DNA of 64,000 bases, taken from NCBI RefSeq assembly GCF_026712205.1, contig NZ_JAPPUW010000003.1, positions 124,001-188,000 on the forward strand, written 5' to 3'. The notes under the pieces were generated by a model. That model saw only the letters and a list, made by a program, of their open reading frames with translations. It did no database searches and was not told where the DNA came from. This document shows positions 1 through 64,000 of the stretch, in pieces. This DNA is from Pelomonas aquatica (GTDB taxonomy: Bacteria > Pseudomonadota > Gammaproteobacteria > Burkholderiales > Burkholderiaceae_C). Each line of letters starts with the position of its first letter. Position 1 is the stretch's first letter. The position numbers and the translations under genes are program-made.

Positions 1-953
1 ACACGGTTCTCTTCACCGGCAACGCGAACCCGGTTCTCTCCCAGGAAATTGCGACCCATCTCGGCCTCGAGCTGGGCAAGGCCGTCGTCGGCCGCTTCTC
101 GGACGGTGAAGTCACCGTCGAGGTGCAGCAGAACGTCCGCGCCCGCGACGTCTTCGTCGTGCAGCCGACCTGCGCGCCGACGAACGAAAACCTGATGGAG
201 CTGCTCATCATGGTGGACGCGCTCAAGCGCGCCAGCGCCCGCCGCATCACCGCCGTGATCCCCTACTTCGGCTACGCCCGCCAGGACCGCCGCCCGCGCT
301 CCACCCGCGTGCCCATCTCGGCCAAGGTCGTCGCCAACCTGCTGGAGACCGTCGGCGTCGAGCGCGTGCTGACGATGGACCTGCACGCCGACCAGATCCA
401 GGGCTTCTTCGACATCCCGGTCGACAACATCTACGCGTCGCCCGTGCTGCTGTCGGACCTGAAGAGCCGCAACTACAAGGACCTCGTGGTCGTGTCGCCG
501 GACGTCGGCGGCGTCGTGCGCGCCCGTGCGCTGGCCAAGCAGCTCGGCTGCGACCTGGCCATCATCGACAAGCGCCGCCCCGCCGCCAACGTGTCCGAAG
601 TGATGCACGTCATCGGCGAGATCGACGGCCGCAACTGCGTGATCATGGACGACATGATCGACACCGCCGGCACGCTGGTGAAGGCGGCCGAGGTGCTGAA
701 GGAGCGCGGCGCCAAGAGCGTGTTCGCCTACTGCACCCACCCCATCCTGTCGGGCCCGGCCATCGAGCGCATCTCGGGCTCGGCACTGGACGAGGTCGTC
801 ATCACCAACACCATCCCGCTGACCGACGCGGCCAAGGCCTGCAAGAAGATCCGCCAGCTGTCGGTGGCCTTCCTGTTCGCCGAGACCATCCGCCGCATCT
901 CCGACGGCGAATCGGTCACGTCGCTTTTCTCGGAACAGAACAACAACTTCTGA
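1..953 (+). CDS. prs: Ribose-phosphate pyrophosphokinase (5' end outside window)
   Basis: It makes 5-phosphoribosyl-1-pyrophosphate from ribose 5-phosphate and ATP, the precursor for purine, pyrimidine, histidine and NAD synthesis. The frame is open from base 3 and reads [15 protein letters not shown] then [11 protein letters not shown], the family's N-terminal nucleotide-loop region, so only a few residues are missing. The ATP-site stretch [10 protein letters not shown] and the PRPP-binding loop [13 protein letters not shown] are both present. About 316 codons are visible, the normal size. It lies 82 bp upstream of rplY in the same direction, the usual betaproteobacterial pairing, and the two are probably co-transcribed. 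Identification is secure; the true start is not in the window. Confidence 0.97.
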
Positions 954-1035
954 TCCGGATTCCGTCGCCGTCGCAAGACGGCGTTTTCAACACGGTGCCT
1001 GGTCGCGGGTGCCGTTTCTCTTTTGGAGATAAACC

Positions 1036-1659
1036 ATGAAGTTCGTCGCTTTTGAGCGCAAGCTGCAGGGGACCGGAGCGAGCCGCCGCCTGCGCGTGGC
1101 CGGCAAGGTGCCCGGTATCGTTTTTGGCGCCGGTGAGCCCGTCATGATCGAACTCGATCACAACGCGCTGTTCCACGCCCTGAAGAAGGAAGCCTTCCAC
1201 AGCTCGCTGCTGGACATGGAACTGGGAGGCGCCACCACGCAAGTGCTGTTGCGCGACTTCCAGATGCACCCCTACAAGCCGCAAGTCCTGCACTGCGACT
1301 TCCAGCGCGTGGACGGCACGACCAAGATCACGAAGAAGGTGCCCCTGCACTTCGTCGGTGAAGAGGCCTCCGTGGCCGTCAAGACCGACCACTGCACGGT
1401 CAACCACGTCGTCACCGAGCTGCTGATCACCTGCCTGGCCCAGCAACTGCCCGAGTTCATCGAAGTTGACCTGTCCGGCCTGACCAAGGGTCACTCGCTG
1501 CACGTCAACGACGTCAAGCTGCCTGAAGGCATCAAGGTCGTCACCCACGGCAAGCCCAACCCCGTCATCGCGACGCCGGTCGAGCCCAAGACCGAGGAAG
1601 TCATCGTCGCCGCGGCTCCGGTCGCCGACGACAAGAAGGGCAAGAAGGGCAAGAAGTAA
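1036..1659 (+). CDS. rplY: 50S ribosomal protein L25 (general stress protein Ctc type)
   Basis: This is the 5S rRNA-binding protein of the large ribosomal subunit. At 207 residues it is the long two-domain Ctc/TL5 form: an N-terminal L25 beta-barrel (about residues 1-95, beginning [20 protein letters not shown]) followed by a beta-rich C-terminal domain and a Lys-Gly tail typical of rRNA-binding proteins. The ATG is preceded by GGAG at a good distance. It follows prs with no terminator between them, and a strong hairpin terminator closes the unit. Confidence 0.97.
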
Positions 1660-1684
1660 TTCCTGCCGGCATCTGCCAACGACG

Positions 1685-1709
1685 AAGGGCTCCGCAAGGA
1701 GCCCTTTTT
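1685..1709 (+). terminator. Rho-independent terminator after rplY
   Basis: A 9-bp stem (AAGGGCTCC / GGAGCCCTT) with a GCAA tetraloop is followed at once by a run of five T. It lies 26 bp after the rplY stop and closes the prs-rplY unit. Confidence 0.93.
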
Positions 1710-1719
1710 CATTCGAGCT

Positions 1720-1962
1720 TCAGATTCGGAAATCGCAGGGATCGTCCGTGCGCGGCGTGCCGAGGTCGACGACGAAGTCGCCCAAGATCGGCCCCGATGC
1801 GCCGCTGGGCAGCGCGACGACGAGGTGCTTGCTGGCCGACGCGTTCAGCACGGCCTGGAAGCCCGCGATGTTGAAGGCGCCGCTGCCCGAGCGCGGCGCC
1901 GCCCCCGTCGAGCGGTCGGCCAGGCGCGTCGATGCTGTGCGGGGCGAGGTGGCGGCCGTCAC
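1720..1962 (-). pseudogene. Possible C-terminal remnant of an unrecognised protein
   Basis: The minus strand has an open frame of up to 80 codons whose last 50 or so residues look protein-like, with hydrophobic alternation such as FNIAGFQAVLNASASKHLVV and ending PCDFRI. No clear ribosome binding site or signal peptide accompanies it. It lies between the rplY terminator and the end of the efflux operon. I do not recognise the family. It may be a gene remnant or a chance frame in GC-rich DNA; otherwise this 300-bp gap holds nothing I can name. Confidence 0.25.
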
Positions 1963-2008
1963 GCCGGCGCGTATCCGAAATGTGTCGACGCGAAACTTTC
2001 GCGGTCGG

Positions 2009-3400
2009 CTATTGCGGCGGCAGGCGCCCGCCGAGGTTCTTCAGCAGCTGGTTGGCGACCGCGAGCTGGCGGTTGCGCGAGCTCAGCACGCTGCCCTCGG
2101 CCGACAGCGCCGCCGTCTGCGCGGCGCTGACATTGAGATAGCTGACGGTGCCGGCGCGGTACTGGGCCAGCACGAGGTCGAGGTTGCGCTCGGCGGCCTC
2201 GAAGGCGTCGCACTGCAGCGCGAGCTCGACGCCGGACTCGGCCAGCTGCACGAGGTTGTCCTCGACCTCCTGGAAGGCCGTCAGCACGGCCTGGCGGTAG
2301 TTGGCCGTGGCCGCGTCGGCCGAGGCGCGGGCCTGGGTCGAGGCCAGGCGGCGCTGGCCGCCGTCGAACAGCGGCGCGGTCACGGCCGCGCCCAGCGACC
2401 AGACCAGGTTGGGCGCCGACACCAGATGCGACCAGGAGGCGCCGCGGTAGCCGCCGCTGGCCGACAGGCCCACGGCCGGGAAGAAGGCCGCGTCGGCCAC
2501 GCCGATCTGCGCATAGGCCGACACCTGGCGCGCGCGCGCAGCCGCCAGGTCGGGCCGCCGGGCCAGCAGCGTGGAGGGCACGAGGTCCGGCACGGGCGGC
2601 AGCTCCGGCAGATGGGCGCTGGGCAGCAAGCCGAACTGCCCCGGCAGCTTGCCGACCAGCGTCGCGAGCGCATGTTCGAGCTGGGCGCGCTGGGTGCGCA
2701 TCTCGCTGAGCTGGGCCTGGGCGCTGCGCAACTGGGTGCGGGCCTGCAGCACGTCGGTCTGCGCGACGACGCCGCCGGCATGGCGGGTCTGGGTCAGCTC
2801 CAGCACGCGCTGGTCGGCCGTCACGGTGCGCTCCAGCAGGGCCTGCTGGGCCTCGGCGGTGCGCAGCGCGAAATAGGTCTGCGTCAGCGTGGCCTGGGCC
2901 GACAGCCGCAGCGCGGCGAGGTCGGCCTGGCTGGCGCTGTAGTTGGCGCCGGCCACCTTGACGGCCTCGGACAGGCGGCCCCAGAGGTCGATCTCCCAGG
3001 CCGCGTTGGCGGTCAGCGAGTCGGTCGTCGACGTGGTGCGCTTGCCGGCGCTCTCGCTGGCCGAGCGGGTCGCGCCGCCGCCGACGGACAGCGTCGGCCA
3101 GATCGCGGCACTGCTGGCCGCCAGCACGGCGCGCGTCGAAGCCACCTGGGCCAGGCTGGCCGCCAGGTTCTGGTTGCCGACGACGAGCTCGGCCTGCAGG
3201 CCGTCGAGCACCGGGTCGCGGAACGGCGTCCACCAGGCCTCGGGCACGGCCATGTCGGCCGGCACTCGCTGCCATTCGGCGGAGCCCTTGAAGGCCGCGG
3301 GCGGCATGGGCTCGGCCGGCGGGCGCTGCGAGGTCACGGCGCAACCCGCCAGCAGCAGGGCCAGGGCCAGGGTCAGGGGGGCCAGGGCGGTCTTGGGCAT
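2009..3400 (-). CDS. RND efflux outer-membrane lipoprotein (NodT/OprM family)
   Basis: This is the outer-membrane channel of a tripartite RND pump, a TolC-like trimer that carries substrates from periplasm to outside. The 463-residue protein has a lipoprotein signal with lipobox LLLAGC (Cys at about 19) and two OEP repeats. The repeats show the expected W(W)TPFRDPVLDGL start, the RRPDLAAARAR motif and an AFQEVEDNLV helix. It is the last gene of the operon, starting 4 bp after the upstream permease stop, so the pump encodes its own exit duct. Substrate cannot be read from sequence. Confidence 0.94.
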   Translation of the reverse strand: MPKTALAPLTLALALLLAGCAVTSQRPPAEPMPPAAFKGSAEWQRVPADMAVPEAWWTPFRDPVLDGLQAELVVGNQNLAASLAQVASTRAVLAASSAAIWPTLSVGGGATRSASESAGKRTTSTTDSLTANAAWEIDLWGRLSEAVKVAGANYSASQADLAALRLSAQATLTQTYFALRTAEAQQALLERTVTADQRVLELTQTRHAGGVVAQTDVLQARTQLRSAQAQLSEMRTQRAQLEHALATLVGKLPGQFGLLPSAHLPELPPVPDLVPSTLLARRPDLAAARARQVSAYAQIGVADAAFFPAVGLSASGGYRGASWSHLVSAPNLVWSLGAAVTAPLFDGGQRRLASTQARASADAATANYRQAVLTAFQEVEDNLVQLAESGVELALQCDAFEAAERNLDLVLAQYRAGTVSYLNVSAAQTAALSAEGSVLSSRNRQLAVANQLLKNLGGRLPPQ

Positions 3401-3404
3401 GGAA

Positions 3405-6400
3405 TCAGATCGTGGCGGGGACAGCGGCTTCGACGGGCGCGGGGGCGCGCTTCTTGCGGCCGAGCCTGTCCATGCAGCAGAACACGACAGGCGTGGTGTA
3501 GAGGGTCAGCAGCTGGCTCAGCAGCAGGCCGCCGACGATGGAGATGCCCAGCGGCACGCGCAGCTCGGCGCCTTCCCCCTGGCCCAGGGCCAGCGGCACG
3601 GCGCCGAAGACCGCCGCCACCGTCGTCATCAGGATGGGGCGCAGCCGCAGCAGGGCGGCGCGGTAGATGGCCGCGCCCGCCGTCAGCCGCCTGCCGCGCG
3701 CCTCGGCCGCGTGGCGGGCCGACAGCGCGAAGTCCAGCATCATGATGGCGTTCTTCTTCACGATGCCGATCAGCAGGATGACGCCGATCAGCGCAATGAT
3801 GGTGAAGTCGGTCTTGAAGGCCATCAGCGCCAGCAGCGCGCCGACGCCGGCCGAGGGCAGCGTCGACAAGATGGTGATGGGATGGATCAGGCTCTCGTAG
3901 AGCATGCCCAGCACCAGGTAGATGGTCACGATGGCCGCGAGGACGAGCAGGGGCTGGGATTTCAGCGAGCTCTGGAAGGCCTGGGCCGTGCCCTGGAAGC
4001 TGCCGCGCACCGACACCGGCGCGCCGCTGCGGGCCACCGCATCGTTGACGGCGGCCACCGCGTCCGACAGCGCGACGCCGGCCGCCAGGTTGAAGCTGAT
4101 GGTGCTGGCCGGCGTGCCGCTCTGGTGGTTGACGGCCAAGGGCGTGCCCGTGGTCTCCACGCGGGCGACGCTCGACAGCGGCACCTGAAGGCCGGCGCCG
4201 CTGGTCAGCATCAGCCGGTCCAGGATCTGCGGGTTCTGCAGCCACTGCGGCGCCAGCTCCATGACGACGCGGTACTGGTTCAGCGGGTTGTAGATGACGC
4301 CGACCAGGCGCTGGCCGAAGGCGTCGTTGAGCACGCTGTCCAGCGCGTTCATCGTCAGGCCCAGGCGCGCCAGCGCGTCGCGGTCGACGACGAGGGAGGT
4401 CTGCAGGCCCTTGTCCTGCTGGTCGCTGTTGACGTCGGCGATCTGGGGCACGTCGGTCAGCACGCGGCGGATGCGCGGCTCCCAGCTGCGCAGGTCCTCG
4501 AGGTCGTCGGCCTGCAGCGTGAACTGCCAGGAAGCGTTGGACTGCCGGCCGCCGATGCGGATGTCCTGCACCGGCGCGAGGAAGAGGTTGGCACCAGGCA
4601 CCTTGGCCAGCTTGCCCCGCAGGCGGTTCATCACGTCGTCCACGCTCTCCTTGCGCTGGTCGCGGCCTTTCAGCGCGATGAACATATTGGCGCTGTTGCG
4701 CTGGCCGCCGCCGGTGAAGCCCATCACATTGGCCACGGCCGGGTCGGCGCGCACGATGTCGTGGACGACGCGCAGCTTCTGCTGCATGGACTGGAAGGAG
4801 CTGGCCTGGTCGGCCTGCACGCCGCCGAACATCAGCCCCGTGTCCTGCTGCGGGAAGAAGCCCTTGGGCACGCCGATGTAGAGCGACAGGTTCAGCGCGA
4901 CGACGCCGGCCAGGGCCAGCAGCGCCACGGGCTGGTGGCGCAGCGTCCAGCGCAGCGAGCGGCGGTAGCCGCGCATCAGCGCGCGCTGCCAGCCGGCCAG
5001 CAGGCGACCGACGCGGCCGGGCTGGCGCGCGGCGGCATGCGGCTTCAGCAGCGTCGCCGCCATCATCGGCGTCGTGCTCAGCGACACGAGCATGGACACG
5101 AGGATGGCCACCGACAGCACGACGGCGAACTCGCGGAACAGCCGCCCGACGATGCCGCCCATCGCCAGGATGGGGATGAAGACGGCGATCAGGCTCAGCG
5201 AGATCGACAAGACGGTGAAGCCGATCTCCCGGGCCCCGCGCAGCGCCGCCTCGCGCGGCGCCAGGCCGCGCTCGATGTGGCGGGAGATGTTCTCCAGCAC
5301 GACGATGGCGTCGTCGACGACGAAGCCCGTGGCCACCGTCATCGCCATCAGCGACAGGTTGTCGATGCTGTAGCCCAGCAGATACATGCAGCCGCAGGTG
5401 CCAGCCAGCGAGACCGGCAGGGCCACGGCCGGCAGCAGGGCCGCGCGCAGCCGGCGCAGGAAGACGAAGACGACGACGATGACCAGGCCGAAGGCGATGG
5501 CCAGCGTGCGCTGCACCTCGCGGATGCTGGCGCGGATGGTCGTCGTGCGGTCCATCACGACGTCGACGTTGATGGCCGGCGAGATCGACGCGCGCAGCTG
5601 CGGCAGCAGGCCGCGCACGGTGTCGACGGTCTTGATGATGTTGGCGCCGGGCGCCTTGTTCAGGATCAGCAGCACGGCGGACTTGCCGTTGGCCAGGCCG
5701 TCGTTGCGCACGTCCTGCACGCTGTCCTGGATGTCGGCGACGTCGCGCAGGCGCACGGCGGCGCCGTTGCGGTAGCTCAGCACCAGCGGCGCGTAGTCCC
5801 GCGCGCGCATGGCCTGGTCGTTGGCGGCGATCTGCCAGTAGCGGTCCACGCTCTCCAGCGCACCCTTGGGCCGGTTGGCATTGGTGCCGACGACGGCCGC
5901 CCTCACCTGCTCCAGCGCGATGCCCTGGGCGGCGAGCTTGTGCGGGTCCAGCTCGATGCGCACGGCCGGCAGCGCGCCGCCGCCGACGTTGACCTGGCCG
6001 ACGCCGTCCACCTGCGACAGGCGCTGGGCCAGCACGGTGGAGGCGGCGTCGTACATCTGCCCGCGCGTCAGCGTGTCGGACGTCAGGGCCACGATCATGA
6101 TGGGCGCGTCGGCCGGGTTGACCTTGCGATAGGTCGGGTTGCCCGGCATGCCGGTGGGCAGCAGCGCCCGCGCCGCGTTGATGCCGGCCTGCACGTCGCG
6201 GGCGGCGCCGTCGATGTCGCGGCCCAGGTCGAACTGCAGCGTGACGCGCGTGTTGCCCAGCGACGAGGACGAGGTGATCTCGTTGACGCCGGCGATGGTG
6301 CCGAGCGTGCGCTCCAGCGGCGTCGCGACCGTGGCCGCCATCGTGTCGGGGCTGGCCCCAGGCAGCGAGGCCTGCACCGAAATCGTCGGGAACTCGACCT

Positions 6401-6515
6401 GGGGCAGCGGCGCGATCGGCAGCAGCAGATAGGACAGCGCTCCGGCCAGCGCCAGGCCGCAGGTGATCAGCGCCGTGCCGACCGGGCGTTCGATGAAGAC
6501 GCGCGACAGGTTCAC
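3405..6515 (-). CDS. mdtC: RND multidrug efflux permease, MdtC-like
   Basis: This is an inner-membrane proton-driven RND (HAE1) pump subunit of 1036 residues, the usual length. It begins [17 protein letters not shown], the standard first transmembrane helix. It has the two periplasmic porter halves and the TM4-region [14 protein letters not shown] with paired Asp residues of the proton relay. The GTG start overlaps the stop of the upstream MdtB-like permease (GTGA), so the two are translationally coupled. MdtB and MdtC paralogues form a B2C heterotrimer in Enterobacteria; the tandem arrangement here suggests the same. Confidence 0.93.
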
Positions 6516-9500
6516 GCCGCGGCCTCCGCTTCACTTCGGCCGCGTTTCAGCCGTGCGGCCAGCGCGCTGAAACCGAGGTAGATAACCGGCGTCGTAAAGA
6601 GTGTGAGCAGCTGGCTGACGATGAGGCCGCCGACCATGACGACGCCCAGCGGGTGGCGCAGCTCGCTGCCGACGCCGCTGCCCAGCATCAGCGGCAGCGC
6701 GCCGAGCAGTGCGGCAAGAGTCGTCATCAGGATGGGCCGGAAGCGCAGCAGGCAGGCCTGGTGGATGGCCTCGCGCGGGCTCATGCCCAGGTCGCGCTCC
6801 GCTTCGAGCGCGAAGTCGATCATCATGATGGCGTTCTTCTTCACGATGCCGATCAGCAGCACGATGCCGATGATGGCGATGATGTCCAGGTCGAGCCTGA
6901 AGGCCAGCAGCGCCAGCAGCGCGCCCAGGCCGGCCGAAGGCAGCGTGGACAGGATGGTCAGCGGATGGATGGTGCTCTCGTAGAGCACGCCCAGCACGAT
7001 GTACATCGTCACGATGGCCGCGAGGATGAGCAGCAGCGTGCTCGTCAGCGAGGCCTGGAAGGCCAGGGCCGCACCCTCGAAATGGGTCTCGACGCTGAGC
7101 GGCAGCTGCAGCGCCTCCACCTCGGCCTTGATCGCGCTGACGGCCTCGCCCAGCGAGCCGCCCGGCGCGAGGTTGAAGGAGAGGGTCGCCGCCGGGAACT
7201 GGGCCACGTGGTTGACGGCCAGCGGCGCCAGGCGCTCGGCGAAGCGCGCGACGGAACTGAGCGGCACCTGGGCGCCGTTCGCGCCGGGCACGTACAGGCG
7301 CTGCAGCCCGTCCAGGCCCTGGCGGTAGCCGGGCGCCACCTCCAGCACGACGCGGTACTGGTTGCTCTGCGTGAAGATGGTGGAGATGAGGCGCTGGCCG
7401 AAGGCGCTGTACAGCGCGCTGTCGATGGCCGCCACCGTCAGGCCCAGCCGCCCGGCCGCATCGCGGTCGATGTCGACATAGGCCTGCAGGCCCTGCTCCT
7501 GCTGGTCGCTGGCCACGTCCGCGATTGATTTAAGGCCGCGCAGGTGTTCGAGCACGGCGGTGGTCGAACGGCTCAGTTCGGCGGCGTCCGGCGAACTGAG
7601 CGTGAACTGGTACTGCGTCTTGGCGACGCGGTCCTCGATGGTCAGGTCCTGCACGGGCTGCAGATAGAGCGAGATGCCGGGCTCGGCCGCGACCGAGTCG
7701 CTCAGCCGCCGCGCCACCTCGGCCGCGCTCTCGCCGCGCTCTTGCTTGGGCTTGAGGGCGATCTGCAGCCGCCCCTGGTTCAGCGTCGTGTTGCCGCCGT
7801 CCACGCCGATGAAGGACGAGACGCTCTCCACGGCGGGGTCCTGCAGCACGCGTTCGGCGATGCGCTGCTGGTGTTCGGCCATCGCCGCAAAGGAGGTGGA
7901 CTGGGCCGCCTCGGTGATGCCCTGGATCTGGCCCGTGTCCTGCACCGGGAAGAAGCCCTTGGGCACCAGCAGATAGAGCACGCCGGTCAGGATCAGCGTC
8001 GCGATGAAGACGACCAGCGTCGAGGCCGAGCGGTCCAGCACCCAGGTCAGCATGCGGCCGTAGGCGGCGATGGTGTCGTCGAAGGCCTTGCCGACCAAAG
8101 CCCATAGCCGGCCGTGGTCTTCCTCGTGCTCATGGTGCAGCAGGCGGGCGCACATCATCGGCGTCAGCGTCAGCGACACGAAGGCCGAGATCAGGATGGA
8201 CACGGCCAGCGTGATCGCGAACTCGTGGAAGAGCCGGCCGACGACGTCGCCCATGAAGAGCAGCGGGATCAGCACGGCGATCAGCGACACGGTCAGCGAA
8301 ATGATCGTGAAGCCGATCTGCTTGGAGCCGTCCAGCGCAGCCCTAAAGGGGCTCACACCCTCGCCGCCCTCCTCCATATGCCGCGCGATGTTCTCGATCA
8401 TGACGATGGCGTCGTCGACGACGAAGCCCGTCGAGATGACGAGGGCCATCAAGGTCAGGTTGTTGATCGAGAACCCGGCCATGTACATGACGCCGAAGGT
8501 GCCCACCAGCGACACCGGCACGGCCACGGCCGGGATGATGGTGGCCGGCAGGCTGCGCAGGAACACGAAGATGACGCCGATGACGAGCACGACGGCGAAC
8601 AGCAGCTCGTGCTGCACGTCGCGCACCGACGCGCGGATCGTCGTCGTGCGGTCCGACAGGATCTGCACGTCGATGGACGCCGGCAGCGCCGCCTGCAGCT
8701 GCGGCAGCACGGCGCGCACGCGGTCCACGGTCTCGATGACGTTGGCGCCGGGCTGACGCTGCACGTTCAGGATGACGGCCGCCGCCTGGGCCTTGCCCTG
8801 CTGGCCGGCCCAGGCGGCCAGGCGCAGGTTCTCGGCGTCGTCGACGAGCTGGGCCACGTCCTTCAGCCGCACCGCATTGCCTCCTCTGTAGGCGATGACG
8901 AGGTTGGCGTACTCGGCCGCGTTGCGCAGCTGGTCGTTGGCGTCCAGCGTGGACGCGCGCAGCGGGCCGTCGAAGCTGCCCTTGGACTGGTTGACGTTGG
9001 CCGCCGAGATGGCGCTACGCACGTCGTCGATGGACAGGCCCAGCGTCGTCAGCGCGCCCGGGTTGGCCTGGATGCGCACGGCGGGCCGCCGGCCGCCGGC
9101 GATGCCGACGAGGCCGACGCCGGGCACCTGCGAGATCTTCTGCGCGAGCCGGCTCTCGACGAGGTCGTGCACGCGCGGCACGGGCAGCGTCGTCGAGCTG
9201 ACCGCGATGGTCAGCACCGGCGCATCCGCCGGGTTGACCTTGCTGTAGACCGGCGGCATCGGCAGGTCGGTGGGCAGCAGATTGCTGCCGGCATTGATGG
9301 CCGCCTGCACCTCCTGCTCGGCCACGTCCAGCGACAGGCTGAGGTCAAAGCGCAGCGTGATGACCGACGCACCGCCCGAGCTGGTTGACGACATCTGCGC
9401 CAGGCCCGGCATCTGGCCGAACTGGCGCTCCAGCGGCGCCGTGACCGAGGAGGTCATCACGTCGGGGCTGGCGCCGGGGTAGAGGGTCGTGACCTGGATG

Positions 9501-9631
9501 GTCGGGTAGTCGACCTCGGGCAGGGCCGAGACCGGCAGCAGCCGGTAGGCCAGCGCGCCGGCCAGCACGATGGCCAGCATCAGCAGCGAGGTCGCGACCG
9601 GCCGCTCGATGAAGAGGCGTGACGGGTTCAT
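6512..9631 (-). CDS. mdtB: RND multidrug efflux permease, MdtB-like
   Basis: This is a 1039-residue RND inner-membrane transporter paralogous to the next gene. Its start [18 protein letters not shown] matches the family's first helix. Later come [19 protein letters not shown] with the relay Asp pair, and [12 protein letters not shown] at the second porter half. It lies 10 bp after the membrane fusion protein gene and overlaps the MdtC-like gene by 4 bp. Two different permease subunits in one operon mark an MdtABC-type pump rather than an AcrAB-type one. Confidence 0.93.
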
Positions 9632-9641
9632 CGCAGGCGGC

Positions 9642-10910
9642 TCACCGCGTCGCGGCCGAGGCGGCGGGCTGGCGGTTGCGCCCCGGCTCGCGGCCGGGCG
9701 CCTTGATGACCTCGGCCTTGCCGCCGTCGCGCAGGCGGTCGGCCCCGTCGGTGACGACCTGGTCGCCCGGCTTGAGCTCGCCGCGCACCGCGGTCGATTC
9801 GCCGTCGGTCGCCAGCACGCCCAGCTTGCGCAGCGCGACCTGGCCGTCGGCCACGACGTAGACGAAGGTGCCCGGCGCGCCGCGCTGCACGGCGGCCGTC
9901 GGCACGACGAGCACGTCCTTCAGCGTGTCCAGCTGCAGGCGCACATTGACGAACTGGTTGGGAAAGAGGGTGTTGTCCTGGTTGGCGAACAGGGCCTTGA
10001 CCTTGATCGTGCCGGTGCTCGCGTCGATGGCGTTGTCGGTGCTGGCGACGCGGCCCTCGGCCAGCATCTGCTTGTGCTCGCGGTCCCAGGCCTGCACGGG
10101 CAGCGGCTGGTTGGCGCCGAGCTGCTGGCGGATGCGCGCCAGCCGCGCGTCCGGCACGGCGAAGACGACCGCGGCCGGCTGCGTCTGCGCGATGCTGAGC
10201 AGGCCGTTGGCGTCGGTCGGGCCGACGTTGTTGCCGAGGTCGGCCTGCTTCAGGCCCGCCTGGCCGGCGATGGGCGCCGTGACGCGGGTGTAGGAGAGCT
10301 GCAGCCTGGCGTTGTCCAGCGCGGCCTTGTCGGACAGCAGCGTGGCCTCCAGCTGGTGCACCAGGGCCTGCTGCGTGTCGAGCTGCTGGCGCGGCGCGGC
10401 CTCCTTGGCGACGAGATCCTGGTAGCGGGTCAGGTCGGCGCGCGCGTTCTCGAGCTGGGCCTGGTCGCGGGCCAGGGCCGCCTGGGCCTGGTCGCGCGCG
10501 ATCTCGAAGGGCCGCGGGTCGATCAGCGCCAGCGCCTGGCCGGCCTTCACGGCCTGGCCTTCCTTGAAGTAGATGGCCTTGAGCTCGCCGCTGACCTTGG
10601 CGCGCACGACGGCCGTGTTGGCCGTGGCGATGCTGCCGATGGCGTCCACCGCCACGGCCAGGTCGCGCCTCTGCACGGCCGCGACCGACACCGGCTGCGG
10701 CCGGTTGCCGGCACCGCCGAAGCGGCCGCCACGCGCACCACCGGCTGCGGCGCCGGAAGCGGTCGAGGCCGCCGGGCCTTCGGCGCCCGCGGCGCCATGG
10801 CCCTTCCACCACCAGCCCGCCAGCGCGATGCCGGCCACGGCCAGCGCGGCCAGGGGCCAGGTCCTGGCCGCGCCGGCCGAGCCGCTGGGCCTGGAATTCT
10901 TGTTCTGCAT
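9642..10910 (-). CDS. mdtA: RND efflux periplasmic adaptor, MdtA-like
   Basis: This is the membrane fusion protein linking the RND permeases to the outer-membrane channel. Of 422 residues, the first 35 hold a basic start and one hydrophobic anchor (about 20-36). A low-complexity Gly/Ala linker follows, then the biotinyl-lipoyl half [20 protein letters not shown], an alpha hairpin rich in Gln and Ala, the second lipoyl half [20 protein letters not shown], and beta-barrel and membrane-proximal domains. It is the first gene of the operon. No regulator is adjacent; the 350 bp upstream carry a large nested inverted repeat instead of an obvious operator. Confidence 0.94.
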
Positions 10911-10935
10911 TCGGGTCCACTCCTGAAGACGGTCG

Positions 10936-11204
10936 CTGGAGGCTGTCGGGCTTTGGGCTGGGTGCGCGCCGAGGCGAGTTGCGGGGCAAGGCTAGGCGCC
11001 GGCGAGGCGTTGGATTCTCCCCAGCAACGAGCCGGCAACGACGAATTGCCCCGCAAATCGCCTCGGCCCTTCGGGTTGGGCCTGCCAGGGGGCTGAGGCG
11101 TTGTTGCTCCTCCTCGCGGGCGCGAGCCCGCAGCGTCGTCGCGCCTAGCCCCAGCCCCCTGGCAGGCCCAACGCGCACCCAGCCCAAAGCCCGACAGCCT
11201 CCAG
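10936..11204. repeat. Large nested inverted repeat between mdtA and pth
   Basis: Two exact 33-bp arms, 10936-10968 and 11172-11204, are inverted copies of each other. Inside them a second exact 21-bp pair (11075-11095 / 11152-11172) encloses a hairpin, GCGGGC-GCGA-GCCCGC, at 11116-11131. The nested palindrome fills most of the intergenic space upstream of the divergent mdtA and pth genes. The central part resembles, in reverse orientation, the element at about 20190-20252, which suggests a dispersed palindromic repeat family. It may also affect expression of either flanking gene; that is inference. Confidence 0.8.
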
Positions 11205-11261
11205 TGTCCGGGCCGAATGTAGCTACTGCATTGCTGGCGCGAGCAAAACTAAGATGCCCTC

Positions 11262-11894
11262 ATGATCAAGCTGATGGTCGGCCTGGGCAACCCGGGCCCG
11301 GAGTACGAAGACACGCGCCACAACGCCGGTTTCTGGTGGATTGACGGGCTGGCGAGAGGGCTGAAAGTCATGCTCGCGCCGGACAAGGCCTACCACGGCC
11401 TCGTCGCGCGCGTGAACCACGCGCCGGGGGCCAGCGGGCCGGTCTGGCTGCTCGAACCCATGACCTATATGAACCTCTCGGGCAAGTCCGTCGCGGCGCT
11501 GGCGCGCTTCTTCAAGATCGCGCCGGACGAGATCCTCGCCGTCCACGACGAGCTCGACCTGCCGCCCGGCGAGATGAAGTTCAAGAAGGGCGGCGGCAAC
11601 GGCGGCCACAACGGGCTGAGGGACATGCAGGCCCAGCTCGGCAGCGGCGACTTCTGGCGGCTGCGATTGGGCATCGGCCACCCGGGTCACAAGGCCGAGG
11701 TGGCCGGCTATGTGCTGCGCAAGCCGCCGCTGGCCGAGCGCCAGGCCGTCGAGGACTGCATCGAGAAGAGTTACGCCGCCGTCGAGCTGATGCTGCGCGG
11801 CGAGATGGACAAGGCGCTGGCCAGGATTCACGCCAAGCCGCCGCGGCCCAAGCCCCCCAAACCGCAGCCGCCGGTGGACACTCCGAACCCATGA
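11262..11894 (+). CDS. pth: Peptidyl-tRNA hydrolase
   Basis: It releases tRNA from peptidyl-tRNA dropped off ribosomes, an essential cytoplasmic housekeeping function. The sequence opens with [20 protein letters not shown], which holds the family motif with the catalytic His in TRHN (about residue 21). [15 protein letters not shown] and [19 protein letters not shown] give the conserved Asp and substrate-binding Asn region. The length of 210 residues includes a Pro/Lys-rich tail somewhat longer than the E. coli protein. Its stop overlaps the next gene's start by 4 bp. Confidence 0.96.
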
Positions 11895-12307
11895 AACCCC
11901 TGCTGCTGGCGCTGGCCGCCGTGATCGCCCTGCCCGCCCTCGCGCAAAGCCAGGTGCGCCAGGCCCAGGTCTACCGCTGCGGCCCCGACGGCCGCGACCT
12001 GCGCGATTCGCCCTGCCCCGGCAGCCCCGCCACCAGCGGCGGCAGCATCCGCTACGACGAGCCCAGCGCCGCCGACAGCCGCGCCGCGCGCGAACGCCAT
12101 CTGGCCGACGCCAGGCAGGCCGCGGCCCTGGCCGCCGCGCGCCGCGCCAGCGAGGCCGAGGCCCGCCACCAGCGCGCGCTGTCGCTGGGCCTGCAGCCGC
12201 CGCCGGCCGCGGCCAGCGCGCCGCAGGTCGTGCACATCAAGCCGCCCAAGGTGGCAAAACCGGCCAGGCCGCACAGGCCCGAGGCCGCGGCCAGCGCGGC
12301 CCGATAG
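11891..12307 (+). CDS. Small secreted protein, DUF4124-like N-terminus
   Basis: The 138-residue protein starts at an ATG overlapping the pth stop (ATGA). A signal peptide ([20 protein letters not shown]) precedes a short [18 protein letters not shown] segment. That segment resembles the DUF4124 motif, where two Cys flank a turn. The rest is an Ala/Arg-rich helix and a Pro/Ala/Lys tail of low complexity. It is probably periplasmic. Function is unknown, and the coupling to pth is most likely only transcriptional economy. Confidence 0.75.
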
Positions 12308-12318
12308 AATGCCCGCCG

Positions 12319-12520
12319 TTGGTGCTCGCGGCCGCTTTCTCGGCGGCCGCAGTTCAACGGGAATCAGGAGGGCAGACCACCACGTGGCGCGCTTAACCTG
12401 AGCTGTCCCCGCAACGGTAAGTGGACGAGGCGCCCGCCTCACTGTTCGACCACAAGCCACTGGTGCGTGCACCGGGAAGGCGTCGAGCAGGGTCCATCAG
12501 CCCGGATACCGGCCAACGAC
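12319..12520 (+). promoter_or_regulatory. Cobalamin (AdoCbl) riboswitch
   Basis: The stretch upstream of btuB has the recognisable B12-element pieces in order: a 5' GGTGCTCGCGGCC stem, GGGAATCAGGAGG, the conserved GAGCTGTCCCCGCAACGGTAA core at about 12402-12422, a variable arm, CCACTGGT, and the B12 box AGCCCGGATACCGGCC at 12499-12514. Such riboswitches turn off uptake and synthesis genes when adenosylcobalamin is abundant. A terminator hairpin follows within 10 bp, so the likely mode is transcriptional attenuation of the whole downstream cobalamin operon. Confidence 0.95.
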
Positions 12521-12522
12521 GG

Positions 12523-12554
12523 GGCCTGCGCGCGACCAGCCGCAGGCCGTTTTT
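12523..12554 (+). terminator. Riboswitch expression-platform terminator
   Basis: GGCCTGCG (12523-12530) pairs with CGCAGGCC (12541-12548) and is followed by GTTTTT. It begins 8 bases after the B12 box and ends 52 bases before the btuB start, the expected place for ligand-controlled termination. Its 5' arm could compete with riboswitch pairing. Confidence 0.8.
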
Positions 12555-12606
12555 CAGCCTTGCTGCGGGGGTCAGCAGGGCTGAGTGATCGTTCGCGACT
12601 GCCCTC

Positions 12607-14499
12607 ATGTCTCATTCCTTCCTCGCGGCCCGTCGGCCGCTGCTCGCCCTGTCCGCGCTGGCCCTGGCGGCCTCCGCCCACGCCCAGAACCGGCTCGACA
12701 CCATCGTCACCACCGCCACGCGCATGCCCCAGCGCGTCAGCGAGGTGCTGGCCGACATCACCGTCCTCACGCGCGAGGACATCTCCGCCCGAGCCTTCGG
12801 CGGCCTGGCCGACTTGCTGGCGGCCCAGCCGGGCGTGCAGATCGCCCGCAACGGCGGCCCCGGCAGCACCACGTCGGTCTTCGTCCGCGGTGCCAACACC
12901 CAGCACACCGTCGTGCTCGTCGACGGCGTGCGCATGGACACCCAGTCAGGCTCGGGCGGTGCACCCTGGGAGGCCATGGGCCTGGCCCAGGTCGAGCGCA
13001 TCGAGATCCTGCGCGGCCCGGCCAGCGCGGTCTACGGCTCCGACGCCATCGGCGGCGTGATCCAGATCTTCACGCGCAAGGGCGAGTCCACGCCGCAGCT
13101 GGTGCTGCACGGCGCCATCGGCAACCTGGGCACGGCCAAGGGCGACCTGAGCTTCAGCGGCAAGCAGGGCGACTGGGACTACGCACTCGGCGCGGCCCTG
13201 GAGACCAGCGACGGCTTCAGCACCATGCCCGACCAGCCCGGCCTGGCGGACCCCGACGGCTGGCGCAACCACAGCCTGCAGGGCCGCCTGGGCTATGCCG
13301 TCAACGACCAGCACCGCCTGAGCCTCGCGGCCACGCGCAGCCACGTCAACGCGCAGTACGACTCCACCTTCTCCCCGCCCAACACCGACGACCGCGCCGT
13401 CAACGACGCCCGCAGCCTGCGCGCCACCTGGGCGGCGCAATGGACCAGCGCCTGGCAGAGCGAGCTCAGCGCCAGCGAGTCCAACGCGCGCTACGAGACC
13501 CTGGCCAACGGCGTCAGCGGCTATCTCACCGAAACTCGCGTGCGCGCCTTTGCCTGGGCCAACCAGGTCGCGCTGCCCGTCGGCCGGCTCAGCGCGACGC
13601 TGGAGCGCCGCGAGGACGTGCTCCTCAACTCCTCGCTGCGCCCCTCCACGCATGGCAGCGCCGAGCGCTCGCAGAATGCGCTGGCCCTGGGCTATCTGCT
13701 GAACCTGGGCGCCTTCGACGGCCAGGCCCACTGGCGGCACGACAGGGACAGCGACTTCGGCAGCATCAATACCGGCAGCCTCGCCGCCGGCTGGCGCTTC
13801 ACGCCCGAGTGGCGCGCCTGGGCCAGCGCCGGCACGGCCTTCCGCGCGCCGACGCTCTACCAGAGTTTCAGCCAGTACGGCCCGCTGGACACGCTGCCGG
13901 CGCTCAAGCCCGAGCATGGCCGCAACAAGGAAGTGGGCCTGCGCTGGGCCCGCGGCGAGCAGCAGCTCAGCCTGACCGCCTACGACAACCGCATCCGCGA
14001 CCTCATCAACTACGACAGCCAGTTCGCGTTGAACTGCCCGGCCACCGACCCGCTCAACGTCATGCCCTGGGACGGCTGCTACGGCAACGTCGCGCGCGTG
14101 CACCTGCGCGGCGCCACGCTGCAGGGCCAGACCGAGCTCGCCGGCTGGCATCTGCAGGCCTCCTTCGACTGGCAGAACCCGCGCGACGAGATCAGCGGCG
14201 GCCGGCTGGGCCGCCGTGCGCCGCGCTACGCCAGCCTGCAGCTGGACAAGGCCGTCGGCGACTGGAGCGGCAGCCTCGGCATGACCGCCACGGCCCAGCG
14301 GCCGGACCGCAACGGCGGCAAGCAGTTGCTGGGCGGCTATGCGCTGGTCAACGCCAGCCTCGCCTACCGCATCAACCCGCAGGCCAGGCTGCAGCTCAAC
14401 GTCGACAACGCCTTCGACCGCGTCTACCAGACGGCCCGCGGCTACGCCCAGCCGCCGCGCACGGTGATGCTGGGCGTGACGCTCACGCCGAAGCTCTGA
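12607..14499 (+). CDS. btuB: TonB-dependent outer-membrane cobalamin receptor
   Basis: It imports B12 and related corrinoids across the outer membrane using TonB energy. The 630-residue protein has a signal peptide ending AASAHAQ and a TonB-box-like segment DTIVTTATRMPQRVSEV. A plug domain follows (LLAAQPGVQIARNGGPGSTT, then VFVRGANTQHTVVLVDGVRM), then a 22-strand-type barrel ending in TVMLGVTLTPKL with a hydrophobic last strand. It is the first gene after the cobalamin riboswitch and starts an operon with the matching ABC importer, which supports the B12 assignment. Confidence 0.95.
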   Translation: MSHSFLAARRPLLALSALALAASAHAQNRLDTIVTTATRMPQRVSEVLADITVLTREDISARAFGGLADLLAAQPGVQIARNGGPGSTTSVFVRGANTQHTVVLVDGVRMDTQSGSGGAPWEAMGLAQVERIEILRGPASAVYGSDAIGGVIQIFTRKGESTPQLVLHGAIGNLGTAKGDLSFSGKQGDWDYALGAALETSDGFSTMPDQPGLADPDGWRNHSLQGRLGYAVNDQHRLSLAATRSHVNAQYDSTFSPPNTDDRAVNDARSLRATWAAQWTSAWQSELSASESNARYETLANGVSGYLTETRVRAFAWANQVALPVGRLSATLERREDVLLNSSLRPSTHGSAERSQNALALGYLLNLGAFDGQAHWRHDRDSDFGSINTGSLAAGWRFTPEWRAWASAGTAFRAPTLYQSFSQYGPLDTLPALKPEHGRNKEVGLRWARGEQQLSLTAYDNRIRDLINYDSQFALNCPATDPLNVMPWDGCYGNVARVHLRGATLQGQTELAGWHLQASFDWQNPRDEISGGRLGRRAPRYASLQLDKAVGDWSGSLGMTATAQRPDRNGGKQLLGGYALVNASLAYRINPQARLQLNVDNAFDRVYQTARGYAQPPRTVMLGVTLTPKL

Positions 14500-14503
14500 G
14501 CCC

Positions 14504-15061
14504 ATGGCCGCGCACGAACTCATCGTCGGCGGCCAGCGCAGCGGCAAGTCGCGCCGCGCGGAGGGCCTGGCCCTGCGCTGGCAGGCCGCTGGCGGCCGCG
14601 TCGCGGTCATCGCCACCGCGCTGGCGGCCGACGACGAGATGCGTGCGCGCATCGCCCATCACCGCGCCACGCGGCCGGCGGGCTTCGGCACCGTCGAAGC
14701 CCCGCTGGCACTCGCGGCGGCGCTGCGGCAGGCCGACGGCGCGAACACGCTGATCGTCGTCGACTGCCTGACGCTGTGGCTGGTCAACTGGCTGATGCCG
14801 GCCGGCGGTGCGCCCGACGCGCCGGGCTGGCAGGCCGAGCGCGAGGCGCTGCTGGCCCTGCTGCCGCGCCTGCAATCGCCGGTCGTCTTCGTGTCCAACG
14901 AGGTCGGCTGGGGCGTGTCGCCGCTGGGCCGCGAGGTGCGCGACTATGTCGACGAACTCGGCCGGCTCAATCAGGATGTGGCGCGCCGCTGCGCGCGCCT
15001 GACATTGATGGTCGCGGGCCAGGCCTGGTCCCGCCCCGTCGAGGAGGCTCCCGATGCTTAA
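14504..15061 (+). CDS. cobU: Adenosylcobinamide kinase / guanylyltransferase
   Basis: This bifunctional enzyme (CobU/CobP) phosphorylates adenosylcobinamide and then attaches GMP to give AdoCbi-GDP for nucleotide-loop assembly. The N-terminal P-loop reads LIVGGQRSGKSRRAEGLALR. The family's VIATALAADDEMRARIAHHR follows, with the guanylylated His in the AHHR area, then VDCLTLWLVNWL and VSNEVGWGVSPLGREVRDY. Its 185 residues are normal. It begins 4 bp after btuB and overlaps btuF by 8 bp. Confidence 0.95.
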   Translation: MAAHELIVGGQRSGKSRRAEGLALRWQAAGGRVAVIATALAADDEMRARIAHHRATRPAGFGTVEAPLALAAALRQADGANTLIVVDCLTLWLVNWLMPAGGAPDAPGWQAEREALLALLPRLQSPVVFVSNEVGWGVSPLGREVRDYVDELGRLNQDVARRCARLTLMVAGQAWSRPVEEAPDA

Positions 15062-15911
15062 GCACCTGTTCTGCGCGCTGCTGCTGGCCCTCGCGCTGCC
15101 CGCGTCCGCCATCGAGATCAAGGATGACCTCGGCCACACCGCCACGTTCGCCGCGCCGCCGCAGCGCATCGTCAGCCTGCTGCCCTCGCTGACCGAGACG
15201 GTCTGCGAGCTCGGCGCCTGCGCCCGCCTCGTCGGCGTGGACCGCTACTCCAACTTCCCGGCGCAGGTGAACGCGCTGCCCAAGCTCGGCGGCATGGACG
15301 ACAGCAATGTCGAGCTGATCGCGTCGCTCAAGCCCGACATGGTGCTGCTGGCCGTGTCGTCGCGCGTGTCCGAGCGGCTGCGCGCGCTGGGCCTCAAGGT
15401 CGTCGCGCTGGAGCCGCGCAGTTACCGCGATGTGCAGCGCGTGCTGGGCATCGTCGGCCAGGTGCTGGGCGTGGACGATGCGCAGCGCATCTGGCGCCAC
15501 ATCGAGGCCGGCGTGGCCGCGGCGGCCGGCAGCGTGCCGGCGGCGGCGCGCGGCCTGAAGGTCTATTACGAAGTGGCCAGCGGCCTCTACGCGGCCGGCG
15601 AATCGTCCTTCATGGGCGAGACGCTGACCAAGCTGGGCACCGGCAACATCATCCCGGCCCGGCTCGGCCCCTTCCCCAAGATCAACCCCGAGTTCGTCGT
15701 GAAGGCCAACCCCGGCCTCATCATGATCGGCGCGCGCGGCTCCGAGGGCCTGGCCGAGCGCCCGGGCTGGAACCGCATCGACGCCGTCCGCCACGGCCGC
15801 ATCTGCGTGTTCAACGCCGAGGACGGCGACATCCTGTCCCGACCCGGCCCGCGCATGGCCGAGGCGGCGCAGATCATGGCTCGTTGCCTCAGAGAAAAGG
15901 CCGGCTCGTGA
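15054..15911 (+). CDS. btuF: Cobalamin ABC transporter substrate-binding protein
   Basis: This is a periplasmic B12-binding protein that hands corrinoid to BtuCD. After a signal peptide (FCALLLALALPASAIE) comes the class III binding-protein fold: PQRIVSLLPSLTETVCELGA, LVGVDRYSNFP, then a long backbone helix and the second lobe. The length of 285 residues fits. It lies between cobU and the permease gene with overlaps on both sides. Related Fe-siderophore binding proteins share the fold, but the riboswitch operon makes cobalamin the likely ligand. Confidence 0.92.
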   Translation: MLKHLFCALLLALALPASAIEIKDDLGHTATFAAPPQRIVSLLPSLTETVCELGACARLVGVDRYSNFPAQVNALPKLGGMDDSNVELIASLKPDMVLLAVSSRVSERLRALGLKVVALEPRSYRDVQRVLGIVGQVLGVDDAQRIWRHIEAGVAAAAGSVPAAARGLKVYYEVASGLYAAGESSFMGETLTKLGTGNIIPARLGPFPKINPEFVVKANPGLIMIGARGSEGLAERPGWNRIDAVRHGRICVFNAEDGDILSRPGPRMAEAAQIMARCLREKAGS

Positions 15912-16888
15912 ACCTGCGCCCCGGCGTCCTGCTCGCGCTGCTGCTCGCCGCCGGCCTGCTCTGCGTGTTGGCCGGCGTGCTGGTCGGCAGCACCGGCTGG
16001 GCCGACCTGCAGGACGAGGGCATGAGCGTCATCCTGTGGGAGATCCGCCTGCCGCGCTCCCTGGGCGCCTGGTGGGCCGGCGCGCTGCTGGGCATGGCCG
16101 GCGCCATCTCGCAGGGCCTGTTCCGCAATCCGCTGGCCGACCCCTATCTGCTGGGCAGCGCGTCGGGCGCGCAGTTGGCCGTCGCCATCACGCTGGCCTT
16201 CGTCGGCGTATCGGCACAGCACGCATCGCTGCTGGCTGACGTCGGCCTGACCGGCATCGCCTTCGTCGGCACGCTGATCGGCGTGGGCCTGACGCTGGTC
16301 CTCGCCCGCGGTGTCGAGCAGACGCTGCGGCTGCTGCTGGCCGGCGTCGTCGTCGGCGTGGTGCTGAACGCGCTGACCGGCCTGGCCACGCTGTGGGCGC
16401 CCGACATCCTGCGCGCGATGCAGGCCTTCCTGCTCGGCAACACCGGGCTGCTGGGCTGGAGCAGCGTCAGCGTGATGGCAGCCAGCGGCGCGCTGGCCCT
16501 GATCATCGGGCTGCTGGCCAGCCCCGCGCTGGATGCGCTGACGCTGGGCGAAGCCACGGCCGCGTCCCTCGGCGTGCGCATGCCGCTGGTGCGCCTGCTG
16601 CTGATCTTCGCGTTCGCGCTGGCCACCGGCGCCGCCGTCGCACAGACCGGCATCGTCGCCTTCGTCGGCCTCGTCGCGCCCCACCTCGTGCGCGCCGCCT
16701 GCCCGACGCTGCACGGCCGGCTGATCCTGCTGTCGGCCGCGGCCGGCGGCGCGCTGCTGCTGGCCGCCGACGTGCTGGCCCGCGCGCTGGTCCGCCCGCA
16801 GGAGCTGCCGGTCGGCCTCGTCACCGCGCTGCTCGGCGGCGTCTACCTGCTCGTCTTGATGCATCGCCGCGGGACACCCAAACGATGA
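15908..16888 (+). CDS. btuC: Cobalamin ABC transporter permease (FecCD family)
   Basis: This inner-membrane subunit of the B12 importer has about ten hydrophobic helices in 326 residues. Motifs include EIRLPRSLGAWWAGALLGMAG and GNPLADPYLLG-type text (RNPLADPYLLGSASGAQ), and the cytoplasmic coupling region is present. I chose the GTG at 15908, which overlaps the btuF stop (GTGA) and follows an AGAGAAAAGG ribosome-site-like stretch. A TTG at 15884 would add eight residues. Its 3' end overlaps btuD by ATGA. Confidence 0.94.
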   Translation: MNLRPGVLLALLLAAGLLCVLAGVLVGSTGWADLQDEGMSVILWEIRLPRSLGAWWAGALLGMAGAISQGLFRNPLADPYLLGSASGAQLAVAITLAFVGVSAQHASLLADVGLTGIAFVGTLIGVGLTLVLARGVEQTLRLLLAGVVVGVVLNALTGLATLWAPDILRAMQAFLLGNTGLLGWSSVSVMAASGALALIIGLLASPALDALTLGEATAASLGVRMPLVRLLLIFAFALATGAAVAQTGIVAFVGLVAPHLVRAACPTLHGRLILLSAAAGGALLLAADVLARALVRPQELPVGLVTALLGGVYLLVLMHRRGTPKR

Positions 16889-17643
16889 GCGCGCTGACGG
16901 CCCGCATCGAGCGCGTCCGCATCGACGGCCGCGACCTCATCCACGGCATAGCCCTCGCGCTGCCGCGGGGCCGCTGGACGGCCATCGTCGGCCCGAATGG
17001 CGCCGGCAAGTCCACGCTGCTGCGCGCCATCGCCGGCCTGCAGCGCTGCGAGGGCGAGGTGCTGCTCGCCGGAAGGCCTCTTCACGACTGGCCTTCGGCC
17101 GATCGCGCCCGCCAGCTCGCCTGGATGGGCCAGCAGGAGAGCGGCGCCGACGACCTGACCGCCTGGGACATCGTCATGCTCGGCCGCCTGCCGCACCGCC
17201 CCTGGCTGGCGCCGCCCACCGCCGCCGACCACCGCGCCGCCGAGGCCGCGATGCGATCCACGCAGAGCTGGGCCTGGCGCGAACGGCGCCTCGGCTCGCT
17301 GTCCGGCGGCGAGCGCCAGCGCGTGCTGCTGGCCCGGGTGCTGGCCGTCGACGCGCCGCTGACGCTGATGGACGAGCCCCTGGCCCACCTCGACCCGCCC
17401 CACCAGGCCGAATGGATGGTCCTGGTGCGCGCGCGCGTCGCGGCCGGCCACGGCGTCGCCAGCGTGCTGCACGAGCTGCACCTCGCGCTGCAGGCCGACC
17501 ACCTCGTGCTGATGGCCGACGGCCGCATCGTGCACAGCGGCGCGCCGGCCGACGCGGCCACGCACGACGCGCTGCGCCGCGTCTTCGGCCCCAGCCTGCA
17601 CATCGCGCAGATCGAGGGGCGCTGGGTGGCGCTGCCGTTATGA
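16885..17643 (+). CDS. btuD: Cobalamin ABC transporter ATP-binding protein
   Basis: This is the ATPase of the BtuCD-F importer, 252 residues starting at the ATG that overlaps the btuC stop. Walker A is IVGPNGAGKSTLLRAIAG, the signature is GSLSGGERQRVLLARVLA, and Walker B is LTLMDEPLAHLD followed by the switch His in VLHELHLALQ. The frame is open further upstream, but that part overlaps btuC and lacks ABC features. It is coupled to cobB by a 4-bp overlap. Confidence 0.94.
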   Translation: MSALTARIERVRIDGRDLIHGIALALPRGRWTAIVGPNGAGKSTLLRAIAGLQRCEGEVLLAGRPLHDWPSADRARQLAWMGQQESGADDLTAWDIVMLGRLPHRPWLAPPTAADHRAAEAAMRSTQSWAWRERRLGSLSGGERQRVLLARVLAVDAPLTLMDEPLAHLDPPHQAEWMVLVRARVAAGHGVASVLHELHLALQADHLVLMADGRIVHSGAPADAATHDALRRVFGPSLHIAQIEGRWVALPL

Positions 17644-18938
17644 AGGCTTCTTGCCCCGCACTCTTCATCAGCGCGCCGTCCTCGGGCTCGGGCAAGACCA
17701 GCGTGACCGCGGCCATCGCGCGCAGCCACTCGCGGCAGGGCCAGCGCGTGCGCGTCTTCAAGACCGGGCCGGACTTTCTCGACCCCACCATCCTCGAACG
17801 CGCCAGCGGCCGGCCGGTCTACCAGCTCGACCTCTTCATGGGCGGCTTCGCCCACTGCCAGGCCCTGCTGGCCGAGGCCGCGCGCGAGGCGGACCTGATC
17901 CTCGTCGAGGGCGTCATGGGCCTGTTCGACGGCCAGCCCAGCAGCGCCGACCTGGCCGCCGCCTTCGGCCTACCCGTCGTCTGCGTCATCGACGCGTCGG
18001 CCATGGCCCAGACCTTCGCCGCGCTGGCCACGGGCCTGGCGCGCTTCCGGCCCGGGCTGCGCCACGGCGGCGTCGTCGCCAACCGGGTCGGCAGCGCCGC
18101 GCACGGCCGCATGGTGGGCGAGGGCCTGCCGGACGAGCTGCCGCTGATCGCCGCGCTGCCGCGCGACCCGCAACTCGCCCTGCCCGAGCGCCACCTCGGC
18201 CTCGTGCAGGCGCTGGAGCAGCCGCAGCTGAGCGCCCAGCTCGACGCCTGGGCCGATGCCTGGGAGGCCGGCCTGCGCCCCGGCTTCGCGTTCGAGCCCG
18301 TCGTGTTCGCGCATGAAGCCGGGCCCGCGCTGCCGCCGCTGCTGGCCGGACGCCGCATCGCCATCGCGCGCGACGCCGCCTTCGGCTTCATCTACGCGGC
18401 CAACGTCGACCTGCTGCGCGCGCTGGGCGCCGAGCTGGCCTTCTTCTCGCCGCTGCGCCACGAGGCCCTGCCCGGCTGCGATGCGCTCTGGCTGCCCGGC
18501 GGCTACCCGGAGCTGCATGCCGACGCACTGGCCACGCACCCGACGCTGGCGCGCGACCTCGGCAGCCATGTCGCGGCCGGCAAACCCCTGCTCGCCGAAT
18601 GCGGCGGCATGCTGGCCCTGCTGGACGAACTGACCGACGGCGAGGGCCGCGCCCACCGCATGGCCGGCCTGCTGCCCGGCCGCGCCCGCGTGCAGCCGCG
18701 CCTGGCCGCGCTCGGCCTGCAGGCGCTGGACTGGCCCGAGGGCCCGCTGCGCGGCCACAGCTTCCACTACTCGACGCTGGACACCCCGCTCGCGCCCATC
18801 GCCACGGCCAGCAACCCCAACGGCGGCAGCACGGCCGAAGCGCTCTACCTGCAGGGCTCGCTGCGCGCGAGCTATGTGCACCACTACTTCCCGTCCAACC
18901 CCGAGGCCGTCGCGGCCTTCTTCGGGGCTGGGCCATGA
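17640..18938 (+). CDS. cobB: Cobyrinate a,c-diamide synthase
   Basis: This ATP- and glutamine-dependent enzyme (CobB/CbiA) amidates the a and c side chains of cobyrinate or hydrogenobyrinate. The 432-residue protein has an N-terminal dethiobiotin-synthetase-like ATP domain (FISAPSSGSGKTSVTAAIAR, FKTGPDFLDP, LVEGVMGLFDG). The C-terminal class I glutamine amidotransferase domain has the nucleophile Cys in LLAECGGMLALLDEL and a late His in RGHSFHYSTLD. The start ATG overlaps the btuD stop. Its presence implies modification of early corrinoid intermediates, not only salvage of finished cobinamide. Confidence 0.94.
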   Translation: MKASCPALFISAPSSGSGKTSVTAAIARSHSRQGQRVRVFKTGPDFLDPTILERASGRPVYQLDLFMGGFAHCQALLAEAAREADLILVEGVMGLFDGQPSSADLAAAFGLPVVCVIDASAMAQTFAALATGLARFRPGLRHGGVVANRVGSAAHGRMVGEGLPDELPLIAALPRDPQLALPERHLGLVQALEQPQLSAQLDAWADAWEAGLRPGFAFEPVVFAHEAGPALPPLLAGRRIAIARDAAFGFIYAANVDLLRALGAELAFFSPLRHEALPGCDALWLPGGYPELHADALATHPTLARDLGSHVAAGKPLLAECGGMLALLDELTDGEGRAHRMAGLLPGRARVQPRLAALGLQALDWPEGPLRGHSFHYSTLDTPLAPIATASNPNGGSTAEALYLQGSLRASYVHHYFPSNPEAVAAFFGAGP

Positions 18939-19582
18939 ACACGCGCTTCGACGCCGCCGCCCGGGCGGTCCTGCACGACATCCTGGCTGCGCGGCGCGAC
19001 TGCCGGCATTTCCTGCCCGGCCCGCCGCTGCCCGACGAGCAGCTCGCACGCCTGCTCGGCGCCGCCCACCAGGCACCCTCGGTCGGCCTGATGCAGCCCT
19101 GGCGCTTCATGCGCCTGCATGGCCCGCGCTGGCGCGAGCGGCTGGCGCCCCTCGTGGAGGCCGAGCGCCAGGCCACGGCCGCCGCCCTCGGCCCGCGGGC
19201 CGGCGAATTCCTGCGGCTCAAGGTCGAGGGCCTGCGCGACTGCGCGGAGCTGCTCGCCCTCATCCTCGCCCCCGATGACGGCACCGTGTTCGGCCGCCGC
19301 ACCCTGCCGCAGCAGATGGCCCTGTGCTCGGCCGGCGCCGCGGTGCAGAACCTGTGGCTGGCGGCGCGGGCCGAGAACCTCGGCCTGGGCTGGGTGTCGA
19401 TGTTCGACCCCGCTGCCCTCGCCGCCCTGCTGCGCCTGCCCGCGGGTGCGCAGCCGCTGGGCCTGCTCTGCCTCGGCCCCGTGCCGGCCTTCTACGACCG
19501 GCCGATGCTGGAACGGCAAGGCTGGCGCCGGCGCCGCCCCCTGCAAGACCTGTTGATGGAGCCCCCCGACCATGGAGATTGA
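18935..19582 (+). CDS. bluB: 5,6-dimethylbenzimidazole synthase
   Basis: This flavin-destructase makes the lower ligand DMB of vitamin B12 from FMNH2 and O2. It belongs to the nitroreductase fold: RRDCRHFLPGPPLPDEQLARLL is the family's FMN-binding start, followed by APSVGLMQPWRFM and GLGWVSMFDP. It has 215 residues from an ATG overlapping the cobB stop. An oxygen-dependent lower-ligand route implies aerobic or microaerobic B12 production. The 3' end overlaps cobO by 11 bp. Confidence 0.92.
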   Translation: MNTRFDAAARAVLHDILAARRDCRHFLPGPPLPDEQLARLLGAAHQAPSVGLMQPWRFMRLHGPRWRERLAPLVEAERQATAAALGPRAGEFLRLKVEGLRDCAELLALILAPDDGTVFGRRTLPQQMALCSAGAAVQNLWLAARAENLGLGWVSMFDPAALAALLRLPAGAQPLGLLCLGPVPAFYDRPMLERQGWRRRRPLQDLLMEPPDHGD

Positions 19583-20141
19583 ACAACCGCCCGTCCACCA
19601 CGAACGCGTCGTGCCCAGCGGCGAGCGGCGCGGCCTCGTGCTCGTGCACACCGGCGACGGCAAGGGCAAGAGCACGGCCGCCCTGGGCCTCGCGCTGCGC
19701 GCCCACGGCCGCGGCAAGCCGGTGCTGATCTACCAGTTCATGAAGGTGCCCAGCGCCCGCTTCGGCGAGCACCGCGTCTTCGAGAAGCTGGGCGTGCCCA
19801 TCGTCGGCCTGGGCGACGGCTTCTCGTGGAAGAGCAAGGACCTGGAGCACTCCGCCGAACTGGCCCGCGAGGGCTGGGCGCGCGCCGAGGCCAGCATCCG
19901 CGGCGGCGAGCATTTCCTCGTCGTGCTCGACGAGATCATGTACCCGCTGCGCTACGGCTGGATCGCGCTGGACCAGGTGCTGGCCTGCCTGCGCGAGCGG
20001 CCCGCGCATGTGCACGTCGTGCTGACCGGCCGCGCCGCGCCGGCCGAACTGGTCGAGCTGGCCGACACGGTCACCGAGATGACGCTGGTCAAGCACCACT
20101 ACCAGGCCGGCGTGCCGGCGCAGCGGGGGATCGAGGATTGA
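19572..20141 (+). CDS. cobO: Cob(I)yrinic acid a,c-diamide adenosyltransferase
   Basis: This CobA/CobO-type ATP:corrinoid adenosyltransferase adds the 5'-deoxyadenosyl group to Co(I) corrinoids. Its modified P-loop HTGDGKGKSTAALGLALRA is diagnostic. YQFMKVPSARFGEH and the Walker B-like VVLDEIMYPLRYGW follow. At 189 residues it is the usual size. It starts inside the end of bluB. About 200 bp of repeat-bearing DNA separate it from the next cob gene, the largest gap in the operon. Confidence 0.95.
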   Translation: MEIEQPPVHHERVVPSGERRGLVLVHTGDGKGKSTAALGLALRAHGRGKPVLIYQFMKVPSARFGEHRVFEKLGVPIVGLGDGFSWKSKDLEHSAELAREGWARAEASIRGGEHFLVVLDEIMYPLRYGWIALDQVLACLRERPAHVHVVLTGRAAPAELVELADTVTEMTLVKHHYQAGVPAQRGIED

Positions 20142-20189
20142 GCAGCCTTGATGCGGCAGTTGGGCGCGCCCGAGGGGCCGGCGAGGCGG

Positions 20190-20252
20190 GTTGCTGGCAA
20201 GGCGCGCCGACGCAGTGGGCTCGTGCCCACAAGGAGAAGCAACGCTGCCAGC
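20190..20252 (-). repeat. Palindromic repeat, second copy of the mdtA-pth family
   Basis: A hairpin GTGGGC-TCGT-GCCCAC (20215-20230) is bracketed by GCTGGCA (20194-20200 region) and TGCCAGC (20246-20252). Read on the minus strand, it lines up with 11098-11146: both have GCGTTG, a CTCCT tract, a GGGC(N)CGAGCCC hairpin core, GCGTCG and CGCGCC in the same order. It sits in the 204-bp gap between cobO and the DUF1636 gene. I see nothing else in that gap except a short GTTCACC-GAAGT-GGTGAAC inverted repeat at about 20289-20307. Confidence 0.65.
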
Positions 20253-20345
20253 GGCCCGAAGCGCCGGCCCAGCGGGCGTGCAGCGCCGTTCACCGAAGTG
20301 GTGAACATGGCGGTATCACCAAGGGCCTGAAAGCAAGGGACTTCG

Positions 20346-20705
20346 ATGAATAGCGAGCGGTCAACTGCCGGATCAAGGCTAACCATCTGCACGACCTGCG
20401 CCGACGGCCAGGGCCAGGCGCTGCTGGAGGCCGTCGAGAACGAAGCCCTGGCGCGCGACTGCACGCTGCCCATCCGCGGCCAGGCCTGCATGGCGGCCTG
20501 TAGCCAGAGCTGCACGGCGGCGCTGCAAGGCCAGGGCAAGCACAGCTATCTGTTCGGCCAGCTCGCGCCCGACGCGGCCTGCGTCGATGCGCTGCTCGCC
20601 GTGGCCGCCCAGCATGCCGAGCCGGGCGACGGCCTGCTGGCCTGGGAGCGCCGGCCGGAGCGGCTCAAGCGCGGCCTCGTCGCGCGGCTGCCGCCGCTGC
20701 GCTGA
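20346..20705 (+). CDS. DUF1636 family protein (metal-binding-like)
   Basis: This is a 119-residue protein with CTTCADG near the start and CMAACSQSC in the middle, a Cys pattern that resembles the thioredoxin-like 2Fe-2S or zinc proteins grouped as DUF1636. The family is often found beside cobalamin or CobW genes but has no firmly established role. Here it lies inside the riboswitch-led operon between cobO and cobD and overlaps cobD by one base. A redox or metal-handling role in corrinoid synthesis is possible but is inference. Confidence 0.78.
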   Translation: MNSERSTAGSRLTICTTCADGQGQALLEAVENEALARDCTLPIRGQACMAACSQSCTAALQGQGKHSYLFGQLAPDAACVDALLAVAAQHAEPGDGLLAWERRPERLKRGLVARLPPLR

Positions 20706-21622
20706 TGCAGGCCCTGCTGCCGTTGGCGATGGGGGTGGCCCTGCTGGTGGACCACCTCGGCGAGCCGCCGGCCTGGGCGCATCCCGTCGTCGGCATGGGC
20801 CGCTACCTCGGCCTGTTCCGGCTGGACAAGCTGCCGCCGGCGCCAGGCTTCATCGCCGGCGCACTGGCCTGGCTGGTCGGCGCCGCGGCGGTGGCCTTCA
20901 TCGCGCTGTGGCTGCAGGGCCATCTGCTGCTGGCGCTGCGACCGTGGAGCTCGCCGCTGCGTCTGCTCGCCACGGCCGCGCTGACCGGCCTGTTGCTCAA
21001 GCCGCTGCTGGCCTGGCGCATGCTCGCCGACGAGGCCATGGCCGTGGAGACCGCGCTGGGCAAATCGCTGGACGCCGGCCGCGCGCGGCTGTCGCGCCTC
21101 GTCAGCCGCGACACCTCGGCCCTCAGCGAGACCGAGGTGCGCGAGGCCGCCATCGAGACCCTGGCCGAGAACCTGAACGACTCCGTCGTCGCGCCGCTGT
21201 TCTGGTTCGCCATCGCCGGCCTGCCCGGCGCGGCGGTCTACCGCTTCGCCAACACGGCGGACGCGATGTGGGGCTACCGCGACGAACGCGAGTGGTGCGG
21301 CAAGTGGGCCGCGCGCGCGGACGACCTGCTGTCCTGGCTGCCGGCGCGGCTGACGGCCCTGGTGCTGTTGCCGCCCTCGCTGCTCGGGGTCATGCGAGAG
21401 GCCCACCGCACGCCCTCGCCCAACAGCGGCTGGCCGATGGCGGCGATGGCGCTGCGGCTGGACCTCAGACTGTCCAAGCCCAGTGTCTACACGTTGCACG
21501 CCGCCGGCCGCAGCGCCACGGCCGCCGACCTGCCCGCCGCACGCGCCGTCGCGCAGCAGGCCGTCGTCGCGGGCACGGTTCTGGCGGCTGCGTTAGCCTG
21601 GGCCCTGAGGGGGACGACATGA
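20705..21622 (+). CDS. cobD: Adenosylcobinamide-phosphate synthase
   Basis: This integral membrane enzyme (CobD/CbiB) joins aminopropanol or its phosphate to adenosylcobyric acid. In its 305 residues it shows HPVVGMGRYLGLF near the N-terminus, the family's hallmark. ALSETEVREAAIETLAENLNDSVVAPLFWF and YRFANTADAMWGYRDE are strongly conserved in CbiB. Four to five membrane spans are visible. Start and stop both overlap the neighbouring genes, so translation is coupled through this stretch. Confidence 0.95.
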   Translation: MQALLPLAMGVALLVDHLGEPPAWAHPVVGMGRYLGLFRLDKLPPAPGFIAGALAWLVGAAAVAFIALWLQGHLLLALRPWSSPLRLLATAALTGLLLKPLLAWRMLADEAMAVETALGKSLDAGRARLSRLVSRDTSALSETEVREAAIETLAENLNDSVVAPLFWFAIAGLPGAAVYRFANTADAMWGYRDEREWCGKWAARADDLLSWLPARLTALVLLPPSLLGVMREAHRTPSPNSGWPMAAMALRLDLRLSKPSVYTLHAAGRSATAADLPAARAVAQQAVVAGTVLAAALAWALRGTT

Positions 21623-22602
21623 ACCCATTGCAAGCCGAACACGGTGGCCCGGACGGCGGCCAGCCCGTCGACCACGACTTCTCGACCAACGCCAGCCCGA
21701 TGGGCCCGCCGCCCGCGCTGTGGCGCGCCGTGCAGGCGGCCGACCGGCAGGCCTACCCCGATCCGGCCTACCGCACGCTGCGCCGCCACCTCGCCGGCGC
21801 GGGCCAATGGGACCTGGTGCTGCCTACCGCCGGCGGCGCCGAGGGCATCCGCCGGCTGACGCTGGCCGCGATGCTGGCCGGCCGCCGCGAGGCCTGGGTG
21901 CCGCAGCCGGGCTTCGGCGACTACGCCCTCGCCGCCCAGGCCCTGGGCCTGGCGGTCAAGCCCTACGCCGAGCCGGCCGACATCCGCCCGACCGCGCCGG
22001 CCCTGGTGTGGATCTGCGAACCCTGCAACCCGACGGGCACGAGCGCCAAGACCCGGCCCGACCTGGGCGGCCACCTCGTCGCCGTGGACCACGCCTACGA
22101 GCCGCTGCGCCTGCAGGGTGACGCACCGGCGCTGCCGCCCGGCGCCTGGCAGCTCGTCTGCCCCAACAAGGCCCTCGGCCTGACCGGCGTGCGCGCCGGC
22201 TATCTCGTCGCGCCCGCGGCCGACGAGACCTGGGCGCGCGCGCTGTCGCTGGCGCCGAGCTGGGTGCTGTCGGCCGAGGGCGTCGCGATGCTGGAGCACT
22301 GGCCCTCGGCCGAGACCCGGGCCTGGCTGGCCGAGGCCCGCACCCAGCTGCGCGCCTGGACCGCATCGCAACGCGCACTGCTGGCCGGCGAGGGCTGGCT
22401 GCAGAACCCGAGCTGCACCAACTTCTGGCTGGCCCGCCCGCCGCGGCCCGACATCGCGCCCCGGCTGCGCGAGCGCGGCATCCGCCTGCGCGATGCGGCG
22501 TCCTTCGGGCTGGACGGCTGGGTGCGCGTGTCGGCCCAGCCGCCGCGCAGCCAGGCCGCGCTGCAGCAGGCGCTGGTCGAGATCGAGGGCGAGGATTCAT
22601 GA
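21619..22602 (+). CDS. cobC: Threonine-phosphate decarboxylase-like aminotransferase
   Basis: This is a PLP-dependent fold type I enzyme related to histidinol-phosphate aminotransferase. CobC/CobD-type members decarboxylate threonine phosphate to give the aminopropanol phosphate linker of B12. The 327-residue protein has DFSTNASPMGPP at the start, ICEPCNPTG for the PLP-side loop, a cofactor Asp/Tyr in VAVDHAYEPL, and the Schiff-base Lys in VCPNKALGLTGVRAGYL. ATGA overlaps link it to cobD before and cobQ after. Assignment to this step rests on the operon as much as on sequence. Confidence 0.88.
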   Translation: MNPLQAEHGGPDGGQPVDHDFSTNASPMGPPPALWRAVQAADRQAYPDPAYRTLRRHLAGAGQWDLVLPTAGGAEGIRRLTLAAMLAGRREAWVPQPGFGDYALAAQALGLAVKPYAEPADIRPTAPALVWICEPCNPTGTSAKTRPDLGGHLVAVDHAYEPLRLQGDAPALPPGAWQLVCPNKALGLTGVRAGYLVAPAADETWARALSLAPSWVLSAEGVAMLEHWPSAETRAWLAEARTQLRAWTASQRALLAGEGWLQNPSCTNFWLARPPRPDIAPRLRERGIRLRDAASFGLDGWVRVSAQPPRSQAALQQALVEIEGEDS

Positions 22603-24131
22603 GCCGGGGCAAGGCGGTGATGGTGCTGGGCACGACCAGCGGCGCTGGAAAAAGCTGGCTGGCCACGGCCCTGTGCCGCTGGTATGCCCGCCAGGGGCTG
22701 AAGGTCGCGCCCTTCAAGGCCCAGAACATGAGCAACAACGCGCGCGTCGTGCCGGGCTTGCCTGGCCCCTCGCTCCTGCGTACAGGAGCGGTCCCCCGCG
22801 GGGACGCCGCTGGGCTTGGGAGCGGCCCGGCGCCCAGCTACGGCCTGATGGGCGAGATCGGCAGCGCGCAGTATTTCCAGGCCCTGGCCGCGCGCCGCGT
22901 GCCCGAGGTGCGCATGAACCCCGTGCTGCTCAAGCCCGAGGCCGACACGCGGAGCCAGGTCGTCGTGCTGGGCGAGGTGGACGCGGCGCTGTCCCGCCTG
23001 CCCTGGCGCGAGCGCAGCGCGCTGCTCAGGCCGCGCGCGCGTGCCGCGCTGTTCGAGCTGATGAGCGAGAACGACGTCGTCGTCATCGAGGGCGCGGGCT
23101 CGCCGGCCGAGATCAACCTGGCGCCGTCCGACTACGTCAACCTCGGCACCGCGCGCGACTCGCGGGCGGCCTGCCTGCTCGTCACCGACATCGACCGCGG
23201 CGGCGCCTTCGCCCACCTCTACGGCACCCACCAGCTGATGCCCGAGGACGTGCGCGCCCAGGTCAGGGGCTTCGTGCTGAACCGCTTCCGCGGCGACGCC
23301 GGCCTGCTGTCGCCCGGCCCCGAGCTGCTGCAGCGCCTGACCGGCGTGCCCACCATCGCGACGCTGCCGATGTGGCGCGGCCACGGCCTGCCGGAGGAAG
23401 ACGGCGTGTATGACGACTCGGCGACCGGCCATGGAGGCGGCGGCCTGCACATCGCCATCGTCGCCTACCCGCGCCTGTCCAACCTCGACGAGTTCCAGCC
23501 GCTGCGCCAGCTGCCCGGCGTGCGCCTGTCCTGGGCCCGCGAGCCGCGCGACCTGGCAGGGGCGGACTGGATCATCCTGCCCGGCTCCAAGGCCACGGCG
23601 GCCGACCTGGCCTGGCTACGCGCACAGAAGCTGGATGCCGCGATCAACAGCCACCGCGGCCGCGTGCTGGGCATCTGCGGCGGCCTGCAGATGCTGGGCG
23701 AGGCACTGATCGACACCCACGGCGTCGACGGCAACGCGCCGGGCCTGGGCCTGCTGCCGCTGGTGACCGCCTTCGAGCCCGAGAAGCTGCTGCAGAACAC
23801 GGCCCTGGGCTTCGACGCCGCGCTGGACGCCCCCTGGGCCGCGCTGGCCGGCGTGCAGGCCCAGGGCTACGAGATCCGCCACGGCCGCACCCAGCCCCAC
23901 CCCGGCCTGCCGGCGCCGCGCGTGGCGCTGCGCAACGCGGCCGGCGAGGCCATCGGCTGGCAGGCCGGGCGCGTGCTCGGCGTCTACGCCCACGGCCTGT
24001 TCGAGCAGCCCGCCGTGCTGCAGGCGCTGTTCGGCCAGTCGGGGCGCTCGCTGGATTCGGTGTTCGACGGGCTGGCGGATTTCGTGGACCTGCACTTCCA
24101 GCCCGGCAGCCTGGCCTCGCTGATCCGCTGA
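22599..24131 (+). CDS. cobQ: Cobyric acid synthase with in-frame repeat insertion
   Basis: CobQ/CbiP amidates the b, d, e and g side chains of adenosylcobyrinate diamide. The ATP domain starts VMVLGTTSGAGKSWLATALC and continues KVAPFKAQNMSNNARVV, then GEIGSAQYFQALA and MNPVLLKPEADTRSQVV. The amidotransferase domain has the Cys in VLGICGGLQMLGEAL. Between NNARVV and GEIGSAQ, where homologues have only a few residues, there are about 28 extra residues rich in Gly, Pro and Ala. They are encoded by a palindromic repeat (22751-22831). The frame stays open and both halves keep their motifs, so the enzyme may tolerate the loop; activity is not proven. Length is 510 residues. Confidence 0.93.
   Translation: MSRGKAVMVLGTTSGAGKSWLATALCRWYARQGLKVAPFKAQNMSNNARVVPGLPGPSLLRTGAVPRGDAAGLGSGPAPSYGLMGEIGSAQYFQALAARRVPEVRMNPVLLKPEADTRSQVVVLGEVDAALSRLPWRERSALLRPRARAALFELMSENDVVVIEGAGSPAEINLAPSDYVNLGTARDSRAACLLVTDIDRGGAFAHLYGTHQLMPEDVRAQVRGFVLNRFRGDAGLLSPGPELLQRLTGVPTIATLPMWRGHGLPEEDGVYDDSATGHGGGGLHIAIVAYPRLSNLDEFQPLRQLPGVRLSWAREPRDLAGADWIILPGSKATAADLAWLRAQKLDAAINSHRGRVLGICGGLQMLGEALIDTHGVDGNAPGLGLLPLVTAFEPEKLLQNTALGFDAALDAPWAALAGVQAQGYEIRHGRTQPHPGLPAPRVALRNAAGEAIGWQAGRVLGVYAHGLFEQPAVLQALFGQSGRSLDSVFDGLADFVDLHFQPGSLASLIR
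22751..22831 (+). repeat. REP-like palindromic element inserted inside cobQ
   Basis: Outer arms GCCGGGC (22751-22757) and GCCCGGC (22825-22831) enclose two hairpins: GCTCCTG-CGTA-CAGGAGC (22772-22789) and GTCCCCCGCGGGGAC (22791-22805). The right part GGGCTTGGGAGCGGCCCGGC recurs almost unchanged at 41.9 kb and at the hisH start (30.6 kb). The length keeps the cobQ frame open. This is a coding-region copy of a dispersed palindromic repeat. Confidence 0.85.
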
Positions 24132-24163
24132 CCGCGCGCGCCGCCATCGATACTCGCCATCAG

Positions 24164-24391
24164 ATGCCCAAGACCACCACCCTCGCCCTGTCCCTGTGCT
24201 GCCTGCTCGGCGGCTGCGCCATGCCCAGGCTGCAGCGCCCGGCCGAGGCCTTCAACGAGTTGAGCAAGACCAACCAGGCGCAGCTGGAAGCGCAGTGCGG
24301 CAACGCCGGCCAGCAGGCCGTCGACTGCAGGCGGCGCGTCCGCGAGGAATTCGCGGCGCAGCGCCAGAAGAACGATCAGGCTGGCCGTTAG
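24164..24391 (+). CDS. Small predicted lipoprotein
   Basis: This 75-residue protein has a lipoprotein signal: Lys near the start, a hydrophobic stretch LALSLCCL and lipobox LLGGC. The mature part is a short charged helix with two Cys (QCGNAGQQAVDCRRR) and no recognised domain. It lies 32 bp after cobQ, in the same direction as the S1/P1 nuclease gene. The function is unknown. I judge it real from the signal sequence and compact placement. Confidence 0.6.
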   Translation: MPKTTTLALSLCCLLGGCAMPRLQRPAEAFNELSKTNQAQLEAQCGNAGQQAVDCRRRVREEFAAQRQKNDQAGR

Positions 24392-24442
24392 GCGAGTGCA
24401 GGATGCCGCTGCCGTCCTTCCGCATCGCCGTTTGACCGTCCC

Positions 24443-25450
24443 ATGCGCCGCCTCCTTGCCGCCGCATTGACCGCACTGCCGCTGGCCGCCCAGGCCTGGG
24501 GTGCCGACGGCCACCAGACCGTCGCCGTCATCGCCGCCGGCCTCCTCAAGGGCACGCCGGCGGAGGCGCGCGTGGCGGCCCTGCTGGGCGACATGCCGCT
24601 GCCGCTGGCCGCCATCTGGGCCGATTGCGCCAAGGGCATCTCGCCCGGCCAGGGCTACGCCTACCCGGCACCCGGCAGATACCCGGCCTGCGCGCCGCTT
24701 GAGACGCCGGACCGCATCGCCGAGATGGCCGACTATGTGAGGCGCAATGACCGCCAATGCGCCCTCGGCCCGGAAGAGAGCAGCTGCCACGGCCAGACGC
24801 ATTACGCCGACCTGGCCCTGCAGCGCAGCCGCTACCTGCCCGGCTTCACCGGCACGCGGCCCGACGACGTCGTCGGTGCGCTGCGCCAGGCCGTCCTCGT
24901 GCTGCAGGGCCGGCCGACGACGGGCCAGCCCAGCCTCAAGAGCCCGCGCGAGGCCTTGCTGGTGCTGGTGCATCTGGTGGGCGACATCCACCAGCCACTG
25001 CACGTCGCCGGGCCCTATCTCGACGCCCGGGGCCAGCGCATCGACCCCGATCAGACCGGGCTGGACCCGGCCAGCTTCACGGTCGGCGGCAACAGCTTCC
25101 CGCTGCCGCAGGCCGCGCCGACCGGGCCGAAGAATTTCCACGCCTACTGGGACGGCGTGCCCGCCGCCTTCAGGCCGCCCCGCGTCGACGCCGCCTGGCT
25201 GGCCGAGGCGCGCCGGGTCGATGTAGACGCGGGCGATGCGGTGGACTGGCCCGCCCGCTGGGCCACGCAGTCGCTGGAGCAGGCGGCCCTGGCCTACGAG
25301 GGCCTGCTGTTCTCGCCCCGCGAGGGCCAGCAGTGGAACGTCCGCCTGCCCCGCGGCTACGACGCGAGGGCGGATGCGATCAAGCAGCAGCAGCTGACGC
25401 GGGCGGGGGCAAGGCTGGCGTGGGTGTTGAAGGCGGTGTTTGCGAACTGA
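24443..25450 (+). CDS. S1/P1-type zinc nuclease
   Basis: This is a secreted phospholipase C-fold nuclease expected to cut single-stranded nucleic acid with three zinc ions. Signal peptide cleavage after AAQA would leave Trp19 as the new N-terminus, as in P1 nuclease where its amine binds zinc. His24 follows in WGADGHQTV. Other ligands are visible in IWADCAKG, THYADLAL, LVLVHLVGDIHQPLHV and NFHAYWDG. The length of 335 residues is normal. Its last 71 bp overlap the 3' end of an unrelated convergent gene. Confidence 0.93.
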   Translation: MRRLLAAALTALPLAAQAWGADGHQTVAVIAAGLLKGTPAEARVAALLGDMPLPLAAIWADCAKGISPGQGYAYPAPGRYPACAPLETPDRIAEMADYVRRNDRQCALGPEESSCHGQTHYADLALQRSRYLPGFTGTRPDDVVGALRQAVLVLQGRPTTGQPSLKSPREALLVLVHLVGDIHQPLHVAGPYLDARGQRIDPDQTGLDPASFTVGGNSFPLPQAAPTGPKNFHAYWDGVPAAFRPPRVDAAWLAEARRVDVDAGDAVDWPARWATQSLEQAALAYEGLLFSPREGQQWNVRLPRGYDARADAIKQQQLTRAGARLAWVLKAVFAN

Positions 25451-26285
25451 CAGCTGGCAATTCACCTTCGAGCTGCGCAATAAGAGCGTTGAACCGCTCC
25501 TCCATTCGCTGCATTTGCCGACGCATCTGTCCTTCCAACTCGTCCAGTTCTCCATCCAATCCGAGATCGCGGCGGAGTTCAATCATCACAGGCAACTGCC
25601 GCGGAGCAAGGTCTCGAAGGTTGGCAAGGAGCGTACGCTGGAAAGCAATGTTGGTTTCGTTGAAGCGCGCCCAAGCATCGCTGCGCTCCGCAGCGAACTT
25701 ATCGCTCTGCCCGGAATGAAATTTGAAACCAGCCTGAAGAGCGCGGAAGACTGCTGGATCAGGCTTCCCTGATTCATTGAGCTTCGCCATCTCGGCCAGG
25801 ATTCGAGTGTTCTCTGCCTGCGCCAGCGTGTAGTGACGGTCGGCGATTTGAATGTCCGAGTTCGCGGCATGAACTGATCGCAACGCCCCGAACAGATCAA
25901 AGACCAACTCGACGTACTCACCAACCAACTTATTGACGAGCAGTGCCGTCTTCGACTCGGCCACCAACTGGAGACGCGCTGCAGCTGCGAAGAAACCTTG
26001 TAGACCATCGCCGATGTTGACCTTTGTGGGGTCAAGATTCGGGAGTCCAGCCAAATGTGAATTGGCTTTCGTGAGCTCCTCGATAGCGCGAAGGTACACG
26101 TCTCGCCGCAGTGCTGCTGTTCGCTCCTTGGCCTTCTCGGCTGCGTCATGTCGGAGCTGAATACGCAGGCGTGCGGTATTCCCGTGGTTGGAGAGAAAAA
26201 CGCCACTCAGCGCAAGGATGGCACCAATGATCCCCGACCAAACAGTGGCGGGGATAGATGCCAAGAACGATGCAAAGGCTTGCAT
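25380..26285 (-). CDS. Unrecognised membrane-anchored protein, lower GC
   Basis: The likely product has 301 residues from the ATG at 26285 (an open frame extends 50 codons further upstream without support). One N-terminal membrane helix (about residues 10-30, TVWSGIIGAILALSGVFLSN) is followed by a long helical, charged region with coiled-coil character and a Pro/Ala tail. I recognise no catalytic motif. By eye its base composition is clearly less GC-rich than the neighbours, and its end runs 71 bp into the S1/P1 nuclease gene, both consistent with horizontal arrival. It may be an accessory or defence-type gene, but that is a guess. Confidence 0.7.
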   Translation of the reverse strand: MQAFASFLASIPATVWSGIIGAILALSGVFLSNHGNTARLRIQLRHDAAEKAKERTAALRRDVYLRAIEELTKANSHLAGLPNLDPTKVNIGDGLQGFFAAAARLQLVAESKTALLVNKLVGEYVELVFDLFGALRSVHAANSDIQIADRHYTLAQAENTRILAEMAKLNESGKPDPAVFRALQAGFKFHSGQSDKFAAERSDAWARFNETNIAFQRTLLANLRDLAPRQLPVMIELRRDLGLDGELDELEGQMRRQMQRMEERFNALIAQLEGELPAVSSQTPPSTPTPALPPPASAAAA

Positions 26286-26397
26286 GGGAGACGACGAACC
26301 CGTTCCAGGGCGACATCCGCTGCTACCGCAATTGGCGCACCCCTCGGCATGTCCCTGTCTGCCTCCGACTATGCCAACAAACTCAGCACAGCAGACC

Positions 26398-26760
26398 CTA
26401 TGCCCAGCCCCGAATCCGATCAAACGCACCCGCATGCGGCCACACCGCCGTCAGCGTCGTCGCATCCGCGCCGAACCACTTCGCCAGTTCGGCGTCGACC
26501 TGATCCGTTGCCGCCGTCGGCAGCCACACGCCCCGGCCGACGTCGTAAGGCCCGCCCAGCGTCAGGTCGGGCATGCGACCCAGGAGCTTGCCGACGTTCG
26601 CGCCGCGCCGCCGACGACAACGAAGTGATGGTTGCCCCAGCCATGGTCGGTGTCGCTGCCATTGCTGGCAAAGGTGCGGCCGCAGTCGCTGGCGTTGAAC
26701 AGCGTGACGCTGTCGGCCAGACCCAGGCTGGCCATGGCGGCGTTTGCGGATTGACTGCGC
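26398..26760 (-). pseudogene. Decayed C-terminal part of a DUF1501 protein
   Basis: On the minus strand, one frame reads LADSVTLFNASDCGRTFASN and DHGWGNHHFVVVGGA, the family's conserved late motif. A shift of frame near 26605 is needed to continue with MPDLTLGGPYDVGRGVW and the C-terminal AKWFGADATTLTAVWPHAG up to a stop at 26398. The first two thirds of the gene (usually 400-500 residues) are absent. DUF1501 proteins are secreted, sulfatase-like, and often paired with DUF1800. This copy is truncated and frameshifted. The 112 bp between it and the previous gene hold nothing recognisable. Confidence 0.8.
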
Positions 26761-26794
26761 ACAGGCCAGGCATGCGCAAGCCGCAAGACGATCG

Positions 26795-27561
<767 letters not shown>

Positions 27562-27574
27562 CTCAGTGCCGCCC

Positions 27575-27639
27575 GGCCGCCCGAAGGCACTTAGGCGCCC
27601 CCTCGGGGGGCAGCGAGCGAAGCGAACGTGTGGGCGTGA
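27575..27639. repeat. GC-rich palindromic spacer between rsmD and coaD
   Basis: GCCCCC-TC-GGGGGG (27597-27610) forms a strong hairpin, followed by GAGCGAAGCGAACGTG. Related text (GTGAACGGAGTGAGCGTGGGGGC) ends the hisA-hisF spacer, so it looks like a dispersed Burkholderiales-type repeat. No T-run follows on either strand, so I do not call it a terminator. Confidence 0.5.
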
Positions 27640-28191
27640 TCATGAAGCCGGATTGTCCTCGCGTCGCAGCAACTGGTAGTGCACGGCGCCGGCACGCCCC
27701 TGCCGCAGCACAAAGAATCCGGCCGGCGCCGGGATCTCGCGCGGCGCCTCGACGTAGATCAGGCCGCCCTCGCCCACCAGCGGCATCGCGGCGGCGAGCG
27801 CGGCGTCGAACAGGTCGGCGGCGAACGGCGGGTCCAGCATGACGAGGTCGAAGGCGCCACGCGGCGCGGCCTTCATCCAGACGAGCGCATCGGCCGCGTG
27901 CACGGTCAGCGTCGTCGCCTTCAGCCGCTGCACGCTGGCGCGCAGGCCGGCGACGAGCCTGGCGTCGCGCTCGACGAGCACGACCTCGGCGGCCTCGCGC
28001 GACGCGGCCTCGAAGCCCAGCGCGCCGCTGCCGGCAAAGGCGTCCAGCACGCGCCAGCCGGTCAGCGTCTGGCCCAGCCAGTTGAACAGCGTCTCGCGGA
28101 TGCGGTCGGACGTGGGGCGCAGGCCGGGGGCGTCGGGCACGGGCAGCTTGGAGCGCTTCCATTGGCCGCCGATGATGCGGACTTCACCCAT
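27640..28191 (-). CDS. rsmD: 16S rRNA (guanine966-N2)-methyltransferase
   Basis: It methylates G966 in the 30S subunit using SAM. The 183-residue protein starts [18 protein letters not shown] and continues with LRPTSDRIRETLFNWL. Then come the SAM motif VLDAFAGSGALGFEAASR and the catalytic DLVMLDPPFA. The ATG at 28191 overlaps the hisF stop by 1 base; a longer open frame upstream lies within hisF and is not coding. It is placed where hisI/hisE often follow hisF in relatives. Confidence 0.95.
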   Translation of the reverse strand: MGEVRIIGGQWKRSKLPVPDAPGLRPTSDRIRETLFNWLGQTLTGWRVLDAFAGSGALGFEAASREAAEVVLVERDARLVAGLRASVQRLKATTLTVHAADALVWMKAAPRGAFDLVMLDPPFAADLFDAALAAAMPLVGEGGLIYVEAPREIPAPAGFFVLRQGRAGAVHYQLLRREDNPAS

Positions 28192-28952
28192 CAGATGCGG
28201 ACTGGAATCCCGCGCGCGGCCATCAGGGCCTTGGCCTCTCCGACCGTGTGCTCGCCGAAGTGGAAGATGCTGGCGGCCAGCACCGCGTCGGCGCCGCCCT
28301 GAGTGATGCCGTCGGCCAGGTCGCTCAGCGAGCCGACGCCGCCCGACGCGATGACGGGCACGGGCACGGCGTCGCTGACGGCGCGGGTCAGTTCCAGGTC
28401 GAAGCCGCTCCTGGTGCCGTCGCGGTCCATGCTGGTCAGCAGGATCTCGCCGGCGCCGAACTCGGCCATCTGTTTCGCCCAGGCGACGGCATCGAGGCCG
28501 ACGTTCTTGCGGCCGCCGTGGGTGTAGACGTCCCAGCCCGAGCCATCGGGGCGGCGCTTCGCGTCGATGGCGACGACGATGCACTGGGCGCCGTATCTGT
28601 CGCTGGCGGCACGAATCAGCCCGGGGTCGGCCACGGCCGCGGAGTTGAAGCTCACCTTGTCGGCGCCGGCATTCAGCAGCCGGCGCACGTCGGCCACCGA
28701 GCGCACGCCGCCGCCCACGGTCAGCGGGATGAAGACCTGGCTGGCCACCGACTCGATGATGTGCAGGATGAGGTCGCGGCCGTCGCTCGTCGCGGTAATG
28801 TCGAGGAAGGTGATCTCGTCGGCGCCCTGCTCGTTGTAGCGGGCGGCGATGTCCACCGGATCGCCCGCGTCACGCAGGCCGACGAAGTTGACGCCCTTGA
28901 CGACGCGGCCGGCCGTGACGTCCAGGCAGGGGATGATGCGTTTGGCGAGCAC
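28191..28952 (-). CDS. hisF: Imidazole glycerol phosphate synthase, cyclase subunit
   Basis: With HisH it converts PRFAR and ammonia to imidazole glycerol phosphate and AICAR. This is a (beta/alpha)8 barrel of 253 residues with catalytic Asp in [20 protein letters not shown] and the second Asp in [15 protein letters not shown]. Phosphate loops are visible in VGGGVRS and ASGGVGS. It is the last his gene here, 163 bp after hisA across a repeat-rich spacer. Confidence 0.97.
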
Positions 28953-28984
28953 TTGTCAGCGGCGCGTGGCCGTCCAGAGCCGCT

Positions 28985-29115
28985 GACGCGCCCCCGCGGG
29001 GGGCTGAGCCCGCACACGGAGCGCCCAGTGGGCGATTCGTGGCTGGCGAAGAACTGCGCCACTGGCGCAGTGCGGCCTGCAAGGCAGTGAACGGAGTGAG
29101 CGTGGGGGCTGCATG
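28985..29115. repeat. Repeat-rich spacer between hisA and hisF
   Basis: The spacer holds three short palindromes: GCCCCC-GC-GGGGGGC at about 28990-29004, CGCCCA-G-TGGGCG (29022-29034) and CTGCGCCA-C-TGGCGCAG (29054-29070). It ends with GTGAACGGAGTGAGCGTGGGGGC. No open frame or promoter is evident. It interrupts an otherwise nearly gapless his operon. Confidence 0.55.
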
Positions 29116-29865
29116 TCAGGCCTGCGCCGCCATCAGTGCGTCGGCGCGCACCTGGGCCGCGGTGAAGTCCAGCGCGCCGGTGTAGATCGAGCGGCCGCAG
29201 ATGACGCCCTCCACGCCGTCGCCGAACACGGCGCACAGGCGCTCGATGTCGGCGATGTCCGAGAGGCCGCCCGAGGCGATGACGGGAATGGTCAGCGCCT
29301 GCGCCAGCTTGACGGTGGCCTCGATGTTGATGCCGGTCAGCATGCCGTCGCGGCCGATGTCGGTGTAGATGACGCCTTCGACGCCGTAGTCCTCGAACTT
29401 CTTGGCCAGGTCGACGACCTCGTGGCCGGTCAGCTTGCTCCAGCCGTCGGTGGCGACCTTGCCGTCCTTGGCATCCAGGCCGACGATGATGTGGCCGCCG
29501 AAGGCGCTGCAGGCGTCCTTCAGGAAGCCGGGGTTCTTGACCGCGGCCGTGCCGATGATGACGTAGCCGAGGCCGTCGTCCAGGTAGCGCTCGATGGTGT
29601 CGAGGTCGCGGATGCCGCCGCCGAGCTGGATGGGGATCTGGTCGCCCACCTCCTTGATGATGGCCTTGATGGCGGATTCGTTGACCGGCTTGCCCGCGAA
29701 GGCGCCGTTCAGGTCCACCAGGTGCAGGCGCCGCGCGCCGGCGTCGAGCCAGCGGCGCGCCATCGCGGCGGGGTCTTCGCCGAAGGTGGTGGAGTCGTTC
29801 ATGTCGCCTTGCTTGAGGCGGACGCAGCGACCGTCTTTCAGGTCGATGGCAGGGATCAGCAGCAT
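29116..29865 (-). CDS. hisA: ProFAR isomerase (HisA)
   Basis: HisA opens the ribose ring of ProFAR to give PRFAR in histidine synthesis. It is a 249-residue half-barrel-repeat TIM barrel starting [20 protein letters not shown] with the catalytic Asp in AIDLKDG. The second Asp is in [14 protein letters not shown], and phosphate loops are LGGGIRD and ASGGLSD. It follows hisH after 45 bp. Confidence 0.97.
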
Positions 29866-29910
29866 GGCCGAGGGCAGCGTGGGGAAGTGGGTGAGAAAGC
29901 GCGGACCGGC

Positions 29911-30645
29911 TTATGGTTTCCAGTGCAGGAAATTGCGGTAGAGGGCGAGGCCCAGCGCGGCACTTTTCTCGGGGTGGAATTGCGTCGCAAAAATGTTATC
30001 CCGCGCCACTGCGCAGGTAAAGCGCAGGCCGTAGTCGGTCTCGCCGGCGCTGTGTTCGGGCAGCGACGTGGTCGCGTAGAAGCTGTGCACGAAGTAGAAC
30101 CAGCTCTGGTCCGGAATGCCGGCCCAGACCGGGTGGGGGCGCGGCTGGTGCACGCGGTTCCAGCCCATCTGCGGCACCTTGAAGCGGCTGCCGTCCTCCT
30201 GCAGCCGGCCCTCCAGCCGGAAGCGCTGCACGCGGCCCGGGATGAGCCCGAGGCCCGGCGTGTCCTGCTCCTCGCTGTGGTCCAGCAGCATCTGCATGCC
30301 GACGCAGACGCCGAGCAGCGGCTTGGTGGCGGCGGCCTCCAGCACGGCTTCCTTCACGCCGGAGTCGGCCAGCTCGCGCATGCAGTCGCGCATGGCGCCC
30401 TGGCCGGGCAGCACGACGCGTTCGGCAGCCCGCACGACCTCGGGGTCGCAGGTGATGGCGACGGCCAAGCCCTGGCCCTCGGCGGCATGGATGACGGCCT
30501 GCGACACCGAGCGCAGATTGCCCATGCCGTAGTCGACGACGGCCACAACGCGAGCCCCTCGTCGAACGGGTACGTTCGCCGATCCCCCGAGGGGATGCGG
30601 GCCGGCTTGGGGCGGCCCGGCGCTCGGCCCTTGGTCCGCGCTCAC
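29911..30645 (-). CDS. hisH: Imidazole glycerol phosphate synthase, glutaminase subunit
   Basis: HisH supplies ammonia from glutamine to HisF. The conserved core begins [18 protein letters not shown], has the nucleophile Cys in [15 protein letters not shown], and ends with the catalytic His-Glu in [11 protein letters not shown]. The frame opens at a GTG overlapping the hisB stop, which gives 244 residues. The first 33 or so, before the core, are encoded by a palindromic repeat (30553-30632). A GTG at 30546, preceded by GAGGGG, would give a normal 211-residue protein. Which start is used is undecided. Confidence 0.93.
30553..30632 (-). repeat. REP-like palindromic element at the hisH start
   Basis: This is a second copy of the element found in cobQ. 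It has hairpins CGAACG-GGTA-CGTTCG (30563-30578) and ATCCCC-CGA-GGGGAT (30582-30596), and the shared block GCCGGCTTGGGGCGGCCCGGCGC at about 30601-30623. It lies between the hisB stop and the conserved hisH core with no stop codon in the hisH frame. Confidence 0.8.
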
Positions 30646-31256
30646 AGCGAACCCTTGGTCGACGGGATCACGCCGGCCGAGCGCGGGTCCGGCGTCGTGG
30701 CCATGCGCAGCGCGCGGCCGAAGGCCTTGAACATGGTCTCGGCCTGGTGGTGGGCGTTGTGCCCCTTCAGGTTGTCGATGTGCACGGTGGCCAGCGCATG
30801 GTTGACGAAGCCCTGGAAGAACTCGAAGGTCAGCTGGGTGTCGAAGGCCCCGATGCTGCCGGCCGTGAAACTGACGTCCATATGCAGGCCGGGGCGGCCG
30901 GACAGGTCGATGACGACGCGCGACAGCGCCTCGTCCAGCGGCACATAGCTGTGGCCGTAGCGCGTCAGGCCGGCCTTGTCGCCGACGGCCTTGGCCACGG
31001 CCAGGCCGAGCGTGATGCCGACGTCTTCCACCGTGTGGTGGCCGTCGATGTGCAGGTCGCCCTCGCAGTGGATGTCCAGGTCGATCAGGCCGTGGCGGGC
31101 GATCTGGTCCAGCATGTGGTCGAAGAAGCCGATGCCGGTGTGCAGCTTGGACTGGCCCGTGCCGTCGAGGTTGATGCGCACCGTGATGCGCGTCTCGCGG
31201 GTGTTGCGGGTGACTTCGGCGATGCGCGAAGTTGCGGTGGCGTTCAGTTCAGACAT
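30642..31256 (-). CDS. hisB: Imidazoleglycerol-phosphate dehydratase
   Basis: HisB removes water from IGP to give imidazole acetol-phosphate using manganese. The 204-residue monofunctional form shows the duplicated fold and its metal motifs: [35 protein letters not shown] and [18 protein letters not shown]. The N-terminus [19 protein letters not shown] is typical. It overlaps hisC by 13 bp upstream and hisH by 4 bp downstream. Confidence 0.97.
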
Positions 31257-32326
31257 GCTTGGAGCGCTTGGAGCAGCAAGGTGTTTTCTTCGGGGGTCCC
31301 GACCGTGATGCGCAGGCAGTTCGCGAGCAGCGGGTGCATGGCCGAGACGTTCTTGATCAGCACGCCACGGGCCTTCAGCGCCGCGAAGGTGGCGGCCGCG
31401 TCCTGGACCCTGGCCAGGATCATATTGCCCTGGCTGGGCCAGGGCGCAATGCCGGGCATGGCCTGCAGGGCCGCCAGCAGGCGCTCGCGCTGCCGGCGCA
31501 GCTCGGCCGCCTGGGCGGCGTAGACCCCGGCATGCTCCAGCGCGAACAGCGCGGCCTCGGCGTTCAGCACGCTGATGTTGTAGGGCGGGCGCAGCTTCTC
31601 GACCTGCTCGACCAGCTCGGCCGCGCCGAGCAGATAGCCGATGCGCACGCCGGCGAGGCCGAACTTGCTCATCGTGCGCATGACCAGCACATTGGGCTGG
31701 CGGGCCATCAGCGCCAGGCTGTCGGCGCTCGCGAAGGGCTGGTAGGCCTCGTCCATGACGACCAGGCCCGGCGCAGCCTGGGCGATGCGCTCGATGACGG
31801 CGGCGTCCCACAACGTGCCGGTCGGGTTGTTCGGGTAGGCCAGATAGACCAGCGCCGGCTGGTGCTCGCGGATGGCGGCCAGCATTGCGGCCTCGTCGAG
31901 CTGGAAGTCGCTGGCCCGCAGCGGCACGCCGACGAAGTCCAGCCGCTGCTGGCGCGCCAGCGCCTCGTACATGACGAAGCCGGGCAGGGGCGCGAGCACC
32001 TTGGCGCCGGGCCTGGCGACGGCCAAAGTCAGCAGGCCGATCAGTTCGTCCGAGCCATTGCCGAGCGTGACGCCCACGGCGTCGCCCACGCCGGCATGGC
32101 GGGCCAGCGCCCGGGCCAGCTCGGCCGTGCGTTCGGCCGGATAGCGGTTCAGCGCGACCGCGCCGAGGCGCTCGCCCAGGGCCTGCTGCAGCTCGGGCGG
32201 CAGGCGGTAGGGGTTCTCCATCGCGTCCAGCTTCAGCAGGCCGGTGCTGGGCTGCACGATATAGGCATGGGCCACGCGCACGTCGGGGCGGATGCGGTCC
32301 AGGGCTCGTTGGAGCGGTTCGGTCAT
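31244..32326 (-). CDS. hisC: Histidinol-phosphate aminotransferase
   Basis: This PLP enzyme converts imidazole acetol-phosphate and glutamate to histidinol phosphate. The 360-residue protein has [48 protein letters not shown] and the Schiff-base Lys in [18 protein letters not shown]. Its ATG overlaps the stop of the PIN toxin gene (ATGA), so its translation is probably coupled to the toxin-antitoxin pair inserted upstream of it. Confidence 0.96.
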
Positions 32327-32757
32327 GGCGCGGCGACGAGGGGGTTGAGGACCTGCACGCTGTCGTAGGCGGCATCGTGAGGCAGGGCGAGGCTGAGCAG
32401 GCGGGTGCAGCCCTGGGCCTTGGCGCTGGCGACGACGAGGGCGTCGGCAAACGGCAGGCCGAAGCGGCTTTCCAGCGACCAGGCGGATTCGACCGTGGCC
32501 TGGTCGGTCTGCCAGGGCCGCCAGTGCTGGTAGCGGCGCACCTCGGCGCGCACGTCGCCCTGCGGCATGGCCGGGCCGACCTGGCGGGTGGCCAGCAGGT
32601 AGAAGTCGTTCAGCACCTGCACCGACACGCGGCCGGTGCGGGTGGACCACAGCATACGCAGCCAGGCGAGCACCTGCTCGCGCTCGGCCGGGCGCGCGCC
32701 GTCCTCGCTGAACAGCAGCACGGAGGTGTCGACGAAGACGGGTTCGGTGGCGCTCAC
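32323..32757 (-). CDS. PIN-domain toxin (VapC-like)
   Basis: This is a predicted Mg-dependent endoribonuclease of 144 residues. The first acidic residue lies in [13 protein letters not shown] and further acids are in QVLNDFYLL and [13 protein letters not shown], the expected PIN pattern. The GTG start overlaps the stop of the RHH antitoxin gene, and the stop overlaps the hisC start. Such a pair usually forms a toxin-antitoxin module acting on tRNA or mRNA. Here it lies between hisD and hisC; whether the toxin is active is unknown. Confidence 0.88.
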
Positions 32758-32972
32758 AGCACACCCCGGCTCGGATAGGGCTGGCCGTCGGACGACCAGC
32801 TGCGCTCGCGGTGCAGCCAGTCCTGCAGCGCGCGCTCGTAGGCGTCGTCGTGCCGCATCTTCTCGGCCAGCAGCTCGCCGAGCAGGCGCGACACGCTGGT
32901 GTTGCGCCGTGCGGCCTCCAGCCGGGCCCACTCGGCCACGGCGTCGTCCATGGACACGGTGACGTTCTTCAT
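32754..32972 (-). CDS. Ribbon-helix-helix antitoxin (CopG-like)
   Basis: This 72-residue protein begins KNVTVSMDDAVAEWARLEAA and continues RRNTSVSRLLGELLAEKM: one beta strand and two helices as in RHH DNA-binding domains. A short tail presumably binds the toxin. It precedes the PIN gene with a 4-bp overlap. A near-perfect palindrome 15-43 bp upstream of its start is a likely autoregulatory operator. Confidence 0.85.
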   Translation of the reverse strand: MKNVTVSMDDAVAEWARLEAARRNTSVSRLLGELLAEKMRHDDAYERALQDWLHRERSWSSDGQPYPSRGVL

Positions 32973-32986
32973 GGGCCGCAGGGTAT

Positions 32987-33015
32987 CACGAAGTTCGTGT
33001 TGCACGAACTTCGTG
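32987..33015. promoter_or_regulatory. Palindromic operator of the toxin-antitoxin pair
   Basis: CACGAAGTTCGTG (32987-32999) and CACGAACTTCGTG (33003-33015) are exact inverted copies separated by three bases. Each arm is itself a palindrome around its central base, giving four CACGAA/TTCGTG half-sites. It lies in the 55-bp gap between hisD and the RHH gene. RHH antitoxins bind such tandem half-sites. It could also act as a hairpin after hisD, but no T-run follows. Confidence 0.7.
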
Positions 33016-33027
33016 TCGCATCGAGGT

Positions 33028-34332
33028 CTAGCGCAGCCGCAGTTCCGCCGCCCGCGCGTGCGCCTGCAGGCCCTCGCCGTGGGCCAGCACGGACGCGATG
33101 CGGCCCAGGCCCTGGGCGCCCTCGGCGCTGACCTCGATGAGGCTGCTGCGCTTCTGGAAGTCGTAGACGCCCAGCGGCGACGAGAAGCGCGCGGTGCCGG
33201 CCGTGGGCAGCACATGGTTGGGGCCGGCGCAGTAGTCGCCCAGCGACTCGCTGGTGTAGGCGCCCAGGAAGATCGCGCCGGCGTGGCGCAGCAGCGGCTC
33301 CCAGCGCTGCGGCTCGGCGGCGCTGATCTCCAGGTGCTCCGGTGCGATGGCGTTGCTGATCTCGCAGGCCTCTTCCATCGAGCGCGTCAGGATCAGCGCA
33401 CCGCGCCCCTCCAGCGATGCGCGGACGACGGCCTCGCGCGGCAAGGTCGGCAGCAGGCGCTCCATGCTGGCGCGCACGGCGTCGAGGTAGGCGGCGTCGG
33501 GGCTGAGCAGGATGCTCTGCGCCAGCTCGTCGTGCTCGGCCTGGCTGAACAGGTCCATGGCCACCCAGTCGGGCGGCGTCGTGCCGTCGGCGATGACGAG
33601 AATCTCGCTGGGGCCGGCGATCATGTCGATGCCGACCTGGCCGAACACATGCTTCTTGGCCGACGCGACATAGGCGTTGCCGGGACCGGTGATTTTGTCG
33701 ACGCGCGGGATGGTGGCCGTGCCGAAGGCCAGCGCTGCCACGGCCTGGGCGCCGCCGATCGTGAACACGCGGTGCACGCCGGCCACGGCCGCGGCCGCCA
33801 GCACCAGCGGATTGCGCACGCCGTCCGGCGTGGGCACCACCATGACGATCTCCTGCACGCCGGCGACGTGGGCCGGGATGGCGTTCATCAGCACGCTGCT
33901 CGGGTAGGCCGCCTTGCCGCCGGGCACGTAGAGGCCGACGCGGTCCAGCGGCGTGACCTTCTGGCCGAGCAGGTTGCCGTCCTCGTCGCGGTAGCTCCAG
34001 GAGAGGCCGCAGGCTTCGAGCTGGCGCTCGTGATAGGCCCGCACGCGCTCGGCCGCGGCCTGCAGCGCATCGCGCTGGGCGGGCGTGATGGAAGCGAGCG
34101 CGGCCTGCAGTTCGGCCTGCGTGATTTCGAGCGCGGCGACGCTGTCGGCCGCCAGGCGGTCGAAGCGCTGCGTGTAGGCCAGCACGGCGGCGTCGCCGCG
34201 CCTTTGCACGTCGGCCAGGATCTCGGCGACGCGGTCTTCGATGGCCGCATCGGTCTCCGCCGACCAATGGCGCAGGCGCTCGAACTCGGCGGCGAAGTCG
34301 GCGGCGGCGGTCGAGAGTTGGCGGAGCTTCAT
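33028..34332 (-). CDS. hisD: Histidinol dehydrogenase
   Basis: HisD oxidises histidinol to histidine in two NAD-dependent steps with zinc. The 434-residue protein shows [33 protein letters not shown], the [16 protein letters not shown] segment and [12 protein letters not shown]. Catalytic region text is [34 protein letters not shown]. The start overlaps the hisG stop by 4 bp. Confidence 0.97.
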
Positions 34333-34985
34333 GCGATGGCAGACGCGAAGGCGTCGATCAGCGGGCGCAGCGTGTCTCGCTTGAGCTTGAGCGCGGCCTG
34401 GTTGACGACGAGGCGGGAGGAGATGTCCATGATCTGCTCCACCTCCACCAGCTTGTTGGCGCGCAGCGTGCCGCCGGTGGAGACGAGGTCGACGATGGCA
34501 TCGGCCAGGCCCGTCAGCGGCGCCAACTCCATCGAGCCGTAGAGCTTGATGAGGTCGACGTGCACGCCCTTGTCGGCAAAGTGCTGGCGTGCGATCTCGG
34601 TGTATTTGGTGGCCACGCGGATGCGCGAGCCCTGCTTCACGGCGGCGGCGTAGTCGAAGTCGGCGCGCGTGGCGACGCTCATGCGGCAGCGGGCGATCTT
34701 CAGGTCCAGCGGCTGGTAGAGGCCGTGCGAGCCGCCCTGGGCCAGCGCCTGCTCGTGCAGCACGTCGCGGCCGGCCACGCCGAGGTCGGCGCCGCCGTAT
34801 TGCACATAGGTCGGCACGTCGCTGGCGCGCACCAGCACGACGCGCACGCCTTCGCGGTTGGTCGGCAGGATGAGCTTGCGCGAGGTTTCGGGGTCTTCCA
34901 GCACCTCGATGCCGGCGGCGCGCAGCAGCGGCAGCGTCTCCTCGAAGATGCGGCCCTTGGACAGGGCGAGGGTCAGGCCGCTCAT
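34329..34985 (-). CDS. hisG: ATP phosphoribosyltransferase, short form
   Basis: HisG is the first enzyme of histidine synthesis, joining ATP and PRPP. At 218 residues it is the short form that lacks the regulatory ACT-like domain and normally needs HisZ as partner; no hisZ is in the window. Motifs are [29 protein letters not shown] and the PRPP loop [14 protein letters not shown]. The ATG at 34985 overlaps the BolA stop. Confidence 0.95.
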
Positions 34986-35221
34986 TGCCGCCACTCCTCG
35001 GGCGTCAGCGTCTTCATCGACAGCGCATGGATTTCCTCGCGCATGCGTTCGCCCAGCGCCGCGTAGACGCGCTGGTGGCGCCTGATGCGCGTGAGGCCGG
35101 CGAACTCGCTTGAGACGATGGTGGCGAAGAAATGGCGGCCGTCGCCCTCGACTTCCAGATGCGCGCAGGGCAGGCCTGCGGCGATGAAGTCGCGCACTTG
35201 TTGCGGAGTCGGGTCGGCCAT
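34982..35221 (-). CDS. BolA/IbaG family protein
   Basis: This is a 79-residue BolA-fold protein, a partner of monothiol glutaredoxins in Fe-S handling. It includes [20 protein letters not shown], the invariant [13 protein letters not shown] helix and [13 protein letters not shown]. It lies immediately upstream of hisG with a 4-bp overlap, the usual betaproteobacterial order (where murA often sits between; it is absent here). Confidence 0.92.
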
Positions 35222-35250
35222 CACGGGGTCCTCGGTGGAAACCCCAGATT

Positions 35251-36081
35251 CTAAGAACGGATCTTGTAGCCCTTCTTCAGCAGCGACAAAGCCAGGCCCG
35301 CCGTGACCACGAAGCTGACTGCGACGACCACGAAACTCAGCCACGGCGACACGTCGCTGACGCCGAAGAAGCCGCGACGGAAGCCGTCGATCATGTAGAA
35401 GAAGGGGTTCAGGTGGCTGATGGCCTGCCAGAACCCGGGCAGCGAATGCACCGAATAGAACACGCCGGACAAAAAGGTCATCGGCATGACGATGAAGTTC
35501 TGGAAGGCCGCGAGCTGGTCGAACTTCTCGGCCCACAGGCCGGCGATCAGGCCCAGCGTGCCCATCAGCCCGGCGCCCAGCACCGTGAAGACCAGCACCC
35601 ACAGCAGGTTGTCCAGGCCCGGCGGCGCGAACCAGGCCGTCACCAGCAGCACGCCCGCGCCCACGGCCAGGCCGCGCACGATGGCCGCGCCGACATAGGC
35701 GACGAACCAGGCCGCGGGCGACAGCGGCGTCAGCAGCAGGAAGACGAGGTTGCCGGTGATTTTGCTCTGGATCAGGCTGGACGAGCTGTTGGCGAACGCG
35801 TTCTGCAGCACGCTCATCATCACGAGGCCGGGGATCAGGAACTGCGTGTAGCCCACCGTGTCGTAGACCTTCACGTGGTTCTCCAGCGTGTGGCCGAACA
35901 CCAGCAGGTACATCACCGCCGTCAGCACCGGCGCCGCGACGGTCTGGAAGCTGACCTTCCAGAAACGCAGCACTTCCTTCTTGAAAAGGGTGGAGGCGCC
36001 GCTGAATGTGTGCACCCTTCGCGCTTCGCGCTGTCCCGCCAAGCGGGAATGAGCCCCTTCGGGCGGCCGTGCGGGGCTCAT
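35251..36081 (-). CDS. ABC-2 type export permease (YadH-like)
   Basis: This is the membrane half of an ABC exporter with six predicted spans. The conserved part begins [19 protein letters not shown] and includes [16 protein letters not shown] and the C-terminal signature [16 protein letters not shown]. The frame starts at an ATG overlapping the ATPase stop (276 residues). Its first 22 residues come from a palindromic repeat and do not resemble the family. A GTG at 36015 would give 254 residues, the YadH length. Substrate unknown. Confidence 0.9.
36018..36081. repeat. Palindromic repeat at the permease start
   Basis: Two palindromes lie next to each other: TCCCGC-CAAGCGGGA-type text at about 36030-36048, and ATGAGCCCC/GGGGCTCAT arms at 36048-36081. 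GCGCTTCGCGC precedes them. The repeat falls between the ATPase stop and the conserved permease start and contributes codons to the annotated N-terminus. Confidence 0.55.
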
Positions 36082-37001
36082 GCCGCGGCTCCATTCATGA
36101 TTTCCAGGAACACGTCCTCGAGGTCGGCGCGGCCGATCTCGAGGTCTTCGACCGGACAGCCGACCTTCCTCAGCTCGGCCAGCGTCGACTCCACCTCCGC
36201 GGCGTCATGCGCCGTGACCTGCACGATGCGGCCCGTCACGCGGGCACGCGCGGCAATGTCGGCCGGCAGCGGCGCATCGGTCTTGAAGCGCAGCATCGTC
36301 GAGTGCGTTCCGGCCAGCAGCTGAGAGGTGCGGTCCAGCGCGACGATGCGGCCGGCCTTCAGCATGCCGATGCGCTGGCACAGGGCCTCGGCCTCTTCGA
36401 GGTAATGCGTCGTCAGCAGCACCGTGTGGCCCTCCTTGTTCAGGCGGGCGATGAACTGCCACAGCGTCTGGCGCAGCTCCACGTCGACCCCGGCCGTCGG
36501 CTCGTCCAGCACGATGACCGGCGGGCGGTGCACCAGGGCCTGGGCCACCAGCACGCGGCGCTTCATGCCGCCGGAAAGCTGGCGCATGTTCGCGTTGGCC
36601 TTGTCGGCCAGGCCGAGGTGGTGCAGCAGCTCGTCGATCCAGTCGTCGTTGCCGTGCACGCCGAAATAGCCGCTCTGGATGCGCAGCGACTCGCGCACGC
36701 TGAAGAAGGGGTCGAAGACCAGCTCCTGCGGCACGACGCCCAGGGCCCTGCGCGCCGCGGCGTAGTCGTCGACGACGTCGTGGCCCATCACGCGCACCCG
36801 GCCTTCGGTGGCCTTGGCCAGGCCGGCCAGCACGCTGATCAGCGTGGTCTTGCCGGCACCGTTGGGACCGAGCAGGCCGAAGAATTCGCCGCAGGGGATG
36901 TCGAAGCTGACGCCCCCAAGGGCCTTGACCTGCCCTCCCCGATAGGTTTTCTTGACGTTCTCGAAGGAGATGGCGGGTGGCGATGAGGTCGGGCTCGGCA
37001 T
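36078..37001 (-). CDS. ABC transporter ATP-binding protein (YadG-like)
   Basis: This is the ATPase of the same exporter, 307 residues. Walker A is LLGPNGAGKTTLISVLAG, the signature is MRQLSGGMKRRVLVAQAL, and Walker B is VIVLDEPTAGVD with the switch in LTTHYLEEAEAL. A C-terminal alpha/beta extension follows, as in DrrA/YadG-type proteins. It is the first gene of a long minus-strand series that runs through the his genes. It diverges from a TetR-type regulator 62 bp away, which may control it. Confidence 0.93.
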   Translation of the reverse strand: MPSPTSSPPAISFENVKKTYRGGQVKALGGVSFDIPCGEFFGLLGPNGAGKTTLISVLAGLAKATEGRVRVMGHDVVDDYAAARRALGVVPQELVFDPFFSVRESLRIQSGYFGVHGNDDWIDELLHHLGLADKANANMRQLSGGMKRRVLVAQALVHRPPVIVLDEPTAGVDVELRQTLWQFIARLNKEGHTVLLTTHYLEEAEALCQRIGMLKAGRIVALDRTSQLLAGTHSTMLRFKTDAPLPADIAARARVTGRIVQVTAHDAAEVESTLAELRKVGCPVEDLEIGRADLEDVFLEIMNGAAA

Positions 37002-37063
37002 AAGCGCGCGATTCTAAAAGTCGCCCCTCCCTGCGCGCTGATCGCTGCCAGAATCTCCCGCGC

Positions 37064-37729
37064 ATGCCTACGCCCAAACGCCCCCGCCGCACCGCCGAGC
37101 GCATCCTGGAGGTCACGCTGGATCTGTTCAACGCCTTCGGCGAGCCGAATGTGTCGACGACGCTGATCTCGGCCGAGCTGAAGATCAGCCCGGGCAACCT
37201 CTACTACCACTACCCGGCCAAGGACGAGCTGGTCAATGCCCTCTTTGGCCGCTACGAGGCCGAGCTGGGCGAGCTGCTGGCCGCGGCCGACAGCGTCCGC
37301 AATGTCGAGGACGCCTGGCTGTTCTTCCACATGCTGTTCGAGCTGATCTGGAAGCACCGCTTCCTCTACCGCGACCTGAACGACCTGCTGTTCAAGAACC
37401 GCCGGCTGGAGACCCATTTCCAGGCCCTGCTCGCCGCCAAGGAGCAGGCCATGCGCCAGGTGCTGTCGGGCCTGCACCTGGGCGGCGCGCTGAAGATGGA
37501 GCTGCGCGAGGCCGCGCCGACGGCCAACGCAATGGTCGTCGTCGTCAGCTACTGGCTGAGCTATGAATACGTGCGCGACCCGCGCCATGCGCTGGAGCCG
37601 GACCGCGCCGGCAGCGCGCTGATGCGCGGCGCCTTCCACACGCTGAGCCTGCTGCTACCCTATCTTGAGCCAGCATCGCGGGACCACCTCTTCAAGCTCG
37701 CCGGCAATTACCAACAAGGAGACAAGTGA
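37064..37729 (+). CDS. TetR family transcriptional regulator
   Basis: The 221-residue protein has an N-terminal HTH (residues 8-52: ERILEVTLDLFNAFGEPNVS, ISPGNLYYHYPAKDELVNAL) and a larger helical ligand domain resembling the TetR_C variant with several aromatic residues. It is divergent from the YadGH exporter, a common arrangement for autoregulated efflux repressors, and lies 1 base before the next gene. The effector is unknown. Confidence 0.9.
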   Translation: MPTPKRPRRTAERILEVTLDLFNAFGEPNVSTTLISAELKISPGNLYYHYPAKDELVNALFGRYEAELGELLAAADSVRNVEDAWLFFHMLFELIWKHRFLYRDLNDLLFKNRRLETHFQALLAAKEQAMRQVLSGLHLGGALKMELREAAPTANAMVVVVSYWLSYEYVRDPRHALEPDRAGSALMRGAFHTLSLLLPYLEPASRDHLFKLAGNYQQGDK

Positions 37730-38502
37730 TGGCCAAGTGGAGCGCCTTCCCCTACGACAACAGCGCCTTCGTCTACACGCCGGCCACGCTGAAGAAGCAC
37801 TGGGCCCGGCTGCACGCCGGCGACGCCGAGCCCTTCCCCAAGGACGCCGCCGTCCAGCAGGCCTGGGTCCATTTCCACGCCGGTGACTTCCAGGCCGCCC
37901 ACGACGCCGGCCTGGCCGCGGGCGGCGCCGGCATCACGGTCGCCAACAAGGCCCAGGCCATCTACGCCAACTACCTCGAGAAGAAGGAGAAGCTGAAGCT
38001 GGAGATGTTCCTGGAGATCGCCGAGCGCGCCGAAGCCCGGCAGGCCGAGGAGCCCTCGGACGCCAACGCCTGGTACTGGCAGGCCTATGCGCTGGGCCGC
38101 TACGGCCAGGGCATCAGCGTGGCCAAGGCGCTGGCCCAGGGCCTGGGCAGCAAGGTCAAGAACGCGCTGGAGACGACGATCAAGCTCGCACCCAAGCATG
38201 CCGATGCCCACATCGCGCTGGGCGCCTTCCATGCCGAGGTCATCGACAAGGTCGGCAAGCTGCTGGGCAAGACCCAAGGCGCCGACACGGCCACCGGGCT
38301 GAAGATGTTCGAGCAGGCCCTGAAGCTCAACCCGGCCAGCGCCATCGCGATGATCGAGCGCGCCAACGGCCTCGTCATGCTGGAGGGCGACAAGCGCATG
38401 CAGGAGGCCGAGAAGCTCTACGCCGACGCGGCCGCCTGCGAGGCCATGGACGCGATGGAGCTGCTGGACATCGAGCTGGCGCGCGAGGAGCTGGAAGACT
38501 GA
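37729..38502 (+). CDS. TPR-like helical protein
   Basis: This cytoplasmic protein of 257 residues starts MAKWSAFPYDNSAFVYT. The rest consists of paired helices resembling tetratricopeptide repeats (QQAWVHFHAGDFQAAHDAG, ANAWYWQAYALGRYGQG, FEQALKLNPASAIAMIERAN). I chose the ATG at 37729 because AAGGAG lies 9 bases upstream; it overlaps the TetR stop. No enzyme motif is visible, and a scaffold role is only a family-level inference. Confidence 0.8.
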   Translation: MAKWSAFPYDNSAFVYTPATLKKHWARLHAGDAEPFPKDAAVQQAWVHFHAGDFQAAHDAGLAAGGAGITVANKAQAIYANYLEKKEKLKLEMFLEIAERAEARQAEEPSDANAWYWQAYALGRYGQGISVAKALAQGLGSKVKNALETTIKLAPKHADAHIALGAFHAEVIDKVGKLLGKTQGADTATGLKMFEQALKLNPASAIAMIERANGLVMLEGDKRMQEAEKLYADAAACEAMDAMELLDIELAREELED

Positions 38503-38513
38503 ACAAGGACCGA

Positions 38514-38575
38514 GGACAGGGCCTGCGTCCTGTCCGACGCCTTGTGAAGGCCTTGCCGCATGCAGGCGGCAAGGC
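38514..38575. repeat. Two inverted repeats after the TPR gene
   Basis: GGACAGG/CCTGTCC (38514-38520 / 38529-38535) and a 10-bp perfect stem GCCTTGCCGC/GCGGCAAGGC (38550-38559 / 38566-38575) follow the stop. They may end transcription, but neither has a T-run. The rest of the 220-bp gap before the next gene shows nothing I can name. Confidence 0.5.
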
Positions 38576-38722
38576 ATGAGGTGCGAAACCGGTGGAAACC
38601 CGGAAGCCCTCGGCCATCCGTGATGGATGTCACGGCGCCGTCACCCGTGCTTCCGGGGATGCATGCCGGCACGCTGCGGCGTAAGCTGCGTCCCGTCGTC
38701 ACCCCCTGAACGAGACCGCGCC

Positions 38723-39064
38723 ATGAAGTTCCTGATCCCCGCCCTCGCTGCTTTCACGGCCTTCGCCGCCCAGGCCGCCAACAACGCGACGCCCGAGCAG
38801 GCCGAGCTGCGCGCCGAATGCGCGAAGAGCTACACCGACACGAGCAGCGTCGCCACGCCGGTCGCCGCCAACGAATACCAGTTCGTCTACGCCAACGGCA
38901 AGTACAAGGGCGAGGCCCGGCCGGGCAAGCTGCTGGCCTGCACCGAGCAGCAGTACGCCGCCTACCTGGACAAGGCCGACCCGGCCAAGGTGATGGCCGC
39001 CTACCCGACCGCCGCCGGCCGCCCGGCCGCCCCCAAGAAGAAGGCCGAGCCCTTCCGCCTCTGA
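38723..39064 (+). CDS. Small secreted protein, paralogue A
   Basis: This 113-residue protein has a signal peptide (KFLIPALAAFTAFAAQA) and a mature part with two Cys: ELRAECAKSYTDT and LLACTEQQYAAYLDKAD, then AYPTAAGRP and a Lys tail. The same pattern (ELR-x2-CA-x-SY, C-x-E-x-QYAAYL-x-KAD, AYPTAAG-x-P) recurs in the protein at 39721. The two are therefore tandem paralogues, presumably disulfide-bonded periplasmic proteins. Family and function are unknown to me. Confidence 0.75.
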   Translation: MKFLIPALAAFTAFAAQAANNATPEQAELRAECAKSYTDTSSVATPVAANEYQFVYANGKYKGEARPGKLLACTEQQYAAYLDKADPAKVMAAYPTAAGRPAAPKKKAEPFRL

Positions 39065-39087
39065 TCGGCCGACGGCTCCGCAAGCAG

Positions 39088-39109
39088 GGCGCTCCACGGA
39101 GCGCCTTTT
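39088..39109 (+). terminator. Rho-independent terminator
   Basis: GGCGCTC (39088-39094) pairs with GAGCGCC (39099-39105) across a CACG loop and is followed by TTTTGTTT. It ends the preceding small secreted protein gene. Confidence 0.85.
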
Positions 39110-39272
39110 GTTTGTCCGTCGCGCACGAAGGAAGTCCACAGAACTACCTAGCCGCCGGCCCGCAAGCCGTGGCGGCACGCGGGCCAGCCGCCTAATGTTT
39201 CCGCACCGGCGCCTTGACGCCGGAGCAGCGCCCGGCTCCGGGCGCTGCGGCAGTCACGCAAAGGGGGTTCCC

Positions 39273-39599
39273 ATGAAGATCCGACTTCTGCTTTTCTCCG
39301 CCCTCGCCTTCACCTGCGGCCAGGCCCTGGCCCAACAGCCCGCCGCACCGGCGGCAAACGGCCAGCAGGGCAATGGCCGCCCGCCCTGCACGGCCTCGCA
39401 CGACGCACCGGCCGCCACCGGCTGCGCCATGCCCGCCGACCCCGGCAAGATGATGGCGGATGAGCCCACGGCCGCCGGCCCGCGGACCGCGATGCCGACC
39501 CGCCAGCAGGTGGTCGCCGAGATCGACCGCGCCCGCCGTGCCGGCGAGATGGACTTCGCCGCCGCGGAGGTCAGCCTGGATTCGCCGCGCCACCGCTGA
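39273..39599 (+). CDS. Secreted DUF4148-like small protein
   Basis: This is a 108-residue protein with a signal peptide (KIRLLLFSALAFTCGQALAQ), a low-complexity Ala/Pro/Gly region, two Cys, and a C-terminal helix TRQQVVAEIDRARRAGEMDF. That helix resembles the DUF4148 motif of small periplasmic betaproteobacterial proteins. It lies between two paralogous secreted proteins but does not share their pattern. Function unknown. Confidence 0.65.
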   Translation: MKIRLLLFSALAFTCGQALAQQPAAPAANGQQGNGRPPCTASHDAPAATGCAMPADPGKMMADEPTAAGPRTAMPTRQQVVAEIDRARRAGEMDFAAAEVSLDSPRHR

Positions 39600-39720
39600 A
39601 GCCGCCCGGCCACTCCGCCGCAGGGGCGCGTCGAGCGCCTTTGCCTCCCGTCGCGCACGTGCATTTGCGGTTCGCCAGGCGTAATCTCACGCTCACCACC
39701 TTGCTGTATGGAGGTCAGCC

Positions 39721-40080
39721 ATGAGAGCCGTCGCATTCGCATTTGCCGCTCTGCTTCCCATGCTGCCCGCCTCGGCCGCCGACACCCCCGCCGAGCGCGC
39801 CCAGGCCGAACTGCGCGAGGGCTGCGCGCAGAGCTATGCCAGCTACGTCGCCTACTACCCCGAAGGCAGCCAGGCGCCGGCCTTCAGCGGCGAGCGCTCC
39901 AAGGGCGACAACCGCTACTACAACGACGCCAAGCCCTGCAACGAGGCGCAGTACGCCGCCTATCTGCAGAAGGCCGACCTGGGCACCGTCGCGATGGCCT
40001 ACCCCACGGCCGCAGGCAATCCCAAGGGCGGCAAGGCCAAGAAGCCCGCGGCCGGCGCATCGGCGCCCGCCAGGCCCTAG
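39721..40080 (+). CDS. Small secreted protein, paralogue B
   Basis: This 119-residue protein has a signal peptide ending PASAADT and is a paralogue of the gene at 38723: ELREGCAQSYASY, then PCNEAQYAAYLQKAD and MAYPTAAGNPKGGKAKK. An extra aromatic stretch (YVAYYPEGS) distinguishes it. The ATG follows GGAGGTC at a normal distance. Role unknown. Confidence 0.75.
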   Translation: MRAVAFAFAALLPMLPASAADTPAERAQAELREGCAQSYASYVAYYPEGSQAPAFSGERSKGDNRYYNDAKPCNEAQYAAYLQKADLGTVAMAYPTAAGNPKGGKAKKPAAGASAPARP

Positions 40081-40083
40081 CCG

Positions 40084-41535
40084 TCAGCCCGCGTCGCGCT
40101 CCCAGGGCATCATCAGCGCCAGCAGCAGCAGCTTCTCGAACTCGGGCGCGAAGTTGGCGGTGATGGCCTCGGGGTCGGGGCACAGGCCGGTGTCGGTGAT
40201 GAGGCCGAACTGCACGCGGCCGGCATAGGTCAGGATGCTTAGCCCCAAGCCGATGTCGCCGGACTGCGGCACCCAGAACATCAGCTTCTCGACCGTCGAG
40301 CCGCAGAACTTCAGCGCCTGGGCCGGGCCGGGCACATTGGTCATCACGGCCGTCGCCTTCTTCGCGAAGATGTTCAGCATCGCATGCTGCACCGGCTTGA
40401 TGAGCAGGCCAGCCACCGACAGCAGCCCGAAGGCCATCACCGGCTGGAAGCTGCCCTTGAGCTCGTTCATGCGCGCGCGCACCGCGAACAGCCGCTCGAC
40501 CGGGTTGGCGATGCCGATGGGCAGCACCAGCGGCACGAGGCCGAAGCGGTTGCCGAGCTGCCAGGCCTGCTCCAGCGGGCGCAGGTTCACCGGCACCATC
40601 GCGCGGATCTCCTTGCCCGCCGTGTCCTCGCCCTTGTCCGCCAGGTAGCGGCCGATGGCGCCGGCCGCGCAGGCCAGCAGCACGTCGTTGATCGACGCGC
40701 CCAGCGCCTTGCCGACGGCCTTGACCTCGGCAAGCAGAAGGCCGTCGTCCCAGGCCACGGTCTTCTTCGCGCCGGGCTTGCCCTTCAGCCGCGTGGGCGA
40801 GTCGTCCGGCATCAGCGCGAAGGCCGCCACGTCGGACACGGCCTGGTAGCCCAGGCGGGCCATCTCCAGCGACGAATCCATCGGCAAAGTCATTGGGTTG
40901 GTGCCGCTCATCACCGCGTCCACGCCCCTGGACATGCCCTTGCCCGTCAGCCCGATGGCCTTGACCGTCATGTTCGTCATCGGCCGCAGGAAGGCGTCCA
41001 GCAGCCAGTCCGCGTCGTGATGCGCCTCGGCCGGCGCGGGCTCGCGGCTGGGCGGCGCCTTGCCGCCATCGGTGATGGACAGCATCACCGCGATCAGCGC
41101 GATGCCGTCGGCGATGCAGTGGTGGATGCGGGCGATCAGCGCGCTGCTGCCGTCGCCCATGTCCTCGATGAGCTGGAACTGCCACAGCGGATGCGCCGGG
41201 TCCAGCGGCTGCGAGCACAGCTCGCCGACGCGCTCGCGCAGCACCTCGTCGCGGCCCTGGCCGCGCAGCGGCAGCGGCGCCTCGGCGACAACGTGGCGGG
41301 CGATGTCGAAGTCCCGGTCCGCCACCCACTGCGCGCCGACCAGCGAGTCCTCGACCACCTTCTGCCGAAAGCGCGGGTACTTCAGCAGCCGCTCGGCCAC
41401 GCGCTCGCGCAGCGCCGCCAACGTGATGCCGGGGCGGATGGACCAGACGCCGACGATCATCATCAAGTTGGCCTCGGTGTCCATGCGCAGCCAGGCGGTA
41501 TCCACCTTGGACATGCGTTCGCTGATCTGGCCCAA
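40084..41535 (-). CDS. Wax ester synthase / diacylglycerol acyltransferase
   Basis: This WS/DGAT-family enzyme transfers acyl groups from acyl-CoA to fatty alcohols or diacylglycerol, making storage lipid. The catalytic HHxxxDG motif is present as RIHHCIADGIALI. The N-terminus MSKVDTAWLRMDTEANLMM and later GTNPMTLP, INDVLLACAAGAIGRYL and MTNVPGPAQ are family landmarks. I placed the start at the TTG at 41535 because GAGGAG lies 6 bases upstream; ATG 41514 is the alternative. It diverges from an acyl-CoA-binding protein gene 100 bp away, a functional match. Confidence 0.9.
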   Translation of the reverse strand: MGQISERMSKVDTAWLRMDTEANLMMIVGVWSIRPGITLAALRERVAERLLKYPRFRQKVVEDSLVGAQWVADRDFDIARHVVAEAPLPLRGQGRDEVLRERVGELCSQPLDPAHPLWQFQLIEDMGDGSSALIARIHHCIADGIALIAVMLSITDGGKAPPSREPAPAEAHHDADWLLDAFLRPMTNMTVKAIGLTGKGMSRGVDAVMSGTNPMTLPMDSSLEMARLGYQAVSDVAAFALMPDDSPTRLKGKPGAKKTVAWDDGLLLAEVKAVGKALGASINDVLLACAAGAIGRYLADKGEDTAGKEIRAMVPVNLRPLEQAWQLGNRFGLVPLVLPIGIANPVERLFAVRARMNELKGSFQPVMAFGLLSVAGLLIKPVQHAMLNIFAKKATAVMTNVPGPAQALKFCGSTVEKLMFWVPQSGDIGLGLSILTYAGRVQFGLITDTGLCPDPEAITANFAPEFEKLLLLALMMPWERDAG

Positions 41536-41636
41536 ATCGGTCTCCTCGGAAGCGTCGTTCTTGCGGCCTAAACTCGTGGGCCTCGTTCGATCGATTGTCA
41601 CCAAGTCGAACCCCTCGAATCAGCCTGGAGAACCCC

Positions 41637-41888
41637 GTGAGCCTGAAAGACCAATTCGAAGCCGCCGTCGCCGATTCGAAGAACCTGCCCGAGCGGCCCG
41701 ACAACATGACGCTGCTGAAGATCTACGCCCTCTACAAGCAGGGCAGCGCCGGCGACGTCGACGGCAAGCGCCCCGGCTTCACCGACATGGTCGGCCGCGC
41801 CAAGTGGGATGCCTGGAACGAGCTCAAGGGCACGAGCAACGACGACGCGATGCAGCAGTACGTCGACCTGATCGAATCGCTGAAATAG
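41637..41888 (+). CDS. Acyl-CoA-binding protein
   Basis: This 83-residue four-helix ACBP carries long-chain acyl-CoA in the cytoplasm. Diagnostic text: SLKDQFEAAVADSKNLPERP, LLKIYALYKQGSAGDVDGKRPGF (split here by the known YKQ ligand motif) and KWDAWNELKGTSNDDAMQQY. The GTG start follows TGGAGAA. It is opposite the WS/DGAT gene and likely supplies or buffers its acyl-CoA. Confidence 0.93.
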   Translation: MSLKDQFEAAVADSKNLPERPDNMTLLKIYALYKQGSAGDVDGKRPGFTDMVGRAKWDAWNELKGTSNDDAMQQYVDLIESLK

Positions 41889-41890
41889 TC

Positions 41891-41941
41891 GACCCCTCGC
41901 CCGCGGGCCGGCTTGGGAGCGGCCCGGCGCGCGGCCCGCGG
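41891..41941 (+). repeat. REP-like palindromic element, third copy
   Basis: GGGCCGGCTTGGGAGCGGCCCGGCGC at about 41905-41935 repeats the block found in cobQ and at the hisH start, flanked by CCGCGGGCC and GGCCCGCGG arms. The element is shorter than the other copies and lies between two convergent genes, where such repeats usually occur. Confidence 0.75.
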
Positions 41942-41957
41942 TTTCAGGCAACCGGCC

Positions 41958-42284
41958 TCAGGCCGGTTTCTTTTTGGCCGGCGCCTTCTTCCTGCCGGCC
42001 GCCAGCAGCGTGTCGAGTTCCTTCTGGATCTCGCCCTCGATGCTCGCCTTGAACGCGCCGAGCAGGAAGCCCAGCTGGGCCACCAGCTCGAAGCGGTCGG
42101 CCGTGACGGTCAGCTCGCCCTTCACGCCAGAACGCGTGAACTCCACGGTGTCCTCGTCCTTGCCCTCGATCACCGTGCACTCCATGTCGAACCTCTGCTC
42201 GACATGCTCGGCCCAGGTCCAGGCAATTTCGCGGGCCTTCTTGAGCCCCAGGTCATGGTCTCGGTGGATGTGGATTTCGGCCAC
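41958..42284 (-). CDS. PHA granule-region family protein
   Basis: This 108-residue protein resembles the polyhydroxyalkanoic acid system family (PHA_gran_rgn): AEIHIHRDHDLGLKKAREIA, then ELTVTADRFELVAQLGFLLG and a Lys/Ala/Pro tail ending KKKPA. The GTG start is preceded by GGAGAG. Members are found near PHA genes and are thought to associate with granules; no PHA synthase is in the window. It is adjacent to the wax ester locus, suggesting a storage-lipid neighbourhood. Confidence 0.82.
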   Translation of the reverse strand: MAEIHIHRDHDLGLKKAREIAWTWAEHVEQRFDMECTVIEGKDEDTVEFTRSGVKGELTVTADRFELVAQLGFLLGAFKASIEGEIQKELDTLLAAGRKKAPAKKKPA

Positions 42285-42397
42285 GGCGGCTCTCCTTGCT
42301 GTCGTGCGGCGCACTCTACGCGAGAAGCCCGTTTGCCCGCATACTTCGGCGCCGCAGAGCAGGGCCAGCCAAGCCCGCCGCCGCCCAGGGAGGAACC

Positions 42398-43165
42398 ATG
42401 CGCCTTGTCGACCCGGACCCGCACAGCCTCGACCCGCTCGACGAGGGGCTGGCCCACTTCCGTGCGCCCGAGCCCGACCATGAGCAGGCCGTCTACTGGT
42501 TCCGCGTGTCGGCGGACTCGGGCAACACCGAGGGCCTGGCCATGATGGGCCTGTGCCAGCTCGAAGGCCTGGGCCTGCCGCGCGACCCCGTGCAGGCGCG
42601 CACGCGCCTGGAGCGCGCGTCCGCCGAAGGCAGCCTGACGGCCAAGTTCCACCTCGGCCGCATGCTCGTCGGCGGCTGGGGCGGCGACCCCGACGCGCCG
42701 CGCGGCGTGACCCTCTACACCGCCGCCGCCGCCCTCGGCCATGCCGACGCCACCTTCAACCTCGCCGGCTGCCTGGACGCCGGCTGGGGCTGCCAGCCCG
42801 ACCGCCTCGCCGCCAAGGCCCTGTTCATGCGCGCGCGCAACCTCGGCAGCCGGATGAAGGCGCCGGGCCTGCGCATCCGCGAGCGCGAGCTGGACGCGGT
42901 GCGCGAGCTGGCGCGGCGCCTGGAGAGCGGCAGCGACCTGCCCCACCTCATCGAGGAACGCCAGCACGAGATCACGCTGATGCACGACCTCGCCCGCCAC
43001 CCCGCCCGCAAGCCGCGCCTGAGCCGCCAGCAGCGCCGCCGGTTGCTGCGTCTGGCCAGCATCACCGCCATCGTCGCCGGCCTCGCCGCGGCCCTGGCCG
43101 GCCTGTTCGGCTGGCGCAGCAGCGGGCCGCTGGCGCATGATGCCGGCCCGAGCTCCATCGCATAA
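42398..43165 (+). CDS. Sel1-repeat protein with C-terminal membrane anchor
   Basis: The 255-residue protein has about three Sel1-like repeats (AVYWFRVSADSGNTEGLAMM, ARTRLERASAEGSLTAKFHL, LYTAAAALGHADATFNLAGC), a basic linker and one membrane helix near the end (ITAIVAGLAAALAGLFGW). AGGGAGGA lies before the ATG. It ends 10 bp before the original start of the aldo/keto reductase gene that the transposon interrupted. Confidence 0.85.
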   Translation: MRLVDPDPHSLDPLDEGLAHFRAPEPDHEQAVYWFRVSADSGNTEGLAMMGLCQLEGLGLPRDPVQARTRLERASAEGSLTAKFHLGRMLVGGWGGDPDAPRGVTLYTAAAALGHADATFNLAGCLDAGWGCQPDRLAAKALFMRARNLGSRMKAPGLRIRERELDAVRELARRLESGSDLPHLIEERQHEITLMHDLARHPARKPRLSRQQRRRLLRLASITAIVAGLAAALAGLFGWRSSGPLAHDAGPSSIA

Positions 43166-43175
43166 CCCCAGCCTC

Positions 43176-43191
43176 ATGGTCCGCCCCCTTC
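43176..43191 (+). pseudogene. Detached 5' end of the aldo/keto reductase gene
   Basis: ATGGTCCGCCCCCTTC is the first five codons plus one base of the reductase gene, cut off by the transposon. Joined to base 48777, it continues in frame for 21 residues (M-V-R-P-L-P-L-H-A-H, then LIDVGPLVYGC) up to the Met at 48824. No stop occurs at the joint, which shows both the original gene and the insertion point. Confidence 0.88.
43184..43191. repeat. Left copy of 8-bp target-site duplication
   Basis: CCCCCTTC abuts the outer end of the left terminal inverted repeat and is repeated exactly at 48769-48776. An 8-bp duplication is the usual size for IS1595-family transposition. Confidence 0.92.
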
Positions 43192-43217
43192 CGCTATTAG
43201 GTAGCAGGCGCCCCTAG
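43192..43217 (+). repeat. Left terminal inverted repeat
   Basis: It begins CGCTATTAGGTAGCAGGC and ends CCCCTAG; it matches the right end at 48743-48768 with one difference (base 43209 side, GGCGCC versus GACGCC in the same orientation). Confidence 0.9.
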
Positions 43218-43249
43218 AGCGCCTGTGCCCTGGCTCCTAACCTGGAGCC

Positions 43250-44267
43250 ATGACTCAACCGACCGATTCTCTCCCTGGCGTTGAAGCCGACAGCAAGCCA
43301 AGCCGGCAAAAATCTAGCGCGGCCGCAGGCCATCGCATCACTTCATTGATCGGAGAGCTTCGTCAGCGCTCCCGGTATTCGGAAGCAGCGTCCAACGCAC
43401 TGGCCTTCATGGAGCTCGTGGCGACCCACGGCAGCCTGCCCGAATCGCTTCAATCTTTCCGCCAGGCCTTGAATGCCGCGTTGTCACCCCGCCTGGGTGT
43501 GCGGCAACGTGCGGACCGGATCCGCAGCGCCGCGTCGCTGCTGGTTGGCCGCCCAAGGCGTGAAACCTGGGCTGTGGCTGTCGGGCTTCTCTTGCGCGAA
43601 TACGCGGCGAGTCTGGATGCCCGGCCCGAGGAGCGCATGGAACTCATCCAGCTCTACTTCCGCGAGATGGACCAGGCACCGCTGGCCATCAATGCGGCGA
43701 TTCCTCGCCTCGCCGTGCCGCCCAAGCAGTCCGTGCCGACCTTGGACGGGCTGACCGAGCTGATCGACGCCCAAGTTCAGGCCTTGTGCATGAGCGCATT
43801 GCACGAGGCTGCTGACCACGCACCAGTCGGCATCGGCCATCGTCATCCTGGACGAACTCGACAAGGCACACGACCATCAGCGCGATGGTGTCGGCATCCA
43901 GTCCTACCTGCTCGGGCTGGTGGAGCCGGAGACGGCAACGCGGCATCACGATGTCTTCCTGAAGACGGGATGCGACTTCTCCGGAGTTCTGTGGCTGGCA
44001 ACGGCCAACAGGCTGAGCGACATTGCGCCGGCGCTGCGGACGCGCTTTAGGGTGCTGATGCTGCAGCAACCCAGTCCTGACCACCTTGAGGTGATCGCCC
44101 GGAACGCCATCGCCGACGTAGCGGACCGCTGGGGCGTCGAGCGGCAGGTGCTGCCGGACCTGGGAGATCTGGATCTGCCGCTGGATCGGCTGGGCAGCGC
44201 GAGACAAGTGCGGCTGGCGACCGAAGGGGCGATCACGCGGTGGGCGCGAGAGTTACAGCGGCATTGA
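43250..44267 (+). pseudogene. AAA+ ATPase, P-loop region lost and frameshifted
   Basis: An open frame from the ATG at 43250 codes a helical N-terminal domain of about 185 residues (HRITSLIGELRQRSRYSEAA onward). From about 43805 the coding sense moves to another frame: SAIVILDELDKAHDHQRDG is Walker B, then EPETATRHHDVFLKTGCDF, and WLATANRLSDIAPALRTRF contains sensor 1 and an Arg finger. No GxxGxGK(T/S) occurs between the two parts, so the Walker A segment is missing along with the frame. Lon-like AAA proteins have this order. The protein cannot be a working ATPase as it stands. It is transposon cargo. Confidence 0.82.
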
Positions 44268-44363
44268 GAGCGGTCGCGCGATGTCTCGGGATCTCTCAAG
44301 GCGACCAGCGCTTTAAGGAAGCTGGCTATGAAGAAAAGAGGAGCACTTGATGCGTGGGAATAG

Positions 44364-44636
44364 ATGTCCAAATCGAAAAGGCGTGGCTGGCGCAACGCCG
44401 GGCCGATCAGCCGCTTCGAAACCAAGATCAACAAGTGGCGGCATGCACCGCTTCCACCGGGCTTCGAGCCGGTGCGCCTTGGGCAGCGGCTGTACTTTGT
44501 CGGCGAGCCGGGCAGGGTAACGGTACAGGAGTTTCCGAGGGTTTCAGTCAGCGGCCGTCTGTATTCCTGTCAAGTCAGGCGGATGACTTTGACGCTCGCG
44601 CGTTTTTGGCCGAGGACTCGGGGTAGTCAGCAATAG
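44364..44636 (+). CDS. Small basic hypothetical protein
   Basis: A 90-codon frame starts MSKSKRRGWRNAGPISRFE and includes PPGFEPVRLGQRLYFVGEPG, which reads like a compact beta-rich protein. No family is recognised. A second frame over the same bases (44354-44626) is equally long but looks less protein-like. No good ribosome site is seen. It may be cargo of the transposon or chance. The 96 bp before it hold nothing recognisable. Confidence 0.4.
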   Translation: MSKSKRRGWRNAGPISRFETKINKWRHAPLPPGFEPVRLGQRLYFVGEPGRVTVQEFPRVSVSGRLYSCQVRRMTLTLARFWPRTRGSQQ

Positions 44637-44674
44637 TGCGGACGCAGGTCAATTCAACTAGGTGGAGGCCGACC

Positions 44675-45157
44675 CTAAAAACTTCCAATGCGGTTCTTCT
44701 CGACCATCCGTGGATTTGACAGGCGATAACTGCATTCCTTGTCGAAGTGACTTCGAGTGAAGTATCTCCCGCCGGCGAAGGCAATCTTCCAGCCAGTCCA
44801 AGCATCGCGGTCACCTTTGATCTCGAGCGTCCCCACGTTGGCGTGGTTGGCAAGCTGGCGCAGTCCGTGCCACAGCGCCCAATCGTTCTCAAAGGTCTGC
44901 CCCAGGTGATTTAGCAGCTTGACCTCCTTCTCGAAGGACATGCCGCTGAAGAGCACCGCGAATTTAAGGCGCGCCCGCGTACCTTGAACGAAGAACTCTG
45001 AATCGGTATAGCTGACGGTCTGCCAGAGCGCGCGTGAAGCCTTTTGCGAGAAGCCCTCGCCGGGATCCAAGTGCTTGACCTCGATGCCGAAGTAGTCGTC
45101 GCGAAAGCCCAGGGCAATCAAATGCTGCTTGGGGTATGCCAAAAAGTCGACCTGATT
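44675..45157 (-). pseudogene. N-terminally truncated PD-(D/E)XK nuclease-like protein
   Basis: The minus-strand frame reads QVDFLAYPKQHLIALGFRDD, YFGIEVKHLDP and later ALWQTVSYTDSEF. VD, then EVK about 20 residues on, then QxxxY, matches the PD-(D/E)XK nuclease core with the RecB-type QxxxY helix. The frame is open upstream into a transposase fragment, but no proper start exists; only a TTG at 45142 lies within the core. I infer that the original N-terminus was lost when the IS1595-type fragment next to it arrived. This stretch is less GC-rich than the chromosome around it. Confidence 0.6.
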
Positions 45158-45322
45158 AGTAATGTGCCTCAGCCCCGCCCCGAATCTCGCTGATGCGATG
45201 CGGCGAACAGCGTGCCGTGTCGACGATCAGCCGTGCGACGAGGCTGCGCAGATCGAAGCGGCGGTTGAAGCGGTAGGCGAAGGCGGCGAGGTAGGTGTCG
45301 GCATGCTGGGCCCAGCCCAGCG
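45156..45322 (-). pseudogene. C-terminal fragment of a second IS1595-type transposase
   Basis: The minus-strand reading ADTYLAAFAYRFNRRFDLRS, then ARCSPHRISEIRGGAEAHY and a stop, matches the end of ISXO2/IS1595-type transposases (YL-x2-F-x-YRFNRR). It is unrelated in sequence to the end of the resident transposase. The IS3 left end cuts it at 45323. Only about 55 codons remain. Confidence 0.7.
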
Positions 45323-46430
45323 TGAACTGGCCCCCGAAAAACGGACGCCACGAGGTCTGCTATTTTTGACCTTGTGGAGGTCTTATGAAGACAGGACCCA
45401 ATCGGAAGTACACGGCCGAGTTTCGGGCCGCGGCGGTGAGCCAGGTGCTCGAGGGTGGACGGTCGATGGCGGCCGTCGCGCGCTCGCTGGAGATGTCGAG
45501 CAAGTCGCTGGCGAACTGGATCTACAAGGCTCGCAGGGGCGAGCCTGCAGTCAAGCGTGAGCCGACACGGCCGGTGTCGGAGCTGGAGGCCGAGGTGAGC
45601 CGGCTGCGGCAAGAGAACGCGAAGCTGAAGATGGAAAAGGAAGTGCTAAAAAAAGCGGCAGCGTACTTTGCGCGCGAGTCGCTGTGAAGTACGCGTGGAT
45701 CGAAGCGAACCGGTCCCGGTTTCCGACGGTGATGATGTGCGAGTTGCTGTCGGTGTCGCGCAGCGGGCTGGACGCCGCGCGCAAGCGGCTGCCGTCGAAG
45801 CGGGCGATCGATGACGCGATGCTTCTCAATCAAATTCGACAGGCCCAACGGCATCATCGCGGGCGGTATGGCCGGCGGCGGATGACGGCGGAGATCAGCG
45901 CAGCGCGGGGTCGCCCGGTCAATCACAAGCGCATTGCACGCGTGATGCGCGAGCACGGACTGCAAAGCCACAGGCGGCGCGCTTTCCGCGTGGTCACGAC
46001 GGATTCCAAGCACGACCACCCGGTGGCGCCGAACGTGCTCGAGCGCGACTTCAAGGCCACGGCGCCGAACCAGAAGTGGCTGGCCGACATCACCTACGTG
46101 CCCACCGACGAGGGCTGGCTGTATCTGGCGCTGGTGCTCGACCTGTTCGCGCGCGAGCTCGTGGGCTGGGCGATGAGCGAGACGATGCCCCAGGAACTGA
46201 CGCTGTGCGCGCTGGACGTTGCGCTCGGCCTGCGCGATCCGCAAGGGGCGCTCATCCATCACTCCGATCGCGGGTCGCAGTACGCGGCCAAGGACTACCG
46301 GGCCAAGCTCAAGGCAAGGGGCATCCAGGTGTCGATGAGCCGCAAGGGCGACTGCTGGGACAACGCCCCCATGGAGTCCGTCAACGGCACGCTGAAGGTC
46401 GAATGCGTGAACCGCGTGCGGATGACTTCA
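45323..46430 (+). mobile_element. IS3-family element, 3' end missing
   Basis: The left end TGAACTGGCCCCCGAAAAAC has the TG start and A-rich inner part usual for IS3-family inverted repeats. orfA and orfB follow with a frameshift signal. The right part of orfB (after ...ECVNRVRM) and the matching right inverted repeat are not found; unrelated sequence takes over near 46430. The element therefore cannot move on its own and has no visible target duplication. Confidence 0.82.
45385..45687 (+). CDS. IS3-family transposase OrfA (HTH)
   Basis: This is a 100-residue DNA-binding protein with helix-turn-helix KYTAEFRAAAVSQVLEGGRS, SLEMSSKSLANWIYKARRG and a leucine-zipper-like tail LEAEVSRLRQENAKLKMEKE. 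An A7 run at 45648-45654 in frame A-AAA-AAG gives the usual -1 slip that joins OrfA to OrfB as the active transposase. It is complete. Confidence 0.9.
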   Translation: MKTGPNRKYTAEFRAAAVSQVLEGGRSMAAVARSLEMSSKSLANWIYKARRGEPAVKREPTRPVSELEAEVSRLRQENAKLKMEKEVLKKAAAYFARESL

Positions 46431-46475
46431 GCGTCAGTGCGTGGCTTCCGCCCCCGCCGCTCTCCGCCCCCTTGA
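45684..46475 (+). pseudogene. IS3-family transposase OrfB, C-terminally truncated
   Basis: The rve integrase domain is present: HHRGRYGRRRMTAEI, first Asp in WLADITYVPTDEGW, second Asp in IHHSDRGSQYAAKDY and Glu in WDNAPMESVNGTLKVE. After about residue 248 the protein departs from the family and stops, losing the last 30 or so residues, which normally hold YNRxRxHSxLGYxSP. All three catalytic acids remain, but the loss and the missing right end argue against function. Confidence 0.85.
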
Positions 46476-46957
46476 TGGCTGTCTTCGCTGCTCACGCCGC
46501 CGGTGCTCTCCGTGCCGAGCCTGAGGCGGCGGCTGATTCATGAAATTTGAATTTCTTGAATCATAGGCAGCTTTCCAAAAACCACCTTGTACTTTGGGCT
46601 GAAGGGGGACGCGTGCGCCGATTTTTGAGAGGAGCCCGGCGCGCCTCCCCCGAAAACTCGTCAGCCCGATCGGGCTGTGCAACAGCAGTTCAGTACAGGG
46701 GGCCGTCAATGACCTAGCAGCGCAAGCCTGAGGATTTCAGCGCACGCAAAAAGCACGAAGCCAGCAGCCCTTTGCAGAGGGGTGCTGGCTTCACTGGTGT
46801 GCAACCTGCCGGACGGGTAGGCGCAATCAGTATGTGCCACGGACTATGAGCTGTCAAGGCTCAGGGGGCTGCTCATCCTCAGCCGCCCCAGAACCCGGTG
46901 CGCTTCGTAGCGACCTCTCAACCGGTCGCTCCGCATCACTCGCACCAAGGGGTTCGG
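46431..46957. other. Non-coding junction between IS3 remnant and transposase gene
   Basis: This 527-bp stretch has no convincing gene. A minus-strand frame reading SPIGLTSFRGRRAGLLSKIG and QGGFWKAAYDSRNSN might be an old fragment of a protein, but I cannot name it. It also contains one strong hairpin (46757-46792). It presumably holds rearrangement debris plus the transposase promoter. Confidence 0.5.
46746..46792 (-). terminator. Hairpin with T-run on the minus strand
   Basis: GAAGCCAGCAGCCC (46757-46770) pairs with GGGGTGCTGGCTTC (46779-46792) with one mismatch. Read on the minus strand, it is followed within 4 bases by TTTTT (46752-46748). This would stop transcripts coming leftward from the transposase region; no gene for it to end is evident. 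Confidence 0.55.
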
Positions 46958-48088
46958 ATGGCACAGCATTTTCTACTTTCGGCCGAGTGCCGAAACTTCT
47001 CCAGGCGACAACTCGAAAGCCTCAGTGATGAGCAGCACATTGCGCTGCTGGCGCGCTTGCGATGGGGCAGCGAAACCTGCCAAGTCTGCCCAGCATGTGG
47101 CCATATCGCCAAGCACTACTGGCGCACCAACCGTCAGCAGTGGCGCTGCAGAAGTTGTGAGCGCGACTTCAGCGTGACCTCGGGGACTGCGTTCCACGGC
47201 CACAAGCTATCAATCCGGGACATCCTCACCGCCCTCTACACGTTTATCAACAGCGCCAAAAGCGTTTCGGCAACGGAGCTGGCGCGGGAGCTGGGCTGCC
47301 AGTGGAAGACCGCGTGGCTGCTGACGCAGAAGCTGCGGGAGGCCATTCTCAAGAGCAACCGCTACACGCCAGTCGAGGACATTGCGCAGATGGACGGCGG
47401 CTACTTTTGCGGCAAGCGTCGCTCGCCCAACAGGCATGGGCAGCAGCGCGACGAGCGCGCCATCGCCGACAAGATCGAGGCATCGCGTTCTATGCGGAAC
47501 AAGCGTCGGCTCCAACTGTCCGCCGGCGGTCGCGCCAATGCCAAGCGGAAGAAGAAACGACGGTGCGTCTGCGTTCTGCGTGAGGTCTCTCCCACCAGGG
47601 GCGAAGGCGCCCGCCGGACGCTCGTCTACATCGCGCGCAACGAGAATCAGGTAGACATGACCCAGTTCGCCACGTTGTATGCCGCGCAAGGTACCGTCAT
47701 GATGACCGACGAGAGCAGCGCGTTCGCCGAGCTGCCACGATGGTTCGACCATTGCACGGTCGTGCATTCGCAGGAGTGGGTCAAAGCTGACGGTACGAAC
47801 GACAACCAGGCCGAGTCGTACTTCTCCCGCCTGCGCCGAGCAGAGTACGGGGTCTTCCATGGCTTCCGGCCGATGTACCTCATCGACTACGCGAGCGAGT
47901 TTGCCTGGCGGGAAGACAACCGCGGTCGCACCATGCGCGAGCTCTTCGATGAGCTGCTACGCCTAGTGCTCAAGAACGGCCATTCGACCTGGTTCGCCAA
48001 GTACTACCAGGGCAACCGGCGCAGGGAGGAAATCATGGGGCCCGCCGATGGTAGGCGCTTCGCCCGGAAAGTCGCCGTCATGCAATAG
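46958..48088 (+). CDS. IS1595-family transposase (ISXO2-like DDE)
   Basis: This 376-residue transposase has an N-terminal zinc ribbon (CQVCPACGHIAKHYWRTN, WRCRSCERDFSVTSGTAFHG), then an HTH-like linker (SATELARELGCQWKTAW) and the DDE-type catalytic domain. The first Asp is in IAQMDGGYFCGKR, the second in VMMTDESSAF, and NDNQAESYFSRLRRAEYGVFHGF gives the Asn/Glu motif. It appears complete. The ATG at 46958 follows AAGGGG. It is the likely mover of the surrounding 5.6-kb element, whose 8-bp target duplication fits the family. Confidence 0.9.
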   Translation: MAQHFLLSAECRNFSRRQLESLSDEQHIALLARLRWGSETCQVCPACGHIAKHYWRTNRQQWRCRSCERDFSVTSGTAFHGHKLSIRDILTALYTFINSAKSVSATELARELGCQWKTAWLLTQKLREAILKSNRYTPVEDIAQMDGGYFCGKRRSPNRHGQQRDERAIADKIEASRSMRNKRRLQLSAGGRANAKRKKKRRCVCVLREVSPTRGEGARRTLVYIARNENQVDMTQFATLYAAQGTVMMTDESSAFAELPRWFDHCTVVHSQEWVKADGTNDNQAESYFSRLRRAEYGVFHGFRPMYLIDYASEFAWREDNRGRTMRELFDELLRLVLKNGHSTWFAKYYQGNRRREEIMGPADGRRFARKVAVMQ

Positions 48089-48632
48089 GTCGTCCGGTCG
48101 GCCCCTTCGGGTGGCTCACGGGGCCAAACGTGCTTTCCCAAGGGATAGTTGGCGAGCTCGCGGACACCGGGTGACCTGCGGGCTGCCCGGTCGTCGGCCC
48201 CTTTGCGACGCCCGCATCCCGCCAGAGCCCCTCGGTATTGCTGTAAGGGGCGTGCAGCCGTGCGGCCCTGCCTTCTTTGACGAGGACCTTCAGGCGGTGT
48301 CGCACTCGATAGCGGATGTCCGCATACTCCTCTGCGTTGGGATGCAGATCGCAGCTCATGCACACTGCGGAGACGACGGCATACGTCGTCATCGCATGGG
48401 GCCGTGCTTGCGCCAGGGCGGCCAGAATGGCCCTGGTCATGGTTCCATGTTCAGTCAGGCGGGGAGAAAGCTGTACCCGTGTCGAGCCGAGCTTGGTGGT
48501 GTCGATCAGGATTTCGTGCAACCCGATCGTCTGGTCCAGGGCGGCGAGATCCCGCTGCAGCGCAGCGATCTCCGCGTCGTGTTGCTGCTGAAGCTTCTCA
48601 TGCGCCGCTTGGCGTTGCTCGCGGCGTTTCAT
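48078..48632 (-). CDS. Transposon-borne coiled-coil protein
   Basis: The 184-residue protein begins MKRREQRQAAHEKLQQQHDA with about 35 residues of heptad-like helix. A compact domain follows: GTMTRAILAALAQARPHAMT, VRHRLKVLVKEGRAARLHAP, similar in rhythm to a winged helix. The tail is Pro/Ser/Gly-rich. A GTG six bases upstream is another start. It converges on the transposase, overlapping its end by 11 bp, and lies against the right terminal repeat. It may help or regulate transposition; that is inference from place and shape only. Confidence 0.6.
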   Translation of the reverse strand: MKRREQRQAAHEKLQQQHDAEIAALQRDLAALDQTIGLHEILIDTTKLGSTRVQLSPRLTEHGTMTRAILAALAQARPHAMTTYAVVSAVCMSCDLHPNAEEYADIRYRVRHRLKVLVKEGRAARLHAPYSNTEGLWRDAGVAKGPTTGQPAGHPVSASSPTIPWESTFGPVSHPKGPTGRPIA

Positions 48633-48742
48633 GGCCACGTTGAGAAGTCCGGCGACGGCGCGGCGGCGTTTGACGAGCCAGGCCAGAGAGGGGGGATGCG
48701 TGAAGACATGGGACGAAGGGTATGGAGCCCTTCGCCCATCAT

Positions 48743-48768
48743 CTAGGGGCGTCTGCTACCTAATAGCG
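48743..48768 (-). repeat. Right terminal inverted repeat
   Basis: CTAGGGGCGTCTGCTACC... ends TAATAGCG and is the inverted copy of 43192-43217 with one mismatch. Confidence 0.9.
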
Positions 48769-48776
48769 CCCCCTTC
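48769..48776. repeat. Right copy of 8-bp target-site duplication
   Basis: CCCCCTTC directly follows the right terminal repeat and equals 43184-43191. Confidence 0.92.
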
Positions 48777-48823
48777 CCCTCCACGCCCACCTCATCGACG
48801 TCGGCCCCCTCGTCTACGGCTGC

Positions 48824-49723
48824 ATGGCCCTGGGCGGCGACTGGGGCGACAGCCCCATCTCCGAGGCCGACATCGCCCAGGCCCACGCGGCCGTCGAGGC
48901 GGCGCTGGACATCGGCATCAAGCTCTTCGACCACGCCGACATCTACCGCCGCGGCAAGGCCGAGGCCGTGTTCGGCGAACTGCTCAAGCGCGACGCCGGC
49001 CTGCGCGGCCGGATCAGGCTGCAGAGCAAATGCGGCATCCGCTTCGCCGATGACGCCAACGTGGGTCGTTATGACCTCAGCGCCACCCACATCGAACGCA
49101 GCGTCGACGGCATCCTGAAGCGCCTCTCGGTCGAACGCCTCGACATCCTGCTGCTGCACCGCCCCGACGCGCTGATGGAGCCCGCCGAGATCGCTCACGC
49201 CTTCGGCCGGCTGAAGGCCGCGGGCAAGGTGGGCCATCTGGGTGTGTCCAATATGCATGCCGGCCAGATGCGCTGGCTGCAGACGGCCTTGAACGAACCC
49301 CTGGTCGTGAACCAGCTGGAGCTGAGCCTGGCCAAGCTGGACGCCATCGACGTCGGCACCACCTTCAACGACCCGCAGGCCGCCACGCGCCCCGGCGGCA
49401 TCGCCTGGGCCGGCACGCTGGAATATGCGCAGCAGCACGGCGTGCAGCTGCAGGCCTGGGGCGCGCTGGCGCAGGGCCGCTTCAACGACCCGGCCGCGTC
49501 GGCCGCGGCCCAGGCCGTGCACGAGATCGCCGAGGCCCACCGCACGACGGCCAACGCCGTGCTGCTGGCCTGGCTGCTGAGGCATCCGGCGGGCATCCAG
49601 CCGGTCATCGGCAGCGGCAATGCGGAGCGGATTCGCGCCTGCGGCGATGCGGTGAGGATTCAGCTGAGCCGGGACGAGTGGTATCGGCTGTATGTGGCGG
49701 CGCGGGGGCAGGCCTTGCCGTGA
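48824..49723 (+). pseudogene. Aldo/keto reductase, 5' end displaced by transposon
   Basis: This is an NAD(P)H-dependent aldo/keto reductase resembling YdhF. From the Met at 48824 it has 299 residues with the full catalytic tetrad: Asp and Tyr in DHADIYRRGKAE, Lys in LQSKCGIRF, His in LLLHRPDAL. The cofactor loop IGSGNAERIR is also intact. The first 21 codons, including the natural start at 43176, are separated by the 5.6-kb transposon. An in-frame stop in the right terminal repeat (TAG at 48764) blocks read-in. Translation from 48824 would lack the first beta strand, so the gene is probably inactive or poorly expressed. Confidence 0.88.
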
Positions 49724-49733
49724 ATACGAATCC

Positions 49734-50273
49734 TCAGTCGCCTGCACCCCGCACCATCGGCTGCCTCGGATGCAGCCTCGCCATCGCCAGCACATCCTCG
49801 TAGACGCCGTTGCGCAGCCCATAGGCCTTGAGCCGCCCTTCGGGGGCGAAGCCGTGGCGCTCGTAGAGACGGATCGCGCGCTGGTTGTCGTGATAGACGG
49901 TCAGCTCGATGCGCAGGATCTGCGCCCAGTTGTCGGCGTAGTCGATCAGCGCGGCCATCAGCGCGTTGCCGACGCCCTGGCCCTGGCTGGCCTTGGCGAC
50001 CGTGATGCCCAGCGACATCGCGTGGCGGCGGCGCACCGCCGGGCCGACGGGGTGCAGGCCGGCCAGGCCGACGGCCTTGTCGTCCAGCACGGCGGCCAGC
50101 ACCATCTCGTTGGAACCGGCCGCGGGCGGGTTCATGCCGGCGATGCGTTGGGCCCAGAGCTCCTCGCTCGGGTAGGGCAGTTGCAGCGTGCCGCCGAACA
50201 CATCGGGGTCGGCGAACTGCTCGGCAATCGCGGCGGCGTCAGCGGGTTTGACGCGACGAAGAACCAGACTCAT
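49734..50273 (-). CDS. GNAT family N-acetyltransferase
   Basis: This 179-residue acetyltransferase has the GNAT core: beta strands to HAMSLGITVAKASQGQGVGN (the Q-x-x-G-x-G/A acetyl-CoA loop), then LRIELTVYHDNQRAIRLYER and HGFAPEGRLKAYGLRNGVYED, typical of RimJ/RimL-like members. The ATG at 50273 has AAGGAGG 6 bases upstream; an ATG-less extension of ten codons is unlikely. Acceptor substrate unknown. Confidence 0.88.
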   Translation of the reverse strand: MSLVLRRVKPADAAAIAEQFADPDVFGGTLQLPYPSEELWAQRIAGMNPPAAGSNEMVLAAVLDDKAVGLAGLHPVGPAVRRRHAMSLGITVAKASQGQGVGNALMAALIDYADNWAQILRIELTVYHDNQRAIRLYERHGFAPEGRLKAYGLRNGVYEDVLAMARLHPRQPMVRGAGD

Positions 50274-51297
50274 GGGGGCCTCCTTGGCCCCGCAAGTTAG
50301 CACGGCGCTCCTCGCGCGACAGCGGCTTCAGCCGCTCGACGGCCGCGTGGAACTTCACCCAGTCCCGCCCCTCGCGCTCGAACAGCCTGATGAAGGCCGG
50401 CACCAGTTCGTCGTAGGCCGACAGGATGGCGAAGCTGGCGTTGTTGGCGCGCTGGAACCAGGCCTCGTAGCCGGGCGCCTCGTCCGGTGCGCGGGCGCGC
50501 AGCTCGGCCGTGACGGCGGCCTTGCCTTCAGCGCGCTGCGCGGCGGGGCCGGCGTAGACGGCGGCCAGGCGTTCGCGGCCCTGCCGGGCCAGTGCGAGGA
50601 AGCGCTCGCGCCGGGCGCGGCCATCCTCGAAGGCGGCCAGCGCCTCGGGCTTGGCCGCCAGCCATTCGCGCGCGCCGAGCAGCTCGACCGCGCTGGCATA
50701 GGCCTCGTTGAAGCCGGTGTCGTCGGCCACGTAGACGCGCTGGTGGGCCAGTTCGTGGAAGAGCATGGCCGCCAGCTCGCCCTCGGGGTAGCGGATGAAG
50801 GTGTTCAGCAGCGGGTCGCCGCCGAGGACGCGGCTCCAGCCCAGGCTGGAATAGGCGGGGATGGCCTGCACCTGCACCTCCCAGCCCTCGGCCTGCAGCG
50901 CATCGGCATGGGCCTGGGCCTCGTCGCGGCTGAACCAGCCCTGGTAGCCGGCGCATCCCATGACGGGGTAGCACCAGGTCTTCAGCTCGAAGCCGAACTC
51001 CGGCGCCGCGACGACGTTCCAGACCGCGGCCGGCCGATGCAGGTCGGCATAGCGGCGGTAGCTGTTGTTGTCGGGCAGCGCGAGGCGGCGGGTGGCGAAG
51101 TCGCGCATCTGCTGCGACAGCCGCAGGCGCTCGGCGAGGTCGGGCGCCGTGGCCGGGTCGGCCAGCCAGTCGTCCACCGGCCTGGCGGCACGCATCAGCG
51201 CCAGATGACCACCGGCGGCCTGGCTCCAGTGGCTGACGGCGCTGCAGCCACTCAGCGAAAGCGCCGCGACGGCGACGAGCAGCGCCCGGCGGATCAA
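50239..51297 (-). CDS. Predicted zinc aminopeptidase, lipoprotein
   Basis: The 352-residue protein belongs to the predicted aminopeptidase family (Pfam Aminopep). It has a lipoprotein signal with lipobox LSLSGC and the zinc motif LFHELAHQRVYVADDTGFNEA, where the downstream Glu is the likely third ligand. It also has YPVMGCAGYQGWFSRDEAQ with two Cys. It is probably anchored in an envelope membrane facing the periplasm. Both ends overlap the neighbours (35 bp with the GNAT gene, 4 bp with the oxidoreductase). Confidence 0.85.
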   Translation of the reverse strand: MIRRALLVAVAALSLSGCSAVSHWSQAAGGHLALMRAARPVDDWLADPATAPDLAERLRLSQQMRDFATRRLALPDNNSYRRYADLHRPAAVWNVVAAPEFGFELKTWCYPVMGCAGYQGWFSRDEAQAHADALQAEGWEVQVQAIPAYSSLGWSRVLGGDPLLNTFIRYPEGELAAMLFHELAHQRVYVADDTGFNEAYASAVELLGAREWLAAKPEALAAFEDGRARRERFLALARQGRERLAAVYAGPAAQRAEGKAAVTAELRARAPDEAPGYEAWFQRANNASFAILSAYDELVPAFIRLFEREGRDWVKFHAAVERLKPLSREERRANLRGQGGPHESGSSSRQTR

Positions 51298-53324
51298 GCG
51301 GGTTCCACCTCGACCAGGCAGTCGTAGAAGGCCGGCGCATTGCCCATGTCCGTCAGGCGCTGGTGGGTCACCTCGTTGACGTTGCTGCCCTGCACGCCGA
51401 GCTTACGCCACCACACGCCCAGGCCGTTGACGACGCCGGGCCGCGCGCGCGGGCTGACCTTGAGCTTGGCGACGTAGCGGCCGCGGTCGTTGAAGGCGGC
51501 CACCAGCGCGCCGTCGGCCAGGCTGCGCGCGGCGGCGTCGTCGGCGTGCATCTCGATGACCGGCTCGCCTTCGATGTCGCGCAGGCTTTTCACGTTGACG
51601 AAGCTGCTGTTCAGGAAGTTGCGCGCCGGCGGCGAGATCATGGCCAGCGGGTAGCGAGCGGCCAGCTCGGGTGCGCTGGCGGCGCTCTCGTAGTTGGGCA
51701 CGAAGTCCGCACCGGCCGCCTGGGCGCGACCGTTGGGCGTGCGGAAGCCGCCGTTGGCGAACGGCGCCTCGGCCACGGGCAGGGGCTGCCAGCCCTGGCT
51801 GCGCAGCAACGCCAGGTCGATGTCGGCCGTGAAGGCCTGGGCGGCCAGCTCCTCGTCGGTCTCGCGCAGGGCCGGGTCGGTCAGGCCCAGGGCCGCGGCC
51901 AGCTCGCGGAAGATCTGCGTGTTGGTCTTGGCCTCGCCCAGCGGCGCGATGGCCGGCTGGTTCATCAGCACGTCGGTGTGGCCGTAGCTGGTGTGCACGT
52001 CCAGGTGCTCCAGCTGCGTCGTGGCCGGCAGCACATAGTCGGCGAGGTCGGCCGTGTCGGTCATGAAGTGTTCGAGCACGACGGTGAACAGGTCTTCGCG
52101 CTGGAAGCCCTTGACCACCTTGGGCGACTCCGGCGCCACGGCCACCGGGTTGCTGTTGTAGACGACCAGGGCCTCGATGCGCGGCCCGAACTCGGGCGAG
52201 GCCTCGGCCAGCAGCGCGTCGCCGATGGTGCTCATGTTGACCGTGCGTGGCTGCCGGCCGGCGAGCAGGTCGGGCCGCTCCAGCGCCGGGTTCTTGTAGG
52301 GCGCGAACCAGCCCGAGGCCGACAGCAGCACGCCGCCGCTCGGGTGGCGCCAGGCGCCGGTCAGGCAGGGCAGCAGCGCGATCAGCCGCACCGCATTGCC
52401 GCCGCCGCGCACGCGCTGCAGGCCGTAGTTCATGCGGATGGCGGCGGGCGCCGCCAGGACATCCCTGTCCGCGTAGTCGCGGGCCAGGCCGCGCACCTCG
52501 TCGGCCGTGATGCCGCAGGTCGCGGCGACGCGCTCCGGCGGCCAGGCCAGGGCCTTGTCGCGCAGTTCGTCCCAGCCGTCGACATGGCGCTGGATGTAGT
52601 CGTGGTCCAGCCAGTCGTGGGCGATCAGCTCGTGCATCAGGCCCAGGGCCAGCGCGCCGTCGGTGCCGGGCAGCAGCGCGATGTGCTGGTGGCATTTGTC
52701 GGCGGTCTCGGTCCTGCGCGGGTCGATGCAGATGAGCTTGGCGCCGTCGCGCTTGGCCTGGTTGGCATAGGTCCAGAAATGCAGATTGGACGTGATGCTG
52801 TTGCTGCCCCAGATGACGATGAACTTGGCACCGGCGAAGTGGCGCGTGTGCATGCCCAGCTTGTGGCCATAGGTGGCGGCCAGCCCGGCGCCGCCGGCCG
52901 AGGCGCAGATGGTGCGGTCCAGGCGTGCGGCGCCCAGCGCGTTCCAAAGCCGCCCGGCCATGGCCTCGCCCTGGATCAGGCCCATGGTGCCGGCATAACT
53001 GTAGGGCTGGATGGTCTGCGGGTCGCGGGCGGCGATGGCCTTGAGCCGGGCCGCGATGTCGGCGAGGGCCTCGGCCCAGCTGACCTGCACGAAGCGCGGC
53101 GCCTCGGTCTTCTTGCTGACGCGCTTGAGCGGGTGCAGCAGGCGCTCGGCGTGGTAGGTTCGCTCGGGGTAGCGCGAGACCTTGGTGCATAGCGCGCCGT
53201 GGGTGCTGGGGTGCTCGGCGCGGCCCTGCACCTTGACGACGCGTTCGTTCTCGACGGTGACCTGCAGCGCGCAGGTGTCGGGGCAGTCGTGGGGGCAGGC
53301 GCCAAAGACGGTGCGGGTGGACAT
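51294..53324 (-). CDS. Molybdopterin oxidoreductase (DMSO reductase family)
   Basis: This is a 676-residue Mo-bisPGD enzyme. The N-terminal [4Fe-4S] motif is ACPHDCPDTCALQV with the fourth Cys in GALCTKVSRYPER. Mid-protein text KFIVIWGSNSITSNLHFWTY and LICIDPRRTETADKCHQHIA marks the cofactor domains, and the C-terminal cap starts near YPLAMISPPARNFLNSSF. No Tat signal is visible, so it is likely cytoplasmic. It has no partner subunit genes nearby; the family includes formate dehydrogenase- and anaerobic-reductase-like members, and the substrate cannot be read. The ATG at 53324 is preferred; the frame opens 16 codons earlier. Confidence 0.88.
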   Translation of the reverse strand: MSTRTVFGACPHDCPDTCALQVTVENERVVKVQGRAEHPSTHGALCTKVSRYPERTYHAERLLHPLKRVSKKTEAPRFVQVSWAEALADIAARLKAIAARDPQTIQPYSYAGTMGLIQGEAMAGRLWNALGAARLDRTICASAGGAGLAATYGHKLGMHTRHFAGAKFIVIWGSNSITSNLHFWTYANQAKRDGAKLICIDPRRTETADKCHQHIALLPGTDGALALGLMHELIAHDWLDHDYIQRHVDGWDELRDKALAWPPERVAATCGITADEVRGLARDYADRDVLAAPAAIRMNYGLQRVRGGGNAVRLIALLPCLTGAWRHPSGGVLLSASGWFAPYKNPALERPDLLAGRQPRTVNMSTIGDALLAEASPEFGPRIEALVVYNSNPVAVAPESPKVVKGFQREDLFTVVLEHFMTDTADLADYVLPATTQLEHLDVHTSYGHTDVLMNQPAIAPLGEAKTNTQIFRELAAALGLTDPALRETDEELAAQAFTADIDLALLRSQGWQPLPVAEAPFANGGFRTPNGRAQAAGADFVPNYESAASAPELAARYPLAMISPPARNFLNSSFVNVKSLRDIEGEPVIEMHADDAAARSLADGALVAAFNDRGRYVAKLKVSPRARPGVVNGLGVWWRKLGVQGSNVNEVTHQRLTDMGNAPAFYDCLVEVEPA

Positions 53325-53385
53325 GGCGGTCAGGCAATCGCAGAGCTGGGACAACGCCGCGATTGTCGCCACTCCGGGTGACCGC

Positions 53386-54285
53386 TCAGCGGCGGTTCAG
53401 GAAGTCCACCAGACGCGGAATGGTTTGCGCCGGAGCCTCCTCCATCAGCCAATGGCCCGAGCCCTTGACGACGACACCTTCGACCTTGCCGTCCACCAGC
53501 CGGGCCTGCTCGATCAGGAAGTTGCCCGAGGCCTTCTCACCGGTCAGCACCAGCATGGGCTGCTTCAGCGGCGTCCTAGCAAAGCCGGCGAAGTCGGCCG
53601 CATCCTGCTCGAAGGCCTTGAAGTAGCCGAAGCCCGCCTTCATGCCGCCCGGCTGGGCATAGGCCGCCGTGTAGAACTGCCGGTCGGCCTCGGACAGCGA
53701 GTGCGTGCGGTCGGCGGCGAAGTCGTTCCAGAAGTGCTCGAAGTAGATGCGCTCCCGGCCTTGCACCAGCTGCAGTGCGGTCTGGCCGTGGAAGTGGAAG
53801 TGCCACAGGTCGCGCAGCAGCCAGACGCTCTTCCAGTCGCCCACGCCAGGCAGGAAGGCGTCCATCAGCACGATTCTCTCGACCTCGTCCGGGTACTGTG
53901 CCGCGTAGGCATAGGCCACCATCAGGCCGATGTCGTGGCCGACGATCTTGACCTTGCGGTGGCCCAGGCCCTTGACCAACGCGTGCACGTCCTGGGCCAG
54001 CGTCTTCTTGTCGTAGACGCCGTCCGGCTTCGCGGAGCCGCCGGCGCCGCGCAGGTCGGGCGCGATGACGACGCGGCGGTCGGCGAGCTGGTCCATCAGC
54101 GGCAGCCACATGTGGCTGGTCTCGGCGTAGCCGTGCAGCAGCACGACGGGCGTGTCACTGCCGGCGCCGGCCTGCAGGTAATGCAGCTGCACGCCGTTGG
54201 CGGTGGCGCTGTGGTCTTCAATCGTGGCCGCCTGCACGCCGACGGCGAGCAGCAGCGCGGCCAGGGCGGAGATGAGTCGCTTCAT
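53386..54285 (-). CDS. Secreted alpha/beta hydrolase, epoxide-hydrolase type
   Basis: This 299-residue protein has a signal peptide (RLISALAALLLAVGVQAA). The oxyanion motif is VVLLHGYAETSHMW, the nucleophile elbow VGHDIGLMVAYAYA has Asp, and the catalytic His is in GSGHWLMEEAP. Asp as nucleophile points to epoxide hydrolase or haloalkane dehalogenase chemistry rather than an esterase. It follows the SDR gene by 11 bp and probably shares its transcript and LysR control. Confidence 0.9.
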   Translation of the reverse strand: MKRLISALAALLLAVGVQAATIEDHSATANGVQLHYLQAGAGSDTPVVLLHGYAETSHMWLPLMDQLADRRVVIAPDLRGAGGSAKPDGVYDKKTLAQDVHALVKGLGHRKVKIVGHDIGLMVAYAYAAQYPDEVERIVLMDAFLPGVGDWKSVWLLRDLWHFHFHGQTALQLVQGRERIYFEHFWNDFAADRTHSLSEADRQFYTAAYAQPGGMKAGFGYFKAFEQDAADFAGFARTPLKQPMLVLTGEKASGNFLIEQARLVDGKVEGVVVKGSGHWLMEEAPAQTIPRLVDFLNRR

Positions 54286-54296
54286 GGTCGTGCTCC

Positions 54297-55031
54297 TCAA
54301 AGTTGACTCATGCCGCCGTCGACGATGATTTCCGTGCCGACGATGAAGGCCGATTCCGGCGCGCTGAGGTGCAGCACGGTGGAGGCGATCTCCTCGGGCG
54401 TGCCAAAGCGGCCCAGCGGGATCTGGCCCTGGATCTGCGTGGCGACCTGCTTCAGCGTGTCGGCATCGAAGCCCAGCTTGCCGTAAAGCGGCGTGGTCAC
54501 CGGGCCGGGGCTGACGACGTTGACGCGCGCGCCCTGCGGCAGCAGTTCGGCCGACAACGTCTTGGCCAGCGAGATCAGCGCGGCCTTGCTGGCGGCATAG
54601 ATGGCCGAGTTGGGCATGCCGATGCGCGCGTTGATGGAGCCGTTCAGCACGATGGACGCGCCCTGGGCCAGCACCGGGCGCAGCGCCTGGATCAGGAAGA
54701 AGGCACCGCGGGCATTGGTGCCGAAGGTGCGGTCCCAGAGATCTTCGGTCGCATCGGTCAGCGAGGCGAACTCGGCGATGCCGGCGTTGACGAACACGGC
54801 GTCGAGCTTGCGGCCGGCGGCAGCCAGGTGGGCGCCCAGCGCGCGGGCGCCGATCACGTCGGCCGCGTCCAGCGGCACCAGTTCGAAGCCGTCGTCGGCC
54901 TCGACCTTGCGGCCCGGGCGGGCCGTGACGATGACGTGGGCGCCCTCGGCGGCGAAGGCGCGGGCCGTGGCCAGGCCGATGCCGGAGGTGCCACCGGTGA
55001 CGAGGACGGTCTTGTTTGCGAAGCGGGACAT
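54297..55031 (-). CDS. Short-chain dehydrogenase/reductase
   Basis: This classical SDR of 244 residues has NAD(P) loop VLVTGGTSGIGLATARAF, the VFVNAGIAEFASL strand, catalytic Ser in IVLNGSINARIG and YAASKAALISLAKTLSAEL with Tyr and Lys. The PGPV segment VVSPGPVTTPLYG and the IVDGGMSQL end are typical. It is divergent from a LysR regulator 110 bp away and heads a two-gene unit with the hydrolase. Confidence 0.93.
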   Translation of the reverse strand: MSRFANKTVLVTGGTSGIGLATARAFAAEGAHVIVTARPGRKVEADDGFELVPLDAADVIGARALGAHLAAAGRKLDAVFVNAGIAEFASLTDATEDLWDRTFGTNARGAFFLIQALRPVLAQGASIVLNGSINARIGMPNSAIYAASKAALISLAKTLSAELLPQGARVNVVSPGPVTTPLYGKLGFDADTLKQVATQIQGQIPLGRFGTPEEIASTVLHLSAPESAFIVGTEIIVDGGMSQL

Positions 55032-55141
55032 GATGGTTTCCTTGCTGGGGATGCGGCGGGTGTGCCGTGGACTCGATACTCGGATCGCGCATCCCTTTTG
55101 ACGTCCGGCCCCGTTGGCCGACTCGTGCAAGGCTTTCGAAC

Positions 55142-56056
55142 ATGCTCAGCGACGACGAGATCCAGTTGATGGAAGCCATCCTCGACAGCGGCAGCCTCTC
55201 GCGCGCCGCGGCCAGCCTGGGCAAGGCACCGTCCACCGTGTCGTACACGCTGCGCCAGATCGAGGGCCGCTTCGACGCCCTGCTCTTCGACCGCCGCCGC
55301 TACCGGCTGCAGCTCACACCCGCCGGCGCGCTGCTGGTGCGCGAGGCGACAAGGCTGCGCGACGACATGCAGCGCCTCACGCGCCGCGTCACGCAGGTGG
55401 CCAAGGGCTGGGAGGACCGGCTGTGGATCGTCACCGACGAGATCATCGAGTTCGACTCGCTGCTGCCCCTCATCCAGGACTTCGACAAGCTGGACTCGGG
55501 CGTGAGCCTGCGCGTCACGCACGAGGTGCTGGGCGGCACCTGGGAGGCCCTGGCCGAGGGCCGCGGCGACCTCGTCATCGGCGCGACCAACGAGCCGCCG
55601 GCCGGCCTGGGCGTGCAGTGGCGCGAGCTGGGCGAGATGCGCTGGGTCTATGCCGTCGCGCCGCGCCACCCGCTGGCCAAGGCCAAGGGGTCGCTGACGG
55701 CCGAGCAGATGCGGGCCCACCGCGCCGTCGTCGTGGCCGACACCTCGCGACGCGGCGATGGCCGTGCCTATGGCCACGGCGCCGGCCAGGCCCGGCTGGC
55801 CGTGCCCAGCATGGCCGCCAAGATCGCCGCCCAGCGCGCTGGCCTGGGCGTGGGTTGGCTGCCCGAGGTGCGCGTGGCCTCGCTGCTCCTGCGCGGCGAA
55901 CTGGTTGCCAAGGCGGTGGCCGTGCCGCGCGAGCCCAACACGCTCTATGTCGGATGGCGGGCCGGCGACGGCCGGGCCCTGGCCTGGTGGCTGGAGCGGT
56001 TGGCCGAGCCGCGACTGTGCGCGCGGCTCGTCGACGGCGTGGACCGCTACGCCTGA
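55142..56056 (+). CDS. LysR family transcriptional regulator
   Basis: The 304-residue protein starts MLSDDEIQLMEAILDSGSLS with the winged HTH AAASLGKAPSTVSYTLRQIE, and ends in a periplasmic-binding-like effector domain (WEALAEGRGDLVIGATNEPP). The divergent placement next to the SDR-hydrolase pair is the usual LysR target arrangement. The inducer is unknown. The ATG at 55142 fits family length; an upstream GTG-type extension is unlikely. Confidence 0.92.
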   Translation: MLSDDEIQLMEAILDSGSLSRAAASLGKAPSTVSYTLRQIEGRFDALLFDRRRYRLQLTPAGALLVREATRLRDDMQRLTRRVTQVAKGWEDRLWIVTDEIIEFDSLLPLIQDFDKLDSGVSLRVTHEVLGGTWEALAEGRGDLVIGATNEPPAGLGVQWRELGEMRWVYAVAPRHPLAKAKGSLTAEQMRAHRAVVVADTSRRGDGRAYGHGAGQARLAVPSMAAKIAAQRAGLGVGWLPEVRVASLLLRGELVAKAVAVPREPNTLYVGWRAGDGRALAWWLERLAEPRLCARLVDGVDRYA

Positions 56057-56057
56057 A

Positions 56058-56507
56058 TCATTGCTCCACCGGCAGCGCCTTGCGGAAGCCGATGGCGAAG
56101 CGGTTCCAGGCGTTGATGGTCGTGATGGCCAGCGTCAGGTTCACCAGCTCGGCGTCGCTGAACTCGCTGCGGGCGAGGTCGTAGTCGGCGTCCGGCGCAT
56201 GGCCTTGGGTCACCAGGGTCAGCGCCTCGGTCCAGGCCAGCGCGGCCTGCTCGCGGCGGCTGAACAGCCCGGTCTCGCGCCAGGCCGGCAGCACATGAAG
56301 GCGCCGCTCGCTCTCGCCGGCCTTGCGCGCGTCGCGGGCATGCATGTCCAGGCAGAAGGCGCAGCCGTTGATCTGCGAGGCGCGCATCTTCACCAGCTCC
56401 AGCAGGCTGTGCTCCAGGCCCAGGTTGTTGACGGCGGCGGACATGGACAGCATGGCCTTCATGGCGGCGGGAGAGGCGGCGTGGTAGTCGATGCGGGGCG
56501 TGCTCAT
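56058..56507 (-). CDS. Carboxymuconolactone decarboxylase/AhpD-like protein
   Basis: This 149-residue CMD-fold protein carries the redox pair in MRASQINGCAFCLDMHARDA, the AhpD motif with a nearby His, and AWTEALTLVTQGH and FSDAELVNLTLAITTINAWN. Such proteins act as alkylhydroperoxidase-like thiol enzymes. It is convergent with the LysR gene and divergent from the MocR regulator, which probably controls it. Confidence 0.92.
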   Translation of the reverse strand: MSTPRIDYHAASPAAMKAMLSMSAAVNNLGLEHSLLELVKMRASQINGCAFCLDMHARDARKAGESERRLHVLPAWRETGLFSRREQAALAWTEALTLVTQGHAPDADYDLARSEFSDAELVNLTLAITTINAWNRFAIGFRKALPVEQ

Positions 56508-56600
56508 AGGATGCGTGCGGACAGAAGGTTGGGGTGAACGAATGGTGTGTCCGGCCACACCATCGCCGCCAGTCCAATCCAGCGCATTTCGACCAAGCCA

Positions 56601-58049
56601 ATGGATCTCCACATCGTCATCGACCCCGGCCAGCCGCGCGGCGAGCAGCTGCTGCGCCAGCTGCGCAGCCTGATCCGCAGCGGGCGCCTGGCCGCCGACA
56701 CGCAGCTGCCGCCCACGCGGCTGCTGGCCGAACAGCTGGGCCTGGCCCGCCAGACGGTGGCCGAGGCCTACGAGCGGCTGGCGCTGGAGCAGCTCATCGA
56801 CGCGCGGCGCGGGCGCGGCAGCTTCGTGCGGGCGCTGCCGGCGCCGGCCGACGACACGCCGCCGCCCGCCGCGCCGCCGCCGCGCCTGGCCAGCGTCGAA
56901 CGCATCACCGCCTTCCAGGCCCTGCCGCTGCCGTTCCTGCGCATGGCCGGCAGCCCGCTGGCGCGCTACGACTTCGTCGGCGGCTCACCCGAGCCGGCGC
57001 TGTTCCCGCACGCCGACTGGCGGCGCCATCTGCACGCGGCCCAGCGCCAGCTCGGCCAGGGCGGCGCGCATGCGCCGCCGGCCGGCTTGGCCGGGCTGCG
57101 CGAGGCGATCGCCGAACATGTCGCCTTCGCCCGCGGCGTGCGCTGCTCGGCGGCCGACGTCATCGTGACGCAGGGAGCGCAGCAGGCCTTCGACCTGCTC
57201 GTGCGCGTGCTCGCGGGCCCGGGCGACGTGGCGGCGCTGGAGTCGCCGGGCTACCCGCCGCTGCTGGCGATGCTGCAGGCCCAGGGCGCCCGCGCGGCGC
57301 ATGTGCCGGTGGACGGCGAGGGCCTGGTCACCGATGCGCTGCCGGCCGACGCCCGCCTCGTCTACACGACGCCGGCCCACCAGTTCCCGCTCGGCGTCGC
57401 GATGAGCGCCTCACGACGGCAGGCCTTGCTGGCCTGGGCCTCGCGCAGCGGCGCCGTCGTCATCGAGGACGACTACGACAGCGAATTCCGCTTCGAGGGC
57501 CAGCCGCGCGACAGCCTGCAGGGGCTGGACGCCGAAGGCCGGGTCGCCTTCGTCGGCAGCTTCTCCAAGACGCTGGCGCCGTCGCTGCGGCTGGGCTATG
57601 TCGTCACGCCGCCCGGCCTGCCCGCGTTGCGCGAGGCCCTGCTGAACGCCAAGCACCTGGCCGACGTGCACGGCCCCAGCCTGCTGCAGAACGCGCTGGC
57701 CCGCTTCATGGCCGAGGGCGCCTACCGCAAGCATCTGCGCCGCTGCGTGGCCGAGTACGCGCAGCGGCGCGAGCGGCTGATGGCCGGCTTCGGCACGCGG
57801 CTGGCGCCATGGCTGACGCTGCTGCCCGCGGAGGCCGGCTTCCATCAGGCGGCCCTGCTGAAGCCGGGCCTGGCCGTCGACGCCACGCGGCTGGCGGCGC
57901 TGGCCCGGCGCGTGGACGTGGGGCTCTACCCGCTGCAGCGCTTCGGCGCGGCCCTGGACGGCCTGCTGATGGGTTTCGGCCGCATCGCGCCGGACGACAT
58001 AGCCACGGCGCTCGGCCGGATGGGCGAGCTGCTGGAAGCTGCGGCTTAG
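56601..58049 (+). CDS. MocR/PdxR-type regulator (GntR HTH plus aminotransferase)
   Basis: This 482-residue fusion has a GntR-type winged HTH (residues 10-75: LLRQLRSLIRSGRLAADTQL, GLARQTVAEAYERLALEQL) and a fold type I aminotransferase-like domain. The PLP site is SFSKTLAPSLRLGYVV with the Lys, and DDYDSEFRFEG and QGAQQAFDLL are also present. MocR proteins sense PLP or amino compounds rather than catalysing. It diverges from the AhpD-like gene by 93 bp and its stop overlaps the convergent histidine kinase by 4 bp. Confidence 0.93.
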   Translation: MDLHIVIDPGQPRGEQLLRQLRSLIRSGRLAADTQLPPTRLLAEQLGLARQTVAEAYERLALEQLIDARRGRGSFVRALPAPADDTPPPAAPPPRLASVERITAFQALPLPFLRMAGSPLARYDFVGGSPEPALFPHADWRRHLHAAQRQLGQGGAHAPPAGLAGLREAIAEHVAFARGVRCSAADVIVTQGAQQAFDLLVRVLAGPGDVAALESPGYPPLLAMLQAQGARAAHVPVDGEGLVTDALPADARLVYTTPAHQFPLGVAMSASRRQALLAWASRSGAVVIEDDYDSEFRFEGQPRDSLQGLDAEGRVAFVGSFSKTLAPSLRLGYVVTPPGLPALREALLNAKHLADVHGPSLLQNALARFMAEGAYRKHLRRCVAEYAQRRERLMAGFGTRLAPWLTLLPAEAGFHQAALLKPGLAVDATRLAALARRVDVGLYPLQRFGAALDGLLMGFGRIAPDDIATALGRMGELLEAAA

Positions 58050-59443
58050 TTCATCAAAGGCAAGGTCAGCCGCGCAATGCAGCCCCGCGGCGCGGCGGGC
58101 AGCAGCTCGGCGCTGCCGCCGTGGCGCTCGGCGATCTCGCGAGCTATGGCCAGGCCCAGGCCGCAGCCCTCGCCGTTCGGCGCGCCGCGCACGAAGCGCT
58201 CGAAGGCGCGCTCGCGCAGCGCCGGCGCCAGGCCGGGGCCGTCGTCCTCGACGTCGATCCACACGTCGTCGCCCGCGCGCCTCAGCCTCACGGTGACGGT
58301 GGCGCCCGGGCCGGCGTAGCGCAGCGCGTTGTCGACGAGGTTGGCCAGCGCCTCGCGCAGCAGCAGCTCGACGCCCTGCACGGCCAGGCCCTCGTGGGCG
58401 ACTTCGACGCCCAGGTCGCAGCCGGCTGCCCGCGCACGCGGCACCCCCTCGGCCGTGACCTCGCGCACGAGACGGGCGCAGTCCACCGCCGCCCAGCCCT
58501 GGGCCGCCATGGCCTCGGGGTCGGTGCGGGCCAGCACCAGCAGCTGCGACACGAGGCGGGCGCCGCGCACGGCGCTCTCATGCACGCGCGCCAGGCGCTG
58601 GCGCAGCGCGGGGTCCGAGGTGGCATCCACCGCTGCGAGCGCGAGCTCGGTCTGGCTCTTCAGGCCGGCCAGCGGCGTGCGCAGCTGGTGGGCCGCGTCG
58701 CTGATGAAGCGGCGCTGCACGGCCAGGCTCTGCTGCACCTGGCCCAGCAGCTCGTTGACGGCGCCTGCCAGCGCGCCCACCTCGGGCGGCGCGGACCGCA
58801 GCTGCACCGGGTCCAGCGCGTCGGCGCGGCGGCCCTGCATCTGCCGCTGCAGCTCGGCCAAGGGCTTCAGGCCCTTGCGGATCCCGGCCCACACGCCCAT
58901 GCTCATCAGCGCGATCAGCAGCGACAGCGGCAGGGCCGTGTCCAGCAGCATGCGCCGCGCCAGCAGCTCGCGCGGCGCGCTGGAGCGGGCCACCTGCACG
59001 CGCAGCGTCGAATCCGCCGCGCCGGCCGCGCCCAGGTGCAGGTCCAGCGAGACCAGGCGCAGGCGCTCGCCCTTCAGCACCGCGTCGAAGAACACCGGCT
59101 CGTCGAGCCGCGGCCGGCCGGGTGGCGGCGGCAGGCGGAAGTCGCCCAGCAGCAGCGCGCCCGGCGGCGAGCCGACGAGGTAGAGCACGCGGTCGTCGGG
59201 GTCGGCGGCCAGGATGTCCTGGGCCGAGCGCGGCAGGTCCACGAACAGGCCGCTGGCCGTGGGCTTGATCTGCCGCGCCAGCGCCCGGGCCGACTGCAGC
59301 AGGCTGGCGTCGATCAGCTCGTCCGCATGTCGCGTGGCCAGCCGGTAGGCCCCGAAGGCCGCCACCAGCCACAGCACGATCTGCGGCAGCAGCAGCCAGA
59401 GCAGCAGTTGCCGGTGCAGGGACCGGCCGGCCGGGGCGGTCAC
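58046..59443 (-). CDS. Sensor histidine kinase (TctE/QseC type)
   Basis: This is a 465-residue membrane kinase. A first membrane helix (LLLWLLLPQIVLWLVAAFGA) precedes a periplasmic sensor of about 120 residues, and a second helix near LLIALMSMGVWAGI and a HAMP-like linker follow. The H box is RRFISDAAHQLRTPLAGLKS, the N box LVDNALRYAGPGATV, and G boxes are VEDDGPGLAPA and GCGLGLAIAREIA. The GTG start overlaps the response regulator stop. The stimulus is unknown. Confidence 0.93.
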   Translation of the reverse strand: MTAPAGRSLHRQLLLWLLLPQIVLWLVAAFGAYRLATRHADELIDASLLQSARALARQIKPTASGLFVDLPRSAQDILAADPDDRVLYLVGSPPGALLLGDFRLPPPPGRPRLDEPVFFDAVLKGERLRLVSLDLHLGAAGAADSTLRVQVARSSAPRELLARRMLLDTALPLSLLIALMSMGVWAGIRKGLKPLAELQRQMQGRRADALDPVQLRSAPPEVGALAGAVNELLGQVQQSLAVQRRFISDAAHQLRTPLAGLKSQTELALAAVDATSDPALRQRLARVHESAVRGARLVSQLLVLARTDPEAMAAQGWAAVDCARLVREVTAEGVPRARAAGCDLGVEVAHEGLAVQGVELLLREALANLVDNALRYAGPGATVTVRLRRAGDDVWIDVEDDGPGLAPALRERAFERFVRGAPNGEGCGLGLAIAREIAERHGGSAELLPAAPRGCIARLTLPLMN

Positions 59444-60096
59444 GACGCGGTCGCTTCGAGCAGATAGCCCAGGCCGCGCACGGTGCGCACGGCCAGGCCC
59501 GAGCCTTCGAGCTTCTTGCGCAGGCGATGGATGTAGACCTCGATGGAGCCGCCCTCGTCGACCCCCCAGGCCTCGACGATCTGCGCCTTGGTGACGACGC
59601 GGTCGCGCTCGGTCAGCAGCAGGTCCAGCAGCGTCCATTCGCGCGGGCTCAGCTCCAGCGGCTGGCCGGCCACGCTGGCGCGGCGCGCGCCGCGGTCCAG
59701 GCTCAGGCCGCGCAGCTGCACGGCGGCGCCCGCGGGCCGGCTGCGCCGCAGCAGCGCATGCAGGCGGGCCTCCAGCTCGGGGAAGTCGAAGGGCTTGGTC
59801 AGGTAGTCGTCCGCGCCCGCCTGCAGGCCGGCCACGCGGTGCTCCAGCGCGTCCAGCGCGGTCAGCACGAGGATGGGCAGCGTGCGGCCGGCCTCGCGCA
59901 CGCGCTTGAGCACGGTCAGGCCGTCCACCATGGGCAGGCCCAGGTCCAGCACGGCGACGTCGAAGTCCTGCTTGCGCAGCAGGTATTCGGCCACGGCGCC
60001 GTTCTCGGCCCATTCGACCTTGAACGCGGCGTTCATCAACTGCTGCTGCAAGGCATCGGCCAGCAGGGTGTCGTCTTCGGCGAGCAGCAGGTTCAT
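59440..60096 (-). CDS. OmpR-family response regulator
   Basis: This 218-residue regulator has a receiver domain with phosphoacceptor Asp in DVAVLDLGLPMVDGLTVL and Lys in DDYLTKPFDFPELEARL, and a winged-helix output domain (ELSPREWTLLDLLLTERDRVV, SIEVYIHRLRKKLEGSGLAV). It is closest in style to TctD/QseB/PmrA regulators. It is transcribed before its kinase, and a repeated TTAAT-type box upstream may be its own site. Confidence 0.94.
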   Translation of the reverse strand: MNLLLAEDDTLLADALQQQLMNAAFKVEWAENGAVAEYLLRKQDFDVAVLDLGLPMVDGLTVLKRVREAGRTLPILVLTALDALEHRVAGLQAGADDYLTKPFDFPELEARLHALLRRSRPAGAAVQLRGLSLDRGARRASVAGQPLELSPREWTLLDLLLTERDRVVTKAQIVEAWGVDEGGSIEVYIHRLRKKLEGSGLAVRTVRGLGYLLEATAS

Positions 60097-60129
60097 CGTG
60101 GGCCGACTGTAGCCGCGCCGGCCCTCATG

Positions 60130-60155
60130 GTTAATACGATATTAAGTTCATTAAT
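60130..60155 (-). promoter_or_regulatory. Candidate response-regulator binding box
   Basis: On the minus strand the sequence reads ATTAAT-GAA-CTTAAT-ATCGT-ATTAAC. CTTAAT and ATTAAC are spaced 11 bp apart, the direct-repeat geometry of PmrA/QseB-type regulators. It is the only AT-rich patch in the area and lies 34 bp upstream of the regulator start, between it and the divergent sugar-ABC gene. Confidence 0.45.
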
Positions 60156-60191
60156 TTCAAGTAATCATGCCGGACCCATGAGGAGACCGTC

Positions 60192-61255
<1,064 letters not shown>

Positions 61256-61271
<16 letters not shown>

Positions 61272-62161
61272 ACCCTCACCCAGTCCACCTGCATCTGCGC
61301 CGGGAAGACCGTCGCCGCGTCGGGCGAGCCGGGCCAGTCGCCGCCGATGGCGAGATTGAGGATGATGAACATCGGCTTCTCGAAGACCCAGCTGCCGCCA
61401 GCCGGCAGCGACGTGGGCGTGATGCGGTGGTACTGGGCGCCATCCACCAGCCAGATCACCTCGTTGGGCCGCTTGATCAGCGTGTAGGTGTGGAAGTCGC
61501 CGGCCACCGGGCCGCTGAAGCCATAGGGCTTGCCGATGCCGTTCGCGCCCGAGTAGCCGGGGCCGTGGGCCGTGCCGTAGACGGTGTTGGGCGTCTTGCC
61601 GACGAATTCCATGATGTCGAGTTCGCCGGAGGCCGGCCAGCCAACACTGGCGAGGTCGGCGCCCAGCGCCCAGAAGGCCGGCCAGATGCCCTGGCCGGCC
61701 GGCAGCTTCATGCGCGCCTCGACCTTGCCGTAGGTGAAGCCAACCTTGCCGTTGGTGTGGATGCGGGCCGAGGTGTAGCCGCAGGGGCTGCCGTTCCAGC
61801 AGGGGCCGGGGTTGACGGCCTTGTCGGCGGTGATGACGAGGTGGCCGTTGCCGTCGGTCTGCGCATTGCGCGCGCTGGACGTGTAGTACTCCAGCTCGTG
61901 GTTGCCCCAGCCGCTGGCCTCGGCGTTGCCGAGGTCGTAGCTCCAGTTGGCGGGGTTGGGCAGGGTGCCGGCCGCATCGTTGAACTCGTCGCTCCAGACC
62001 AGGGTCCAGCTGCCGGACGGCGCAGGCGCGGGGGCGGGTGCCGGCGCGGGTGCCGGGGCCGCGGTGGCCGAACCACCACCGCCGCCGCAGGCCGTCAACA
62101 CGGCGGCAAGGGCGGGCAGCAGGCCGCGCAAGGGGCTGGGTGGGCGGGTGATGGCGTTCAT
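61256..62161 (-). CDS. GH16 endo-beta-glucanase, lipoprotein
   Basis: This 301-residue secreted glycoside hydrolase of family 16 most resembles laminarinase/beta-1,3-glucanase types. A lipoprotein signal (AAVLTACGGGG) and an Ala-Pro linker of seven or more repeats precede the jelly-roll domain. The catalytic motif is GELDIMEFVG (ExDxxE), and VWSDEFNDAAG, GKVEARMKLPAGQGIWPAFW and HTYTLIKRPNEVIWLVDG are conserved. The ATG overlaps the GH1 stop by 4 bp, so both act in one glucan-use operon. Confidence 0.94.
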
Positions 62162-63531
62162 GGATTGGTCTCCGGGGTGGTCTTGTGAAGTGTCCAGCCG
62201 CGCCAGGCGGCGAGGAAGTCGCGGTACCACTCGGCGCTGGCCTTGGGCGTGCGCGCCTGGGTGGCGTAGTCGACGTGCACGATGCCGAAGCGCTTCAGGT
62301 AGCCGCTGGCCCATTCGAAGTTGTCCAGCAGGCTCCAGACCATATAGCCGGCCATGGGCACGCCCTGGCGCATGGCGCTGGCGACGGCGGCGATGTGGTC
62401 GCGCAGATAGGCGATGCGGTCGTCGTCCTGCACGCGGCCCTGGGCCAGCTTGCCGTCCTTGAAGGCGCCGCCGTTCTCGGTCACGTAGACGGGCGGCAGG
62501 CCGGGGTAGTCGCGGTGCAGCAGCAAGAGCAGGTCGGTCAGGCCGGGGGCGTAGACCTCCCAGCCCATGTCGGTGACGGGCAGGCCGCGCTCCTTGGCGT
62601 CCCACTCCTGGCCGCCGGCCGACACGACGGTGCGGGTGTAGTAGTTGACACCGAAGTAGTCCATGGGCTGGGCGATCAAGCCCATGTCGCCGGCCTGCAC
62701 GACGGGCGCGTCGGCGCCGAGCTCGGCCAGCACCTCCTCGGGATAGCTGCCCTTGAACAGGGGGTCGGCATACCAGCGCCGGCCGCGGGCGTCGGCCAGG
62801 GCCGCGGCGGCGATGTCCTCGGGCATGGCCGTGGCCGGCACGCAGGAGGACAGGTTGAGCACGATGCCGAGCCGGCTCCTGGCGCCGTCGGCGCGCAGGG
62901 CCTGCAGGGCCAGGCCGTGGCTGAGCAGCAGGTGGTGGCAGACCTGGGCCGCGATCCTGCGGCTCTTGATGCCGGGCGCGAAGCTGCCCTGCTCGTGGCC
63001 CAGCACGGCGACGACCCAGGGTTCGTTGTGCGTGGTGATGCCGTCCAGCCGGTCGCCCAGGCGGGCCTGCACATGGCGGGCGTAGTCGACGAAGCGGTGC
63101 ACGGTGTCGCGGTCGTTCCAGCCGCCGCGGTCCTGCAGGCCCTGCGGCAGGTCCCAGTGGTTCAGCGTCGCGAAGGCCCGGATGCCGCGCGCCTTCAGGC
63201 CATCCACCAGGCGCTCGTAGAAGTCCAGGCCCCTGGCATTGAACTCGCCGTGGCCCAGGGCCTGCACGCGCGGCCAGGCGATGGAGAAGCGGTAGCAGTT
63301 GACGCCCAGCGAGGCGATCAGGTCGAGGTCGCTCTCCAGGCGGTGGAAGTGGTCGCAGGCCACGTCGCCGTTGCTGGCGTCGGCGATGGCGCCGGGCTGC
63401 CTGCAAAAGGCGTCCCAGATGGACTCGCCCTTGCCGTCTTCATGCGCGGCGCCCTCGATCTGGAAGCTGCTGGTGGCCACGCCCCAGACGAAGTCGGGCG
63501 GGAACTGTCGGTGCAGGGGGGCTTGGGTCAT
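62158..63531 (-). CDS. GH1 beta-glucosidase
   Basis: This 457-residue family 1 glycosidase splits beta-glucosides or short beta-glucans to glucose. It has FVWGVATSSFQIEGAAHEDG, acid/base Glu in ITTHNEPWVVAVLGH and nucleophile Glu in VYVTENGGAFKDGK, plus the W-S-L-x-D-N-F-E-W-A-S-G-Y motif near the end. There is no signal peptide, so it is cytoplasmic and works after import. It lies 5 bp after the ABC permease gene. Confidence 0.96.
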   Translation of the reverse strand: MTQAPLHRQFPPDFVWGVATSSFQIEGAAHEDGKGESIWDAFCRQPGAIADASNGDVACDHFHRLESDLDLIASLGVNCYRFSIAWPRVQALGHGEFNARGLDFYERLVDGLKARGIRAFATLNHWDLPQGLQDRGGWNDRDTVHRFVDYARHVQARLGDRLDGITTHNEPWVVAVLGHEQGSFAPGIKSRRIAAQVCHHLLLSHGLALQALRADGARSRLGIVLNLSSCVPATAMPEDIAAAALADARGRRWYADPLFKGSYPEEVLAELGADAPVVQAGDMGLIAQPMDYFGVNYYTRTVVSAGGQEWDAKERGLPVTDMGWEVYAPGLTDLLLLLHRDYPGLPPVYVTENGGAFKDGKLAQGRVQDDDRIAYLRDHIAAVASAMRQGVPMAGYMVWSLLDNFEWASGYLKRFGIVHVDYATQARTPKASAEWYRDFLAAWRGWTLHKTTPETNP

Positions 63532-63536
63532 GGGTT

Positions 63537-64000
63537 TCACTTGACGGCACCGGCGGTCAGGCCCGCGATCAGTTGGCGCGACGAGACGACGAAGAGGACG
63601 AGCAGGGGCAGCGTGGCTATTGCCGACCCCGCCATCAGCGCGCCCCACTCGGTGCTGGTGGTGCTGAACAGGCTGCGCAGGGCCAGCGGCAGCGTGTAGT
63701 TGTCGGCGCTGCGCAGCACGATGAGCGGGCTCATGAAGTTGTTCCATGAGCCGATGAAGGTGATGAGGCCCAGCGTGCCCAGCGCCGGCTTCATCAGCGG
63801 CAGTGCGATGCGCCAGTAGATGCCGAGCTCGCTGCAGCCGTCGATGCGGGCGGCGCTGAGCAGTTCCCTGGGCACGGTGCTGGCCGCGAACTGGCGCATC
63901 AGGAAGATGCCGAAGGCGCTGGCCGCGCCGGGCAGGTAGAGGGCGCGGTGGGTGTCGATCCAGCCCAGCGCGTCCATGACCATGAAGCTGGGGATCATGT
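63537..64000 (-). CDS. Sugar ABC transporter permease (MalG type, 5' end outside window)
   Basis: This is the C-terminal half of a CUT1 permease with four visible membrane helices. The cytoplasmic coupling loop reads ELLSAARIDGCSELGIYWRIALPLMKPAL, split here as ARIDGCSELGIYWRIALPLM, and the end is SSRQLIAGLTAGAVK. About 154 residues are seen; the start lies beyond base 64000. It heads the GH1-GH16 unit and likely works with the MalK-type ATPase, importing beta-glucan oligosaccharides. Confidence 0.92.
   Translation of the reverse strand, partial: MIPSFMVMDALGWIDTHRALYLPGAASAFGIFLMRQFAASTVPRELLSAARIDGCSELGIYWRIALPLMKPALGTLGLITFIGSWNNFMSPLIVLRSADNYTLPLALRSLFSTTSTEWGALMAGSAIATLPLLVLFVVSSRQLIAGLTAGAVK

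Follow-up and report, generated by a model that had tools for sequence, protein, structure and literature searches.

The aldo/keto reductase gene in the analysed window (the whole 64,000-nucleotide stretch of Pelomonas aquatica DNA) is interrupted in codon 6 by a transposon insertion. Very probably, this insertion is an IS1595-family transposition, and the transposon belongs to a family of elements with a cargo slot that often holds a defence system. The reductase insertion itself is an ordinary event; the element is of more interest. The insertion site comprises the following features.

43192..48768, plus strand (orientation from the transposase): whole transposable element, 5577 bp, recognised by its ends, its target duplication and empty sites in relatives
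43192..43218, plus strand: left inverted repeat, 27 bp, matching the right one at 26/27 positions
48742..48768, minus strand: right inverted repeat, 27 bp
43184..43191: target duplication CCCCCTTC, 8 bp, copy on the left of the element
48769..48776: second copy of CCCCCTTC, on the right of the element
43176..43191, plus strand: start of the interrupted aldo/keto reductase gene, from its ATG up to and including the first base of codon 6
48777..49723, plus strand: remainder of the interrupted aldo/keto reductase gene, with its first remaining ATG at 48824, a PF00248 match and orthologues in relatives

The original prediction gave inverted ends of 26 bp matching at 25/26 positions, and these are the same ends that are described here as 27 bp at 26/27. 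The exact target duplication that it named was also found, as the 8-bp CCCCCTTC on both sides of the element. Within the window, the true end pair scores 41, compared with 32 for the best unrelated pair. The first 69 bases of the element have two matches in the genome: one is the left end from which they were taken, and the other, over 27 bases, is the right end of the same element. The window lies inside a contig of 279,919 bp, and therefore the element is not a contig junction. Joining the flanks by script without the element gave MVRPLPLHAHLIDVGPLVYGC followed by the reductase body, which reproduces the predicted in-frame, stop-free N-terminus of 21 residues. The proposed boundaries hold, given the relatives and the duplication. 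The additional claim that the reading frame proves them independently was too strong, because a chance frame match is expected in about 1/3 of cases and a stop-free joined frame is weak evidence when taken alone. At the occupied site (L003), the frame upstream of the reductase body runs into two stops inside the right inverted repeat, and therefore no fusion protein is expected.

The element itself contains two genes on its right side and several gene remnants on its left side.

43250..44267, plus strand: decayed AAA ATPase cargo gene, with its N- and C-terminal parts in different frames
44675..45142, minus strand: 155-aa ORF, a cargo remnant with one plasmid homologue, 32% identical
45385..46475, plus strand: truncated IS3-family element, OrfA at 45385-45687 and OrfB, lacking its C-terminus, at 45684-46475
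46958..48088, plus strand: IS1595-family transposase (PF12762, PF12760, NF033547), in an ORF that opens at GTG 46898
48078..48638, minus strand: accessory gene for a 186-aa protein, convergent with the transposase gene, with homologues in related loci and a predicted fold

The transposase domains agree with the IS1595 family named in the original prediction. The protein, whose start at ATG 46958 was picked by an alignment with relatives (A1), contains an IS1595-type DDE domain (PF12762, 6.5e-27) and an N-terminal zinc ribbon (PF12760, 3.3e-9), and it matches NF033547 at 5.1e-34 (score 118 against a cut-off of 75). According to PMC8101967, the zinc ribbon is present in the IS1595 family except for the IS1016 group. 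The 8-bp target duplication and the terminal inverted repeats, both of them IS1595-family traits, are present in the window element. A sequence search for a solved relative of the transposase gave nothing convincing (best E-value 0.014). In the proposed mechanism, which the anatomy and the relatives with an uninterrupted gene support, the IS1595-family DDE transposase acted on the two 27-bp ends and moved the 5.6-kb element into codon 6 of the aldo/keto reductase gene, leaving the 8-bp duplication.

The accessory protein is predicted to fold into a long N-terminal helix and a winged-helix domain. Homologues were detected in 62 of the 80 related loci, 59 of them downstream of the transposase and on the opposite strand, and 53 within about 640 bp. 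By this comparison of loci, the transposase and the predicted coiled-coil/winged-helix gene are shown to form a conserved, convergent two-gene unit. A sequence search gave no convincing relative of known structure for the accessory protein (best E-value 0.0052), and Foldseek with the predicted structure returned no match with an E-value of 0.001 or below; winged-helix proteins make up many of its first 50 matches. A probable role of the winged-helix protein is to bind the ends or the transposase promoter and to assist or regulate transposition. The original prediction was silent on both the conserved accessory gene and the cargo nature of the element.

A search of genome contigs with the transposase alone as query found no relatives, and alignment A1 was needed. 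The 80 related loci are the closest of 460 relatives and not a random sample; the relatives' transposases share 34-47% identity with the query set. In 19 of the 80 loci, a complete element with the common end motif and an exact 8-bp duplication was recognised; these elements span 1665 to 8600 bp. No complete end pair was accepted in the other 61. Two motif-guided pairs (L059 and L123) had been dropped before counting, with ends of 10/20 and 8/20 and duplications of 7/8. In six order-level relatives (L039-L044), the ends could not be paired with a duplication. The end consensus of the related elements is CG(C/G/A)(T/A/C)ATTATGTAGCA. When the motif was not used, 13 of 80 loci had ends matching at 17/20 or more together with an exact 8-bp duplication; ten controls, in which the right flank was shifted, gave 0 or 1 of 80 each. 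The right-end motif is present in 46 of 70 loci, compared with none of 70 in the wrong orientation. Only the strict end search is used as evidence, because a looser blind version hardly beats its control (24 of 80 loci versus 13 of 80 after the flank was shifted). If no duplication is demanded, 35 of 80 loci have ends of 17/20 or better, some of them surely by chance. Finally, one 6.5-kb element, which includes a type III restriction gene, occurs in two Acinetobacter species; the duplications of the two copies differ, and no flank shared between them was found.

The cargo slot of the related elements is the space between the left end and the transposase. As shown by annotation, the slot in many family members holds an anti-phage defence system, most often restriction-modification. 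Twelve of the 19 complete elements have a recognised defence system in the slot, 11 of them restriction-modification and one IetAS (the cargo of L057, which matches the PADLOC models of IetA and IetS); the other slots hold a defence candidate in one case, interbacterial-toxin-like genes in two and neither in four. The defence link could instead be a by-product of insertion into defence islands or of random passengers, with no dedicated slot. This is unlikely, but several observations are consistent with it: L050, L073, L101 and L126 have no defence gene, the cargo of the window copy is unrecognised, the 80 loci were chosen as the closest relatives, and some PADLOC matches fall outside the elements (among the matches listed, 25 of 100 families, mad2 and mad3 twice each, and type III methylase, REase_I, LmuB, PDC-S02 and PDC-S15 once each). 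However, the defence genes of the complete elements lie between ends with exact 8-bp duplications, and L125 and L128 moved as one unit. Moreover, the restriction models among the families listed have 3-4 matches each in 67 cargo ORFs and at most one each in 142 flank ORFs. In 27 other loci, N6_Mtase matches 9 of 47 cargo-side ORFs and is absent among the 25 families listed for the 72 ORFs on the other side.

While a slot that often holds defence genes is the favoured reading for the family, the window copy has decayed cargo in which no defence system can be recognised. Compared by eye with a 605-aa homologue, the AAA ATPase gene lacks its middle and is broken into different frames; its C-terminal part matches PF00004, and its N-terminal part has a homologue in G283. 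This gene was considered as a known defence gene and rejected, as neither its C-terminal part nor the 605-aa homologue has a PADLOC match at 1e-10. Nothing in the window cargo matches a PADLOC model, and the evidence for defence cargo therefore comes from the relatives. The 155-aa ORF has no match in Pfam, NCBIfam or PADLOC, and OrfB of the truncated IS3 element matches NF033516 over positions 90-336 of 369. A 61-residue minus-strand fragment (45162-45344) looked like the C-terminus of another IS1595 transposase, but a Pfam search gave no match and this reading was dropped. The window copy probably moved with its cargo already decaying, because the cargo is decayed and the split reductase is not.

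The reductase body after the split keeps 299 codons without a stop, and its Aldo_ket_red domain (PF00248, 5.6e-48) covers residues 2-288. Of the 19 other genomes of the genus, 14 have an orthologue. Relatives lacking the 21-residue N-terminus had been named as the finding that would speak against the prediction; all 14 orthologues have a homologous N-terminus, of 21 residues in 11 and of 19 or 20 in 3 if the displayed ATG is the start. A Sel1 gene lies just upstream of the reductase in 11 of the 14 relatives and a GNAT gene downstream in 12. Both neighbours are kept around the whole gene in 10 of 14, and the uninterrupted, empty site that was to be looked for is therefore visible there. The mean dN/dS is 0.20 in pairs with the window reductase and 0.22 in other pairs. 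Together with the open body, this ordinary value supports the claim that the insertion is recent. The claim of inactivation was too firm, as a 299-aa ORF from ATG 48824 remains. In the aldo/keto reductase fold, a hairpin and the beginning of the first barrel strand lie in the N-terminal part. The split reductase is probably non-functional, because this part is lost. A shorter protein begun at ATG 48824, with expression driven by the element or from outside it, might still be active, and the open codons and the dN/dS like that of whole orthologues would fit, as would candidates for the Asp-Tyr-Lys-His tetrad seen by eye in the translation (FDHADIY, QSKCG and LLHRPD). Yet this is quite improbable: the N-terminal part is kept in all 14 fetched relatives, a recent insertion accounts for the dN/dS equally well, and a consensus scan found no outward sigma-70-like promoter at the right end (48400-48900). 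It is scarcely credible that the 5.6-kb unit is a patchwork of separate insertions with outer ends matching by accident, since the truncated IS3 element and decayed genes inside it are set against outer ends of 26/27, an exact 8-bp duplication, relatives without the insert, and 19 other elements that share its end motif and gene order.

In form, the single transposed element resembles the ISNha5 subgroup of the IS1595 family. This subgroup consists of long elements with passenger genes, 3450-7900 bp in size, with ends of the form CGGnnTT. The subgroup was reportedly described by Siguier, Gagnevin and Chandler in 2009. The likeness to ISNha5, taken by description, lies in the IS1595-type DDE domain, the zinc ribbon, the 8-bp duplication and the passenger genes. 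With 5577 bp and its cargo remnants, the window element falls within this size range, which the 1665-8600 bp of its relatives exceeds. Its ends, CGCTATT, are one position off CGGnnTT, and many relatives have CGGAATT or CGGTATT; the end consensus of the related elements comes close to CGGnnTT. Tn7-like and other defence-carrying mobile elements also have a cargo region with defence systems. Tn7-like elements rely on several proteins for transposition and insert at targeted sites, whereas here there is one transposase with one small accessory protein, and the insertion is in a reductase gene. In PMC11891212, transcription regulators are named as passengers of ISNha5. Unlike ISNha5 as described there, the elements studied here often have restriction-modification or another defence system in the slot, together with the conserved convergent winged-helix gene. 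The bcpAIOB transposon of B. thailandensis (PMC6350997) similarly carries interbacterial conflict genes as cargo; it is a 210-kb composite with IS2-like ends, in contrast to the unit elements of 1.6-8.6 kb with one transposase found here. IetAS is one cargo type among several (L057) and not the transposon itself. Defence or restriction-modification cargo of the ISNha5/IS1595 family is not described in the literature searched, which excluded most subscription papers and bioRxiv, and the passages available from PMC3942029, PMC11891212, PMC8101967, PMC10667641, PMC3339403, PMC12561309 and PMC11736806 mention no defence cargo.

On balance, we favour the possibility that ISNha5-like transposons of the IS1595 family serve widely in proteobacteria as a vehicle that spreads single defence systems outside large islands. 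The minimal unit, about 1.6 kb, would consist of the transposase and its convergent coiled-coil/winged-helix partner, and in one slot next to the left end, entire modules (restriction-modification, IetAS or interbacterial toxin) would be exchanged. It is a standing question how restriction-modification systems that occur singly spread between distant bacteria, and a small family of transposons whose ends are recognisable and whose defence slot is exchangeable would offer a direct, testable route. The end motif could also serve to mark out cargo without an assigned function as candidates for new defence systems.

The element at 43192-48768 is a real transposon insertion. Its terminal inverted repeats are identical at 26 of 27 positions, and an exact duplication, CCCCCTTC, flanks it on both sides. 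Searched against its own genome, the first 69 bases of the element match only the left end itself and 27 bases at the right end. When the element and one copy of the duplication are removed, the rejoined flanks give MVRPLPLHAHLIDVGPLVYGC, running stop-free into the reductase body. Orthologues of this body, at 80-92% identity, occur in 14 of 19 further genomes of the genus; the other 5 contain nothing closer than distant members of the superfamily. All 14 orthologues have a homologous N-terminus whose last residues are PLVYGC or PLIYGC. One of them, L011, has a TGA in the stretch that matched, and its available sequence is short. As for the neighbouring genes, a Sel1 gene precedes the orthologue by no more than about 150 bp in 11 of the 14 and a GNAT gene follows it in 12; both are kept in 10. 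The original prediction, that a transposon recently inserted into a reductase gene, is correct as written.

On the scale of the genus the insertion is recent, because the remainder of the window reductase still has 299 codons without a stop and an ordinary dN/dS. With L011 left out, dN/dS averages 0.20 over the 13 pairs that include the window reductase and 0.22 over the remaining 78 pairs. Where at least 80% of the other sequences agree, the window reductase carries 2 private changes, compared with 3 in its nearest relative. The split reductase has likely lost its function. In kind, this is an ordinary insertion.

Within the element lie the gene for a zinc-ribbon transposase of the IS1595 family and, convergent with it, a 186-aa accessory gene. 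Also present are a broken gene for an AAA ATPase, a 155-aa ORF that matched no family, and a truncated element of the IS3 family. Because its own cargo has no PADLOC match, the window copy shows the chassis, not defence cargo. A 605-aa AAA homologue of the broken cargo gene is found in a locus from the same family of bacteria (L129, 4601-9656), where a nearby 570-aa ORF looks TniQ-like by eye.

Among 399 genomes drawn from the order, the transposase is matched at 1e-40 or better in 10, including its own genome; in the nine others the transposases are 33-44% identical, some across half the length only. The 186-aa protein is found at 1e-8 in 5 of the 399, its own included, and the other four are within those nine. 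An alignment of seven transposases retrieved 460 relatives in the searched genome contigs, and the analysis continued with the 80 best. These 80 loci are the closest relatives, not a random sample, and the contigs of two (L069 and L075) had also supplied seeds. Gene calls in these loci are simple ORFs. At a cut-off of E 1, a profile built from five accessory proteins matches an ORF in 62 of the 80 loci (57 with E <0.001 and at least 120 residues). For 59 of these 62 loci the best match lies downstream and is encoded on the opposite strand, and in 53 it is at most about 640 bp from the transposase match. The profile has no match in the other 18 loci, many of them from Pasteurellaceae. For the accessory protein, AlphaFold2 predicts that a long helix at the N-terminus (residues 2-40) is followed by a winged-helix arrangement (66-141), with a mean pLDDT of 81. 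Foldseek gave no match at E 0.001 or better, the first ones including MukBEF, FOXO, MarR, Fur and RosR chains. The winged-helix protein probably assists or regulates transposition.

A motif-free search found ends matching at 17/20 or better together with an exact 8-bp duplication in 13 of the 80 loci; ten shifted controls gave 0/80 in nine cases and 1/80 in one. In 46 of the 70 loci of sufficient length, the right-end motif (at least 11 of 12 positions) follows the transposase at a distance of no more than 2.1 kb; in the wrong orientation it does so in none of these 70. A motif-guided search paired the ends in 21 of the 80 loci as well as in the window, and dropping two weak pairs left 19 complete elements. 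Elements range from 1665 to 8600 bp in size. Defence cargo was recognised in 12 of the 19, with restriction-modification in 11 of these 12; counting the near-identical L125 and L128 once, the figure is 11 of 18.

Cargo of the 19 complete elements, by locus
L071: type III restriction, both subunits
L125: type III restriction gene, ResIII
L128: type III restriction gene, assigned by identity with L125
L061: type II, methylase and restriction enzyme
L072: type II, methylase and HindVP enzyme
L107: type II, BsuBI/PstI enzyme and methylase
L080: type IIG or similar
L105: type IIG or similar
L096: type IIG or similar, N6 methylase and specificity protein
L115: type IIG or similar, N6 methylase; also AbiEii
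L104: C-terminal part of an EcoRI-type methylase, GmrSD/HNH protein, candidate PDC-M19A
L057: IetA and IetS
L074: matches candidate PDC-M36A
L052: zeta-toxin protein with XVIPCD region
L111: PAAR protein adjoining an amidase
L126: no cargo ORF; neither defence nor toxin-like gene
L073: inverse autotransporter domain; neither defence nor toxin-like gene
L050 and L101: neither defence nor toxin-like gene, on the basis of the pooled scan of cargo ORFs

The elements at L125 (1916-8509) and L128 (1981-8509) are 6.5-kb copies with a type III restriction gene in two Acinetobacter species, 99.95% identical over 4358 bp and 100% over 2186 bp, and differing in length by about 65 bp. They have unlike duplications and occupy different sites, and their flanks do not match each other at 1e-5. 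The L115 cargo includes a second ORF (1302-2369) with a start like that of the related transposases (MAQHFLLS...), and the element's own transposase match contains 2 stops; L115 is possibly one element inside another. In L111 (4597-6121) the PAAR protein and amidase are followed by a small ORF, an arrangement that resembles a type VI secretion effector paired with an immunity gene. Near-identical ORFs, LexA/S24-type repressor-like by eye, adjoin the transposases of L061 (6311-6883) and L071 (6310-6951), and could be regulators of the cargo. IetA and IetS homologues also lie near a related transposase in L040 (9963-13367, genome G384), where the motif-guided search did not find element ends; this locus was left out of the tally.

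Two controls compare cargo ORFs with ORFs outside the elements. In a PADLOC scan (threshold 1e-10; counts are per-model matches, not numbers of distinct proteins), single restriction models match 3-4 members each among 67 cargo ORFs (best 25 of 161 families). The 142 ORFs located outside these elements give at most 1 match per restriction model, 2 each for mad2 and mad3, and 1 each for some other defence-like models (best 25 of 100 families). The second control used 27 further loci that have a right-end motif and 5 kb of sequence to either side. Their 47 cargo-side ORFs match N6_Mtase (9), Eco57I (8), N6_N4_Mtase (4), ResIII (3) and Methylase_S (2), with SAVED, DUF4007, RE_XamI and C5 methylase at 1 each (best 25 of 30 families), and also some families not linked to defence, for example HlyD and MerR. 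Among the 72 ORFs past the right end, LysR-type regulators account for 4, and no restriction family is among the best 25 of 95.

The transposon family is rare on plasmids: one family transposase matched 9 of 72,556 plasmid records at 1e-60. We examined copies from two of the nine. The Skermanella rosea copy (1691 bp, ends 19/20, exact duplication) sits between two CDS annotated DUF2254, and the Rhodovastum atsumiense copy is 1594 bp long with ends matching at 13/20 and an exact duplication. Both contain a transposase and a convergent gene annotated as hypothetical, a candidate counterpart of the accessory gene.

Our literature search found no description of the defence-rich cargo slot of this family. 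In form the element resembles the ISNha5 subgroup of the IS1595 family, to which it may belong. According to a review, the passengers of ISNha5 include transcription regulators (PMC11891212), whereas 11 of the 19 complete elements here carry restriction-modification cargo. The window element is a member of a transposon family with a defence-rich cargo slot.
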